Of a DNA stretch of 41,361 nt, positions 1 through 41,361 are shown piece after piece; positions within the stretch are counted from its first letter, which is position 1, and the number at the start of each line of letters is the position of its first letter. The notes beneath the pieces were generated by a model. That model did not search any database. It had not been told where the DNA came from and was given only the letters and a program-made list of their open reading frames with translations. Made by a program: the position numbers and the translations under genes. This DNA comes from Bacteroidales bacterium Bact_09 (GTDB lineage: Bacteria; Bacteroidota; Bacteroidia; Bacteroidales; UBA932), in the NCBI GenBank assembly GCA_001603455.1, contig LUZA01000080.1, forward strand, positions 1 through 41,361, given 5' to 3'.

Positions 1-42
1 ATGTTCAGACCTGGAGGAACGGTCATAATCTTCAAAATACAT
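1..42 (-). CDS. 5' end of a divergent gene, product unknown (partial)
   Basis: An open frame reads leftward from an ATG at 42-40 to the window edge, giving 14 codons that start MYFEDYDRSSRSEH. A minus-strand TATATTTG -7 box lies about 25 bp upstream at 74-67, so a divergent gene sharing its intergenic region with nusB is plausible. The fragment is too short to assign a family. The call rests only on start codon, promoter and open frame. Confidence 0.4.
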   Translation of the reverse strand, partial: MYFEDYDRSSRSEH

Positions 43-66
43 AGGTGTTATTTATTTATATATGCA

Positions 67-74
67 CAAATATA
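67..74 (-). promoter_or_regulatory. -7 promoter box (TATATTTG) for the divergent leftward gene
   Basis: The minus strand reads TATATTTG here, matching the Bacteroidota TAnnTTTG -7 consensus. It lies 24 bp upstream of the leftward ATG at 42. No TTTG -33 element at the usual 19-21 bp is evident. Confidence 0.4.
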
Positions 75-77
75 AAA

Positions 78-104
78 TATATTTGCTTTAAAACTGTATA
101 TTTG
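78..104 (+). promoter_or_regulatory. Two tandem -7 boxes (TATATTTG) upstream of nusB
   Basis: TATATTTG occurs twice, at 78-85 and 97-104, 19 bp apart. Using the offset seen at rnpB and tRNA-Lys (RNA begins 7-8 nt after the box), transcription would start near 92 and 111. The second start would leave a leader of about 19 nt before the nusB ATG at 130. A clear -33 element is not visible for either box. Confidence 0.55.
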
Positions 105-129
105 CAGAGATTCTTTTGATTTATGAGAT

Positions 130-1086
130 ATGCTCAGCAGGCGATTTATTCGTGTCAAGGTTTTTAAACTTTTATTTAGCAGCGTTCATTCACAGAGTTT
201 TGATCAGGCGGCGGCAGAAAAAGAACTCATAGTGAGCCTGGAAAAAACAAGGCAATTGTATTTTCTGTTACTTTCTCTGCCTACAGCTTTGGCCCGCTAT
301 GCACAGGAAAGGATAGATATTGGACTGCAAAAATACCATCCTTCAGAGGAAGAATCCAATCCCAATATGCGTTTTGTCAACAACAAGGTCATAGCAGTCC
401 TCGAAAACGACAGGGAGCTTGAACAGGCTCGTCGGCACGGTCTGAACTGGGCATCGCAAAGAAGCTATATCAGGAATTTGTATGAACAGTTAAAGGAAGA
501 ACCTTATTTTATTGAGTATATGAATAATCAGCAGGAGCCTGATTTTGACCGGGACATGAAGTTGCTGCAGGATTTTTTCAGTACCCAACCAGACGAAGAC
601 CAGGATCTTTATAATCTGCTGGAAGACCAGAGCCTTTACTGGGCAGATGATGTAGCTTACGTATGTAATGTTATTTTGGCACAAATGGCAGAACTTAAAT
701 CGCAAACCGGAACTTTAAAGCATCCTCCGCTGTTCAACAACAATGATGACAAGGTTTTCGCAACCGGTCTCCTGGCCTACTCCCTGCAGAATTACAAAGA
801 GTATGTGGGCTATATAGAAAAGTTTGCCGAGAACTGGGACCTGGAAAGGATCGCTGCAACAGATTCCATTCTTATTATTATGGGAGTGGCTGAAGCAGTA
901 GCTTTTCCTCAAATACCCATTAAGGTTACACTCAATGAAATGGTAGAAATATCCAAATATTACAGTACCGGCAATTCCAAAACGTTCGTGAACGGTGTCC
1001 TGGACAAGGTGATAAAATTTCTGACTGAGGAAGGCCGTATCGTTAAACGTGGCAGGGGACTTGTAGAGAAATGTTCATATATTTAA
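130..1086 (+). CDS. nusB: Transcription antitermination factor NusB
   Basis: The 318-residue protein begins MLSRRFIRVKVFKLLFS, the N-terminal motif of NusB (R-x-x-x-K-x-L-F). The C-terminal half, about residues 195-318, carries the NusB helical fold, including an 'RIAATDSILIIMG' stretch and a terminal 'VNGVLDKV' helix. NusB binds boxA RNA with S10/NusE in rRNA antitermination complexes. At 318 residues it is about twice the length of proteobacterial NusB; such extended forms are usual in Bacteroidota. It heads a co-directional cluster with yajC 16 bp downstream. ATG 130 is preferred because the conserved motif starts there. Confidence 0.93.
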   Translation: MLSRRFIRVKVFKLLFSSVHSQSFDQAAAEKELIVSLEKTRQLYFLLLSLPTALARYAQERIDIGLQKYHPSEEESNPNMRFVNNKVIAVLENDRELEQARRHGLNWASQRSYIRNLYEQLKEEPYFIEYMNNQQEPDFDRDMKLLQDFFSTQPDEDQDLYNLLEDQSLYWADDVAYVCNVILAQMAELKSQTGTLKHPPLFNNNDDKVFATGLLAYSLQNYKEYVGYIEKFAENWDLERIAATDSILIIMGVAEAVAFPQIPIKVTLNEMVEISKYYSTGNSKTFVNGVLDKVIKFLTEEGRIVKRGRGLVEKCSYI

Positions 1087-1102
1087 TAACGAATACAAAA
1101 CA

Positions 1103-1429
1103 ATGAATGCATTAGTAATTTTACAGGAACAAACTACAGCAACAGCCGCAAAAGGTGGTAACTGGACATTTTTAATAATGATGGTTGCCATTTTTGTGGT
1201 AATGTATTTTTTAATGATCCGTCCCCAAAAAAAGCGCCAGAAAGAACTGAAAGAATATCGTGACAGCCTGAAAAAGGGAGAAAAGGTTATTACTGCCGGG
1301 GGTATTTACGGGACTATTGCCGAGGTAAAAGACAATTATGTGTTGCTGGAAGTAGATACAAATGTTAAGATCAGGGTGGACAAATCCACTTTAGTTAAGG
1401 ATTCGTCCGATCTGCAGCAAAGCAATTAA
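1103..1429 (+). CDS. yajC: Preprotein translocase subunit YajC
   Basis: This 108-residue protein has one membrane segment at about residues 22-40, followed by the family hallmark 'MIRPQKKRQKE' and a small basic soluble domain containing 'KKGEKVITAGGIYGTI'. YajC is an accessory of the SecDF-YidC holotranslocon in the inner membrane and is not essential in the species studied. It lies 16 bp after nusB and 24 bp before the YbbR-like gene, consistent with one transcript. Length and motif order are normal for the family. Confidence 0.95.
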   Translation: MNALVILQEQTTATAAKGGNWTFLIMMVAIFVVMYFLMIRPQKKRQKELKEYRDSLKKGEKVITAGGIYGTIAEVKDNYVLLEVDTNVKIRVDKSTLVKDSSDLQQSN

Positions 1430-1453
1430 CCGGTTGCCGGGAGAGTATGGCCT

Positions 1454-2398
1454 ATGAAACGGTCCAGATTGGTATTTTTGCTGTGTATAATCGCAGCCTT
1501 CTTCCTGTGGGTAGTGTACACATTGTCAAATGAGTACACCTCTTACTTTCGTTTTCCTCTCGAAGTTGCTACCAACCTGGAAGGACGTACCGATCTGTCT
1601 CAGGCCGACAATACCCTTTTTGTAAGGGGAACCGCCAGGGGTTTTTATATCATCCGTCATGCATGGCGGAAAAAAGTTCCCTCTATAAAGATATTTGCCG
1701 ACAAAACCCTGATGCGCGAATATCCCGACAGAAAGGATCAGTTTTATCTATTGGCCGATAATATTCACAATCTGGTCAATGATGCCCTGGGCAACGATCT
1801 TCAGCTCGAGACCATCCTGACCGATACCATACACTTGGAATACGGGCAGGTCCATTACAGAAAGGTCCCTGTGCGATTTATTTCGGATATCTCGTACAAG
1901 CCACAATACATGTCCTTTCAGCCTGTCAGGATCTACCCGGACAGTGTTCTTGTCTATGCTGGGGAACCTTACCTGGAAATGATAGAGGAGGTCAAAACCC
2001 GCAAAGTATCTCTGGGTAACCTGGATCAGACGGTGGAAGGCATTACCCGGCTGGAAATTCCCGTAAATACACGCCTTTCACAGACAGAGGTCACTTACGA
2101 AGTCATGGTCAAACGCTACGTAGAACTGAGCTTCGAGGTTGCGGTTACCACCCGCAATGTACCTTACCGCAGGGAATTGATCATACTGCCCGATGTGGTT
2201 ACCCTTCAATTCCGCTGCCCTTTTGAGGAAGCCGCGAACATCAATGCCCGGAGCCTTGCTTTAGTGGTCGATTACAACGAATTCACCAAGAAAGACTGCG
2301 GAAAGATCATACCGTCTCTGGAAGGAGCCCCCGCTATGATAAGCCATGTGCTTCTTACCCCGCAATTCGTTGACGGGATCATCCAAAACCGTTACTAA
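1454..2398 (+). CDS. YbbR-like domain membrane-anchored protein
   Basis: The 314-residue protein has an N-terminal membrane anchor at about residues 5-26, followed by an extracytoplasmic beta-rich region with YbbR-like repeats. A typical stretch near residues 125-180 has the 'KVPVRF...YPDSVLVYAGEP' pattern. In Bacteroidota a YbbR-like protein is commonly found between yajC and coaE, as here. In Firmicutes the related CdaR regulates the diadenylate cyclase CdaA, but no cyclase gene is next to this one, so that role is not implied. The start ATG 1454 lies 24 bp after the yajC stop. Confidence 0.85.
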   Translation: MKRSRLVFLLCIIAAFFLWVVYTLSNEYTSYFRFPLEVATNLEGRTDLSQADNTLFVRGTARGFYIIRHAWRKKVPSIKIFADKTLMREYPDRKDQFYLLADNIHNLVNDALGNDLQLETILTDTIHLEYGQVHYRKVPVRFISDISYKPQYMSFQPVRIYPDSVLVYAGEPYLEMIEEVKTRKVSLGNLDQTVEGITRLEIPVNTRLSQTEVTYEVMVKRYVELSFEVAVTTRNVPYRRELIILPDVVTLQFRCPFEEAANINARSLALVVDYNEFTKKDCGKIIPSLEGAPAMISHVLLTPQFVDGIIQNRY

Positions 2399-2411
2399 TA
2401 CTTAACCGGTT

Positions 2412-3014
2412 ATGATTACACTTGGCATTACAGGGGGTATAGGTAGCGGTAAAAGTTATGTCACACGGATCTTCAGTGCGTTGGGCATTCCCTATTACGA
2501 TTCCGATGCCCGTACAAAACAATTATACCGGGACGATCCGGATCTTAAAGAAATACTTACCGGATTGTTTGGTCCGGATATTTATAGGGATGAAAAACCC
2601 GATATTCGTAAAATGGCTTTGCTTATTTTCAGCAACCAACAATTGCTCAAAAAAGTCAACATGCTTGTTCACCCTTACGTGGTAAGGGATTTTATGAAAT
2701 GGGCATCATCTGCCAAAGCTCCTTATGTGATCTTTGAAAGCGCCATACTGCTTGAAATGGACCCACCTTTTCACACGACAAGGGTACTTACCGTATCGGC
2801 CAACAGAGAACTGCGTCTGTGGAGAGCTGCCGGCAGGGATAATGCCCATTTGCAGTCCGTACTGGACAGGATGAACAAGCAATGGACCGACGCGCAAAGA
2901 GAAGCACATGCGGATTTCGTGATCGTATCTGACGATAAACAGCCTTTGCTGCCGCGTGTTCTGCAAGTGCACCAATATATGATGAACCTTACAAACAACC
3001 ATAATGAAAACTGA
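2412..3014 (+). CDS. coaE: Dephospho-CoA kinase
   Basis: CoaE phosphorylates the 3'-OH of dephospho-CoA with ATP, the last step of coenzyme A synthesis in the cytoplasm. The 200-residue protein has the Walker A loop GITGGIGSGKS at residues 5-15, then 'YYDSDARTKQLY', the acceptor-site motif of the family, and an 'HPYVVRDF' stretch. Length is typical. The end overlaps the start of the DUF5606 gene by 11 bp, indicating translational coupling. Confidence 0.95.
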   Translation: MITLGITGGIGSGKSYVTRIFSALGIPYYDSDARTKQLYRDDPDLKEILTGLFGPDIYRDEKPDIRKMALLIFSNQQLLKKVNMLVHPYVVRDFMKWASSAKAPYVIFESAILLEMDPPFHTTRVLTVSANRELRLWRAAGRDNAHLQSVLDRMNKQWTDAQREAHADFVIVSDDKQPLLPRVLQVHQYMMNLTNNHNEN

Positions 3015-3606
3015 ATTAGCAAAAATCCTGTCCATAGGAGGACAACCCGGGCTGTACCGATACCTTGTACATAGTAACGGAGGCATTGTGGTGGAATCTC
3101 TGGCCGACGGAAAAAGAAAATGGATGGGCCCCAGTGCCCGCATGACATTTTTATCAGACATATCTGTATATACGCAAACCAATGACGAGTTAAAACTGCA
3201 GGACGTTCTGATCCGTATGAAAGACTTTCTGCAACAAGAACAGGCACCCGTTCCTGGAAAGGATCCGGCTGCAATGGCTGCTTTCTTTGAAAAAGTCATC
3301 CCCGAGTATGACAGGGACCGCTTTTATCCTTCGCACATGAAAAAGGTACTGGATTGGTACAATGTGCTCAGATCGGCAGATGCGTTGGACTTTGAGGTCC
3401 CTGCGGAAGAAGCTGCCGAAGATGCAACGGAATCACCTGCAGAAGAGATCAAGCCCGATGTAAAAGCCGAAACAAAAGCCGAGGCAAAAGTTCCTGCCAA
3501 GCCGGCAAGATCCGTCGCCAATACATCAAAATCTACAGCCAGGGCGACTAAGCCAGCGGCAGCCAGGGCTCCCAGGCCAGTGATCAAGCACACAACGCAG
3601 AAATAG
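3004..3606 (+). CDS. DUF5606 domain protein with Ala/Lys-rich tail
   Basis: The N-terminal part, about residues 1-130, matches my recollection of the Bacteroidota DUF5606 family ('LAKILSIGGQPGLYRYL', 'GGIVVESL', 'LSDISVYT'). The function is unknown. The C-terminal 70 residues are low complexity, rich in Ala, Glu, Lys and Pro, and end basic, which suggests a disordered nucleic-acid- or ribosome-contacting tail (inference). The gene overlaps coaE at its start, and its TAG stop shares a base with the GTG start of rimO, so the three are probably translationally coupled. Confidence 0.8.
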   Translation: MKTELAKILSIGGQPGLYRYLVHSNGGIVVESLADGKRKWMGPSARMTFLSDISVYTQTNDELKLQDVLIRMKDFLQQEQAPVPGKDPAAMAAFFEKVIPEYDRDRFYPSHMKKVLDWYNVLRSADALDFEVPAEEAAEDATESPAEEIKPDVKAETKAEAKVPAKPARSVANTSKSTARATKPAAARAPRPVIKHTTQK

Positions 3607-4973
3607 TGCAGACCCATCGCAGGAAGCCGGGAAGGTTATCGGTCTGTACCCTGGGATGCTCCAAAAACAGGGTAGACAGTGAACACCTCATGCGTCAGCT
3701 GGAAGCCGGAGGATGGAAAATTATTCCCGATGCCACAGAAGAAGACTATCCGCTGGATGCTCTGGTGATCAATACCTGCGGATTTATCCACGACGCAAAG
3801 GAAGAATCCATCGAATACATCTTAGAGGCACTGCAAGCAAAAGCAGAAGGTCGCATAGGGCAGGTACTGGTCATGGGTTGTCTGTCCGGACGATATAAAA
3901 ACCAACTTAAAAAGGAAATGCCCCAGGTCGATGCATTCTTTGGCGTGGACGATATCCACCTTGTTACGGCTCACCTGGGAGTACAGTATAATCCACGCCT
4001 GGCAACCGAGAGGCTGATTTCCACCCCGGCTCATTACGCTTACCTGAAACTAAGCGAAGGATGCGACCGGGGCTGTGCTTACTGCGCCATTCCCCTGATC
4101 CGCGGAAATCACCGCTCCAGACCCAAAGATGAGCTGATAGCCGAGGCTCGCTTCCTTGCCGGACAGGGAGTTCGGGAACTGATCCTGGTAGCACAGGACA
4201 CAAGTTACTACGGACTGGATCTGACAGGAAAACGGGAGCTTGCCCATTTGATGGAAGCCCTGTGCCTGATCGAAGATATTGGCAGGATCCGGTTGTTGTA
4301 TACTTATCCGCAGGGATTTCCCCTGGATGTGCTCAGACTCATGGCAAACGAACCTAAAATATGCCAATACGTTGATATTCCGCTTCAACACGTTTCCAAC
4401 AAGGTGCTGACAGCCATGCGCAGGAACACAACAAAAGCAGAAACCCTGCAATTGATAGAAGATTTTCGTACATTCGTACCTGGTATTTACCTGCGCACCA
4501 CCTTGATGGTAGGACACCCTGGGGAAGATGAACAGGCATTTGGTGAATTGCTGGATTTTGTTAGGGAGGCCAGGTTTGAAAGGATGGGTGCCTTCATGTA
4601 CTCCCGTGAGGAAGGTACATACGGGGCGCTACACCTGAAAGACCGGATTCCGTTGAAAATCAAGCAGGAACGTTATAACAGGCTGATGGAGTTGCAAAAG
4701 GATATCTCCTTAGCCTGCAATAAATCCAGGATCGGAAGTGTTTGCAGTATTCTGGCAGATTATGCCATCACTAAAGAAAGTCCGGAAGGATCTGCCGTCC
4801 GGTTTTCCGGCAAGGTGATGATCCTGGGAAGATCGCAATACGAGGCGCCCGAAGTAGATGGTTACGTGATCCTGGAGAATGCGCCGGAAGTAAAGCCGGG
4901 TTCCTTTGCGGAAGTCCGGATCGTTAACGCAGATGCATACGATCTGCATGCTCAAATAATTGATAAACAATAA
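3606..4973 (+). CDS. rimO: Ribosomal protein S12 methylthiotransferase RimO
   Basis: RimO is a radical-SAM enzyme that adds a methylthio group to the conserved Asp of ribosomal protein S12. The 455-residue protein shows the order of its family: an N-terminal UPF0004 domain with cysteines in 'LGCSKNRVDSEHLM', 'NTCGF' and 'GCLSG'; a radical-SAM C-x3-C-x2-C motif at Cys153, Cys157 and Cys160; and a C-terminal TRAM domain from about residue 385. 'LGCSKN-VDSE' distinguishes RimO from MiaB. It starts at a GTG that overlaps the preceding TAG by one base. Confidence 0.95.
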   Translation: MQTHRRKPGRLSVCTLGCSKNRVDSEHLMRQLEAGGWKIIPDATEEDYPLDALVINTCGFIHDAKEESIEYILEALQAKAEGRIGQVLVMGCLSGRYKNQLKKEMPQVDAFFGVDDIHLVTAHLGVQYNPRLATERLISTPAHYAYLKLSEGCDRGCAYCAIPLIRGNHRSRPKDELIAEARFLAGQGVRELILVAQDTSYYGLDLTGKRELAHLMEALCLIEDIGRIRLLYTYPQGFPLDVLRLMANEPKICQYVDIPLQHVSNKVLTAMRRNTTKAETLQLIEDFRTFVPGIYLRTTLMVGHPGEDEQAFGELLDFVREARFERMGAFMYSREEGTYGALHLKDRIPLKIKQERYNRLMELQKDISLACNKSRIGSVCSILADYAITKESPEGSAVRFSGKVMILGRSQYEAPEVDGYVILENAPEVKPGSFAEVRIVNADAYDLHAQIIDKQ

Positions 4974-4984
4974 AATATTATATT

Positions 4985-5734
4985 ATGATGCAATTACTCA
5001 AAGACAAGAAAGTGTTGATTACGGGTGCAGCCCGAGGCATAGGTAAAGCCATTGCCCTCAGAATGGCTGGACAGGGGGCCGATATTGCTTTTACAGACCT
5101 GAAGGTAGACGAACAAGCCAATGAAACCATAGCACAAATTGAGGCATGCGGAGTAAGAGCGGTCGCTTATGCATCAAATGCAGCTTCTTTCCAGGATGCC
5201 CACCAGGTGGTCACCCAGGTGGTGCAGGAATTCGGCAGGATTGATATCCTGGTTAATAATGCCGGCATTACCCGCGATACGCTCATTCTACGTATGAGCG
5301 AACAGCAATGGGATATGGTTTTGGATGTAAACCTGAAATCTGCTTTCAATTTCATACATGCCACTGCTCCACTGATGGTGAAGCAAAAAGGTGGCAGCAT
5401 CATTAACATGAGCTCTGTTGTAGGTCTTTCCGGAAACGCCGGACAGGCCAATTATTCTGCTTCCAAGGCGGGCCTTATTGCACTCACAAAATCGGTAGCC
5501 AAAGAACTTGGTCCCAGGGGGATTCGCGCCAATGCCGTTGCTCCCGGTTTTATTATCAGCGACATGACTGACCAGCTATCAGAAGCTGTCCGGAAAGCAT
5601 GGATAGATACCATACCGCTGCGCAGGGGCGGTACGCCCGGCGATGTTGCCGACGTATGCCTCTTCCTTGCCTCGGACCTTTCCTCTTATGTGAGCGGACA
5701 GGTGATACCGGTATGCGGCGGGATGCACACATAG
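4985..5734 (+). CDS. fabG: 3-oxoacyl-ACP reductase FabG (SDR family)
   Basis: FabG is a cytoplasmic NAD(P)H-dependent short-chain dehydrogenase that reduces 3-oxoacyl-ACP in fatty acid elongation. The 249-residue protein has the cofactor loop TGAARGIGKA at residues 14-23, the NNAG motif, the catalytic Ser in 'INMSSVVG', and the catalytic pair in 'YSASKAG' (YxxxK). The C-terminal 'SSYVSGQVIPVCGGM' is typical. It is 11 bp downstream of rimO. Paralogous SDR enzymes can look alike, but length and motifs fit FabG well. Confidence 0.88.
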   Translation: MMQLLKDKKVLITGAARGIGKAIALRMAGQGADIAFTDLKVDEQANETIAQIEACGVRAVAYASNAASFQDAHQVVTQVVQEFGRIDILVNNAGITRDTLILRMSEQQWDMVLDVNLKSAFNFIHATAPLMVKQKGGSIINMSSVVGLSGNAGQANYSASKAGLIALTKSVAKELGPRGIRANAVAPGFIISDMTDQLSEAVRKAWIDTIPLRRGGTPGDVADVCLFLASDLSSYVSGQVIPVCGGMHT

Positions 5735-5755
5735 AAACATTAAAAAAATGATCAT

Positions 5756-6673
5756 ATGAAAGCCATACGTACAATAGGTTTGCTTGCTTTATTGCTGATA
5801 ACCGGCGCCTGCGGCCCAATGATCAACATCATGGAAGTGGATGTGAGGCTTCCTGCTACCAGACCCCTGAATATTCTGGGAAGGAACATGGCCGTATTTA
5901 CTCCCCAATACGATTCGGTATCTATGACCGATTCGGTATTATTGAACAGATTTGCCCAGGCCTTTGCTGATGGGATCGCCTCTCAGGCCTTACTGCCTAA
6001 AGGATCGGTGCCCTTGTTCAGCCATTATTGCGGATCCGAGCCGCTCGGAACCCTGGATCAGCCGGATTACGTACACCGTCTTGCCCTCGAAACGGGAACA
6101 GACCTGCTTTTTATGGTAGACAGCGTGACCATTGGCGGCTTTCAGGCAAAGGACCTATACCTGATTGTCCCCCTATTATCGGTGGTACGTGTTTACGATA
6201 CAGAACAGGTACGTTTCATTCAGTATATTCCCATAAGGGATACAGTTGCCTGGGAGTTTTGGATCCAGAACGATCAGGAAACAATACCCATCCCTAAAAA
6301 CGCTTTTGTGGACTTGCAGAAAGCAGCCGTTTACCTAGGTGAGCGTACTGCACGATCATTTGTGGACCAGTGGGAAACGCAAGACAGGGTGGTTTTCGTA
6401 TATGATAAAAGAGCCTGGAACAAGGCATACGATCATGCCTTGGCCTTCGAATGGGATAAAGCCATGGACATTTGGCTTGAACTTCTGGAAGGACCCAACG
6501 TAAAAGAAATTGCCTGTGCCGCTTTCAACCTGGCACTGGCTTGCGAGATGCAGGGAAATTTTGAATTGGCCGGCAAGTGGCTGGAACTGTCACAGAAAAC
6601 CTTTGATATGCCCGAAACACGTTATTACATGGAACTTCTGCAGGAGCGGAATAAACAAAGTAAACTGTTTTGA
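5756..6673 (+). CDS. DUF6340-like lipoprotein
   Basis: The 305-residue protein has a lipoprotein signal ending 'LLLITGAC', with Cys19 as the likely lipidated residue. The mature part starts 'GPMINIMEVDVRLPA' and ends in a TPR-like helical region around residues 220-295 ('AFNLALACEMQGNFELAGKW'). I associate this layout with the Bacteroidota DUF6340 family, whose function is unknown. The position after fabG, 21 bp apart, suggests co-transcription. The last codons overlap the TTG start of the small gene that follows. Confidence 0.75.
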   Translation: MKAIRTIGLLALLLITGACGPMINIMEVDVRLPATRPLNILGRNMAVFTPQYDSVSMTDSVLLNRFAQAFADGIASQALLPKGSVPLFSHYCGSEPLGTLDQPDYVHRLALETGTDLLFMVDSVTIGGFQAKDLYLIVPLLSVVRVYDTEQVRFIQYIPIRDTVAWEFWIQNDQETIPIPKNAFVDLQKAAVYLGERTARSFVDQWETQDRVVFVYDKRAWNKAYDHALAFEWDKAMDIWLELLEGPNVKEIACAAFNLALACEMQGNFELAGKWLELSQKTFDMPETRYYMELLQERNKQSKLF

Positions 6674-6852
6674 AAAAAAAGACTCCCCCTCGTATCCACA
6701 AAACGGTTTTAAGTTTTAATGACCGGGAAATGGCAGTTATAGACCATTTTTGTGAAAAGTACCATATAAAGGTTCGTTCCAGAATGTACCGCGAAGCCAT
6801 CATAGGGACCATACTCCGTAAGCTGGAGGAAGATCATCCCCGTTTGTTTTAA
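6670..6852 (+). CDS. Small basic protein, possible ribbon-helix-helix regulator
   Basis: A 60-residue protein, rich in Lys, Arg and His, containing 'VLSFNDREMAVIDHFCEKY' and 'RSRMYREAIIGTILRKL'. A short strand-like start followed by two helices resembles a ribbon-helix-helix DNA-binding fold (inference), and I recall similar small conserved proteins in Bacteroides. The only in-frame start at this position is TTG, overlapping the upstream TGA as TTGA, so translation probably depends on coupling. The gene ends 12 bp before the 3' end of the convergent rnpB. Confidence 0.65.
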   Translation: MKKKTPPRIHKTVLSFNDREMAVIDHFCEKYHIKVRSRMYREAIIGTILRKLEEDHPRLF

Positions 6853-6864
6853 TTTGAAAAAAAA

Positions 6865-7190
6865 CGGAGGGCCTGTAAGCCGGGTTCTGTCCAACTCCCA
6901 TCATTTATCTAAGCAGCCTACCCCCCGGCATAGGACGAGCAGCCCTAATATTGCCGGTATACTTGACCTTGCAGGGGATCGGTGCTTGCGTCAACGGTCG
7001 TCACCGGCCGTCACGGTGGGCTCTTACCCCGCCTTTTCACCCTTACCCGGATCCGAAGACACGGGCGGTTATTTTCTGTCAAACGATCCCTGATCTTACG
7101 ACCAGCTGTGATTTCCACAGGATCCTGCCCTTTCCTGCCCGGACTTTCCTCCCTTTTCCTAACGGAAAAGAGCGATGGGACAGCCCTCCG
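6865..7190 (-). ncRNA. rnpB: RNase P RNA
   Basis: On the minus strand the sequence contains GAGGAAAGTCCGGGCA, the signature 5' conserved region of bacterial RNase P RNA, and near its 3' end an ACAGAACCCGGCTTACAG stretch. The 5' end CGGAGGGC pairs with the 3' end GCCCTCCG as helix P1, which fixes both termini and gives 326 nt. A run of U follows the 3' end directly and would serve as terminator. The RNA is the catalytic subunit that matures tRNA 5' ends. Confidence 0.96.
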
Positions 7191-7196
7191 CAATCG

Positions 7197-7204
7197 CAAA
7201 GTTA
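7197..7204 (-). promoter_or_regulatory. -7 promoter box (TAACTTTG) for rnpB
   Basis: The minus strand reads TAACTTTG, a match to TAnnTTTG, and ends 7 nt before the first base of helix P1 of the RNase P RNA. Because the RNA 5' end is fixed by structure, this gives a local calibration of the distance from box to transcription start. Confidence 0.75.
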
Positions 7205-7244
7205 AAAAAAAGTCCTTACATTAGCGGTTTGAAAAAACTATCTG

Positions 7245-8864
7245 ATGGCAACAAAACATGTCTTCGTAACCGGAGGTGTGACTTCTTCTTTAGGAAAAGG
7301 CACCATAGCAGCGTCTCTTGCTAAATTACTACAGGCCAGGGGATTAAAGGTTACAATCCAAAAGTTTGATCCCTATATAAACGTAGATCCGGGAACTCTG
7401 AACCCCTATGAACACGGTGAATGTTACGTTACCGAAGATGGAGCCGAAACAGACCTCGACTTGGGTCATTATGAGCGCTTTTTAGGCGTTTATACCACCA
7501 GGGCAAGCAATGTGACCACAGGTAAAATTTACCAGACAGTCATTGACAAAGAACGGGAAGGAGCTTACCTGGGCAAAACTGTGCAGGTCATTCCGCACAT
7601 AACCGACGAGATCAAGCGCCGTATGCTCCTGCTGGGCAAAGCAGGTAAATACGACATAGTCATTACCGAGATCGGGGGAACGGTAGGCGACATAGAATCC
7701 CTTCCGTTTGTAGAAGCCGTACGCCAGCTGCAATGGGAACTCCCGGAAGAGAACTGTGCCGTTATACATCTGACACTGGTTCCCTACCTGGCAGCTGCCA
7801 AAGAACTGAAGACAAAGCCCACACAACACTCGGTAAGGCAATTACAACAGGAAGGGGTCAACCCCGACATCATTGTGTGCCGCACAGAAAGACCATTGCC
7901 GCTTGCCTTGCGTAAAAAGGTAGCCCTGTTTTGCAATGTCCGTCCCCATGCCGTAATTGAATCCATTGACCAGAAAAGCATTTACGAAGTTCCCCTGAAC
8001 CTCAAGCGCCAGAACCTGGACGGGATTTTGCTGGACTTGCTTAAAATTGACAACAAGGTAGAACCCAACCTCGATGCCTGGAAGCAGTTCATTGACCGGG
8101 TTTATCATCCCGCTCGCAAGGTAGATATTGCTCTGGTGGGAAAATACGTGGAATTACAGGACGCCTACAAATCCATACTGGAATCGTTCATTCATGCCGG
8201 AGCAGCCAACGATACCAAAGTGAAGGTGCATCCCCTACAAAGTGAACATATTAATGAAAACAATGTAGATGAGAAACTTGCGGGAATGAAAGGCATCCTG
8301 GTGGCACCCGGTTTCGGGTCCCGCGGTACGGATGGCAAAATATTTGCTTGTAAGTATGCAAGGGAGCACCGTATCCCGTTCCTGGGCATCTGTCTGGGCA
8401 TGCAGATGGCAGTAATTGAAATTGCCCGCAACGTGGCGGGGATACCCCAGGCAGAAAGTGTGGAAATTGTGCCTAAGACCGAGTTTCCGGTGATCGACCT
8501 GATGGAAGATCAGAAACGCCTTACCAGCAAAGGGGGCACGATGAGGCTTGGAGCCTACCAGTGCAAGCTGGAACGAGGATCTCTTGCCTTCAGGATATAC
8601 GGAAGGCAGATAATACAGGAAAGGCACCGGCACCGTTACGAATTGAATGATTGTTATTTAGATACACTGGAAAAGGCTGGCATGAGGGCAACAGGAAGGA
8701 ATCCCGAAACAGGGCTTGTAGAGATCATAGAGATCCCCGGTCATCCATTTTTCATAGGCGTGCAATTCCATCCCGAACTCAAAAGCACACCGGAAAAGCC
8801 CGCTCCGTTGTTCCGCTCCTTTATTGCAGCTGCCCTCCTGTACCAGGAATCGCTTACTAAATGA
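7245..8864 (+). CDS. pyrG: CTP synthase (glutamine-hydrolysing)
   Basis: PyrG converts UTP to CTP with ATP and glutamine in the cytoplasm. The 539-residue protein has the N-terminal synthetase domain starting 'HVFVTGGVTSSLGKGT', the 'DPYINVDPGTLNPYEHGE' nucleotide site, and a C-terminal class I glutamine amidotransferase domain with nucleophile Cys383 in 'GICLGMQ' and the His-Glu of 'FHPELKS'. Length is standard. It is divergent from rnpB, 54 bp away, and overlaps the next gene by 4 bp (ATGA). Confidence 0.97.
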   Translation: MATKHVFVTGGVTSSLGKGTIAASLAKLLQARGLKVTIQKFDPYINVDPGTLNPYEHGECYVTEDGAETDLDLGHYERFLGVYTTRASNVTTGKIYQTVIDKEREGAYLGKTVQVIPHITDEIKRRMLLLGKAGKYDIVITEIGGTVGDIESLPFVEAVRQLQWELPEENCAVIHLTLVPYLAAAKELKTKPTQHSVRQLQQEGVNPDIIVCRTERPLPLALRKKVALFCNVRPHAVIESIDQKSIYEVPLNLKRQNLDGILLDLLKIDNKVEPNLDAWKQFIDRVYHPARKVDIALVGKYVELQDAYKSILESFIHAGAANDTKVKVHPLQSEHINENNVDEKLAGMKGILVAPGFGSRGTDGKIFACKYAREHRIPFLGICLGMQMAVIEIARNVAGIPQAESVEIVPKTEFPVIDLMEDQKRLTSKGGTMRLGAYQCKLERGSLAFRIYGRQIIQERHRHRYELNDCYLDTLEKAGMRATGRNPETGLVEIIEIPGHPFFIGVQFHPELKSTPEKPAPLFRSFIAAALLYQESLTK

Positions 8865-9616
8865 AACAGAAAGTGTACATAAAGATATTGCTGCTTGCGG
8901 CGCTCTTTGCCGGTACGGCCTCGGTCATTCCCAGGTATGGCTATAAAATAGAGGACGTATTGCCGCACAATATCAGTGCCTACACCCAGGGTTTCTTCTA
9001 TTATGATGGTCATTTCTACGAAAGTACCGGACAATACGGTCAATCCATGATCGCACAGGTAGAGGTGGCTACGGGACGTGTCCTGCGCTCACATGCTCTT
9101 GATAGCCGGTATTTTGGAGAGGGAGCATGCATCCTGAACGGCATGATATACCAGCTCACATGGACAGAAAAGACATGTTTCATTTATGATGCAGAAACTT
9201 TCAGGTTATTGGGAACCCGGCGGTACAACCGGGAAGGTTGGGGTCTTACGACAGACGGAAAGGAACTGATCATGAGCGACGGGAGTTCTGTCCTTTATTT
9301 TCTGGATCCGGAAACCCTGCTTGACAAACGATCTGTCAATGTGACCATGGAAGGCAACAGGGTGGATTACCTGAATGAACTGGAATACATAGAAGGAGAA
9401 ATATGGGCTAACATTTACATGAGCGACCAGATTGTACGCATAGATCCCGGGACAGGAAAAGTGACCGGTGTTATAGACCTTAAAGGGTTGCTGCCCGCAT
9501 CACTGCGCGGGCCGGCTACAGATGTGCTCAACGGGATCGCATACGATCCTCAGACAAAAAGTATATGGATTACGGGGAAATACTGGCCCCGTGTTTATAA
9601 AATATCTTTAAAATAA
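8861..9616 (+). CDS. Glutaminyl-peptide cyclotransferase (bacterial/plant type)
   Basis: The 251-residue protein has an N-terminal hydrophobic export signal at about residues 5-23, followed by a beta-propeller-type sequence with 'YTQGFFYYDGHFYESTGQYGQS', 'LTWTEKTCFIYD', 'EGWGLTTDGKELIMSDGSS' and 'NELEYIEGEIWANIY'. These are the family's repeat motifs, and the Glu residues belong to its active site. The enzyme cyclises N-terminal glutamine to pyroglutamate on exported proteins, which matters in Bacteroidota where signal peptidase often leaves Gln at position +1 (known for the phylum). It overlaps pyrG by 4 bp. Confidence 0.88.
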   Translation: MKQKVYIKILLLAALFAGTASVIPRYGYKIEDVLPHNISAYTQGFFYYDGHFYESTGQYGQSMIAQVEVATGRVLRSHALDSRYFGEGACILNGMIYQLTWTEKTCFIYDAETFRLLGTRRYNREGWGLTTDGKELIMSDGSSVLYFLDPETLLDKRSVNVTMEGNRVDYLNELEYIEGEIWANIYMSDQIVRIDPGTGKVTGVIDLKGLLPASLRGPATDVLNGIAYDPQTKSIWITGKYWPRVYKISLK

Positions 9617-9621
9617 TAATG

Positions 9622-9693
9622 TTCCAGGGGTGCCCGGTAACGGGCTGAGATAATACCCTTTGAACCTGATCCGGATAATACCGGCGGAGGAAA
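9622..9693 (+). promoter_or_regulatory. TPP riboswitch (thi-box)
   Basis: The sequence carries the thi-box core in order: GGGGTGCC, GGGCTGAGA, ACCCTTTGAACCTGATC and GGATAATACCGGCGGAGG. These are the conserved loops that bind thiamine pyrophosphate. The 3' arm of helix P1 contains the GGAGGA that is also the ribosome binding site of the TonB receptor, 8 nt before its ATG at 9699. Ligand binding would therefore be expected to mask translation initiation directly (inference). The element starts 6 nt after the preceding stop codon. Confidence 0.95.
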
Positions 9694-9698
9694 AAATT

Positions 9699-11921
9699 AT
9701 GAAAAAAATCATTATTGCGGGTTTGCTGCTGGCCCCTGTCATTACAACAGCACAAGAAGTAAGAAATTTGGATTCTATTGTCATCGTGGCTACCCAGGCA
9801 GCCAAGGATTCACCTGTGGCACACCGGGAAGTTACCAAAGAAGATCTGGTGCGTACCGCACCTGCACAAAACCTGCCCTTTGCCCTGGCGATGACGCCAG
9901 GAGCCGTTGTAGTAGGTGAAAATGGTACGGGAAGCGGCTATGCCTATTTGCGTATCCGTGGTTCGGAAGGATCGCGTATACAGGTAAATCTAAACGGAAT
10001 TACGCTGAACAATGCCGAATCCCAGGAAGTGTTCTGGGTCAATCTGCCCTCATTGAGCGGATTTTTGGAAAATGTACAGGTACAACGCGGGGTAGGGACT
10101 TCCGTAAACGGGAGCGGGGCTTTCGGAGCTACCGTAAATATGCATACCCTGTATTCACGACCCCGGCCTTATGCCGGAGCGGAGCTGGCTTACGGTTCTT
10201 TTAACACCTGGAATATGGCCATTGGTGCCGGAACCGGGATCGGGACCAAAGAATCATTCCTGCCCAACGGAATGAGTCTGGATATCCGTTACGCGCATAA
10301 TTTGACGGACGGATACATCCGCAACGGAAAGGGAAACCTGCAGTCGCTCTTTACAAGACTATCCTTTATCCATCCGGACTATTCCATAAAAGCTTATTAC
10401 ATTTACGGGGACCAGTGCACCGGCATCACCTGGGAAGGTATATCCCGTGAAATGCTGGAAACTGACAGAAGGTACAATCCGGCCGGGGAATATACCGACG
10501 ATCAGGGGAATGTTCGCTATTACCCTAATGAAACCGATAATTATACCGAACACCACGTTCAGTTGAATTATTCCCATAACATAACGGGAAGCTTTTCTGT
10601 AAGCAACACCCTGCACATGACCAAAGGCGACGGGTATTACGAGAATTACAAAGAAAAAAGTGCCGGAGATTACATTGTCCGTCGCTCTATGGATAACATT
10701 TACGCGGCTTTAAGCTCTGTGGCACGGTGGAGAATCTCGGAGATTCTGCGCCATAGCTCCGAGATTCTTCTTGGTCTCAATTATGCATACTACAACGGGT
10801 ATCATTTCGGGTTGATGACTTACCAGCTGGAACAGCCCGATTTTGCAGATGCCCAGGAGTATTACCGGAACTTGGGGAGTAAAAATGATTTCAGTACATT
10901 CCTGAAGGGAACGTTTGAAGTGCCCCTGGGAGCCGATCCGGACAATATGCTGAAATTCTTCGGTGATATGCAGTACCGTCATGTAAACATGATGATGGAA
11001 GGTCCGGACAAAGACGGAGCATTGCTGGATCACAGATCATCTTATAACTTTTTCAATCCAAAGGCAGGAGTAACTGCCGTGATCAAAAAGGATCACCAGA
11101 TTTATGCATCTGTATACACGGGTAGCCGGGAACCGTCCAGGAGCGATATTAAAGAATCCATTAAAGCCGGGAAAACGGAAGACGTGAAACACGAACGTAT
11201 GTATGACTTTGAAGGAGGATACCGGCTGACAGCCCGTCACTTTATGCTGGGTGTGAATTTCTACGCCATGGAATACCGCAACCAGCTGGTCCCAACAGGA
11301 AAGAAGAGCGATACCGGCTACGAGATCAAAGAAAACGTTCCGGTCTCCTACCGCCGGGGGGTGGAACTGGAAGCCGGCTGGCAACCTTTCCCGCAATTGC
11401 GCCTGGAAGGAAACGCCTGCCTGAGCCGCAACAAGATCAAAGATCTGACCATATATCTGGATACTTACGACCATCCGTATATGTGGAATCCTTTGGCAGA
11501 TCAGGTTACCGAACATTACAATCTGACCGACCTGATATATTCACCCTCCTTCACCGCTGCTGCACTTGTAGCCGTAAAACCTTTTGCCGCAGGGCGTTCC
11601 CTGTTACAAAACATGGAAGCTGCCTTTACGGCCCGTTTTGTAGGAAAGCAATATTATGACAACACCTCTAATCCTGACCGCATGCTGCCGGCGTACCAAC
11701 ACCTGGGATTCATCCTTTCGCAACCGTTTGCCACCCGCAAGGCAGGAACATTTACACTAAGTCTTTTTGCCGATAACCTGCTCGACCAAAAATACTGTGC
11801 AAGTGCCTGGGCTTACCGGGCGGCTTTCCGCGATACAGGTACCATTGAGCTTACCGAAGGCTTCTATCCCCAGGCCGGGTTTAATGCCATGATCAAAATT
11901 ACCTGGGAATGGGGGAACTGA
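9699..11921 (+). CDS. TonB-dependent outer-membrane receptor, probably thiamine
   Basis: The 740-residue protein starts with a signal peptide (MKKIIIAGLLLAPVITTAQ), followed by a plug domain with 'LRIRGSEGSRIQVNLNGITLNNAESQ' and 'VQVQRGVGTSVNGSGAFGATVNM', and a 22-strand-type barrel ending in an aromatic/Trp residue. The ATG at 9699 is chosen because earlier in-frame starts lie inside the riboswitch and the signal peptide begins here. The TPP riboswitch and the PnuT gene behind it imply thiamine or a precursor as substrate. Residues about 345-357 (RISEILRHSSEILL) are encoded by a dispersed palindromic element, see the separate entry. Confidence 0.9.
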   Translation: MKKIIIAGLLLAPVITTAQEVRNLDSIVIVATQAAKDSPVAHREVTKEDLVRTAPAQNLPFALAMTPGAVVVGENGTGSGYAYLRIRGSEGSRIQVNLNGITLNNAESQEVFWVNLPSLSGFLENVQVQRGVGTSVNGSGAFGATVNMHTLYSRPRPYAGAELAYGSFNTWNMAIGAGTGIGTKESFLPNGMSLDIRYAHNLTDGYIRNGKGNLQSLFTRLSFIHPDYSIKAYYIYGDQCTGITWEGISREMLETDRRYNPAGEYTDDQGNVRYYPNETDNYTEHHVQLNYSHNITGSFSVSNTLHMTKGDGYYENYKEKSAGDYIVRRSMDNIYAALSSVARWRISEILRHSSEILLGLNYAYYNGYHFGLMTYQLEQPDFADAQEYYRNLGSKNDFSTFLKGTFEVPLGADPDNMLKFFGDMQYRHVNMMMEGPDKDGALLDHRSSYNFFNPKAGVTAVIKKDHQIYASVYTGSREPSRSDIKESIKAGKTEDVKHERMYDFEGGYRLTARHFMLGVNFYAMEYRNQLVPTGKKSDTGYEIKENVPVSYRRGVELEAGWQPFPQLRLEGNACLSRNKIKDLTIYLDTYDHPYMWNPLADQVTEHYNLTDLIYSPSFTAAALVAVKPFAAGRSLLQNMEAAFTARFVGKQYYDNTSNPDRMLPAYQHLGFILSQPFATRKAGTFTLSLFADNLLDQKYCASAWAYRAAFRDTGTIELTEGFYPQAGFNAMIKITWEWGN
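10731..10767 (+). repeat. Dispersed palindromic element, copy 1, inside the TonB receptor gene
   Basis: AGAATCTC-G-GAGATTCT is an 8+1+8 perfect inverted repeat, followed by GCGCCATAG and a second CTCCGAGATTCT. The first 12 bases (AGAATCTCGGAG) pair perfectly with the last 12, so the whole unit can fold in two ways. The 22 bp at 10732-10753 match those at 28606-28627 except for the central base. The element is translated in frame without a stop. Confidence 0.8.
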
Positions 11922-12472
11922 TCCTGGAAATATTCGGGACCGTCACAGGTCTGCTTTATGTATGGTTGGAAATAAAACACCGCCGCTCCATGTGGATCGT
12001 GGGCATTGTCATGTCTGTGTGCTATATTGTTGTTTTTGGAGTCGAAGCACTGTATGCTTCTATGGGTTTGTACGTTTATTATCTGGGCATGAGCCTTTAC
12101 GGCTGGTTCAAATGGGGTAAAAAAACACAACAGGAAAATCGGCCACCACTCAGACCGGTACACATGAATTCTTCCACGGCATGGTTCTCTGCCGGATTGC
12201 TAGCCGTGGTTTTTGGCGGTGTATGGGTTGCACTCAAGTTTCTGACAGATCATCCCGCTCCGGCTGTGGATGCCGCCATCACCACACTCAATATGGTGGC
12301 CACCTGGCTGTTGACACGCAGTGTCATTGAACAATGGTTGTTACTGGTAGTAGCCAACATACTGGCAATCATTCTTTATGCCCATACCGGTTTGTGGTTT
12401 ACCACCGGATTGTACGGCGTTTATCTTGTTGCCTCTGTCATAGGGTATATGAACTGGAGAAGAAAAATTTAG
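11909..12472 (+). CDS. pnuT: PnuC-family permease, probable thiamine transporter PnuT
   Basis: The 187-residue protein is almost entirely hydrophobic with six to seven membrane segments and the PnuC-family loop 'YYLGMSLYGWFKWGKK', where the paired Trp residues line the substrate site. Members near TPP riboswitches in Bacteroidota carry thiamine rather than nicotinamide riboside (family knowledge). The gene overlaps the TonB receptor by 13 bp, so both are under the riboswitch. A thiamine pyrophosphokinase, often the third gene in such operons, does not follow. Confidence 0.85.
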   Translation: MGELILEIFGTVTGLLYVWLEIKHRRSMWIVGIVMSVCYIVVFGVEALYASMGLYVYYLGMSLYGWFKWGKKTQQENRPPLRPVHMNSSTAWFSAGLLAVVFGGVWVALKFLTDHPAPAVDAAITTLNMVATWLLTRSVIEQWLLLVVANILAIILYAHTGLWFTTGLYGVYLVASVIGYMNWRRKI

Positions 12473-12480
12473 TACCTTTG
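12473..12480 (+). promoter_or_regulatory. -7 promoter box (TACCTTTG) upstream of the amidohydrolase gene
   Basis: TACCTTTG directly follows the pnuT stop codon. With a 7-nt offset, transcription would begin near 12487, only about 9 nt before the ATG at 12496, so the leader would be very short. A -33 element is not apparent. Confidence 0.5.
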
Positions 12481-12495
12481 CCAAAATATACCGTT

Positions 12496-13782
12496 ATGAA
12501 AACGATTCTTATTTCTAACGTTCTTTTGTACAAGGAACGGAAAGATGTCTTGATAGAAGGGAATAAGATAAAAAGTGTAGAACCGGCAGGAACCTTTCTC
12601 AAACAGGGATATAACCACATTATTGACGGTTCGCAGAAAGCAATCATTCCCGGATTCGTGAATGCACACGCACATTCGGCAATGACATTGTTCCGGGGCG
12701 TGGGGGAAGACGTACCCCTTGACCAGTGGCTGAGGGAACGTATCTGGCCTTATGAAGCCAAACTGGACGAAGAAATGGTTTACTGGGGTGCCAGACTGGC
12801 TTGTGTGGAAATGATCCGTACCGGTACTACCACTTTCAACGATATGTACTGGCACCTGAACGGAACAAAACGCGCAGCAGAAGAAATGGGCATGCGTTCC
12901 GTACAGTCATTTACATGGCTGGACAATTTTGACGAGAGCATCATAGAACAGAACAAGAAAATGATGTGTGAAGCCCACAAGGCCAGTGCAGAATGGAGCC
13001 CGTTGACTACATTTGCCATTAGCCCTCATGCCATTTATACCGTTAGTGAAAAGTCCTTCCGTTACATAAGCGCTTACGCTAAAGACCACGACATTCCGGT
13101 GCATACGCACCTGGCCGAGACAAGGTCAGAAATGGACCAGGCCGAACGCGATTTTGGTATGAGTCCGACCGAATACCTGAATAAACTTGGTTTGGTGAAT
13201 CCCAATCTTATTGCCGCACATTCACTCTGGCTGAGCAGCGACGATATCAAACTGCTGGGGGACAACGGAGTAAATACAGTTCACAACCCCAATTCCAATC
13301 TTAAACTCGCTTCGGGTTATAAATTTAAATACAACGAGCTACGGGACGCCGGGGCCAACGTGTGCCTGGGCACAGACGGCTGTGCCTCGTCCAACAACCT
13401 GGATATGATAGATAGCATGAAAGCTGCGGCACTGCTGCAGAAGGTGTGGAGGAATGATCCGGGCGCCATTCCCCTTAAGGAACTGATGGATGTGGCATCG
13501 CTCAACGGAGCCAAAGCCTTGCGCATCAATGCAGGGAGAGTTGCCCCGGGATTTCTGGCCGATGTAGCCCTTGTAGACATGGCCAAACCATCTTTCGTTC
13601 CCAACCACTATTTCCTGGCAAACCTGGTCTATGCGGCCAATGGGGAATGTATAGACACCGTCATCTGCGATGGGAAGATCATTATGGAAAACCAACAAAT
13701 ACCCGGTCAGGAAGAGATCTACCAAAAAGTACAGGAAGTAGCCGACAGGGTTGTAGATTATAAAAAGAAGAAAAAAAAATGA
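12496..13782 (+). CDS. Amidohydrolase, SAH/MTA deaminase-like
   Basis: The 428-residue protein belongs to the metal-dependent amidohydrolase superfamily. It shows the metal ligands HAH in '[17 protein letters not shown]', His in '[12 protein letters not shown]', His in 'IAAHSLWLS' and Asp in '[11 protein letters not shown]'. This set is typical of the S-adenosylhomocysteine / methylthioadenosine / guanine-type deaminase branch (MtaD/SsnA/TrzF-like). ATG 12496 is chosen because upstream frames run into pnuT and lack homology. It overlaps the purine nucleoside phosphorylase start (ATGA), so a role in nucleoside salvage is likely. The exact substrate is not determined. Confidence 0.85.
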
Positions 13783-14594
13783 AGACATCTGTGTACCAAA
13801 AGTCAGCTGATTACATACTGGCAAGGATCCCTGAACGGCCGGGCATCGGCATTATATTGGGCAGTGGGCTGGGCAAGCTGGCCGACTCCATTACCGACCA
13901 GGTAGTAATCCCCTATCCCGACATTCCCAATTTTCTGATGTCCACGGCTCCCGGGCATAAAGGCAATCTGATCTGGGGCCGGCTGGGTGGAAAAAATGTG
14001 ATCTGCATGCAGGGTCGGTTCCATTACTATGAAGGATACGGAATGGAGCAAGTGACCTTCCCCATACGGGTATTTAAACTGCTGGGCGTAAAGGCGTTGT
14101 TTGTCTCGAACGCGGCAGGAGGCATCAATCCCCGCTTTAAAGTGGGGGACCTGATGGTTATCCGCGATCATATCAACCTGTTGCCCAATCCGCTGATAGG
14201 GGAGAACAACCCCGACTTTGGGGTCCGTTTTCCCGATATGACACGCACCTACGATAAGGAATTGCGCAAGATCTGCGACGATATGGCCGAAATTCGGGGT
14301 ATTTCCCTGCGTCACGGTACGTATATAGGCAGCACCGGACCCACTTTCGAAACACCTGCAGAATATAACTTTTTCAAGACCATCGGAGCCGATGCCACCG
14401 GCATGTCCACCGTTCCCGAGGTGATCGTAGCCCGTCACTGCGGTATGCGCGTTTTTGGTATATCGGTCATTACCAATGAAGCACATGATTTTGCCGATGA
14501 TTTTGAAAACGACGGGGACGATGTGATCGTAGCTGCAGATGGTGCTGCAGATAAAATGGCGCTTTTATTTGCAGATATTATAGCCAACATGTAA
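13779..14594 (+). CDS. punA: Purine nucleoside phosphorylase
   Basis: This 271-residue trimeric-type PNP cleaves inosine and guanosine with phosphate to base and ribose-1-phosphate. Motifs are '[15 protein letters not shown]' (phosphate loop), '[11 protein letters not shown]', 'VSNAAGGIN', '[12 protein letters not shown]' and '[17 protein letters not shown]'. It is coupled to the amidohydrolase by a 4-bp overlap. Length is typical. The residue pattern fits the inosine/guanosine-specific class rather than MTA phosphorylase. Confidence 0.94.
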
Positions 14595-14650
14595 GCTTTT
14601 TGATTCAGGACGCAGCTTCCTGCAAAACACTCCGACGGAACTACTTAAGC

Positions 14651-14710
14651 TTTTCGTTGAAGAAAATAGCCTTTTCATTGAAGAAATAGCGGTTTATATT
14701 GAAAATATCG
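14651..14710 (+). repeat. Three imperfect 20-bp direct repeats upstream of the lipoprotein pair
   Basis: Units at 14651, 14671 and 14691 share the pattern TTTTCNTTGAAGAAATAGC; the third is more diverged (TTTATATTGAAAATATCG). A perfect 7+1+7 palindrome, TTTATTT-C-AAATAAA, follows at 14736-14750, 5 bp before the ATG of the first lipoprotein. Spacing of about two helical turns would suit a regulator binding one face (inference). No TAnnTTTG box is clear here. Confidence 0.55.
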
Positions 14711-14755
14711 TTGACATGCATGCGTGTAAACGAAATTTATTTCAAATAAACTGTT

Positions 14756-15655
14756 ATGAGAAAAATCATTCTTGCAATCCTTGCTTTGATAGTCATCGCC
14801 GGTTGCGTTAAGGACTTGCCCTATAAAGATTTACCCATTCCAATTCAGTTCAATGCAGGCCTTTCTCCAGTGAACACCCGTGCCCCTATAATATCTTCCG
14901 GAGGTTTACCCACGTCACCGATTGCCGGAATTCAGATCCTGAGAGCAGCAGATATTACCGCATCTCCTGACTGGTCGGTTGTTGCGTCCGTTGCCGCCAC
15001 AGCCACCGTGGCAACGAACGGATCTGTGGGTTCCATATCTTCAACACAGTATTACAATGCCAATCCAGCCCTGAATGCCTGGTTCATGTCGTTTTATCCT
15101 TCAGGTACCATGGGGACTGGCAAAGTGAGCTGGACCATCACCGGACAGGAAGACATTATTGTGGCCCCGTCGGTAAGTGCCGGGAACAAAGCATCACCTG
15201 TCACAGCCGCTCTGGCTTTTGCCCACAAACTGACCCAGTTGCAGTTTAAAGTGATTGCTGCTTCTTCCACGGCCGTTACTCAATGGGGTACAGTTTCGTC
15301 CATTAAAGTCAATGCAGACACGGCCCTCGAACTGGCACTCAGTACGAACGCACTGGCAGCTGCATCCGCTCCAGTGAATACTGATCTGAGCACATCGGGA
15401 AGCTTTCCCATTACCTTACCAACAGTGACTGCTGCAGATGCGGGACTGGTAATGGTTCTGCCGGGAAGCCTTAACACCATCAAGGTAACTACGGCCAATT
15501 CCCCGGAACAGACTGTCAGTATATCAGGCCTGACGACGACCGTTGCCGGATCAGCTCATTTGATTACCCTGACCTTTACGGAACTTGGCGGCATAACCTT
15601 CAGTGCCACCCTGACAGACTGGGTTACAGGAACAGGTGGGTCGGGATCTTTATAA
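14756..15655 (+). CDS. Fimbrillin-like lipoprotein (Mfa-like family), first paralogue
   Basis: The 299-residue protein has a lipoprotein signal ending 'LIVIAGC' (Cys17). The mature chain is Thr/Ser/Ala-rich and contains 'NTRAPIIS', 'SWTITGQEDIIVAPSVSAGN' and 'LAFAHKLTQLQFKV'. The 'FAHKL-Q' segment is characteristic of the Bacteroidales fimbrillin family (Mfa_like). Such proteins are surface-exposed and may form thin fimbriae or tip subunits. It is followed after 17 bp by a paralogue with the same C-terminus (FSATLTDWVTGT). Confidence 0.82.
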   Translation: MRKIILAILALIVIAGCVKDLPYKDLPIPIQFNAGLSPVNTRAPIISSGGLPTSPIAGIQILRAADITASPDWSVVASVAATATVATNGSVGSISSTQYYNANPALNAWFMSFYPSGTMGTGKVSWTITGQEDIIVAPSVSAGNKASPVTAALAFAHKLTQLQFKVIAASSTAVTQWGTVSSIKVNADTALELALSTNALAAASAPVNTDLSTSGSFPITLPTVTAADAGLVMVLPGSLNTIKVTTANSPEQTVSISGLTTTVAGSAHLITLTFTELGGITFSATLTDWVTGTGGSGSL

Positions 15656-15672
15656 TCATTTGGTAGTTACTG

Positions 15673-16605
15673 GTGCGTAACAGTGTGAAGAAGGTATTCC
15701 TCATAGTATCCCTTTTAATATTCGGTTGTACCAAGGAAGCACCCGAAAAGAATCCTCCTCCCGTAGATGGGGTACAGGTGCCCATTGGTTTTGGTGCCGG
15801 AATTATTAATACCAGAGCACCAATTATTTCGGTATCTGGTGTCCCCAGTACACAAATTGACGGGATACAGCTTTTACGGGCTGAAGCTGCAAAAAAATCA
15901 ACACCTGTCTGGACTTCAACTTCTTCTGTTACAGCAACGGCTTCATTCTTTACTACAGGAACTTTCACTGCTTACCCTACACAATATTATCCGGGTAGTA
16001 AAAACACATATGCACATTTTACAGCGTATTATCCCGGTGTAAATGAAAATTCCGTTGTCACTACCTTGTCCAACGGAGTTGCCACCTTTACCATTACCGG
16101 TCAGGAAGATATTATTTCTGCACCATCTGCATCTGCACAGGGAAATCAGAATCCAATCCCTGTTGCACTGACTTTTGCACACAAGCTGGCACAGGTACAG
16201 ATCTATATAAAAGCTGCCAATGCAGGTGCCATTTCGGCGTGGGGAAATATTACGGCAGTTAAGGCCACTTCACCCACGGTACTTACGCTTAACGTTACCA
16301 GTCAAACCCTGGCTCAACATGCTACTACTCCGGTGGTGGCGGACCTGTCTACAGGAAAATCTCCCCAGGCACTGACCACCGAATTTGCTTCTTTCGGGAC
16401 CATTTTAGTATTCCCGGGAGCCCTAACCATTAAAGTTACTTCTGCTAATGTGCCTGAACAAATCGTAACCATTACCCCATCAATCACTACGGTTTCCGGT
16501 CAGTCTCACCGGATAGACCTGACATTCACTGCTACCGCCACCAGCTTCAGTGCCACCCTGACAGACTGGGTTACAGGCACTCCGGGCACAATCACGATTG
16601 AATAA
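15673..16605 (+). CDS. Fimbrillin-like lipoprotein (Mfa-like family), second paralogue
   Basis: A 310-residue paralogue of the preceding gene: 'NTRAPIIS', 'FTITGQEDIISAPSASAQGN', 'LTFAHKLAQVQIYI' and 'FSATLTDWVTGT' all recur. The signal ends 'LLIFGC' with a likely lipidated Cys. The start is uncertain: GTG at 15673 gives the stated length, while GTG at 15685 (KKVFLIVSLL) gives a more usual signal peptide. No ATG is suitably placed. The 33 bp near the 3' ends of the two genes are identical, pointing to recent duplication or gene conversion. Confidence 0.8.
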   Translation: MRNSVKKVFLIVSLLIFGCTKEAPEKNPPPVDGVQVPIGFGAGIINTRAPIISVSGVPSTQIDGIQLLRAEAAKKSTPVWTSTSSVTATASFFTTGTFTAYPTQYYPGSKNTYAHFTAYYPGVNENSVVTTLSNGVATFTITGQEDIISAPSASAQGNQNPIPVALTFAHKLAQVQIYIKAANAGAISAWGNITAVKATSPTVLTLNVTSQTLAQHATTPVVADLSTGKSPQALTTEFASFGTILVFPGALTIKVTSANVPEQIVTITPSITTVSGQSHRIDLTFTATATSFSATLTDWVTGTPGTITIE

Positions 16606-16667
16606 ATCAAGCAACCTTGCTTTCGGGCTGGCCGGAATGATTCCTAAACATGGGTTTCATTTGATAT

Positions 16668-16712
16668 TTTCCGGAATTTATATGTAAATATGCCGGAAAT
16701 AAATTAAGTTTG
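16668..16712 (+). promoter_or_regulatory. Palindrome and -7 box (TAAGTTTG) upstream of the carboxyltransferase operon
   Basis: TAAGTTTG at 16705-16712 fits TAnnTTTG and predicts a start near 16719, giving a leader of about 21 nt with GGAG 9 bp before the ATG. Directly upstream an imperfect palindrome spans 16668-16699, with outer arms TTTCCGG and CCGGAAA and inner arms ATTTA and TAAAT. This could be an operator for the five-gene run that follows (inference). Confidence 0.55.
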
Positions 16713-16739
16713 CAGGTTTAATAATATAATGGAGTAGAT

Positions 16740-18524
16740 ATGTCAAATAAGGAAATCAAATTTTGTCTCCTGTACAGGGATATGTGGCAGTCATCGGGGA
16801 AGTACGTACCCATGGTGCATCAATTGAAACAAATTGCCCCGCTGATCGTAGAAATGGGATGTTTTGACCGGGTAGAAACCAATGGAGGAGCCTTTGAACA
16901 GGTAAACCTGCTTTTTGGTGAAAACCCCAATGTGGCTGTCCGCGAATGGACCAAACCGCTTCGCGCAGCCGGAATTCAGAGCCAGATGCTGGAAAGGGGA
17001 TTGAACGGGATTAGAATGTACCCGGTACCCGCCGATGTGCGCAGGCTTATGTTCAAGGTCAAGAAGGCCCAGGGTGTGGACATCGCTCGTTCCTTCTGTG
17101 GTTTGAACGACCCCCGGAACCTGGAACTTTCGGTCAAATATGCCAAGGAAGCCGGGATGATATCCCAGGCCGCCCTGAGTATTACGCATTCACCGGTACA
17201 TACCTCTGACTATTACCTGTCCGTAGTAGATGAACTGGTAAAATTCGGAACGGACGAAATTGCCCTTAAAGATATGGCCGGAGTGGGCCGTCCCACCATG
17301 CTGGGAAAACTCACCCACGGCATCAAAACAAAATATCCTCACATCAAAGTGCAGTACCACGGCCACTCGGGTCCCGGTTTCTCCATGGCCTCGATGCTAG
17401 AAGTGGCCAAGGCCGGCGTAGACGTGGTGGACGTGGCCATGGAACCCCTGAGCTGGGGAATGGTGCATCCGGACGTGATCACCGTCCAGGCCATGCTGAA
17501 AGAAGCCGGTTTCAAGGTCAAGGACATCAATATGAAAGCCTATATGGAAGCCCGTTCCATGACACAGTCCTTCATTGATGACTTTTTAGGACTGTTCATC
17601 GATCCGGGAAACAAGGTGATGACATCGCTTCTGGTAGGTTGCGGATTGCCCGGCGGGATGATGGGATCCATGATGGCCGATTTGAAAGGCTTCCACAATG
17701 CCATTAATATGTCATTGCGCGCAGCAGGCAAAAAGGAACTGACACTCGATGACCTGGTCACCATGTTGTTCCAGGAAGTAGCATACGTATGGCCCAAACT
17801 GGGATATCCTCCGCTTGTAACTCCTTTCAGCCAGTATGTAAAGAACATCGCCCTGATGAACCTGATGCACATGCTCAAGGGTGAGGAACGCTGGAAGACC
17901 ATAGACAAGAATGCCTGGGACATGATCCTGGGTTATACCGGGAAACTCCCCGGAGAACTGGCCCCCGAGATCCTCGACCTGGCCAAAGAACAGGAAAAAG
18001 AATTCTTCACCGGCAATCCCCAAAGCCAGTACCCCGATGCTCTTGATGAGTATAAAAAGGAAATGAAAGAAAACAACTGGAACTTTGGGCAGGATGATGA
18101 AGAACTTTTTGAACTGGCCATGCACGACCGTCAGTACCGTGACTACAAAAGCGGCATAGCCAAAGAGCGCTTCCAAAAAGAGCTCGAAGCTGCACGCGAA
18201 AAGGCCAAAGCACCCATCGTTATTGAACGACCTGTCATTGAAATGCCAAAGATTGATGTTGATAAGGTCCTGCAACAATATCCCAAGGCACAACCCGTTC
18301 AGGCAGCAGTAAAAGGACAGCTTATCTGGGAAGTTGCAACTGCCGGAGAATCCAAAGAACCTGTTGTAGGAACCAAAGTCAAGGACGGCGATATTCTTTG
18401 TTACATTCAGACCTATTATGGAATGGAACCGGTAACGGCTCTTGCTTCCGGAAAATTAATTGTGGTTTCGGCCAAAAACGGTGCAATGGTTGAGAAAAAT
18501 GAAATTGTTGGGTTCATTGCGTAA
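16740..18524 (+). CDS. PycB/OadA-like carboxyltransferase with altered biotinyl domain
   Basis: The 594-residue protein is homologous to the carboxyltransferase subunit of pyruvate carboxylase and oxaloacetate decarboxylase. It shows 'YRDMWQS', 'RSFCGLNDPRN', the metal-site Lys in 'IALKDMAGVG' (about residue 176), 'YHGHSGPG' (about 206) and the PYC-OADA domain 'LGYPPLVTPFSQYVKN'. The C-terminal 70 residues look like a biotinyl/lipoyl domain, but the E-A-M-K-M motif is replaced by Q-T-Y-Y-G (residues 557-561), so the biotin-acceptor lysine is absent. Beta and gamma pump subunits are not next to it. It may act on a separate carrier protein, or not be a biotin enzyme at all. Confidence 0.82.
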   Translation: MSNKEIKFCLLYRDMWQSSGKYVPMVHQLKQIAPLIVEMGCFDRVETNGGAFEQVNLLFGENPNVAVREWTKPLRAAGIQSQMLERGLNGIRMYPVPADVRRLMFKVKKAQGVDIARSFCGLNDPRNLELSVKYAKEAGMISQAALSITHSPVHTSDYYLSVVDELVKFGTDEIALKDMAGVGRPTMLGKLTHGIKTKYPHIKVQYHGHSGPGFSMASMLEVAKAGVDVVDVAMEPLSWGMVHPDVITVQAMLKEAGFKVKDINMKAYMEARSMTQSFIDDFLGLFIDPGNKVMTSLLVGCGLPGGMMGSMMADLKGFHNAINMSLRAAGKKELTLDDLVTMLFQEVAYVWPKLGYPPLVTPFSQYVKNIALMNLMHMLKGEERWKTIDKNAWDMILGYTGKLPGELAPEILDLAKEQEKEFFTGNPQSQYPDALDEYKKEMKENNWNFGQDDEELFELAMHDRQYRDYKSGIAKERFQKELEAAREKAKAPIVIERPVIEMPKIDVDKVLQQYPKAQPVQAAVKGQLIWEVATAGESKEPVVGTKVKDGDILCYIQTYYGMEPVTALASGKLIVVSAKNGAMVEKNEIVGFIA

Positions 18525-19746
18525 GTTTAAACTTGCTTTGCACTGGCAGATCCTCATTGGGATACTGCTGGGGATTTTGTTTGGGATCCTGTTTCCCGGA
18601 TATATCAATTACACCAAATGGGCTGGAGATCTTTTCCTAAGGGGGCTGAAAATGGTGGTCATACCACTGGTTTTCAGCGCCCTTATAATGGGAGTCTGCA
18701 GTGTGGGAAAAGCAGCCGACTTAGGTCGTATAGCTGGCAAGACATTCGTCTGGTACATCTTTACCACGTTACTTGCCTGCGTTCTGGGACTATTACTGGT
18801 TAATTTTTTCAAGCCGGGGGAAAACGTCGACCTTCAATTGCAGGAAACGGTGACGGAAATTGCTGCCACGAACAATTCCTTTGTGGACCAGATTGTTGCC
18901 ATTGTTCCAGACAACATAGTTCAGGCCATGGCCGAAGGCCAGATGCTGTCCGTAATCTTCTTTGCCATATTATTCGGCTTTTTCATAAACGTATCCACAG
19001 ATAAAACCCAGAAACTCCTGACAGACGTTTTCAACGGGATATACGAAGTAATGATAAGCATCACGTTCCTGGTCATTCGCTTTGCTCCCATAGGTTTGTT
19101 TGGTGTGGTTTCCAATATGGTGGGAGCCCAGGCAGGCGATTCCAAAGCCCTGGGAGTGATGTTTGGCAGTCTGGGTATTTATTCTGCTATCATTGCCGGA
19201 GGTTGCCTTCTACACGGTTTATTGATCATTCCGGGGTTATTTTCCCTCCTTACCCGCAAGAATCCGTTCACATTCATGAAAATGATGGGAACTGCCCTGC
19301 TCACGGGTTTTACAACGGCTTCTTCTGCCGCATCGCTTCCCATATCCCTGCGGGATATACAGGAAAAGGCCGGGGTTTCAAGAAAAATTGCCGGATTTTG
19401 CCTGCCTCTGGGTAATACGGTCAACATGAACGGGACTGCCCTCTTTGAGTGCGTGACAGCCATCTTTATTGCCCAGGCTTACGGTATTGATCTGACCATC
19501 GTCCAGCAGATTATTGTCATACTGACCAGCCTGATGGCTGCCGTAGGATCTGCAGGCATTCCGCTGGCCGGTCTGGTAATGCTGGCCGTTGTACTCAATG
19601 CCGTCGGTCTGCCACTGGAAGGTATAGGGCTGGTTCTGGTAGTGCAACAACCACTGGATATGATCCGTACATCGGTCAATATCTGGGGGGATATGACAGG
19701 AGCCGCCATAGTGGCTCACAGCGAAGGAGAAAAATTAAAGTTCTAG
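18499..19746 (+). CDS. Dicarboxylate/amino acid:cation symporter (DAACS family)
   Basis: The 415-residue membrane protein has about eight transmembrane segments and the two re-entrant loop regions of the family: a serine-rich 'TASSAASLPISLRD' and the Na+/substrate motif 'NTVNMNGTALFE', followed by 'SAGIPLAG'. DAACS proteins import C4-dicarboxylates, glutamate or aspartate with Na+ or H+. The ATG at 18499 is preferred because it starts just before the first helix. It overlaps the carboxyltransferase gene by 26 bp, which suggests that oxaloacetate, malate or a related acid links the two functions (inference). Confidence 0.9.
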   Translation: MKLLGSLRKFKLALHWQILIGILLGILFGILFPGYINYTKWAGDLFLRGLKMVVIPLVFSALIMGVCSVGKAADLGRIAGKTFVWYIFTTLLACVLGLLLVNFFKPGENVDLQLQETVTEIAATNNSFVDQIVAIVPDNIVQAMAEGQMLSVIFFAILFGFFINVSTDKTQKLLTDVFNGIYEVMISITFLVIRFAPIGLFGVVSNMVGAQAGDSKALGVMFGSLGIYSAIIAGGCLLHGLLIIPGLFSLLTRKNPFTFMKMMGTALLTGFTTASSAASLPISLRDIQEKAGVSRKIAGFCLPLGNTVNMNGTALFECVTAIFIAQAYGIDLTIVQQIIVILTSLMAAVGSAGIPLAGLVMLAVVLNAVGLPLEGIGLVLVVQQPLDMIRTSVNIWGDMTGAAIVAHSEGEKLKF

Positions 19747-19752
19747 GGAACA

Positions 19753-20871
19753 ATGGATGCCACTCTCATATGTCCCTCATGCGGGGCGCAGTACCCAGAA
19801 GATGATATTGTCTGGCGATGCCGTTGCGGCAGTTTCCTGGATATTTCATACGATTATACATTTAATCCCTCACAGCTCAAAGGGGTTGAGAACTTTCTGC
19901 GTTACAGCAGTGTCCTGCCTTTGCGTGACCCGGATGGTGCGGTAACATTCGGAGAAAAATTTACGCCGCTGCATCCCATGGTCTTCTATGGTGTCCCGGT
20001 CAGGGCAAAAATGGATTTTCTTTTGACCACCGGTTCTTTCAAGGACCGCGGAGCCTTTTTGATGATCAATAAATGCCGCGAACTGGGTATACGCAGGATC
20101 GTGGAAGATTCGTCAGGAAACTCGGCCTGCTCCGTTGCCGCTTATAGTGCACTGGCCGGAATCGAGGCACATATTTTCATGCCTGCAGGGAATTCCTCGG
20201 CAAAGACCGTACAAGTGAGGACTTACGGAGCCACACTTCACAAGGTGCCGGGAAACCGCAGCGATTGTGCCAGGGCGGCCGAAGAAGCGGCCAAAGACAG
20301 TTATTATGCGGCCCATACATGGAATCCGTATTTTTTGCACGGCACCAAAACGATCATATACGAGATCATGGAACAATCCCTGTGGCAAACGCCGGGTTAT
20401 ATTTTTATACCGGTCGGGAGCGGATCACAGTTTCTGGGTGTCTGGCTGGGATTGCAGGAAATGAGAAAAGCAGGTATTATTGGGGAATATCCCCGTTTGA
20501 TGGCCGTTCAGAGTGAGCATTGCTGCCCGTTGAAGCATTACCTGCAGGGAGAAGAAACGCCGGAGCTTCCCAAGGCACCCATCCTTCCCGAGGGCATTGC
20601 CATCCGGCGCCCTGTAAGGCTCACACAGATCATCCAGGCGGTGCAGGAAACTCAAGGCGAGGTAATCACGGTCAGCGACCGTGACATAGTGGAGGCGTTG
20701 AAAGCCTCGGCCCGCCAGGGTGTTTTCATCGAACCCACCTCGGCCGCTGCTGTTGCGGCCCTCAAACAATACAGAGGGCGCCTGACACTAAGCGACAAGG
20801 TGGTAGTGTCCCTGACGGGCCACGGACTGAAAGCCTCGGCCCGGATGGAAGAAATTCTGGAAAACCGTTAA
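19753..20871 (+). CDS. thrC: Threonine synthase
   Basis: This 372-residue PLP enzyme of fold type II converts O-phosphohomoserine to threonine. An N-terminal zinc-ribbon-like segment (CPSCG...CRCGS) is followed by the PLP lysine Lys97 in 'TGSFKDRGAF', 'EDSSGNSACSVAAYSALAG', the phosphate-binding 'PVGSGSQFLGVWLG' and 'FIEPTSAAAVAAL'. This layout is that of the shorter threonine synthase-like branch. A different beta-replacement or lyase activity cannot be excluded. It lies 6 bp after the symporter and shares an A with the next ATG. Confidence 0.85.
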   Translation: MDATLICPSCGAQYPEDDIVWRCRCGSFLDISYDYTFNPSQLKGVENFLRYSSVLPLRDPDGAVTFGEKFTPLHPMVFYGVPVRAKMDFLLTTGSFKDRGAFLMINKCRELGIRRIVEDSSGNSACSVAAYSALAGIEAHIFMPAGNSSAKTVQVRTYGATLHKVPGNRSDCARAAEEAAKDSYYAAHTWNPYFLHGTKTIIYEIMEQSLWQTPGYIFIPVGSGSQFLGVWLGLQEMRKAGIIGEYPRLMAVQSEHCCPLKHYLQGEETPELPKAPILPEGIAIRRPVRLTQIIQAVQETQGEVITVSDRDIVEALKASARQGVFIEPTSAAAVAALKQYRGRLTLSDKVVVSLTGHGLKASARMEEILENR

Positions 20872-21497
20872 TGGAATCATTTTCATTTATACAGTGGGCA
20901 CTCGATCACCTCAATTACTGGACGGTGGCGCTTCTGATGACTATAGAAAGTTCGTTCATCCCTTTTCCTTCCGAGATCGTTGTCCCGCCTGCAGCCTATC
21001 TGGCTGCTGCCGGTGAAATGAATCTTTATCTGATGGTGCTTTCTGCCACGGCGGGCGCTTTGCTCGGGGCCCTGATCAATTATGGGCTTTCCATTTGGAT
21101 AGGCCGTGTCATTGTCTATAAATTTGTAAATTCGCGACTGGGGCATGCCCTTTTGCTGAACGAGCAGAAAATGATCAAGGCCGAGAGTTACTTTGTGCGT
21201 TACGGGAACGTTTCCACCCTGATCGGACGTCTGGTGCCGGCAGTGCGCCAGCTGATATCTATTCCCGCCGGTCTGGCCAAAATGCCCATAGGCCGGTTTG
21301 TGCTTTACACATCGATAGGGGCCGCCATCTGGAATTCCATACTGGCTGTTCTGGGTTATTCCCTGCACAGCGTTGTCCCAAAGGAGCAACTCATGGAGAA
21401 GGTGCATGTATATACCTCTCAGATTTCCTGGGCGCTTCTGGGACTGGGTGTTTTGGTATTTGGGTACATTATCTGGAAAATGATACGAAATAAATGA
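20871..21497 (+). CDS. DedA-family membrane protein
   Basis: The 208-residue protein has four to five membrane segments and the DedA signatures 'SSFIPFPSEIVVPPA', 'GALLGALINYGLSIWIGR' and 'FVRYGNVSTLIGRLVPAVRQLISIPAGLAKM'. DedA proteins are inner-membrane scramblase- or flippase-like proteins; some flip undecaprenyl phosphate or phosphatidylethanolamine. The ATG overlaps the thrC stop codon (TAATG), and the next gene starts 2 bp after the stop. Confidence 0.9.
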   Translation: MESFSFIQWALDHLNYWTVALLMTIESSFIPFPSEIVVPPAAYLAAAGEMNLYLMVLSATAGALLGALINYGLSIWIGRVIVYKFVNSRLGHALLLNEQKMIKAESYFVRYGNVSTLIGRLVPAVRQLISIPAGLAKMPIGRFVLYTSIGAAIWNSILAVLGYSLHSVVPKEQLMEKVHVYTSQISWALLGLGVLVFGYIIWKMIRNK

Positions 21498-21498
21498 T

Positions 21499-22728
21499 AT
21501 GGAATTAATGATCATATTGTTGCTAATCCTGTTGAATGGGATCCTGTCAATGACCGAAATGGCCTTTGTCTCGTCCCGAAAATTCAGGCAGGAAGCCGAT
21601 GACCGTTTCCTTTCGACCATTCAGATAGGGATCACGCTCATTGCCATCCTGACCGGCTTGTTTTCAGGAAAAGCACTTTCTGACAATCTGGCCGCTTACC
21701 TGTCCCGCTGGAACCCATTGCAGAATCATGCTTACTGGATAGCGAACGTGCTGATAGTAACAGTAGTGACTTACCTTACACTTGTTGTGGGAGAACTGGT
21801 GCCCAAAAGACTGGGTATGATAGCTCCCGACAAGATAGCCAAAGCCATGTTGGGACCCATGAAGCTCTTTCGCCGGATCACCTACCCGTTTGTATGGCTG
21901 CTGACCAAAAGCACGCACGGAATCATGATCCTCTTTGGACTTTCGGACCTGAAAGAAGCTAAGGTCACGGAAGACGAAATAAAAGCCCTGATTGAAGAGG
22001 GCAGGGAAGATGGAGAGATCCGAGAAGTGGAGCAGGAACTTGTAGAAAGGGTGTTCAACCTGGGCGACCGCACCATAGATTCGGTAATGACTCACCGCAG
22101 CGATCTGGTATGGCTGGATATCAATGATCCCATAGAAATGAACATAGACATTGTCCAGAGGAATCTGCACGGGATCTATCCCGTAGCCGACGAGGACCTG
22201 GACCAATTGCTGGGGGTGGTGTACATGAAAGACCTTTTCGGGACGATTGACAAAGAAGGGTTCGATCTGCGTTCGGTGATCCACAAACCGCTCTTTATTC
22301 CGGAAAATCTGAGTGTATATGCGGCGGTGGAACAAATGAGGCATACCTATAGTAAATATGCTTTGGTTTCGGATGAATTCGGAAGCATACAGGGCATGGT
22401 CACCCACTCTGACATTATGGAGGCCATTATTGGTGAATTACCCGAGAACAGGGAAGATCACGACATTGTAGCCAGGGGTGACGGTTCATTTTTGATTGAC
22501 GGTCAATGCGACTTTTATGCCTTCTTGGAACATTTTGACATGGAAGACCTGGCTACCCGGTACGATTACAACACCCTGAGTGGCCTGATACTGGACAAGC
22601 TGGAACACGTTCCCGTTACCGGAGAGACTTTCAAATGGGAAGGATTATCTATAGAGATTGTGGATATGGATATCGCCCGTATAGACAAGGTCCTGGTACA
22701 ACCGGTCAAAAATATTTTCCCAGATTGA
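21499..22728 (+). CDS. CNNM/HlyC-CorC family protein with CBS domains
   Basis: The 409-residue protein has an N-terminal CNNM membrane domain ('LLLILLNGILSMTEMAFVSSRKF', 'FLSTIQIGITLIAILTGLFSG'), paired CBS domains at about 195-320 ('DSVMTHRSDLVWLD', 'DEFGSIQGMVTHSDIMEAI') and a C-terminal CorC/HlyC domain. Family members are implicated in Mg2+/Co2+ efflux. The cytosolic loop between the first two helices looks about 18-20 residues shorter than usual ('SSRKFRQEADDRFLST'), as if an in-frame deletion had occurred. The 3' end overlaps the convergent patatin gene by 23 bp. Confidence 0.88.
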   Translation: MELMIILLLILLNGILSMTEMAFVSSRKFRQEADDRFLSTIQIGITLIAILTGLFSGKALSDNLAAYLSRWNPLQNHAYWIANVLIVTVVTYLTLVVGELVPKRLGMIAPDKIAKAMLGPMKLFRRITYPFVWLLTKSTHGIMILFGLSDLKEAKVTEDEIKALIEEGREDGEIREVEQELVERVFNLGDRTIDSVMTHRSDLVWLDINDPIEMNIDIVQRNLHGIYPVADEDLDQLLGVVYMKDLFGTIDKEGFDLRSVIHKPLFIPENLSVYAAVEQMRHTYSKYALVSDEFGSIQGMVTHSDIMEAIIGELPENREDHDIVARGDGSFLIDGQCDFYAFLEHFDMEDLATRYDYNTLSGLILDKLEHVPVTGETFKWEGLSIEIVDMDIARIDKVLVQPVKNIFPD

Positions 22729-25303
22729 TATATACGCCAAACTTGGCTCCTGGATGCAATCCGTATTCTACAAGTACGTCAATGGGGCCCAGCGGACTGT
22801 CATAGGAGTACCCTGCAGCCGCCCCCAGCATATACATACCTTTATTCCATTCAATCAGTTCCAGTGTGGACCGGCTGATCCTTGCCGCGTTCCCCTTAAC
22901 CCATACATAATGGTTGTTCCCTATACGGTATCGCGCTTCGAAACAAGTAGCCAGAAATTTATTATCCACCACTTCGGTGGGTCTGAATCCGTAAAACGGG
23001 AGCTGGTGATCCAGATAATGTGCCCCTATGGTTCCGCCCACAAAGTTCTGCATGGGAAAAGAGAATTCCTTCCCGTACAGGAACCTCCCGTACAATGACG
23101 GGACCAGCGTTACCCGGTCCGTTACCGGAACCGCTACATAAAGCGATGCCGAAAAGACAGAAAAGGGTATCTGGTTCTTATATCCGGCAAAGTCATCGGT
23201 GTACATGGCATACTCTACTTTTAACTGAACCCCGTTGGAAGGATAATTGGCGTTGTCATAGCTGTCGTAACGTACTCCTCCCCGGTAACTAATCAGGTTC
23301 TCGTTCAGTTTTTGCCGTTGCAGTCCCGCTGCATTGGCCATGATCAGTCTCTGCGACCGGAAATTCTCATACCGGGCACCCAGATAAAAGTTGAAATTTC
23401 TGTAATAAAAATTTGCTACGTCAAAGTTGACACGGTTTTTGTGAAAACGCACGTTGTGGCTGGTGGTGTCACGTCCGGTGTATAATTCCATGTTGCCGTA
23501 GCGGTAGGTGTATGACAACCCAAATTCCCCCAGCCAGGCGTCCTGGTAAAACAGGCCAATGTCCAATAAAGGATTGGTGGAAAGCCTTCCGGTGACCTCC
23601 AGTATTCCTCCCTTTAGGTCGGGTGGTGCAAAAATGGTGTTGATATATCCCGATGCGATCTCTCTGGTATCAAACCGGATGCCTATGCTGACGGCACTCC
23701 GGGCTCGTTCAGTGCACTGGAACGTCAGGTTGTACCGGCCGCCTTCTTCTATTAACGAATAGGTAAGAGAAGAAAAACTTCCCGTGCCTTTCAGCCTGTC
23801 CACCGCTTCCCTTAGGGTATATATATCGATAGTCGAGAACTCCTTAAAACGAAGCATGCGCCTCAGGTTTTTCTCGTTCAGCGAATTGATGCCGTTAAAA
23901 ATGATGTATCCCAGCTCGATGCTGTCTCCTATGGGGATGTCGGTGCCGGCCTGTCTGTTGGGCGGCAGCTGCAGATCCATGGCCGGAGTTATGCCTATGA
24001 GTTCCTTAACGGCCAGGATGGCATCCCAGTTCTCCCGGGCTATGCGTTCCCCACGGACCAGCAGCGAATCCACTGCCGTCGTGTTGAAGCTCGCGGTTGT
24101 ATAGGGGTGGGTATCGGGATGTATGTACAGATCGGTCAGATTTCTGTTCTTTTCGAAATTCTCCCTTCCGATGCGTTCCATCATGTGATTTACAATAAAT
24201 ATCAGGCTGTTGCGATCCTGTTCACTGATGTTACCCCGCATCAGTTCTTCCCGTCTTTCGGTGATCATGCTCACATCTACTCCAATTATTATCTCGGCCC
24301 CCATCTCTTTGACCACATTGGCGGGAAAGTTATTGATCACTCCGCCATCTATCAGCACGCGCCCGTCCCGTTCCACGGTGGTAAATGCCCCGGGGATGGA
24401 CATGCTGGCACGGATGGCCAATGGCAAGCTGCCTTCACGCATAACCACCTCGTCTCCGGTCATCAGATCGTAAGCGATGCAGGCGAAGGGAATGGGCAGT
24501 TGGTTGAATGATTCCATGTTATGGTAGCCTTTGGTGAACTCGGTCAGCATATCCATGACCGACCCGCCGCTCAGGAGCCCCGTGGAAATATGAAAACGTT
24601 TCCGGTCAAAAGGCAGGGTGATCAGTGCTTTGTCAGAGACTTCTTTTTCTGTGAAAAAGAGTTTGTCTCGTGTGATCTTGTCACTCAAAAGGGCCAGCCA
24701 GTTTTGTGTGCGCATGATGCTGTCCATGGCAGCCGGGCTGAACCCGATGGCGTACATCCCGCCCACAATGGCTCCCATGCTGGTGCCAGCAATGTAATCG
24801 ATTGGAATGCCGGCCTCTTCCAGGACCTTAAGTACGCCGATGTGGGCGACCCCCTTTGCCCCGCCTCCACTCAACACCAAGCCTACTTTTTTCCGTCCCC
24901 TGTGCAGCGTCGGCCGGGGCTGCCGCTGCTGTTCTTCCGTGCCTGTTGCCTGGGCCAGTTGCTGCACTTCATCCGGCAGCTTGACCGCCTCAGCTCCGGA
25001 TTCCCGCTGCTGTTCTTCCGTGCCTGTAACCGCCTCGGCTCCGGATTCCCGTTGCTGTTCTTCCGTGCCTGTAACCGCCTCGGCTCCGGATTCCCGCTGC
25101 GGTTCTTCCGTGCCTGTGACCGCCTCGGCTCCGGATTCCCGCTGTACTCCATCCGGATGTTCAGCTGCCCCGGGCATGGATTGCTGTTGCACTCCCTCTA
25201 GAAGCTCGGCCCCACCTGTCATATCTCCGCTCAGGCCTTGAGCAGGCTCGGCGTATAAAAAAGAACTGATACAAAAGATTACAAGAAGGGTAAAAAACCT
25301 CAT
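22706..25303 (-). CDS. Patatin-like phospholipase fused to a BamA-type barrel
   Basis: The 865-residue protein has a signal peptide (about residues 1-18), a low-complexity repeat region (about 55-107), a patatin domain with the oxyanion loop 'SGGGAKG', nucleophile Ser175 in 'GTSMG' and catalytic Asp319 in 'IDGG', a POTRA-like segment near 470-540 and a C-terminal BamA/Omp85-type beta-barrel to the end. This is the PlpD-like type V autotransporter-related layout common in Bacteroidota, an outer-membrane phospholipase. The N-terminal 15-residue repeats (T-G-T-E-E-Q-Q-R-E-S-G-A-E-A-V) are not part of the family. It diverges from the ketosynthase-like operon. Confidence 0.92.
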   Translation of the reverse strand: MRFFTLLVIFCISSFLYAEPAQGLSGDMTGGAELLEGVQQQSMPGAAEHPDGVQRESGAEAVTGTEEPQRESGAEAVTGTEEQQRESGAEAVTGTEEQQRESGAEAVKLPDEVQQLAQATGTEEQQRQPRPTLHRGRKKVGLVLSGGGAKGVAHIGVLKVLEEAGIPIDYIAGTSMGAIVGGMYAIGFSPAAMDSIMRTQNWLALLSDKITRDKLFFTEKEVSDKALITLPFDRKRFHISTGLLSGGSVMDMLTEFTKGYHNMESFNQLPIPFACIAYDLMTGDEVVMREGSLPLAIRASMSIPGAFTTVERDGRVLIDGGVINNFPANVVKEMGAEIIIGVDVSMITERREELMRGNISEQDRNSLIFIVNHMMERIGRENFEKNRNLTDLYIHPDTHPYTTASFNTTAVDSLLVRGERIARENWDAILAVKELIGITPAMDLQLPPNRQAGTDIPIGDSIELGYIIFNGINSLNEKNLRRMLRFKEFSTIDIYTLREAVDRLKGTGSFSSLTYSLIEEGGRYNLTFQCTERARSAVSIGIRFDTREIASGYINTIFAPPDLKGGILEVTGRLSTNPLLDIGLFYQDAWLGEFGLSYTYRYGNMELYTGRDTTSHNVRFHKNRVNFDVANFYYRNFNFYLGARYENFRSQRLIMANAAGLQRQKLNENLISYRGGVRYDSYDNANYPSNGVQLKVEYAMYTDDFAGYKNQIPFSVFSASLYVAVPVTDRVTLVPSLYGRFLYGKEFSFPMQNFVGGTIGAHYLDHQLPFYGFRPTEVVDNKFLATCFEARYRIGNNHYVWVKGNAARISRSTLELIEWNKGMYMLGAAAGYSYDSPLGPIDVLVEYGLHPGAKFGVYINLGKYF
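24984..25143 (-). repeat. 45-bp tandem repeat in the patatin gene
   Basis: Three full 45-bp units begin at 24984, 25029 and 25074, and a partial fourth begins at 25119. They differ by a few substitutions and encode 15-residue repeats between the signal peptide and the patatin domain. The unit length is a multiple of three, so copy-number change would keep the frame. Confidence 0.9.
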
Positions 25304-25319
25304 GAAATGGCATTTTGTA

Positions 25320-25327
25320 CAAAATTA
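25320..25327 (-). promoter_or_regulatory. -7 promoter box (TAATTTTG) for the patatin gene
   Basis: The minus strand reads TAATTTTG, 16 bp upstream of the patatin ATG at 25303. No -33 partner is clear. It is back to back with the promoter of the ketosynthase-like gene. Confidence 0.45.
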
Positions 25328-25347
25328 TCATATTTTGGAAAATTTCA

Positions 25348-25355
25348 TACATTTG
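25348..25355 (+). promoter_or_regulatory. -7 promoter box (TACATTTG) for the ketosynthase-like operon
   Basis: TACATTTG fits TAnnTTTG. A 7-nt offset, as calibrated at rnpB, puts the transcript start at 25362, one base before the first ATG at 25363. The mRNA may therefore be leaderless or nearly so. Confidence 0.5.
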
Positions 25356-25362
25356 CAGTCAT

Positions 25363-26553
25363 ATGATGTATCAAATTGGTGACGGGATAATTTCTCCACT
25401 TGGGGTAACCACAGAAGAGAATTATCAAGCCGTCAGAGCCGGTCTTACAGGAATACAGCAATTCCCTGCAGGATTCAGGGGGCTTTCCCATCCCATCCTG
25501 GCATCTTTGATAAGTCCCAGGGACCTGGAGAATCTTGCAGCTCCGTATTGCGGAGCCAGGACTCATATGATGTCACGTTACCGCCAGGCAATGTCCGCTG
25601 TTTTTGAATCTGCGGTATCCAACACCATGCCCGACATATACCATAACGAGATATTCACCAGCCGGCGTGTGGCATTGATCTTTTGTACCACAAAAGGCGA
25701 TGTTGACTCTTTCAGGGAATTGAGCGACCAGACAATAAATCCCAGATTGTATCCATGGCACGTACCACAGCGTATGATGGATGAGCTTAAATTGCCGGGC
25801 AAACCTTATGTGGTAATGAATTCAACTTTGTCCGGACTGCAGGCGCAGATAATGGCCAACCGTTTGTTATGCAAAGGCAGTCCTTACGATTTTGCGGTAA
25901 TCATAGGGGTTGAACTGATCAGTATGTTCACCATATTTATTTTAAGCGAGGTAGGCCTTATTACCGATAAAACCGTTAGACCTTACGATCAGGACGGTAC
26001 CGGGACCAATCCGGGAGAATCGGCCTCTTGTGCTATTTATGTGAGTGAAGAGAGATACCACAAAGACAGAAAATGCCTGAATATGCCCTCTGTTATTAAA
26101 TTTAAGAGCGGTGTGGTTATGACCGATCCCTGCAGCAGAAGGGATCCAAACCCGGAAGGGATCGCTTTGCAGCGGGCGATCAAAAAAGTGATGGCCGAAG
26201 AAAATGTGAGGAACCTTTCTTTTATCAATGTGCATAGTGTGGGGTTGAAGTCCTACGACAACATGACATCTATTGCTATAGAAAAAGCAGGCCTGCGGAA
26301 GATCCCTGTTAATTGTTTTGAAGGAAATTTTGGGCACAGTTCGGGTTCAACCAGTCTGATGAACAGCATACTTGGGGCCAAATCGCTCCAAAAGGGAGAG
26401 ATTCTGCCCACCCTGGGGTACAAAAACCACGGGGTTGATGGCCGGATATTGATCAACACACAGCTCAGAACCTCTCGTAAGCACAGTTTTTTAAACGTTT
26501 CTTCCGGGTTTGGAGGTGTGAACGCTGTTGCCTTATTCACCAAAGAAAAGTAG
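25363..26553 (+). CDS. Beta-ketoacyl synthase-like protein lacking the catalytic Cys
   Basis: The 396-residue protein (start ATG 25363, or 25366) has the thiolase/ketosynthase fold: 'GDGIISPLGVTTEENYQAVRAG', 'CTTKGDVDSF', 'INVHSVGLKSYDNMTS' and 'GNFGHSSGSTSLMNSILG'. The two histidine positions can be matched, but the nucleophile segment, normally of the N-A-C-x-S-G type, reads N-S-T-L-S-G, with Thr155 in place of Cys. It therefore resembles a chain-length factor or decarboxylating KS-like subunit more than a condensing enzyme. A second KS-like gene follows after 3 bp. Confidence 0.8.
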   Translation: MMYQIGDGIISPLGVTTEENYQAVRAGLTGIQQFPAGFRGLSHPILASLISPRDLENLAAPYCGARTHMMSRYRQAMSAVFESAVSNTMPDIYHNEIFTSRRVALIFCTTKGDVDSFRELSDQTINPRLYPWHVPQRMMDELKLPGKPYVVMNSTLSGLQAQIMANRLLCKGSPYDFAVIIGVELISMFTIFILSEVGLITDKTVRPYDQDGTGTNPGESASCAIYVSEERYHKDRKCLNMPSVIKFKSGVVMTDPCSRRDPNPEGIALQRAIKKVMAEENVRNLSFINVHSVGLKSYDNMTSIAIEKAGLRKIPVNCFEGNFGHSSGSTSLMNSILGAKSLQKGEILPTLGYKNHGVDGRILINTQLRTSRKHSFLNVSSGFGGVNAVALFTKEK

Positions 26554-26556
26554 ATC

Positions 26557-27192
26557 ATGCTCATAAAATCATACTGCCGGATAACCAATCATTCCATTAT
26601 TCTTGACGGAGACCGATTGCCGGACCTTGAAAAACACATAATGGGCCAAAAGGTGAAAGAAGACCTTGATCATGTTTTCTCCAGCATGGATGTGGATTAT
26701 CCTTCTTTCAGGAACATGGATGATTACAGCAAGCTGGGGTTCATTACTGCAGAATTGCTCATGAAACACAACGGGTTTGATGTTTGCCGGGAAAAACCCG
26801 ACATAGGTGTCATCATATATTCCCGTTCGGGATGCCTCGGCGCCGATTACAACCTGGTACGCGTGATGGAGGGACTGTCTGTGGACGACCAGGCTTACAT
26901 GCGTTCTATCCCCAATGCCATCTGCAGCGATATTGCCTGCAGGCACAGGATAGGGGGCGAGGTAGGCGTATATCTGTCCGATGGATTTATTTATGAACAA
27001 TTATTCAGGACGTGTTTCGGAACCTTCCAGACTGAACCAGGGTTGAATACGTTACTGGCAGGTTATGTGGAATGCTATGGAGGGTATGTTTCGTCGCTTT
27101 TATGCCTGCTTACCCGTTCTCCCCAGAACCCGCCTTTGGACTATGATCTGAGGGAAGAACGATTCTGTATTGAAATGTTGCGTATATACTGA
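26557..27192 (+). CDS. Short ketosynthase-like protein
   Basis: The 211-residue protein resembles part of a ketosynthase fold ('DYSKLGFITAELLMK', 'DIGVIIYSRSGCLGADYNL', 'PNAICSDIACRHRIGGEVGVYLSDGF') but is half the usual length and has no recognisable Cys-His-His triad. It lies between the longer KS-like gene and an acyltransferase, with gaps of 3 and 6 bp, so it probably forms a complex with its neighbour. Assignment rests on weak motif similarity and context. Confidence 0.6.
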   Translation: MLIKSYCRITNHSIILDGDRLPDLEKHIMGQKVKEDLDHVFSSMDVDYPSFRNMDDYSKLGFITAELLMKHNGFDVCREKPDIGVIIYSRSGCLGADYNLVRVMEGLSVDDQAYMRSIPNAICSDIACRHRIGGEVGVYLSDGFIYEQLFRTCFGTFQTEPGLNTLLAGYVECYGGYVSSLLCLLTRSPQNPPLDYDLREERFCIEMLRIY

Positions 27193-27198
27193 TCAGTC

Positions 27199-28644
27199 GT
27201 GATAGAAGATTTCCCTGAACATTTAAGACCTTATACAGACAAGGAGATACCCGCTGCCATGCAGCGGATCGCAGCTCATAAATATTTTCCACAGGTAGCA
27301 GAAATCATTTTTCCCGGAATCACTCCAGAGCAGGCTATCACTAAAGTATTGTCCGTAAAGACCGTTTGCCAATTCCAAATGGAGTGGATGTATGCTTTCA
27401 ATCAGCGTGTCATTCAAACCACTCTGGAAAGTTTTACATACCATATCAGCCCCCTGATAAAACCAGGAACAGGATACCTGTACATATCCAATCACCGGGA
27501 CATCATCCTGGATTCATCTTTATTGCAGATGGTTCTGGTATTCAATAACCTGCCAACCAGCATGATCACCTATGGGGACAATCTGCTGGTCAACCAGCTG
27601 GCAGAAGACATCGCGCGGTCAAACAAAATGTTCAAAGTGGTACGTCAGGGTAATAAGAGGGAGTTGTTCAAGAATTCATTATTATTAAGTGAATTCATGC
27701 GAAGTTGCGTACGTCATGGGGATTCTTGCTGGATAGCCCAGCGCAACGGCAGGACAAAAGATGGACTGGACAAAACTTCAAAGGCTCTTGTAAAAATGAT
27801 GGCCATGAGCGGCAACCGTAACGATCCCGTAGAAAATTACGCTGCGTTGAACATCGTCCCTGTTTCCATTTCCTATGAATACGAGCCGTGCGATTACCTG
27901 AAAACAAGGGAACTTTTATTAGGTGCCCATGGAAAAATCTATAAAAAAGAGGAAGGCGAAGACCTGAACAGTATGCTAACCGGGATCATTCAATGGAAAG
28001 GCAAAGTCCACATCCATTTGGGCGATCCCCTTACACGTGACGACCTGGAACCCTACTGCAATGAAGATTTCAATTCCTTTACAGCCAGTCTTTCTGAGCT
28101 CATAGACAAAAGGATCTACAAGGGATACAAATGCTTCCCCTCTAATTATATAGCTTACGACCTTCTGCAAGGCGAGGTTGCCGGCGGTGGTGGCACTGCC
28201 AGTGATACGGTCCAAATCATTGCCGGCAGCTCTGCTTTCAGCACTGCCAGCGAGACTCCTCATGGTACTGCTCAAGATACTTCTAGTGGCATTGCCGGCA
28301 GCTCTGTTCAAGGTATTACCTGCAGCTCTGTCCATGGCATTGACAGCAGTTCTGCTCGAGGTACTGCTCAAGATACTGCTCGAGGTTTCGCCCACAGTAT
28401 TACTTTAGGTGAGCATTATTCTGTCCAGGAGAAAGCCGCCTTTTTAAAGCGGTTGAAGAAAATCACAGATCCATCTCTGATATTATCACAAAAATCCATT
28501 GAAGGGCTTCCCCGGATCGATTTCAATAAACTAACTGCAGAAGAATATGCAAAAGCCCGCCAAATTTTTCTGAACATTTATGCCAATCCGGTATGCAGTG
28601 CCCGGGAATCTCCGAGATTCTGCGCCATTCAGCCAATATCTTAA
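27199..28644 (+). CDS. 1-acyl-glycerol-3-phosphate-type acyltransferase with repeat insert
   Basis: The 481-residue protein starts at GTG 27199. The acyltransferase core includes 'GYLYISNHRDIILDSSLL' (acceptor-site NH...D), 'WIAQRNGRTKDGLDKTSKALVKMM' and 'LNIVPVSISYEYEPCDYLKTREL'. This fits the large LPLAT-like proteins of Bacteroidota. From about residue 327 to 405 there is a Ser/Thr/Gly/Ala-rich insert of 8-residue repeats that is not part of the fold. The last 16 residues are encoded by one arm of a 28-bp inverted repeat. With the KS-like pair it suggests synthesis of a special lipid (inference). Confidence 0.8.
   Translation: MIEDFPEHLRPYTDKEIPAAMQRIAAHKYFPQVAEIIFPGITPEQAITKVLSVKTVCQFQMEWMYAFNQRVIQTTLESFTYHISPLIKPGTGYLYISNHRDIILDSSLLQMVLVFNNLPTSMITYGDNLLVNQLAEDIARSNKMFKVVRQGNKRELFKNSLLLSEFMRSCVRHGDSCWIAQRNGRTKDGLDKTSKALVKMMAMSGNRNDPVENYAALNIVPVSISYEYEPCDYLKTRELLLGAHGKIYKKEEGEDLNSMLTGIIQWKGKVHIHLGDPLTRDDLEPYCNEDFNSFTASLSELIDKRIYKGYKCFPSNYIAYDLLQGEVAGGGGTASDTVQIIAGSSAFSTASETPHGTAQDTSSGIAGSSVQGITCSSVHGIDSSSARGTAQDTARGFAHSITLGEHYSVQEKAAFLKRLKKITDPSLILSQKSIEGLPRIDFNKLTAEEYAKARQIFLNIYANPVCSARESPRFCAIQPIS
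28264..28404 (+). repeat. 24-bp tandem repeat in the acyltransferase gene
   Basis: Five 24-bp units start at 28264, 28288, 28312, 28336 and 28360, with a diverged sixth at 28384. They encode G-[TI]-x-x-[DS]-[TS]-x-x octapeptides such as GTAQDTSS and GIDSSSAR. Further degenerate units precede 28264. Units 1 and 5 share 18 of their first bases, so copies have been shuffled or duplicated. Confidence 0.85.
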
Positions 28645-28720
28645 CGCTAACATACTCTAATTTAGCACAATGCTTATTTTAGTATTGACAAGTGGCGCAG
28701 AATCTCGGAGATTCCCGGGC
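28600..28720. repeat. 28-bp perfect inverted repeat at convergent gene ends (dispersed element copies 2 and 3)
   Basis: The arm 28600-28627 is the exact reverse complement of 28693-28720, with 65 bp between. Each arm contains GAATCTC-C-GAGATTC (or its complement with central G), followed by TGCGCCA. One arm lies in the last codons of the acyltransferase gene, the other in the last codons of cutC on the opposite strand. Transcripts from either side would fold into a long hairpin, so it may act as a bidirectional terminator. The same core occurs at 10731 in the TonB receptor gene. Confidence 0.92.
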
Positions 28721-29615
28721 GCTCGGAAAGGTGTATGGCAGGCACCCGGGTTTGTTCCACAATTTTTGCCACATTATTTATGTTGACACCTTTGCCGGCC
28801 ATAATTGTGATCCTTCCGGCGGCTTTATCTACAAGTTGTTTTAAAAGGGAGATACCTTCTTCTGCCGTAGGGGCGTGTCCTGAGGTCAGTAAGGTGTGAA
28901 AGCCCAGGTTTATGATTTGTTCAAGTGTCCCCAGGGAATCAGTGCATTCATCAAATGCCCGGTGAAATACTATCCTTAGAGGCCGGTAACCGGTTGCAAT
29001 CCCTGTGTCCGGCCGGTCGGCATAGTAAGCCGCAGATACCCGATTGGTAGCAGTTTCCAGTACCTCGGAGCTGTTCAGGGTCCCGGGACCGGTGGCAGCA
29101 CGGATCATTTGCCGGAGGGCAGGCAGGTCAGGATGGCCTTCCTGGGTTAGTGCGCCGATGACAACACCTCGGACCCCGGCCTCGCGGCACAGACGGATGC
29201 TTTGGCACATCTGGTCCACCTCGGCCTGTGAATAATAAAAATCTCCGGGGCGGCACCGGATAAGCACGTGGGCGCGGTCCAGAAAGCTTTTGCCCGATAG
29301 CTGTAAGGGGTCATCGGAGGTGCTCAAACCGGCGGTGATTTCACGGTCGGAGGGGGGGGCAAACGCGTTTTGACGAGACGGACCGCCTGGAGAGGGCGAG
29401 GCTTGGTGTGGAGGACCGCCTGAAGAGGGCGAGGCTTGGTGTGAACCGTCTGGAGAGGGTGTGCCGAGGGATGGGTCGTCGCACAGTCGGGAGAGCCAGG
29501 TGGGGGTCAGGCCTCCGCATTCCAGGTTCGAACAAAGCTCGACTCGGTGTGCTCCTGCCTGTAACATCTCCTGTGCGCTTTCAATGCTTGTGCAACATGC
29601 TTCAAGTAGGGTCAT
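28674..29615 (-). CDS. cutC: CutC-family protein with two inserts
   Basis: The 313-residue protein has the CutC TIM-barrel signatures 'LLEACCTSIESAQEMLQAGAHRVELCSNLECGGLTP', 'HVLIRCRPGDFYYSQAEVDQM', 'GVVIGALTQEG', 'FHRAFDECTDSLGTLE' and 'LLTSGHAPTAEEGISLL'. CutC has been linked to copper homeostasis, but its biochemical role is unsettled. Family members are usually about 245 residues. The excess comes from a Ser/Pro/Gly-rich insert at about 48-110, containing 11-residue repeats, and a second insert near 170-205 before the FHRAFD strand. The C-terminal 'ISEILRHL' is encoded by a dispersed palindrome. Confidence 0.88.
   Translation of the reverse strand: MTLLEACCTSIESAQEMLQAGAHRVELCSNLECGGLTPTWLSRLCDDPSLGTPSPDGSHQASPSSGGPPHQASPSPGGPSRQNAFAPPSDREITAGLSTSDDPLQLSGKSFLDRAHVLIRCRPGDFYYSQAEVDQMCQSIRLCREAGVRGVVIGALTQEGHPDLPALRQMIRAATGPGTLNSSEVLETATNRVSAAYYADRPDTGIATGYRPLRIVFHRAFDECTDSLGTLEQIINLGFHTLLTSGHAPTAEEGISLLKQLVDKAAGRITIMAGKGVNINNVAKIVEQTRVPAIHLSERPGISEILRHLSILK
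29381..29465 (-). repeat. 33-bp tandem repeat in cutC
   Basis: Units beginning at 29381 and 29414 share GACCGCCTG-A-GAGGGCGAGGCTTGGTGTG apart from one or two bases, and a third, diverged unit follows at about 29444. They encode 11-residue H-Q-A-S-P-S-x-G-G-P-x repeats. The unit contains GGCTTGGTG, also found in the palindromic elements near trkH; this may be coincidence. Confidence 0.8.
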
Positions 29616-29646
29616 TTTTAAGGGTCTTCAAGGATTTAAGGAAAAA

Positions 29647-29654
29647 CAAATTTA
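29647..29654 (-). promoter_or_regulatory. -7 promoter box (TAAATTTG) for cutC
   Basis: The minus strand reads TAAATTTG, 31 bp upstream of the cutC ATG at 29615. No -33 motif is seen at 19-21 bp. Confidence 0.45.
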
Positions 29655-29671
29655 AAAAAAATGTAGAGTTT

Positions 29672-29702
29672 TTTGCAGTTAATAAATTTATGGCTACTTT
29701 TG
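29672..29702 (+). promoter_or_regulatory. Complete promoter of tRNA-Lys (TTTG-N19-TACTTTTG)
   Basis: TTTG at 29672-29675 and TACTTTTG at 29695-29702 are exactly 19 bp apart, the Bacteroidota consensus for the primary sigma factor. The tRNA begins 9 bases after the box. Confidence 0.85.
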
Positions 29703-29710
29703 CAGCCCCT

Positions 29711-29783
29711 GATTCGTTAGCTCAGTAGGTAGAGCACAACACTTTTAATGTTGGGGTCCTGGGTTCGAGCCCCAGACGGATCA
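29711..29783 (+). tRNA. tRNA-Lys (anticodon TTT)
   Basis: The 73-nt sequence folds as a cloverleaf: acceptor arm GATTCGT with ACGGATC (one G-U pair), D-arm TAGCTCAGTAGGTAGAGCA, anticodon stem CAACA/TGTTG with loop CTTTTAA, and T-arm with GGTTCGAGCC. The anticodon UUU reads lysine codons AAA and AAG. The 3' CCA is not encoded. Confidence 0.98.
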
Positions 29784-29787
29784 CGGT

Positions 29788-29812
29788 AAAGCCGGCTATT
29801 TGTCGGCTTTTT
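29788..29812 (+). terminator. Rho-independent terminator after tRNA-Lys
   Basis: AAAGCCGGC and GTCGGCTTT form a stem around a TATTT loop, followed by further T residues, 5 bp after the tRNA. The first palindromic repeat copy begins 6 bp downstream. Confidence 0.85.
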
Positions 29813-29818
29813 TGGTTT

Positions 29819-29968
29819 CCGAGCCCGGCTTGGTGCGCAACAAAACCAGCTCCCGAGCCCGGCTTGGTGCGCAACAAGAAAGCGGGCACGTTTCTATATA
29901 TCTGGTTTTCAGACGTTTAAATGTCTATGCAAAAAAGAGTTGCGCACCAAGCGCGGTTTGGGAAAGCG
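29819..29968 (+). repeat. REPIN-like palindromic element, copy A (with an extra half unit)
   Basis: The full element has arms CTTGGTGCGCAAC (29863-29875) and GTTGCGCACCAAG (29939-29951), perfect over 13 bp and 89 bp from end to end. The left arm is preceded by CCGAGCC-C-GGCTTGG, itself a near-palindrome. A duplicated left half, 25 bp identical, starts 34 bp earlier at 29819. The internal part contains a small hairpin (AGAC...GTCT). No coding capacity is evident. It occupies the space between tRNA-Lys and trkH. Confidence 0.88.
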
Positions 29969-29993
29969 GTGAATAACAGATGTAAAATTTATC

Positions 29994-30001
29994 TATATTT
30001 G
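29994..30001 (+). promoter_or_regulatory. -7 promoter box (TATATTTG) for trkH
   Basis: TATATTTG predicts a start near 30008 and a leader of about 31 nt before the ATG at 30039. It lies 26 bp after the palindromic element. A -33 TTTG at the right spacing is not seen. Confidence 0.55.
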
Positions 30002-30038
30002 ACGTCGGATCTTTAGAACAGATCTTATGGAATGAGCT

Positions 30039-31430
30039 ATGAAAAAGAGACTTATAAAATTTCGTGAGAAAAGTCTGCGTTTTTTTAAGTACGATTTTGA
30101 GACCATCCTGACTTTTGGGATCAAATTAGATCAGCCGTACCTCAGGTTATCTGTGGGTTACTTGTCTTATATCATTTTTGGAGCGCTTTTGCTTACGCTT
30201 CCGTTTATGCGGAGAGAACCTGTGGGTTTTTTGGACAACCTATTTACAGCTACATCGGCGGTATCTACCACAGGACTTGTAACGGTGGACATGGCCATGA
30301 ACTATAATCTAACCGGTCAGATTATTGTCCTATTTCTTATCCAGTTAGGCGGTTTAGGCTATATGACAGTTAGTTCCTTTGTTATGCTTAAGCTGACCAA
30401 GCATTTTACGATGATAAAAAAGCGTGTGCTTCAGGCCGAGTTTTCAGTACCGGGAGATTTAGATATAAAAAATCTGGTACCAAATATCGTGGGATTTACT
30501 TTTATTTTCGAAGCGGCAGGAGCTCTCCTTTTATATCTTTTTTTTAGGTCGAGCGGAGCGGACAATCCCCTCTGGAGCGCCATATTCCATAGCGTCTCGG
30601 CTTTCTGTACGGCCGGATTCAGCATTTATTCAGATAATCTGGTCCAGTTTGACACCAACATAGGAGTCAACCTGGTCATAATGGTTCTGTGTTATGCCGG
30701 CGCCATGGGATATATTGTTATGTATGATCTGTGGAAACGAATAAGGATAAGGAAACACAAGATCAGTTTCACAACAAAGGTGATTGCATTCGTGACACTC
30801 ATCCTGACCGTATTCGGCACAACAGAATTGTTTCTGTTCGAGCCGGGCATCAGGCATTTTTCCTGTTTTGACAGGTTTTTGATTTCACTATTCCAAACGA
30901 TGTCTGCCCTTACAACGGTTGGCTATAATACGGTGAACGTCGGAGGTTTCCTGCCTATCTCGTTGATGACCATAACGCTTATTATGTACTTTGGCGCGTC
31001 GCCTTCGGGTACCGGCGGGGGTCTGAAATCTACAACAACATCTGCCGTTTTTGCATACGTTAAAAGCAAGCTAAGCCAACAGCGTGATACCTATTTGTTT
31101 AAACACAGGATCCCGTCCTATAGGGTGGACAGTGCCCTAACCACAGTTTTGCTCTATTCTTTTGTCTTGCTTGTTGGTTCCTATCTTTTGGCTGCCACCG
31201 AGCGTGACACCAGTTATATAAAACTGATCTTCGAGGCAGGATCTGCTCTCGGTACGGTGGGCCTTTCCACCGGGATCACTGCGGATTTATCGGCTTGGAG
31301 CAAGGTCATATTGATTTTCCTGATGTATATAGGCCGAGTCGGAGTCCTGACGATCGGATACTCTATGCTCCTGAGAATGAGAGCCCGCACCAAACTGATC
31401 GGTGGGGCCGAGACTGACCTTGCTATATAG
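30039..31430 (+). CDS. trkH: TrkH/KtrB-type potassium transporter subunit
   Basis: The 463-residue protein carries four membrane-pore-membrane repeats with selectivity-filter-like glycine segments: 'TATSAVSTTGLVTVD', 'HSVSAFCTAGFSIYSDN', 'QTMSALTTVGYNTVN' and 'EAGSALGTVGLSTGI'. These fit the K+ pore of the TrkH/KtrB superfamily. The length is closer to KtrB than to enterobacterial TrkH. The regulatory RCK subunit (TrkA/KtrA) that normally accompanies it is not adjacent on either side. The stop codon lies 15 bp before copy B of the palindromic element. Confidence 0.92.
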   Translation: MKKRLIKFREKSLRFFKYDFETILTFGIKLDQPYLRLSVGYLSYIIFGALLLTLPFMRREPVGFLDNLFTATSAVSTTGLVTVDMAMNYNLTGQIIVLFLIQLGGLGYMTVSSFVMLKLTKHFTMIKKRVLQAEFSVPGDLDIKNLVPNIVGFTFIFEAAGALLLYLFFRSSGADNPLWSAIFHSVSAFCTAGFSIYSDNLVQFDTNIGVNLVIMVLCYAGAMGYIVMYDLWKRIRIRKHKISFTTKVIAFVTLILTVFGTTELFLFEPGIRHFSCFDRFLISLFQTMSALTTVGYNTVNVGGFLPISLMTITLIMYFGASPSGTGGGLKSTTTSAVFAYVKSKLSQQRDTYLFKHRIPSYRVDSALTTVLLYSFVLLVGSYLLAATERDTSYIKLIFEAGSALGTVGLSTGITADLSAWSKVILIFLMYIGRVGVLTIGYSMLLRMRARTKLIGGAETDLAI

Positions 31431-31445
31431 GGGCAGCCCCGGGCG

Positions 31446-31567
31446 CGCTTTCCGAGTCCGGCTTGGTGCGCAACAAGAAAGCAGGCGCGTTTCCATATAT
31501 CTGGTTTTCAGATGTCTGAATATCTATGCAAAAAAGAGTTGCGCACCAAGCGCGGTTTGGGAAAGCG
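31446..31567 (+). repeat. REPIN-like palindromic element, copy B
   Basis: Arms CTTGGTGCGCAAC at 31462-31474 and GTTGCGCACCAAG at 31538-31550 are again 89 bp from end to end. The inverted repeat extends outward with mismatches to CGCTTTCC (31446-31453) and GGAAAGCG (31560-31567). The internal sequence matches copy A at about nine of ten positions. It begins 15 bp after the trkH stop, so it may also fold in the trkH mRNA and end transcription. Confidence 0.9.
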
Positions 31568-31584
31568 TGCAGGCACAAATGGTG

Positions 31585-31627
31585 TAGCGCACCAGACTCG
31601 GCTTGGAGGGGTGGGCTTGGAGGGGTG
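31585..31627 (+). repeat. Fragments of the palindromic element and a 14-bp tandem repeat
   Basis: AGCGCACCAGACTCGGCTTGG resembles fused element ends. It runs into GGCTTGGAGGGGTG repeated twice (31600-31613 and 31614-31627). The second GGCTTGG supplies the TTG that sits 20 bp upstream of the RAYT -7 box. Confidence 0.65.
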
Positions 31628-31647
31628 AAAAGAATTTTATATTTTTG
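31617..31647 (+). promoter_or_regulatory. Promoter of the RAYT gene (TTG-N20-TATTTTTG)
   Basis: TATTTTTG at 31640-31647 matches TAnnTTTG, and TTG at 31617-31619 is 20 bp upstream. Predicted transcript start is near 31654, so the mRNA leader contains all three 32-bp repeats. The -33 part lies within an element-derived repeat. Confidence 0.6.
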
Positions 31648-31657
31648 TATAGCTCTA

Positions 31658-31753
31658 AAAGTTGGGATGGATATGAAGCGTAAGATTTGAAAGTTGGGAT
31701 GGATATGAAGCGTAAGATTTGAAAGTTGGGATGGATATGAAGCGTAAGATTTG
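31658..31753 (+). repeat. Perfect 3 x 32-bp tandem repeat over the RAYT start site
   Basis: Three identical, contiguous 32-bp units occupy 31658-31689, 31690-31721 and 31722-31753. Each contains GGATGGATATGAAGCGTAAG, i.e. two in-frame ATGs with an identical upstream context. In units 1 and 2 the frame meets TGA after MKRKI (stops at 31688-31690 and 31720-31722). Only unit 3 continues into the transposase. Because 32 is not divisible by three, each unit acts as a separate closed minicistron. Confidence 0.93.
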
Positions 31754-32612
31754 GCATATAAGTGTGCAGGGAAACGGTGGGCAGAGTGTGTTTCTGACAA
31801 ATGGTGATATTCTTCACGCCATTGATCTTCTGGGAGTTTTAAGTGTTTATTACGGGATTAAAGTTTGGGCTTATGATTTTATGTCCAATCATTATCATTT
31901 GATAATTGAGTGCGATAATCCTCAATATTTTATGCAAGCTTTTAGACAAAGTTATACGAGATATTTTAATACTGTTCATAATTCTTTCGGTTCTGTCGGC
32001 CGTTATGGATATAGCGCAGGTTTGTTGAATAGTCCCGAAAAGCTTGTGGCGAAGTTGATATATGTCCTTAGAAATTCTGTACGTCACAAGTTACAGTCGC
32101 ATCCGTATGTAGATCCGTACAATTCAGCTAAATACTATTTCTCTGAAGATCAGCGCATCAAGTGGCCGACGTTGAAACCAGCAGGTCCGAACTCAAAGTT
32201 GTCGCATTCTCACAAGATGATCCCTGAACATTTTCTGATCGATAAAAACGGACATATTTTTACACGTAGTTTTCTGCAATACAGAAAGGTGGAGGCTTGC
32301 TTCCAATCATATGCCAAGTTTATGAGTATGATAAGCAATCCAACGGATAAGGAGTTGGCAGAAGAAGAGGACAGGCAGCTTGATGACAAAAGAAACTATG
32401 TCAAAAATACTTGTGTAAAGATCACCGATCTTCAACTTAGCGAAATGATAATCAACAATATAAAACCAAATACTATTGCTTCATTGTCACATACCGAGAT
32501 CGTATCCATTGCACGGTATTTCCGAAACAATTATCCTGTTTCGGTACGCCAGTTAAGCCGGGTTTTTGGGATCCCCGAATCCACACTCCGATGGAGGATG
32601 CGGTGCAGCTGA
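31737..32612 (+). CDS. REP-associated tyrosine transposase (RAYT, Y1/IS200-like)
   Basis: The 291-residue protein (ATG 31737; ATG 31731 is also in frame) belongs to the Y1 HUH transposase superfamily, TnpA-REP branch. The metal-binding HUH motif is His52-Tyr53-His54 in 'FMSNHYHLIIE', and the likely nucleophile is Tyr109 in 'KLIYVLRNSVRHKL', the position of the Y-I-H-x-N-P motif of RAYTs. The C-terminus (about 269-291) has a helix-turn-helix-like 'SVRQLSRVFGIPESTLRW'. RAYTs are single-copy, domesticated relatives of IS200/IS605 transposases that act on REP palindromes. Copies B and C of a palindromic element lie on each side, the latter overlapping the stop. The gene looks more AT-rich than its neighbours. 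Confidence 0.9.
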   Translation: MKRKIWHISVQGNGGQSVFLTNGDILHAIDLLGVLSVYYGIKVWAYDFMSNHYHLIIECDNPQYFMQAFRQSYTRYFNTVHNSFGSVGRYGYSAGLLNSPEKLVAKLIYVLRNSVRHKLQSHPYVDPYNSAKYYFSEDQRIKWPTLKPAGPNSKLSHSHKMIPEHFLIDKNGHIFTRSFLQYRKVEACFQSYAKFMSMISNPTDKELAEEEDRQLDDKRNYVKNTCVKITDLQLSEMIINNIKPNTIASLSHTEIVSIARYFRNNYPVSVRQLSRVFGIPESTLRWRMRCS

Positions 32613-32745
32613 GCCGGGCTTGGAGCGCAACAAGAACGCAAATGCAATTCCATGTATTTGGAATTCAGCAGTTTGAATGTTTCAGAAAAAAGAACTTGCG
32701 CACCAAGCCGGGCATGGATAGAGTGCGCACCAAGCCGGGCTTGGA
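32612..32745 (+). repeat. REPIN-like palindromic element, copy C, with extra half unit
   Basis: The left arm CTTGGAGCGCAAC starts at 32619 and the right arm CTTGCGCACCAAG ends at 32707, 89 bp in total as in copies A and B, with one mismatch in each arm. Internal sequence is more diverged. A further end unit follows, including the perfect palindrome CCAAGCC-G-GGCTTGG at 32730-32744. The element begins at the last base of the RAYT stop codon. Confidence 0.87.
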
Positions 32746-32813
32746 TAGAAAATTTATATTTTGCAAAAACGTTCACAATTTATATCTTGCAGAAGATTAT
32801 CTTGTAGAAGATT

Positions 32814-33809
32814 ATGAAACCGGAAGAACAATATTCGCGACAAACTGTAAGCGAAACTGCCGAAGAGTATTTTTTACGGGGTGTTTATTATTACGACAAA
32901 GGATTGGACGCGAAAGATGCTAACGAGGACGGGGCCGCTGCATTTTTTACCGAAGCCTTTGAGTGCTTCCTTAAGGCAGCAGATATGGGTAACCTTCACG
33001 CCCAGAATCAGGTAGGGATCTGTTATGAGTTCGGATTGGGTGTTAAGCAGGATTGTGAAAAGGCCATCGAATGGTACACCAAAGCAGCTGAAAAAGGTTG
33101 TGCCAGGGCTCAAAACAATCTCGGGTGCTGTTTTTCCAGCGGAGACGGCGTAGAACAAGATATGCACGAAGCCTTTGAATGGTGCAGGAAAGCGGCCAAA
33201 CAGGGGAATGCCAAGGCTCAGTACAACCTCGGCGTATGTTATGAAGAAGGTATAGGTATCGAAAAGGATGCAGATCAGGCTGTTTTCTGGTTCAAGAAGT
33301 CGGCCGAGCAGGGATTTGTGCGGCCCAGGAAACAGTCGGGGTTTTATTTTGAGCTGGGCTGTTGCGTTCAGAAAGACCCGCATCAGGCCTTTGAGTGGTT
33401 CAGAAAGTCGGCCGAGCAGGGAAATGCGCATGCGCAGAAAAATTTGGGGGACTGCTACCGCAAAGGCCTCGGCGCAGAACAAAATTACCGAAAGGCCTTC
33501 CAATGGTACAGCAAAGCCGCATCGCAAGGGCATGTCGAGGCACAGGTCGAGCTGGGGGATCGCTTTTTTTACGGGCAGGGAGTAATGCAGGATCACGATC
33601 AGGCGTTTTTTTGGTATAAGAAGGCGGCCGAGAAAGGCGATATGCATGCCGAGAACCGTGTAGCGTATTGTTACAAACACGGTTACGGGGTTGAGCAGGA
33701 CGAGGATGCTGCCATGAAGTTGTACCTGAAAGCGGCCAAAAAAGGCGATGAAGATTCTCTGCTGGCAGTTGAACTTCAATGTCAGCTGCAAAGGAAAAGG
33801 AGTCTCTGA
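32814..33809 (+). CDS. Sel1-repeat protein
   Basis: The 331-residue protein has seven full and one partial Sel1-like repeats of 36 residues from about residue 45 on, each of the form 'A-x-x-W-[FY]-x-K-A-A-x-x-G-x-x-x-A-Q-x-x-L-G-x-C-Y-x-x-G-x-G-V-x-x-D'. Sel1 repeats form an alpha/alpha solenoid used as an interaction scaffold. There is no signal peptide, so it is probably cytoplasmic. A 15-bp tandem repeat (CTTG-AGAAGATTAT, with C or T between) at 32786-32815 runs into the start codon. It sits between the RAYT/REPIN region and pqqD; no partner is obvious. Confidence 0.9.
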   Translation: MKPEEQYSRQTVSETAEEYFLRGVYYYDKGLDAKDANEDGAAAFFTEAFECFLKAADMGNLHAQNQVGICYEFGLGVKQDCEKAIEWYTKAAEKGCARAQNNLGCCFSSGDGVEQDMHEAFEWCRKAAKQGNAKAQYNLGVCYEEGIGIEKDADQAVFWFKKSAEQGFVRPRKQSGFYFELGCCVQKDPHQAFEWFRKSAEQGNAHAQKNLGDCYRKGLGAEQNYRKAFQWYSKAASQGHVEAQVELGDRFFYGQGVMQDHDQAFFWYKKAAEKGDMHAENRVAYCYKHGYGVEQDEDAAMKLYLKAAKKGDEDSLLAVELQCQLQRKRSL

Positions 33810-33838
33810 ACAAGAGTCACAACCTCTTGCTTGGCCGA

Positions 33839-33890
33839 GTCGACGATCCTGCGGGAAGTGGTTATGCTGTCGACGATCCTGCGGGAGGTG
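33839..33890 (+). repeat. 22-bp direct repeat with 30-bp period between sel1 and pqqD
   Basis: GTCGACGATCCTGCGGGA followed by AGTG or GGTG occurs at 33839 and 33869, with a decayed third copy near 33895. The stretch 33810-33981 has no convincing gene; the pqqD frame is open through it, but the peptide (RRSCGKWLCC, RRSCGRCRGD) is repeat-derived. Confidence 0.75.
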
Positions 33891-33981
33891 CCGAGGCGAC
33901 TATCGTGGAGGTAGTATTTGCCGCGTTTTGCTGGCTACTTTTTGTGCGTTTGCGTTGCCCATTTTTTGCTATCTTTATACC

Positions 33982-34251
33982 ATGAAACTCAATCCCAAAT
34001 ACAAGCTTCAGGATGTTGCCGGGGAGAAGATGGTAGTGGTGCATAATGCCGAGGGGATGGACCTGAGCAAGGTGATTGTTTTGAACAGCACAGCGGAAGT
34101 CCTATGGAAAGCGTTGGAGGACAAGGAGTTTACGCCGGAAACAGTGGCTGGTTTGTTGGTGGAGAAATATGAACTGAAGAAGGAGAAAGCCCTGTGTGAT
34201 GCAAAGTCATGGATTAAATCCCTGTATAAAGCAGGATTGATAGAAATGTGA
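33982..34251 (+). CDS. PqqD-family (RiPP recognition element-like) protein
   Basis: The 89-residue protein matches the PqqD fold: an N-terminal beta-region ('KYKLQDVAGEKMVVV', 'VIVLNSTAEVLWKALE') and a winged-helix C-terminal half ('TPETVAGLLVEKYEL', 'DAKSWIKSLYKAGLIE'). PqqD-like domains bind leader peptides of ribosomally made, modified peptides and pass them to radical-SAM or other enzymes. No precursor peptide, radical-SAM enzyme or protease is nearby, so its role is open. ATG 33982 is chosen because family similarity begins there, though the frame is open further upstream. Confidence 0.82.
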   Translation: MKLNPKYKLQDVAGEKMVVVHNAEGMDLSKVIVLNSTAEVLWKALEDKEFTPETVAGLLVEKYELKKEKALCDAKSWIKSLYKAGLIEM

Positions 34252-34375
34252 TGGGAACGTACCTGCCACCCGGTTACCAACTTCTAATTTCACTCATCAA
34301 ATCCGGTATCAGTTCCGAGCGTAAACCCGGAACAGAATCGTCGTTACTTTCTGATGAACAGAGTGCAACGCACAA

Positions 34376-36985
34376 TTATGCGCGCCGCAGTCGCAGACTA
34401 TTGAGCACAACCGAAACAGAGCTGAAAGCCATGGCGGCACTGGCCCACATCGGATTCAGAAGCAGTCCGTTGACGGGGAACAAGATCCCGGCCGCAATGG
34501 GTATTGCAATGACATTATAGATAAATGCCCAGAAGAGGTTTTGTTTGATGATGCGTACGGTTTTCTTTGATAATTGAACGGCTTTGGGCAGCAGCATCAG
34601 GTCCGAGGTAGTCAGTGTGACCATTGCTACGTCCATGGCAATATCGGTACCCTTACCCATGGCCATACTCACATCGGCCCGTGCAAGTGCCTGTGAATCA
34701 TTTATCCCGTCGCCCACCATCGCTACAAATTTCCCTTCTGATTGCAATTGCATGATGTATTCTTCCTTTTCCTGGGGTAGGACACCCGAGATCACGTGCC
34801 GAATACCGAGTTCCGAAGCGACCTTTTCGGAAGTCTTTTTGGAATCGCCCGTGAGCATGTGTACCTCGATGTTCATTTTGTGCAAGGTATTCAGCGCCTC
34901 CGGAGTAGTGTCTTTTATTGGATCTTTGAGCGCTGCAACAGCCAGGATCTGTGTTTGGTTGCCAAAGAACAGGACGCCTTTACCTTCTGATTGCCAATTG
35001 CTTGCCATTGTAATCAATAATTCCGGGGAGCGATAATCGTGCTGTTCATTACCGCCGACTTTGGATTCCCGGAAATGCGAGGTTGGATAGATGTGTGGTT
35101 CAATGGAATGCATGGATGAATTGATATTGATGTGGGATTCTCCGAATTGCCGTAAAGGATTGTCCCGATCTGAAATATTTTGCTGGACAAAATTGAAGTT
35201 ACCTGCACGAAATTTTTGTCCTGCGTGGGAAAACTCTATTCCCCTGCCCAGGATATTCTCAAAATTGTCCAGTCTTACTGGTTGGATATTCTTTTGCTTA
35301 AGATACTCTACAATGGCATGGGCAAGGGGGTGCTCAGATTTCATCTCGCCTGCAAGAAAAACGGACAATTCTGTATCGGAGGGATCTTTTGTCCAAATAA
35401 TTGTATCGACCTCGGGTTTTCCTTTAGTCAATGTACCTGTTTTGTCCAGCACTACACAGTTGATTTTACCCATATTTTCGAGTGCAAACGCGTCCTTAAT
35501 CAATATATGATTTTGAGCTCCTTTTCCAATCCCGACCATCAAAGCTGTTGGAGTTGCCAGACCCAGAGCGCAAGGACAGGCGATTACCAGAACTGAAACG
35601 CCAGCCAGCAGGGCTATTGTGAAAAACGAACCTCCGCCGATAACCATCCAGAGGACAAAAGTGAGAAGCGATATGTTAATCACAACAGGGACAAAAATCG
35701 CGCTGATTTTGTCCGCAATTTTTTGCACAGGAGCTTTACTTCCCTGCGCTTCTCTGACCATCCGGACAATATGTGCCAGGACTGTGCCGCTGCCTACCTG
35801 GGATGCCTTTATGGTAAGGGATCCGCATTGATTGATGGTACCTGCCAGAACTTTGTCGCTGGGTTGTTTTTCTACAGAGATCGGTTCGCCACTGATCATA
35901 CTTTCATCAACGTATGAAAGTCCCTCATTCACAATGCCGTCCACCGGAATGCGTTCTCCGGGGCGCACTACGATCAGGTTCCCGATCTGCAGTTGTGCCA
36001 CCGGCACTTCTTTTTCGGTAAATACTTCAGCGCCATCTGTCTGCAACTGGACAGGGGACAGCGGTACGGTAAGATTTGATGCAGAGGCAGCAGCTGAAAC
36101 GGAACCAGGGCCAAAGCCGGGTGCAGAGGCAGAACCAGAATCCGCAGCAGCTGAAACGGAACCATGGCTAAAGCTGGGTGCAGAGGCAGAACCAGAACCA
36201 GAACCAGAACCGGAACCAGAACCAGAACCCGCAGCAGCAGCCTTGGCGGTGGGGCAGGCAGGAGTTGCAGAAACAGATCCACTACCTGCCTCGGCTTTTA
36301 TTAGTATGCGGGCGGTTTTGGGCTGGAGGCCCATCAGACCCCGGATGGCCGAACTGGTGCTGTTTTTGGCGCGTTCTTCCAGGAGTTTTCCCAGGAGCAC
36401 GAATGCCAGGATCATCCCAGCCGCCTCGTAATAAACATGCACATCGATGCCTTTTTCCTGAATAATCCCGGGGAATAGGGTGTTGAACAGGCTGAAGATA
36501 AAAGCCACTATAGTGCTGAGGCTGATCAGCGTATCCATATTGGCCGAGCCTTTCCGGAGCAATTTCCAGGCACGGATATAAAAATCACGGCCCGAAAAGA
36601 ACATGATGGGGAGAACCAGCAGGAGCATGACCCAATGTGCTGGTTTCCAATCCATAAAGATCATCGCCACCAACATCAACGGGATGGCAAACGCCCATGC
36701 GACGATCGTTTTTAATTTAAGTAATTTATACTTTTTTTGTTCTTCCTGAGCCTGTCGCTCCTCCACATTTTCCTCCGGAACGATCAGCCTGTATCCGATG
36801 GCCTGCACCTCGTTCTGTATCTGGTACGGGCTCAGCTTTTCGGGGTCATATTCTACCAGCAGTGTGTTTGCGGCGAAATTGACCGAGGCTTGCGTGACTC
36901 CAGGCAGTGACTGGACCTTTTTTTCGATATTCATGGCGCATCCGGCACAACTCATATCTAAGACCGGAAAGGTGTCTTTTTGCAT
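34376..36985 (-). CDS. copA: Copper-type P1B-ATPase with low-complexity inserts
   Basis: The 869-residue protein has an N-terminal heavy-metal domain with Cys13 and Cys16 ('MSCAGC'), membrane segments, the CPC ion-binding motif at 470-472 ('VIACPCALGLATPTA'), phosphorylated Asp514 in 'DKTGTLTKG', the 'SEHPLAHAI' motif and the hinge 'MVGDGINDSQAL'. It exports Cu+ from the cytoplasm. A Gly/Ser/Ala insert of about 95 residues (231-325) splits the actuator domain between 'QPKTARILI' and 'VPVAQLQIGN'. A second, His/Ser-rich insert of about 50 residues lies in the nucleotide-binding region after 'GNFNFVQQN'. Both are atypical. It ends 124 bp from pqqD, convergently. Confidence 0.93.
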   Translation of the reverse strand: MQKDTFPVLDMSCAGCAMNIEKKVQSLPGVTQASVNFAANTLLVEYDPEKLSPYQIQNEVQAIGYRLIVPEENVEERQAQEEQKKYKLLKLKTIVAWAFAIPLMLVAMIFMDWKPAHWVMLLLVLPIMFFSGRDFYIRAWKLLRKGSANMDTLISLSTIVAFIFSLFNTLFPGIIQEKGIDVHVYYEAAGMILAFVLLGKLLEERAKNSTSSAIRGLMGLQPKTARILIKAEAGSGSVSATPACPTAKAAAAGSGSGSGSGSGSGSASAPSFSHGSVSAAADSGSASAPGFGPGSVSAAASASNLTVPLSPVQLQTDGAEVFTEKEVPVAQLQIGNLIVVRPGERIPVDGIVNEGLSYVDESMISGEPISVEKQPSDKVLAGTINQCGSLTIKASQVGSGTVLAHIVRMVREAQGSKAPVQKIADKISAIFVPVVINISLLTFVLWMVIGGGSFFTIALLAGVSVLVIACPCALGLATPTALMVGIGKGAQNHILIKDAFALENMGKINCVVLDKTGTLTKGKPEVDTIIWTKDPSDTELSVFLAGEMKSEHPLAHAIVEYLKQKNIQPVRLDNFENILGRGIEFSHAGQKFRAGNFNFVQQNISDRDNPLRQFGESHININSSMHSIEPHIYPTSHFRESKVGGNEQHDYRSPELLITMASNWQSEGKGVLFFGNQTQILAVAALKDPIKDTTPEALNTLHKMNIEVHMLTGDSKKTSEKVASELGIRHVISGVLPQEKEEYIMQLQSEGKFVAMVGDGINDSQALARADVSMAMGKGTDIAMDVAMVTLTTSDLMLLPKAVQLSKKTVRIIKQNLFWAFIYNVIAIPIAAGILFPVNGLLLNPMWASAAMAFSSVSVVLNSLRLRRA
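36087..36230 (-). repeat. 57-bp and 6-bp tandem repeats in copA
   Basis: Two 57-bp units start at 36087 and 36144 and encode 19-residue repeats of the S-G-S-A-S-A-P-x-F type. They pass into a hexanucleotide array of AACCAG/AACCGG units at about 36190-36229 encoding (Gly-Ser)n. All units are multiples of three. Confidence 0.85.
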
Positions 36986-37085
36986 TTTTGTCCTAATTGA
37001 AAATTATTTATAAACGACAATTTTTGTGCCAAATACACGGTGTCAGGAAGGCTGGTATATGTGTGCCCGCGATGTAGCCCTTGCA

Positions 37086-37222
37086 CAGAAGCCGCATAGA
37101 AGCCGGACAGGAGAGCCCTGAACAGAAGCCGCATAGAAGCCGAATAGGAGAGCCCTGAACAGAAGCCGGAACAGAAGCCGCATAGAAGCCGAATAGGAGA
37201 GCCCTGAACAGAAGAATTCCGC
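37086..37222. repeat. 37-bp tandem repeat array between copA and upxY
   Basis: Full units are 37086-37122, 37123-37159 and 37172-37208, with a 12-bp truncated unit at 37160-37171. The unit starts CAGAAGCCGCATAGAAGCCG and ends GGAGAGCCCTGAA; units 2 and 4 are identical. There are no unique spacers, so it is not CRISPR. Frames on the minus strand stay open, but there is no start signal and the unit length is not divisible by three. Confidence 0.88.
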
Positions 37223-37549
37223 ACAAGATAACCTTGAATGAAGGTACTTCATTCAGGTGTTTTGATCGTTCATCGGGAAAATATGACCGTTCACAAAGAG
37301 AATGCGGCCGATTATGAAATCCTGTTGCATGGATATATGGAAATTGTTATCTTTGGCGCTGAAAATAGATGAAAAAAACTGCAATCTGTTTAAGAATTCA
37401 GTTCTTTTCATACAAAGATTAAAACTATCTAAGTCTTTGTACATCAATTGCTAACCCTAAAAAAGGAGGGTAAAGCAAGCCTCGTTTAGTAATACAACTT
37501 CACACATTCACACTGCATTTAAATCGTAAAATCCAAGCAGCGTATTTCT
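37223..37549. other. Non-coding stretch upstream of the capsule promoter
   Basis: No convincing gene is seen here. It contains one inverted repeat, TACAAAGA (37411-37418) with TCTTTGTA (37434-37441), around a 15-bp loop, which may be a hairpin or operator. A short minus-strand open frame (37253-37444) has no family resemblance. Confidence 0.5.
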
Positions 37550-37580
37550 TTTGATTCCTTGATGTTTTTGTGTATTTTTG
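37550..37580 (+). promoter_or_regulatory. Complete promoter of the capsule locus (TTTG-N19-TATTTTTG)
   Basis: TTTG at 37550-37553 and TATTTTTG at 37573-37580 are 19 bp apart, a full Bacteroidota consensus promoter. Predicted start near 37587 leaves a 33-nt leader before upxY. No flanking inverted repeats of the kind found at invertible capsule promoters are visible. Confidence 0.8.
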
Positions 37581-37619
37581 GGCACGAATTGGATAGGATC
37601 CATTGCCTGAAAAAACCTA

Positions 37620-38144
37620 ATGAACAACCCCACAAATTACTGGTACGTTGCCATAACGTATCGTAAAGAACGTGTTATTAAACAGGAATTGGACAAAATA
37701 AACATCAAAAATTTTGTCCCTTTTCGGGAAGTAGTCAAAGAAAGGAATGGTAAAAAAGTCAAACTTTCGGAGCTTGTTATTCCCGGATATGTGTTTATTT
37801 ATACAGATCCAAAAACAAGTATGAACCTCACCCGCAAGCTCGGCTTCAGCATGAGGTACCTGAAAGAGCCCAGATCATACCAGCCTGTCACCATCCCGGA
37901 AAAGCAAATGAATGACTTCATGTTCCTGTTGACTTTTCCCGAAGAACAGACAACCCTGGTGCCCTGCAACCTCAAGCGCGGAGACAAGGTCCGTATAGTC
38001 AAGGGCGATTTTGCTGGTGTAGAAGGGGAACTCATACGCATGAAAGGCCACAAGAGAGTGGTGGTGCGGCTGGATGGAGTGGCTGCAGTGGCTACCACAT
38101 ACATCCCCGCCTCGTACCTGGAAGTTATACAGCCTGAAAGCTGA
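37620..38144 (+). CDS. upxY: UpxY-family transcription antiterminator (NusG-like)
   Basis: The 174-residue protein has an N-terminal NusG domain ('YWYVAITYRKERVIKQELDK', 'VIPGYVFIYTD') and a C-terminal KOW domain ('KRGDKVRIVKGDFAGVEGELIRMKGHKRVVVRL'). UpxY proteins are encoded first in Bacteroidales capsule operons and keep RNA polymerase from terminating in the operon leader. It is under the promoter ending at 37580 and precedes an UpxZ-position gene, which matches that layout. Confidence 0.92.
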   Translation: MNNPTNYWYVAITYRKERVIKQELDKINIKNFVPFREVVKERNGKKVKLSELVIPGYVFIYTDPKTSMNLTRKLGFSMRYLKEPRSYQPVTIPEKQMNDFMFLLTFPEEQTTLVPCNLKRGDKVRIVKGDFAGVEGELIRMKGHKRVVVRLDGVAAVATTYIPASYLEVIQPES

Positions 38145-38177
38145 AACGAGAAACGCACCCCGGCCGGTCATAATACA

Positions 38178-39023
38178 ATGTATAAGTCATACTTTAACGT
38201 ACTGCTTGAAAAGATCCGTTCGTTACCGCTACAGACGGCGACAATGGATCAGGTGGCTCACATCTGCTTTGGATACAGGCATCTTTTGATCTTGTCCTAC
38301 ACCTCGCCGGACACGATCAACATGTTCGGCCAGGAAGCAAGACCCGATCTTGTCAGCCTCGCTCTTATGCAGGGAACGGACATCCTTGCCCGTAATCTTG
38401 ACCGGGAGATGAAACCTGCAGCGCGCGCCCGTAGTATTGTTAACCTGCTGAATGCCATTACTTTTCAGTTTAACCCGGAGCACATGCAGGTCGCACGGAA
38501 CGCCATCCAGGAGTTCCTCCAGCCTGCGACCCAACCTCTGCCCGATGACACCCCCGATATCTGTAAAATTCTCTGCTACAACTACTATTTTGATTCCGAC
38601 CAGGATTCCCTTCAAAGGGCCGAGGCGGTCCTTGACCGTTGGGTGGCAGACCAGACAGGGTCGGGAGCCTGGAAAGACCTCAAGCTGGACGATGCCCTGG
38701 AACGCTTGGTGACCATGATGATGTATTCCGGTATGGTGGACCAAAAGCCTTACAAAAAAACCATTAAAAAAGCCTTCCGGCATTATGCACGATATCCGCA
38801 GATCACAGCCGAAGTCCGCTTTTTGACCATCGCTGCACAAATGGGTTTTTTTGCCAGTTACGCCAACCTGATGCAACAGATCCTCCAAAACGTACTGGAG
38901 GGGAAGCTCTCTGCCAGTGCTTGGGAAGATACCGGCAACACGCAAGCCATACCCATAGATCCCGATGACCCGCTCCTGCAGGCCATCCAGTTCCATATAC
39001 TATACTGGCGCTTTACCTTTTGA
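38178..39023 (+). CDS. UpxZ-position protein, possibly UpxZ-like
   Basis: The 281-residue, helix-rich soluble protein has no clear family motif. The segment 'ILCYNYYFDSDQDSLQRAEAVLDRW' (about residues 132-156) resembles, from memory, part of UpxZ, which inhibits non-cognate UpxY proteins so that one capsule operon is expressed at a time. The order upxY, this gene, then a polysaccharide enzyme also fits. It is considerably longer than the roughly 160 residues usual for UpxZ, so an unrelated capsule-associated protein is possible. Confidence 0.5.
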   Translation: MYKSYFNVLLEKIRSLPLQTATMDQVAHICFGYRHLLILSYTSPDTINMFGQEARPDLVSLALMQGTDILARNLDREMKPAARARSIVNLLNAITFQFNPEHMQVARNAIQEFLQPATQPLPDDTPDICKILCYNYYFDSDQDSLQRAEAVLDRWVADQTGSGAWKDLKLDDALERLVTMMMYSGMVDQKPYKKTIKKAFRHYARYPQITAEVRFLTIAAQMGFFASYANLMQQILQNVLEGKLSASAWEDTGNTQAIPIDPDDPLLQAIQFHILYWRFTF

Positions 39024-39121
39024 ACACCGTGGGCGAGTCCTGACAATCCGTCGCATCGCACCCCAACCCACCGTTCCGCACCAAAGGGCATCCCGCGCTC
39101 CCTCAACCAAAAATCATTTTA

Positions 39122-41086
39122 ATGGAAAATAATCAAGAAGAAAAAGGATTCGGGAAAATTGAAGGACGTATCCTTAAACATTTTGACTTTTATAGGTTTA
39201 ACTATCTAAAATACTGGGTAGTAGCGGCTGTTGATATCATCATAGCCACCATAAGTTCCGTGATCATCTACCTGATATACGCTCCCAAGGACGGACCATT
39301 TTCGAGACACAATTTCCTGATCATTGCGGTACTGGCCGCAGTTGTCAGTGCCTTTTCATTCTATCTGTTCAAGACTTACAAGAACATCATACGGTATATG
39401 ACCATGAAAGGGCTCCTGCCCTTGGGTTATGCCATAATCGTAAAATCGGTCTGCCTTACGGTGGTCCTTTACTTGCTGGAACTTCTGCCTTTGGCAACGA
39501 TTTACCGGTTTCTCCTGCTGGATCTGCTCTTTACCTATGTTGCGCTGATCACTATTCGTCTGGCCATGATCATAGTATACGACCTGGTAAACGAAAAAAT
39601 TGCCCAGCATACAAAAAGGGTCCTCATTTACGGAAGCGACGAAAAAGCAGTCGCGCTGCTTATCCGCCTGCATAAAAGCACCCGTTACCGCCCGGTAGGC
39701 TTTGTGGTGTACGACCACACGACACAATCTTACCGCCTGAACGAGATGCAGATATACCATTTTGAAACACAGGAAGATATCAAAAAACTAGTCCAGAAAC
39801 TCAACGTGTACGCCATCCTGTTCCCCACCTACAAAGCCGTACAACAGGAAAAGAACCGCTTGATCCCCTTCTGCGAAAAGGAAAAGATCAATATCCTGAT
39901 GACCCCGCCCATAGACGAATTCGGTGAAAAAGACCACATCCGCCTGAAGATCCGTCCCATCGCCATAGAAGACCTGCTGGGCCGGGAAGAGATCTGTATA
40001 AATATGGAAGCTGTGAGCGACCGATTCCGGGATAAGAGTGTATTCGTGTCGGGTGCGGCTGGGTCCATAGGCAGTGAATTTTGCCGCCAGTTGGCCCGGC
40101 TGAATGTCGTTAAACAAATGATCCTGATGGATGTAGCCGAAACGCCTATGCACTACCTGCGCTTGGAACTGGAAGAAAAATACCCCAACCTGCCATTCAT
40201 TCCCGTAGTGGGCGATGTGCGTCACAAATCCACGGTTAACCGCCTGTTTGATAATTACAAACCCCAGATTGTCTTCCATGCTGCTGCTTACAAGCATGTT
40301 CCCCTGATGGAGGAAAATCCCTGCGAAGCAGTCCGGGTGAACGTAGAAGGCACGCGTATCATGGCCGATGCGGCCGTGGCCCACGGGGTGGAAAAGTTCA
40401 TCTTTCTGTCCACCGACAAGGCCGTCAATCCCACCAACGTGATGGGAGCCACCAAGCGCCTTGCCGAGATGTACGTCCAGAGCTTCGGCCTGGCCATCGC
40501 CTATGGAAAAGTGGAGGGAAAGACGCAATTCGTGACCACCCGCTTTGGGAACGTGCTGGGATCCAACGGATCGGTCATTCCCCGCTTCCGCCGGCAAATC
40601 AAGGAAGGCGGACCGCTGACCCTTACGCACAATGACATAACAAGGTATTTTATGAGCATTCCCGAGGCGTGCCGCCTGATCATGGAGGCGGCCACTATAA
40701 GCACCAATAACGAGATCATGGTCTTTGACATGGGCGATCCGGTGTTGATCAGGGAGCTGGCCGTGCGGATGATCCGTCTGGCAGGATATACGCCCGGGGA
40801 AGAAATTGATATTAAGGAGGTGGGTTTGCGTCCGGGTGAAAAACTGTATGAAGAGGTGCTGAGTACCGAGGAGAATTCACAAGCTACGGTGCATCCGAAG
40901 ATAAGGGTGGCGCAGGTGAGGGAGAATAATTACGAGGTGTTGAAGGATGTACTTCCTTTGATTAGCCGGAAGGCATGGGAGATGGATGTGGCTGCTACGG
41001 TGCAGTTGCTTAAGAAGTGGGTGCCGGAGTTTAAGAGTCATAATTCTGAGTTTGAGAAATACGATAAGATTGGACAGAGCTTATGA
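39122..41086 (+). CDS. Membrane-bound nucleotide-sugar dehydratase/epimerase (CapD/FlaA1-like)
   Basis: The 654-residue protein has four N-terminal membrane helices (about residues 30-155), a CoA-binding-like Rossmann domain (about 165-290) and an extended SDR domain with the NAD loop 'VSGAAGSIGSEFCRQL', 'AAYKHVPLMEENPCEAVRVNVEGT', 'FLSTDKAVNPTNVMGATKRLAE' and 'FGNVLGSNGSVIPRF'. This is the layout of WbpM/CapD enzymes, which convert UDP-GlcNAc to 4-keto-6-deoxy sugars for capsule or glycan building. It starts about 100 bp after the UpxZ-position gene. Length and catalytic M-x-x-x-K motif are normal. Confidence 0.93.
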   Translation: MENNQEEKGFGKIEGRILKHFDFYRFNYLKYWVVAAVDIIIATISSVIIYLIYAPKDGPFSRHNFLIIAVLAAVVSAFSFYLFKTYKNIIRYMTMKGLLPLGYAIIVKSVCLTVVLYLLELLPLATIYRFLLLDLLFTYVALITIRLAMIIVYDLVNEKIAQHTKRVLIYGSDEKAVALLIRLHKSTRYRPVGFVVYDHTTQSYRLNEMQIYHFETQEDIKKLVQKLNVYAILFPTYKAVQQEKNRLIPFCEKEKINILMTPPIDEFGEKDHIRLKIRPIAIEDLLGREEICINMEAVSDRFRDKSVFVSGAAGSIGSEFCRQLARLNVVKQMILMDVAETPMHYLRLELEEKYPNLPFIPVVGDVRHKSTVNRLFDNYKPQIVFHAAAYKHVPLMEENPCEAVRVNVEGTRIMADAAVAHGVEKFIFLSTDKAVNPTNVMGATKRLAEMYVQSFGLAIAYGKVEGKTQFVTTRFGNVLGSNGSVIPRFRRQIKEGGPLTLTHNDITRYFMSIPEACRLIMEAATISTNNEIMVFDMGDPVLIRELAVRMIRLAGYTPGEEIDIKEVGLRPGEKLYEEVLSTEENSQATVHPKIRVAQVRENNYEVLKDVLPLISRKAWEMDVAATVQLLKKWVPEFKSHNSEFEKYDKIGQSL

Positions 41087-41183
41087 GGTGGGTTAGTCCC
41101 AATAATACAGTATAGATCTTAATGTGTTTAGAGCAGTAAACAAAAAATACAGATAAATGTTTTCTTCGGTAAACAAAAAGCTG

Positions 41184-41191
41184 TATTTTTG
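41184..41191 (+). promoter_or_regulatory. -7 promoter box (TATTTTTG) for the terminal ATPase gene
   Basis: TATTTTTG fits TAnnTTTG and predicts a start near 41198. A TTTC about 19 bp upstream is a poor -33 match. Confidence 0.45.
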
Positions 41192-41200
41192 AAAAAAATT

Positions 41201-41361
41201 GTGGAATACTTATTTGAACGATTCAGAAAAAAACTAGCTTATACCCAGACATCTTTTGTAAGGAGTATAATGGACACTATCAACTGGGATGCTCAACTCA
41301 TTGGAATACGTGGGGCCCGAGGAGTAGGAAAAACCACTCTTTTGCTACAATATATTAAACT
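41201..41361 (+). CDS. P-loop ATPase of the archaeal-ATPase-like type (partial, cut by window end)
   Basis: The frame from GTG 41201 reads 'EYLFERFRKKLAYTQTSFVRSIMDTINWDAQLIGIRGARGVGKTTLLLQYIK', ending at the window edge. GARGVGKTT is the Walker A motif. Similar single-gene AAA ATPases with a C-terminal DUF4143 domain are frequent in Bacteroidales. The start is uncertain: GTG 41201 lies only 3 nt after the predicted transcript start, whereas ATG 41270 has AAGGAG a few bases upstream but would drop the N-terminal helix that I associate with the family. Confidence 0.8.
   Translation, partial: MEYLFERFRKKLAYTQTSFVRSIMDTINWDAQLIGIRGARGVGKTTLLLQYIK

Follow-up and report, generated by a model that had tools for sequence, protein, structure and literature searches.

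The closest described counterparts of the locus presented here come from E. coli, Pseudomonas fluorescens and the Bacteroidetes. In E. coli, the TnpAREP/RAYT (Bertels group 2, Quentin subclass 2.2) is associated with REP/BIME sequences, where REP doublets surround a single RAYT gene and a GTAG foot lies 5' of the hairpin. Classical REPs can reach hundreds of copies. In P. fluorescens SBW25, which has group 3 RAYTs, REPINs are formed by two inverted REPs that make a long hairpin together with a spacer, each REP type has a RAYT of its own, solo REPs accompany the dispersed copies, and the spacers are less conserved than the REPs (PMC3116915). Studies of REP recognition deal with groups 2 and 3 and their GTAG-type REPs (PMC8266576). 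With regard to the Bacteroidetes, the description of TnpAREP subclass 2.6 (Bertels group 5) in Quentin 2018 places it mostly in this phylum and reports genes flanked by 'atypical secondary structures' that are copied elsewhere in the genome (PMC6006769).

The window analysed here, a stretch of 41,361 nucleotides (contig LUZA01000080.1 of Bacteroidales bacterium Bact_09, assembly GCA_001603455.1), contains a RAYT gene surrounded by REP doublets, which probably constitute a RAYT–REPIN pair ('REPtron'), that is, a RAYT acting on its own REP doublets. The HUH fold, the doublets around a single RAYT gene and a foot 5' of the hairpin are shared with the E. coli system. Doublets with inward-facing feet occur in both and were rejected as a novelty, given that E. 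coli K-12 has an inward CTAC...GTAG beside rayT. Conversely, the foot is TKGCGC instead of GTAG, the Tyr motif is Y[VI]xRN[SAG] instead of YIHYNP, there is an extra C-terminal HTH, the spacer of 61–65 nt has a conserved centre, and the copies number in the tens rather than the hundreds. The SBW25 REPINs (PMC3116915) are alike in their inverted REPs and spacer forming a long hairpin, in having one RAYT per REP type and in their dispersed copies and solo REPs, but the invariant central dyad and the low copy number set the present elements apart. Subclass 2.6, as described in Quentin 2018, comes mostly from the same phylum and also has flanking structures that recur at other places in the genome; however, its published motifs (NH[LIV]H, WQ and YIH[QN]NP) differ from those found here (NH[YFLI]H, no WQ, Y[VI]xRN[SAG]), a separation made on these motifs by comparing the alignment by eye (PMC6006769). 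The initial annotation knew of no characterised case with this element family in Bacteroidota, a claim in need of amendment: RAYTs with flanking structures were reported in outline in 2018, and since that outline of subclass 2.6 exists (PMC6006769), the case is not without precedent.

The RAYT gene and its surroundings

Three copies of an element, named A, B and C, accompany the RAYT gene (Table 1). The full unit measures 113 bp and is made up of an 18-nt arm, a 6-nt foot, a 65-nt spacer, a second foot and a second arm; each of the three spans 89 bp from inner arm to inner arm, and B shares 93% identity with A, C 69–74%. The gene lies between B and C, with its stop codon within the left arm of C. 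These coordinates agree with the initial annotation, which had described three copies of equal 89-bp span with arms matching or differing by one mismatch, extra half units beside A and C, and a transposase between B and C with A one gene upstream.

Table 1. Features of the RAYT locus in the window.
Feature	Position	Strand	Remark
REPIN, family 3	28604–28716	+	between convergent genes; fourth element, absent from the initial annotation
CutC-like gene	28674–29615		
Single REP (half unit)	29819–29841	+	left of A
REPIN A, family 1	29851–29963	+	between tRNA-Lys and TrkH
Arms of A	29863–29875/29939–29951		CTTGGTGCGCAAC/GTTGCGCACCAAG
Central dyad of A	29895–29919	.	TATATATCTGGTTTTCAGACGTTTA
TrkH potassium uptake gene	30039–31430	+	separates A from B; in synteny with the RAYT in G010
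REPIN B, family 1	31450–31562	+	5' of the RAYT
Arms of B	31462–31474/31538–31550		CTTGGTGCGCAAC/GTTGCGCACCAAG
Central dyad of B	31494–31518		offset as in A
Decayed single REP	31583–31605	-	3' of B; GCGCACCAGACTCGGCTTGG; assigned by reading the sequence
RAYT, Y1/HUH transposase	31731–32612	+	293 aa
RAYT H54	31890–31892		
RAYT H56	31896–31898		
RAYT Y111	32061–32063		catalytic
RAYT C-terminal HTH			about residues 254–292
REPIN C, family 1	32607–32719	+	at the RAYT stop codon
Arms of C	32619–32631/32695–32707		one mismatch per arm to CTTGGTGCGCAAC/GTTGCGCACCAAG
Central dyad of C	32651–32675		offset as in A
Single REP (half unit)	32724–32748	-	right of C

The start region of the RAYT (AAAGTTGGGATGGATATGAAGCGTAAGATTTG) is present at 31651–31753 in three tandem copies of 32 bp with ATG codons in each, the last copy being the likely start. 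Low-complexity tandem expansions are also found within the frames of conserved enzymes (28216–28399, 29380–29473 and 36000–36300), the genes concerned being an acyltransferase-like gene, CutC and a copper ATPase.

At the profile level, the window RAYT matches Pfam Y1_Tnp weakly (4e-4, under the cut-off) and NCBIfam NF047646 (REP_Tyr_transpos) at 1.6e-4, with 21.6 bits against a cut-off of 80; across the aligned RAYT members, REP_Tyr_transpos matches 18 of 18 at E≤0.01, the best value being 7.5e-12. The AlphaFold2 model (pLDDT 90) has as its top PDB match 4er8, the E. coli RAYT with a bound REP hairpin (probability 1.00), followed by the IS200, IS608 and ISDra2 transposases. Residues H54, H56, Y111, N115 and H119 are invariant among the 18 aligned homologues, and the protein combines the Y1 HUH fold with a HUH motif and one catalytic Tyr. 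The earlier identification as a Y1/HUH transposase of the REP-associated type is backed by the fold and the HUH/Tyr motif and, weakly, by NF047646. In the model, the C-terminus ends in helices, and HTH_psq matches this end in 9 of the 18 members.

Homologues were detected at E≤1e-5 in 31 of 100 relatives, all from one family, and in none of 40 genomes from other families of the order at the same threshold; the named bearers are Bacteroidales MAGs, including UBA5326, UBA1374, UBA5433, DTU002 and WOFB08. The RAYTs of the genus fall into two clades, the close clade 1 with 15 rows and the distant clade 2 with 10, split by a fully supported branch (100/100), and those of clade 2 cluster with RAYTs of other genera. 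Hereafter, G000 denotes the genome of the window, other G numbers its relatives, and C and L numbers contigs and loci. The locus is syntenic in G010 (TrkH 90%, RAYT 74%, with elements again on both sides), and there is one RAYT gene per REP type, vertically inherited, as the synteny with TrkH indicates. The RAYT and the two elements that flank it could otherwise be taken for an autonomous IS200/IS605-like insertion sequence with the elements as its ends, and both the HUH transposase and the direct-orientation copies on either side of most clade-1 RAYTs would suit such a unit. Nevertheless, each RAYT is single in its genome and occupies the same locus between species, at most places the elements stand without the gene, each supposed end is already a complete inverted doublet, and transposase and ends were not found as a multi-copy unit, which leaves the insertion sequence quite improbable.

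Anatomy and dispersal of the REP doublets

Each element consists of two inverted REPs, with a TKGCGC foot and a 7-bp hairpin closed by a 3-nt loop, around a spacer. Across 29 elements, the TKGCGC foot is invariant, its GCGC and the spacer length of 61–65 nt are constant, the hairpin varies by locus, and a GTAG or GTGG tetranucleotide 5' of the hairpin was not found. In the arm-to-arm pairing, both sides had changed in 18 of 24 pairs, with a covariation of 0.66 compared to 0.21 for shuffled and at most 0.20 for slid structures; for the hairpin inside each arm the covariation was 0.60, compared to 0.23 and at most 0.28, two controls that do not fully remove relatedness, which the slid structures do retain. 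Because pairing is kept through change both between and within arms, each arm is a REP and each element a REP doublet. The elements, initially annotated as probable REPINs, fit the anatomical definition of two hairpin REPs inverted around a spacer. A similarity to Rfam MIR2599 at 28596–28725 (33.6 bits, gathering score 120) was taken as a chance hairpin resemblance.

With inverted arms some 24 nt long and a fixed length, the elements look MITE-like and might belong to a DDE transposase, their proximity to the RAYT being accidental. However, no clear excess of target-site duplications was seen, the mean longest repeat being 2.05 compared to 1.79 ± 0.14 for shuffled flanks, as HUH chemistry would predict. 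The covariation within the arms and the distinct arm sequence of each RAYT type also speak against MITEs, an explanation we find hardly credible.

A count of the 14-mer GCTTGGTGCGCAAC, allowing one mismatch at most, gave 10 occurrences in the 1.93-Mb genome and 0 when the sequence was reversed as a control, and copies at other genomic places, kept out of the training of the covariance model, score E values from 9e-18 to 4e-7; this excess and these scores exclude chance as the origin. The REPs that flank the RAYT thus recur elsewhere. The initial annotation had allowed for an element present at this locus only; instead, the covariance model built on the elements finds, for all families together, at least about 20 places in this genome and up to at least about 30 in G010, dispersed though not in high copy number, and many of them overlapping gene ends. 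Assigned by arm sequence, family 1 has at least about 5 places (A, B, C, one on C89 and a half copy on C148) and, among the matches listed, family 2 has three copies, all on C99, family 3 has eleven, including the fourth element of Table 1, and one copy belongs to none of the three. On this assignment the window carries REPINs of two families. The small number of family 1, at least about 5 copies, counts against the REPtron, as does the foot TKGCGC in the place of GTAG.

Further RAYTs are present in the same genome. A paralog on C99, 59% identical to the window RAYT, belongs with family 2, a fragment at the contig edge of C145 belongs with family 3, and a distant paralog lies on C66. RAYT genes and REPINs are located at the contig ends of C99, C122, C145 and C66, a placement which suggests that the assembly is interrupted by these repeats, and the family-3 RAYT probably lies within the gap between C122 and C145.

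Divergence of REPs across the genus

The clade-1 RAYT loci are flanked by the inverted element, usually with a copy upstream of the gene and another at its stop codon or close to it (the copies at L068 and L073 are imperfect and were identified by eye). Excluding L073, REP arms differ at 1.6 of 16 positions within a RAYT locus and at 8.6 of 16 between loci, and REP and RAYT distances are correlated (Mantel r=0.64, p=1e-4). This co-divergence could also arise if a locus and its flanks had descended together; yet the dispersed copies share the family sequence. The change of REPs in step with the RAYT across the genus points to mobile repeats and to the RAYT as the enzyme that would act on them.

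At E≤1e-4, the covariance model is positive in at least 11 of the 13 genus genomes; of the 87 genomes outside the genus, 2 have a single weak match each among the matches listed. Where a clade-1 RAYT is present, a genome has at least 17–38 match rows, where rows count both strands of the palindrome and are lower bounds. In G002, G005 and G004, where no clade-1 RAYT was found, 0, 0 and 3 rows are among the matches listed. The exception is G012, with at least 22 rows (about 13 places) and no clade-1 RAYT found; nearly all of its rows belong to an orphan family, GGTTCCACC, which resembles the element beside a G011 RAYT and counts against the REPtron. The initial annotation had considered that the element could be equally common in relatives lacking this RAYT, which is not what the comparison returned, apart from G012. 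Orphan REPINs with GAGGTTCCACCT arms are found at L177, L189 and L213–L225 of G012 and on C10, C12, C21 and C3 of G003, genomes in which no matching clade-1 RAYT was found. A tandem array of clade-2 REPINs, GTAAAGGTAGGAGGTAAC, lies immediately 3' of a clade-2 RAYT at L083 (2500–3000; contig C43 of G006).

At five sites away from the RAYTs, an element is placed between the same orthologous gene pair in two species, with flanking proteins 69–92% identical. The feet are lineage-specific: the family-3 copies of G000 have TGGCGC in 11 of 11 cases, and almost every matching G007 copy has TTGCGC. Many copies overlap the 3' ends of genes and encode their last residues. For instance, the CutC-like gene ends ...LSER-PGISEILRHLSILK, a tail supplied by the family-3 element, and many clade-1 RAYTs terminate inside their own 3' REPIN. 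The element at the CutC end encodes the C-terminal tails of both convergent genes. These shared sites, the lineage's foot in family copies, the supply of gene ends and the conserved central dyad would favour doublets that are immobile, fixed gene-end structures (terminator-like, mRNA-stabilising or chromosome-binding) kept uniform by gene conversion or by the RAYT in place. On the other hand, most copies lie outside the shared sites, the CutC gene end holds REPINs of different families in G000 and G007, and insertion may simply favour gene ends; immobility is, on balance, unlikely. The lineage-matched REPs mean either that copies are homogenised in place or that gene ends are insertion hot spots. 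In G010, the site of A is not cleanly empty but retains one REP-like hairpin, ctagacgcggtctgg, as a remnant, which is a further point against the REPtron.

The spacer centre carries an exactly centred dyad, YAA-N4-CTG-N5-CAG-N4-TTR, which scores a mean of 9.7 of 12 positions over 13 REP families compared to 6.2 when shuffled, an excess that is partly by construction, since these elements themselves supplied the motif. Clade-2 elements, which have other feet and hairpins and were not used in defining the motif, carry it at 8–11 of 12. It was absent from 8 candidate RAYT-linked inverted repeats of other genera, some of which may not be real elements. A genome-wide protein site was rejected, as the excess over the reversed pattern is equally large in the element-poor G004 and looks compositional, and a high count in G016 turned out to come from mixed sequences. 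Recognition solely by the RAYT HTH is weakened, because clade-2 RAYTs group with other genera and yet clade-2 elements have the dyad. At a guess, the dyad might be a double-strand site for the C-terminal HTH or for a host factor.

A proposed mechanism and its implications

In the mechanism proposed for the REPtron, the RAYT would be a HUH endonuclease passed on by vertical descent, with one copy for every REP type, that most likely works in trans on the doublet of its own REPs. When single-stranded, each REP would fold into a hairpin of about 7 bp with a 3-nt loop and a 5' TKGCGC foot; the HUH domain may recognise foot and hairpin, nick alongside them via Tyr111 and rejoin the ends. The doublet would thereby occasionally be copied or moved, mostly to gene ends. 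Binding, cleavage, movement and action in trans are suggested here by analogy with the known systems. A more speculative and rather doubtful idea is that the RAYTs of the genus rewrite REPINs in place: doublets would persist at orthologous sites for as long as the species has existed, with foot and hairpin swapped in concert to the version of the resident RAYT around a fixed dyad serving as a separate double-strand docking site. If true, a domesticated transposase would homogenise sequence rather than merely mobilise it.

In comparison with the published systems, the non-GTAG foot, the Tyr motif and a centred dyad common to two RAYT clades are new, as are the copies that encode gene ends and the orthologous sites whose REPs have changed lineage by lineage, and the co-divergence series within a genus is unusually clear. 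The conserved spacer centre goes unmentioned in current descriptions of REPINs. The question of why cells retain RAYTs is open and has been addressed almost exclusively in Proteobacteria. Within the present genus, about 15 RAYT loci have differing REP sequences, several per cell, in small genomes, which makes a natural specificity matrix of enzyme by hairpin for REP recognition beyond GTAG, and its orthologous sites allow one to ask whether REPINs are mobile or edited in place.

Follow-up and report, generated by a model that had tools for sequence, protein, structure and literature searches.

Tandem triplication of the start region of a divergent REP-associated transposase gene in a Bacteroidales genome

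REP-associated Y1/HUH transposases (RAYT or TnpA-REP; Nunvar 2010, PMC2817692; classes in PMC6006769) have a HUH/Y1 fold, their genes are flanked by inverted REP pairs with cognate REPs elsewhere in the genome, and they evolve faster than the neighbouring genes. The gene described in this work shares these features, its best structural match being the TnpA-REP 4er8, but it does not reach the cut-off scores of Pfam and NCBIfam, carries the tyrosine motif YVLRNS in place of YIxxNP, has a long C-terminal helical part and is accompanied by nine exact 12-mer REP matches, as against more than 100 copies in the known systems. The start of this gene is in addition repeated, and three other groups of described elements offer themselves for comparison. 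VNTRs and minisatellites in bacterial leaders are short perfect head-to-tail units which probably expand and contract by slippage; perfect tandem units are found here as well, but each holds a whole start region with its own stop, copy number never shifts the frame, and the three-unit array is known from one genome. The mycobacterial interspersed repetitive units (MIRU, PMC12548453) likewise provide repeat-encoded short ORFs at a gene start, ending close by; MIRUs are however dispersed and apparently mobile with a stop/start overlap of -4 nt, whereas here the duplication is local and the gaps are of +8 and +14 nt. Bacterial minigenes and short upstream ORFs, such as mg2 of axe-txe (PMC8708949) and the bicistronic designs, also have a very short ORF immediately ahead of the start of a gene. 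Those have been tested with reporters; the minicistrons described here are predicted from the sequence and are, in distinction to them, copies of the gene's own first codons.

The window, i.e. the whole stretch of DNA that was analysed, comprises 41,361 nucleotides of a contig of Bacteroidales bacterium Bact_09. Positions 31658-31753 consist of three letter-identical 32-bp units (AAAGTTGGGATGGATATGAAGCGTAAGATTTG) arranged head-to-tail on the plus strand. The preliminary description had given three perfect 32-bp units at 31654-31753; the units are as described, but the start is not, since bases 31654-31657 belong to the unique leader. In unit 1 (31658-31689) the ATG codons at 31667 and 31673 lead to a TGA at 31688-31690, and unit 2 (31690-31721) is an identical closed minicistron running from the ATG codons at 31699 and 31705 to a TGA at 31720-31722. 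Tracing of the frames yields MDMKRKI or MKRKI followed by the stop in both units and confirms that only unit 3 (31722-31753) opens into the transposase, with ATG codons at 31731 and 31737, a frame of 293 or 291 codons respectively, and a TGA at 32610-32612. The TGA of units 1 and 2 straddles the junction between two copies; the equivalent triplet in unit 3 is TGG, which leaves the frame open as far as 32612. Whatever the number of units, it is the last one that adjoins the gene, and the transposase frame therefore remains intact, in agreement with the earlier claim that a change in copy number causes no frameshift. The triplicated array is far beyond chance and rare in this genome. Outside the window, four perfect tandem arrays with a period of at least 12 were found in approximately 381 kb of the same genome, a background estimated from two samples of stretches from other contigs; their periods are 12-17, and none of the arrays in these 381 kb has three copies of at least 20 bp. 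The 32-bp unit was not found elsewhere in the genome, allowing up to three mismatches, nor was the exact 32-mer found in viral contigs.

The product of 31737-32612 (plus strand, 291 aa) is identified as a divergent RAYT on the basis of its modelled fold and its REP flanks. It is called divergent because its scores fall below the curated cut-offs, which are thresholds for automatic naming and no biological feature: 20.9 bits against 23 for Pfam Y1_Tnp (E 4e-4) and 21.2 bits against 80 for NCBIfam REP_Tyr_transpos (E 2e-4). The motif SNHYH occupies residues 50-54, and the candidate catalytic tyrosine is Y109 within YVLRNS; N-H-x-H (residues 51-54) and Y109 are invariant. Solved structures searched with a sequence profile yielded no significant match. 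The AlphaFold model (14 family members; pLDDT 87, pTM 0.87) has the HUH/Y1 single-strand transposase fold, and in the fold search its best match, well above the next group of structures, is the REP transposase 4er8 bound to a REP hairpin (Z 14.3, rmsd 2.8 Å, 145 residues). Together with the REP hairpins on both sides of the gene, this bears out the RAYT identity proposed in the preliminary description. No close protein relatives of the RAYT were found in IMG/VR and genome contigs with a single-sequence query; an alignment query gave 14 loci, matching the congeners from the genome search. The dN/dS ratio relative to the orthologue described below is 0.20 for the RAYT and 0.10 for the neighbouring TrkH; the RAYT is under purifying selection and evolves faster than TrkH, as has been reported for RAYTs with respect to their neighbours (PMC2817692).

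REP hairpins are present upstream (31436-31575) and downstream (about 32610-32749) of the gene. The upstream one is a REPIN-like inverted REP pair with TTGCGCACCAAGC arms (pattern matches at 31462 on the minus and 31539 on the plus strand), and it folds as one long hairpin of -68.8 kcal/mol. The downstream region contains a plus-strand REP, detected by TRF and by the REP pattern, which is itself tandemly duplicated (27 bp x 2, 96%; about 32696-32749). The REP 12-mer has nine exact matches in the genome, three of them outside the window, a count by exact matching which leaves out degenerate copies; further REP copies are found on contigs C89 and C148. A search of Rfam over 31400-32850 gave no match. 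Upstream of TrkH, at 29815-29975, there is a REPIN composed of an inverted REP pair and one extra REP, which closely resembles the one upstream of the RAYT.

The orthologue of the RAYT in the congeneric Bacteroidales bacterium UBA5326 occupies the equivalent position, TrkH again lying upstream and the TrkH-RAYT order being kept, and matches at 74% in the amino acid sequence of the RAYT and at 86.5% in the upstream DNA. It reads ACGGTT-ATGAAG, i.e. the first ATG of the unit is absent there and the second is conserved. As the orthologue keeps only this ATG, the true RAYT start is most likely at 31737, and the minicistron MKRKI followed by the stop. Close relatives have N-termini of the form M-x-x-K-[IL]-W-H, or else an M-W that directly precedes [FY]-H; in the AlphaFold model the first strand begins at residue 4. 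The UBA5326 leader aligns to exactly one unit, the alignment scoring 122.0 for one unit and 87.5 for three, so that the upstream ORFs are not conserved in this orthologue. A tandem repeat across the start was found in none of the 42 other distinct RAYT-family leaders examined, some of which represent the same gene from two records, the number of independent genes being somewhat smaller. The single-copy state is therefore likely to be ancestral, as judged from one true orthologue, and the triplication, given a single-copy orthologue and 42 unrepeated leaders, appears derived and so far private to one lineage. There are zero differences among the three copies, against a dS of 0.56-0.77 between the two species at this locus; since the copies are identical, the array is either young by comparison with the divergence of the two species or subject to homogenisation.

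Besides the array, three further short tandem duplications were detected by TRF in the RAYT element: a perfect one of 14 bp x 2 (GGCTTGGAGGGGTG) in the REP tail (31600-31627, plus strand), the duplicated downstream REP, and one of 15 bp x 2.2 in the RAYT flank (32783-32815). Four TRF arrays thus fall within approximately 0.9 kb of RAYT flank; the 381 kb sampled elsewhere in the genome contain 20. The excess is smaller relative to the repeat-rich window itself (P about 5e-4), and the RAYT flanks of the whole family hold 12 arrays in 10.4 kb versus 21 in 40.5 kb further away, about twice as many per kb, the comparison being post hoc throughout. The density of the three other duplications is far above the genome background, and the array is therefore most simply explained by a locus prone to duplication. 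Such local duplication may plausibly have been caused by the REP hairpins and by the cleavage of single strands. No microhomology was seen at the unit borders, and simple slippage thus fails to account for the first step of duplication.

The minicistrons follow from the length of the unit. Every segment of 12-60 bp containing the ATG in the single-copy leader was duplicated in silico to three copies, and 98% of the segments of non-triplet length close the first start before the last one. As 32 nt is not a multiple of three, each extra copy meets the junction TGA, and closed minicistrons are the automatic outcome of a non-triplet tandem duplication at this start.

A predicted Bacteroidota promoter (TTG-N20-TATTTTTG; 31617-31647, plus strand) was found by consensus scan with an exact TAnnTTTG box, directly ahead of the array, and as a consensus match it agrees with the earlier statement that the predicted promoter precedes the three units. 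The start of transcription expected from it, at approximately 31653-31656, borders on unit 1. Its significance is suggestive only, because there are five exact matches of this kind on the plus strand of the window. The orthologue has a related but weaker box, and an E. coli sigma-70 scan detected no promoter before the array. Internal promoters within the unit were considered and rejected, TAAGATTTG having one extra base between TA and TTTG. The mean unpaired probability predicted for the last start is 0.55, 0.46 and 0.50 with one, two and three units, respectively, and folding of the leader with one to three units showed no consistent masking of it. Bacterial 30S subunits bind internal starts directly, without scanning from the 5' end, and the two earlier starts need not therefore intercept ribosomes on their way to the third.

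The explanation which we consider probable is a recent tandem triplication, i.e. a small minisatellite, of the RAYT start region from a single-copy ancestor within a duplication-prone, REP-flanked element, the two minicistrons being by-products of the 32-nt unit length. Most likely the array arose by accident when the DNA was copied and did not evolve as a control switch. Transcription from about 31655 would give an mRNA with three equal start sites 32 nt apart, any of which could be loaded by 30S subunits; ribosomes starting in unit 1 or 2 would stop after 5-7 codons, 8-14 nt before the next ATG, and may restart there by coupling. The net effect on the transposase level is probably modest, and the array may be nearly neutral. 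Against this explanation it can be held that the three perfect copies span exactly one start region in a genome with very few perfect arrays of such a size, and that unit 1 begins at the predicted transcription start.

The preliminary description had suggested that the array may be a way to keep the transposase low. According to this reading ribosomes are caught at the closed frames of units 1 and 2, transposase synthesis is thereby held down, and its level is tuned by the number of copies; the geometry of the minicistrons is indeed real, the promoter match lies before all units, and start sites 32 nt apart, about one 30S footprint, may exclude each other sterically. We nevertheless regard it as unlikely, because no long-term role is shown by an array that is private and young, with a likely single-copy ancestor and unrepeated leaders in the family, because closure of the frames is the default, and because the last start is predicted to be about equally accessible whatever the number of units. 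Initiation without 5' scanning also argues against it, as does the spacing, since 14 nt separate the stop of unit 2 from the start of the gene (8 nt if the first ATG is taken): coupling is effective over stop-start distances of up to about 25-30 nt, within which translation of an upstream ORF promotes, and usually helps, that of the downstream one (PMC12548453). The same gaps speak for the opposite reading, in which the minicistrons deliver ribosomes in the manner of a bicistronic design and raise or buffer expression, more copies giving a higher dose. Upstream ORFs of short length are able to supply ribosomes, and txe expression is increased by a minigene of two codons (PMC8708949). Here the second ATG of each unit, like that of the orthologue, has an A at -6 but a G at -3, whereas A at both positions favours initiation in Flavobacterium (PMC6847099); the minicistrons are putative, the array is again young and private, and serial reinitiation as a function of the array seems to us quite unlikely. 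As the 14-nt gap allows coupling as well as repression, the direction of any effect cannot be read from the sequence.

An error of assembly or a mixed population, in which the true copy number would differ and most cells might have one or two units, has to be considered as well, since the genome is a draft of 165 contigs, the named relatives are metagenome assemblies, and assemblers err at short exact tandem arrays. The array is however only 96 bp long, less than the usual length of a read, and is situated far from the ends of a 41-kb contig, and assemblers collapse such arrays more often than they expand them; we consider this improbable. Least probable, and very unlikely in our opinion, is a frame-safe contingency locus, in which slippage alters the number of start-plus-stop units and serial restart or competition steps the transposase dosage with the frame unbroken. 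Nothing in the present evidence favours either this or the capture of ribosomes by decoy starts. If the number of units did set transposase output, the locus would offer a simple, frame-preserving route for slippage to tune translation. Read as a triplication by accident, it is a clean natural example of a start region duplicated by a non-triplet length, with closed minicistrons as the automatic result, and a caution against reading design into such leaders.

Some differences and repeats in the surroundings may be mentioned. Between the RAYT and a cation-transporting ATPase there is a Sel1-repeat gene (32814-33809) which was not found in the UBA5326 locus, where the ATPase follows directly after the RAYT. 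Tandem repeats at 36087-36229 inside the ATPase gene encode a Gly/Ser/Ala-rich linker, and the ATPase of the orthologous locus has a different repetitive stretch. In another genus, a perfect 36-bp x 2.25 tandem repeat (L020:1301-1382) is located upstream of a distant RAYT-like gene, the start of which it does not span. The genome of Bact_09 itself carries a second RAYT (L002:432-1295), 59% identical to the first, whose REP differs (GCGCGGCAAACCGGG type), which suggests separate RAYT-REP pairs in one genome.
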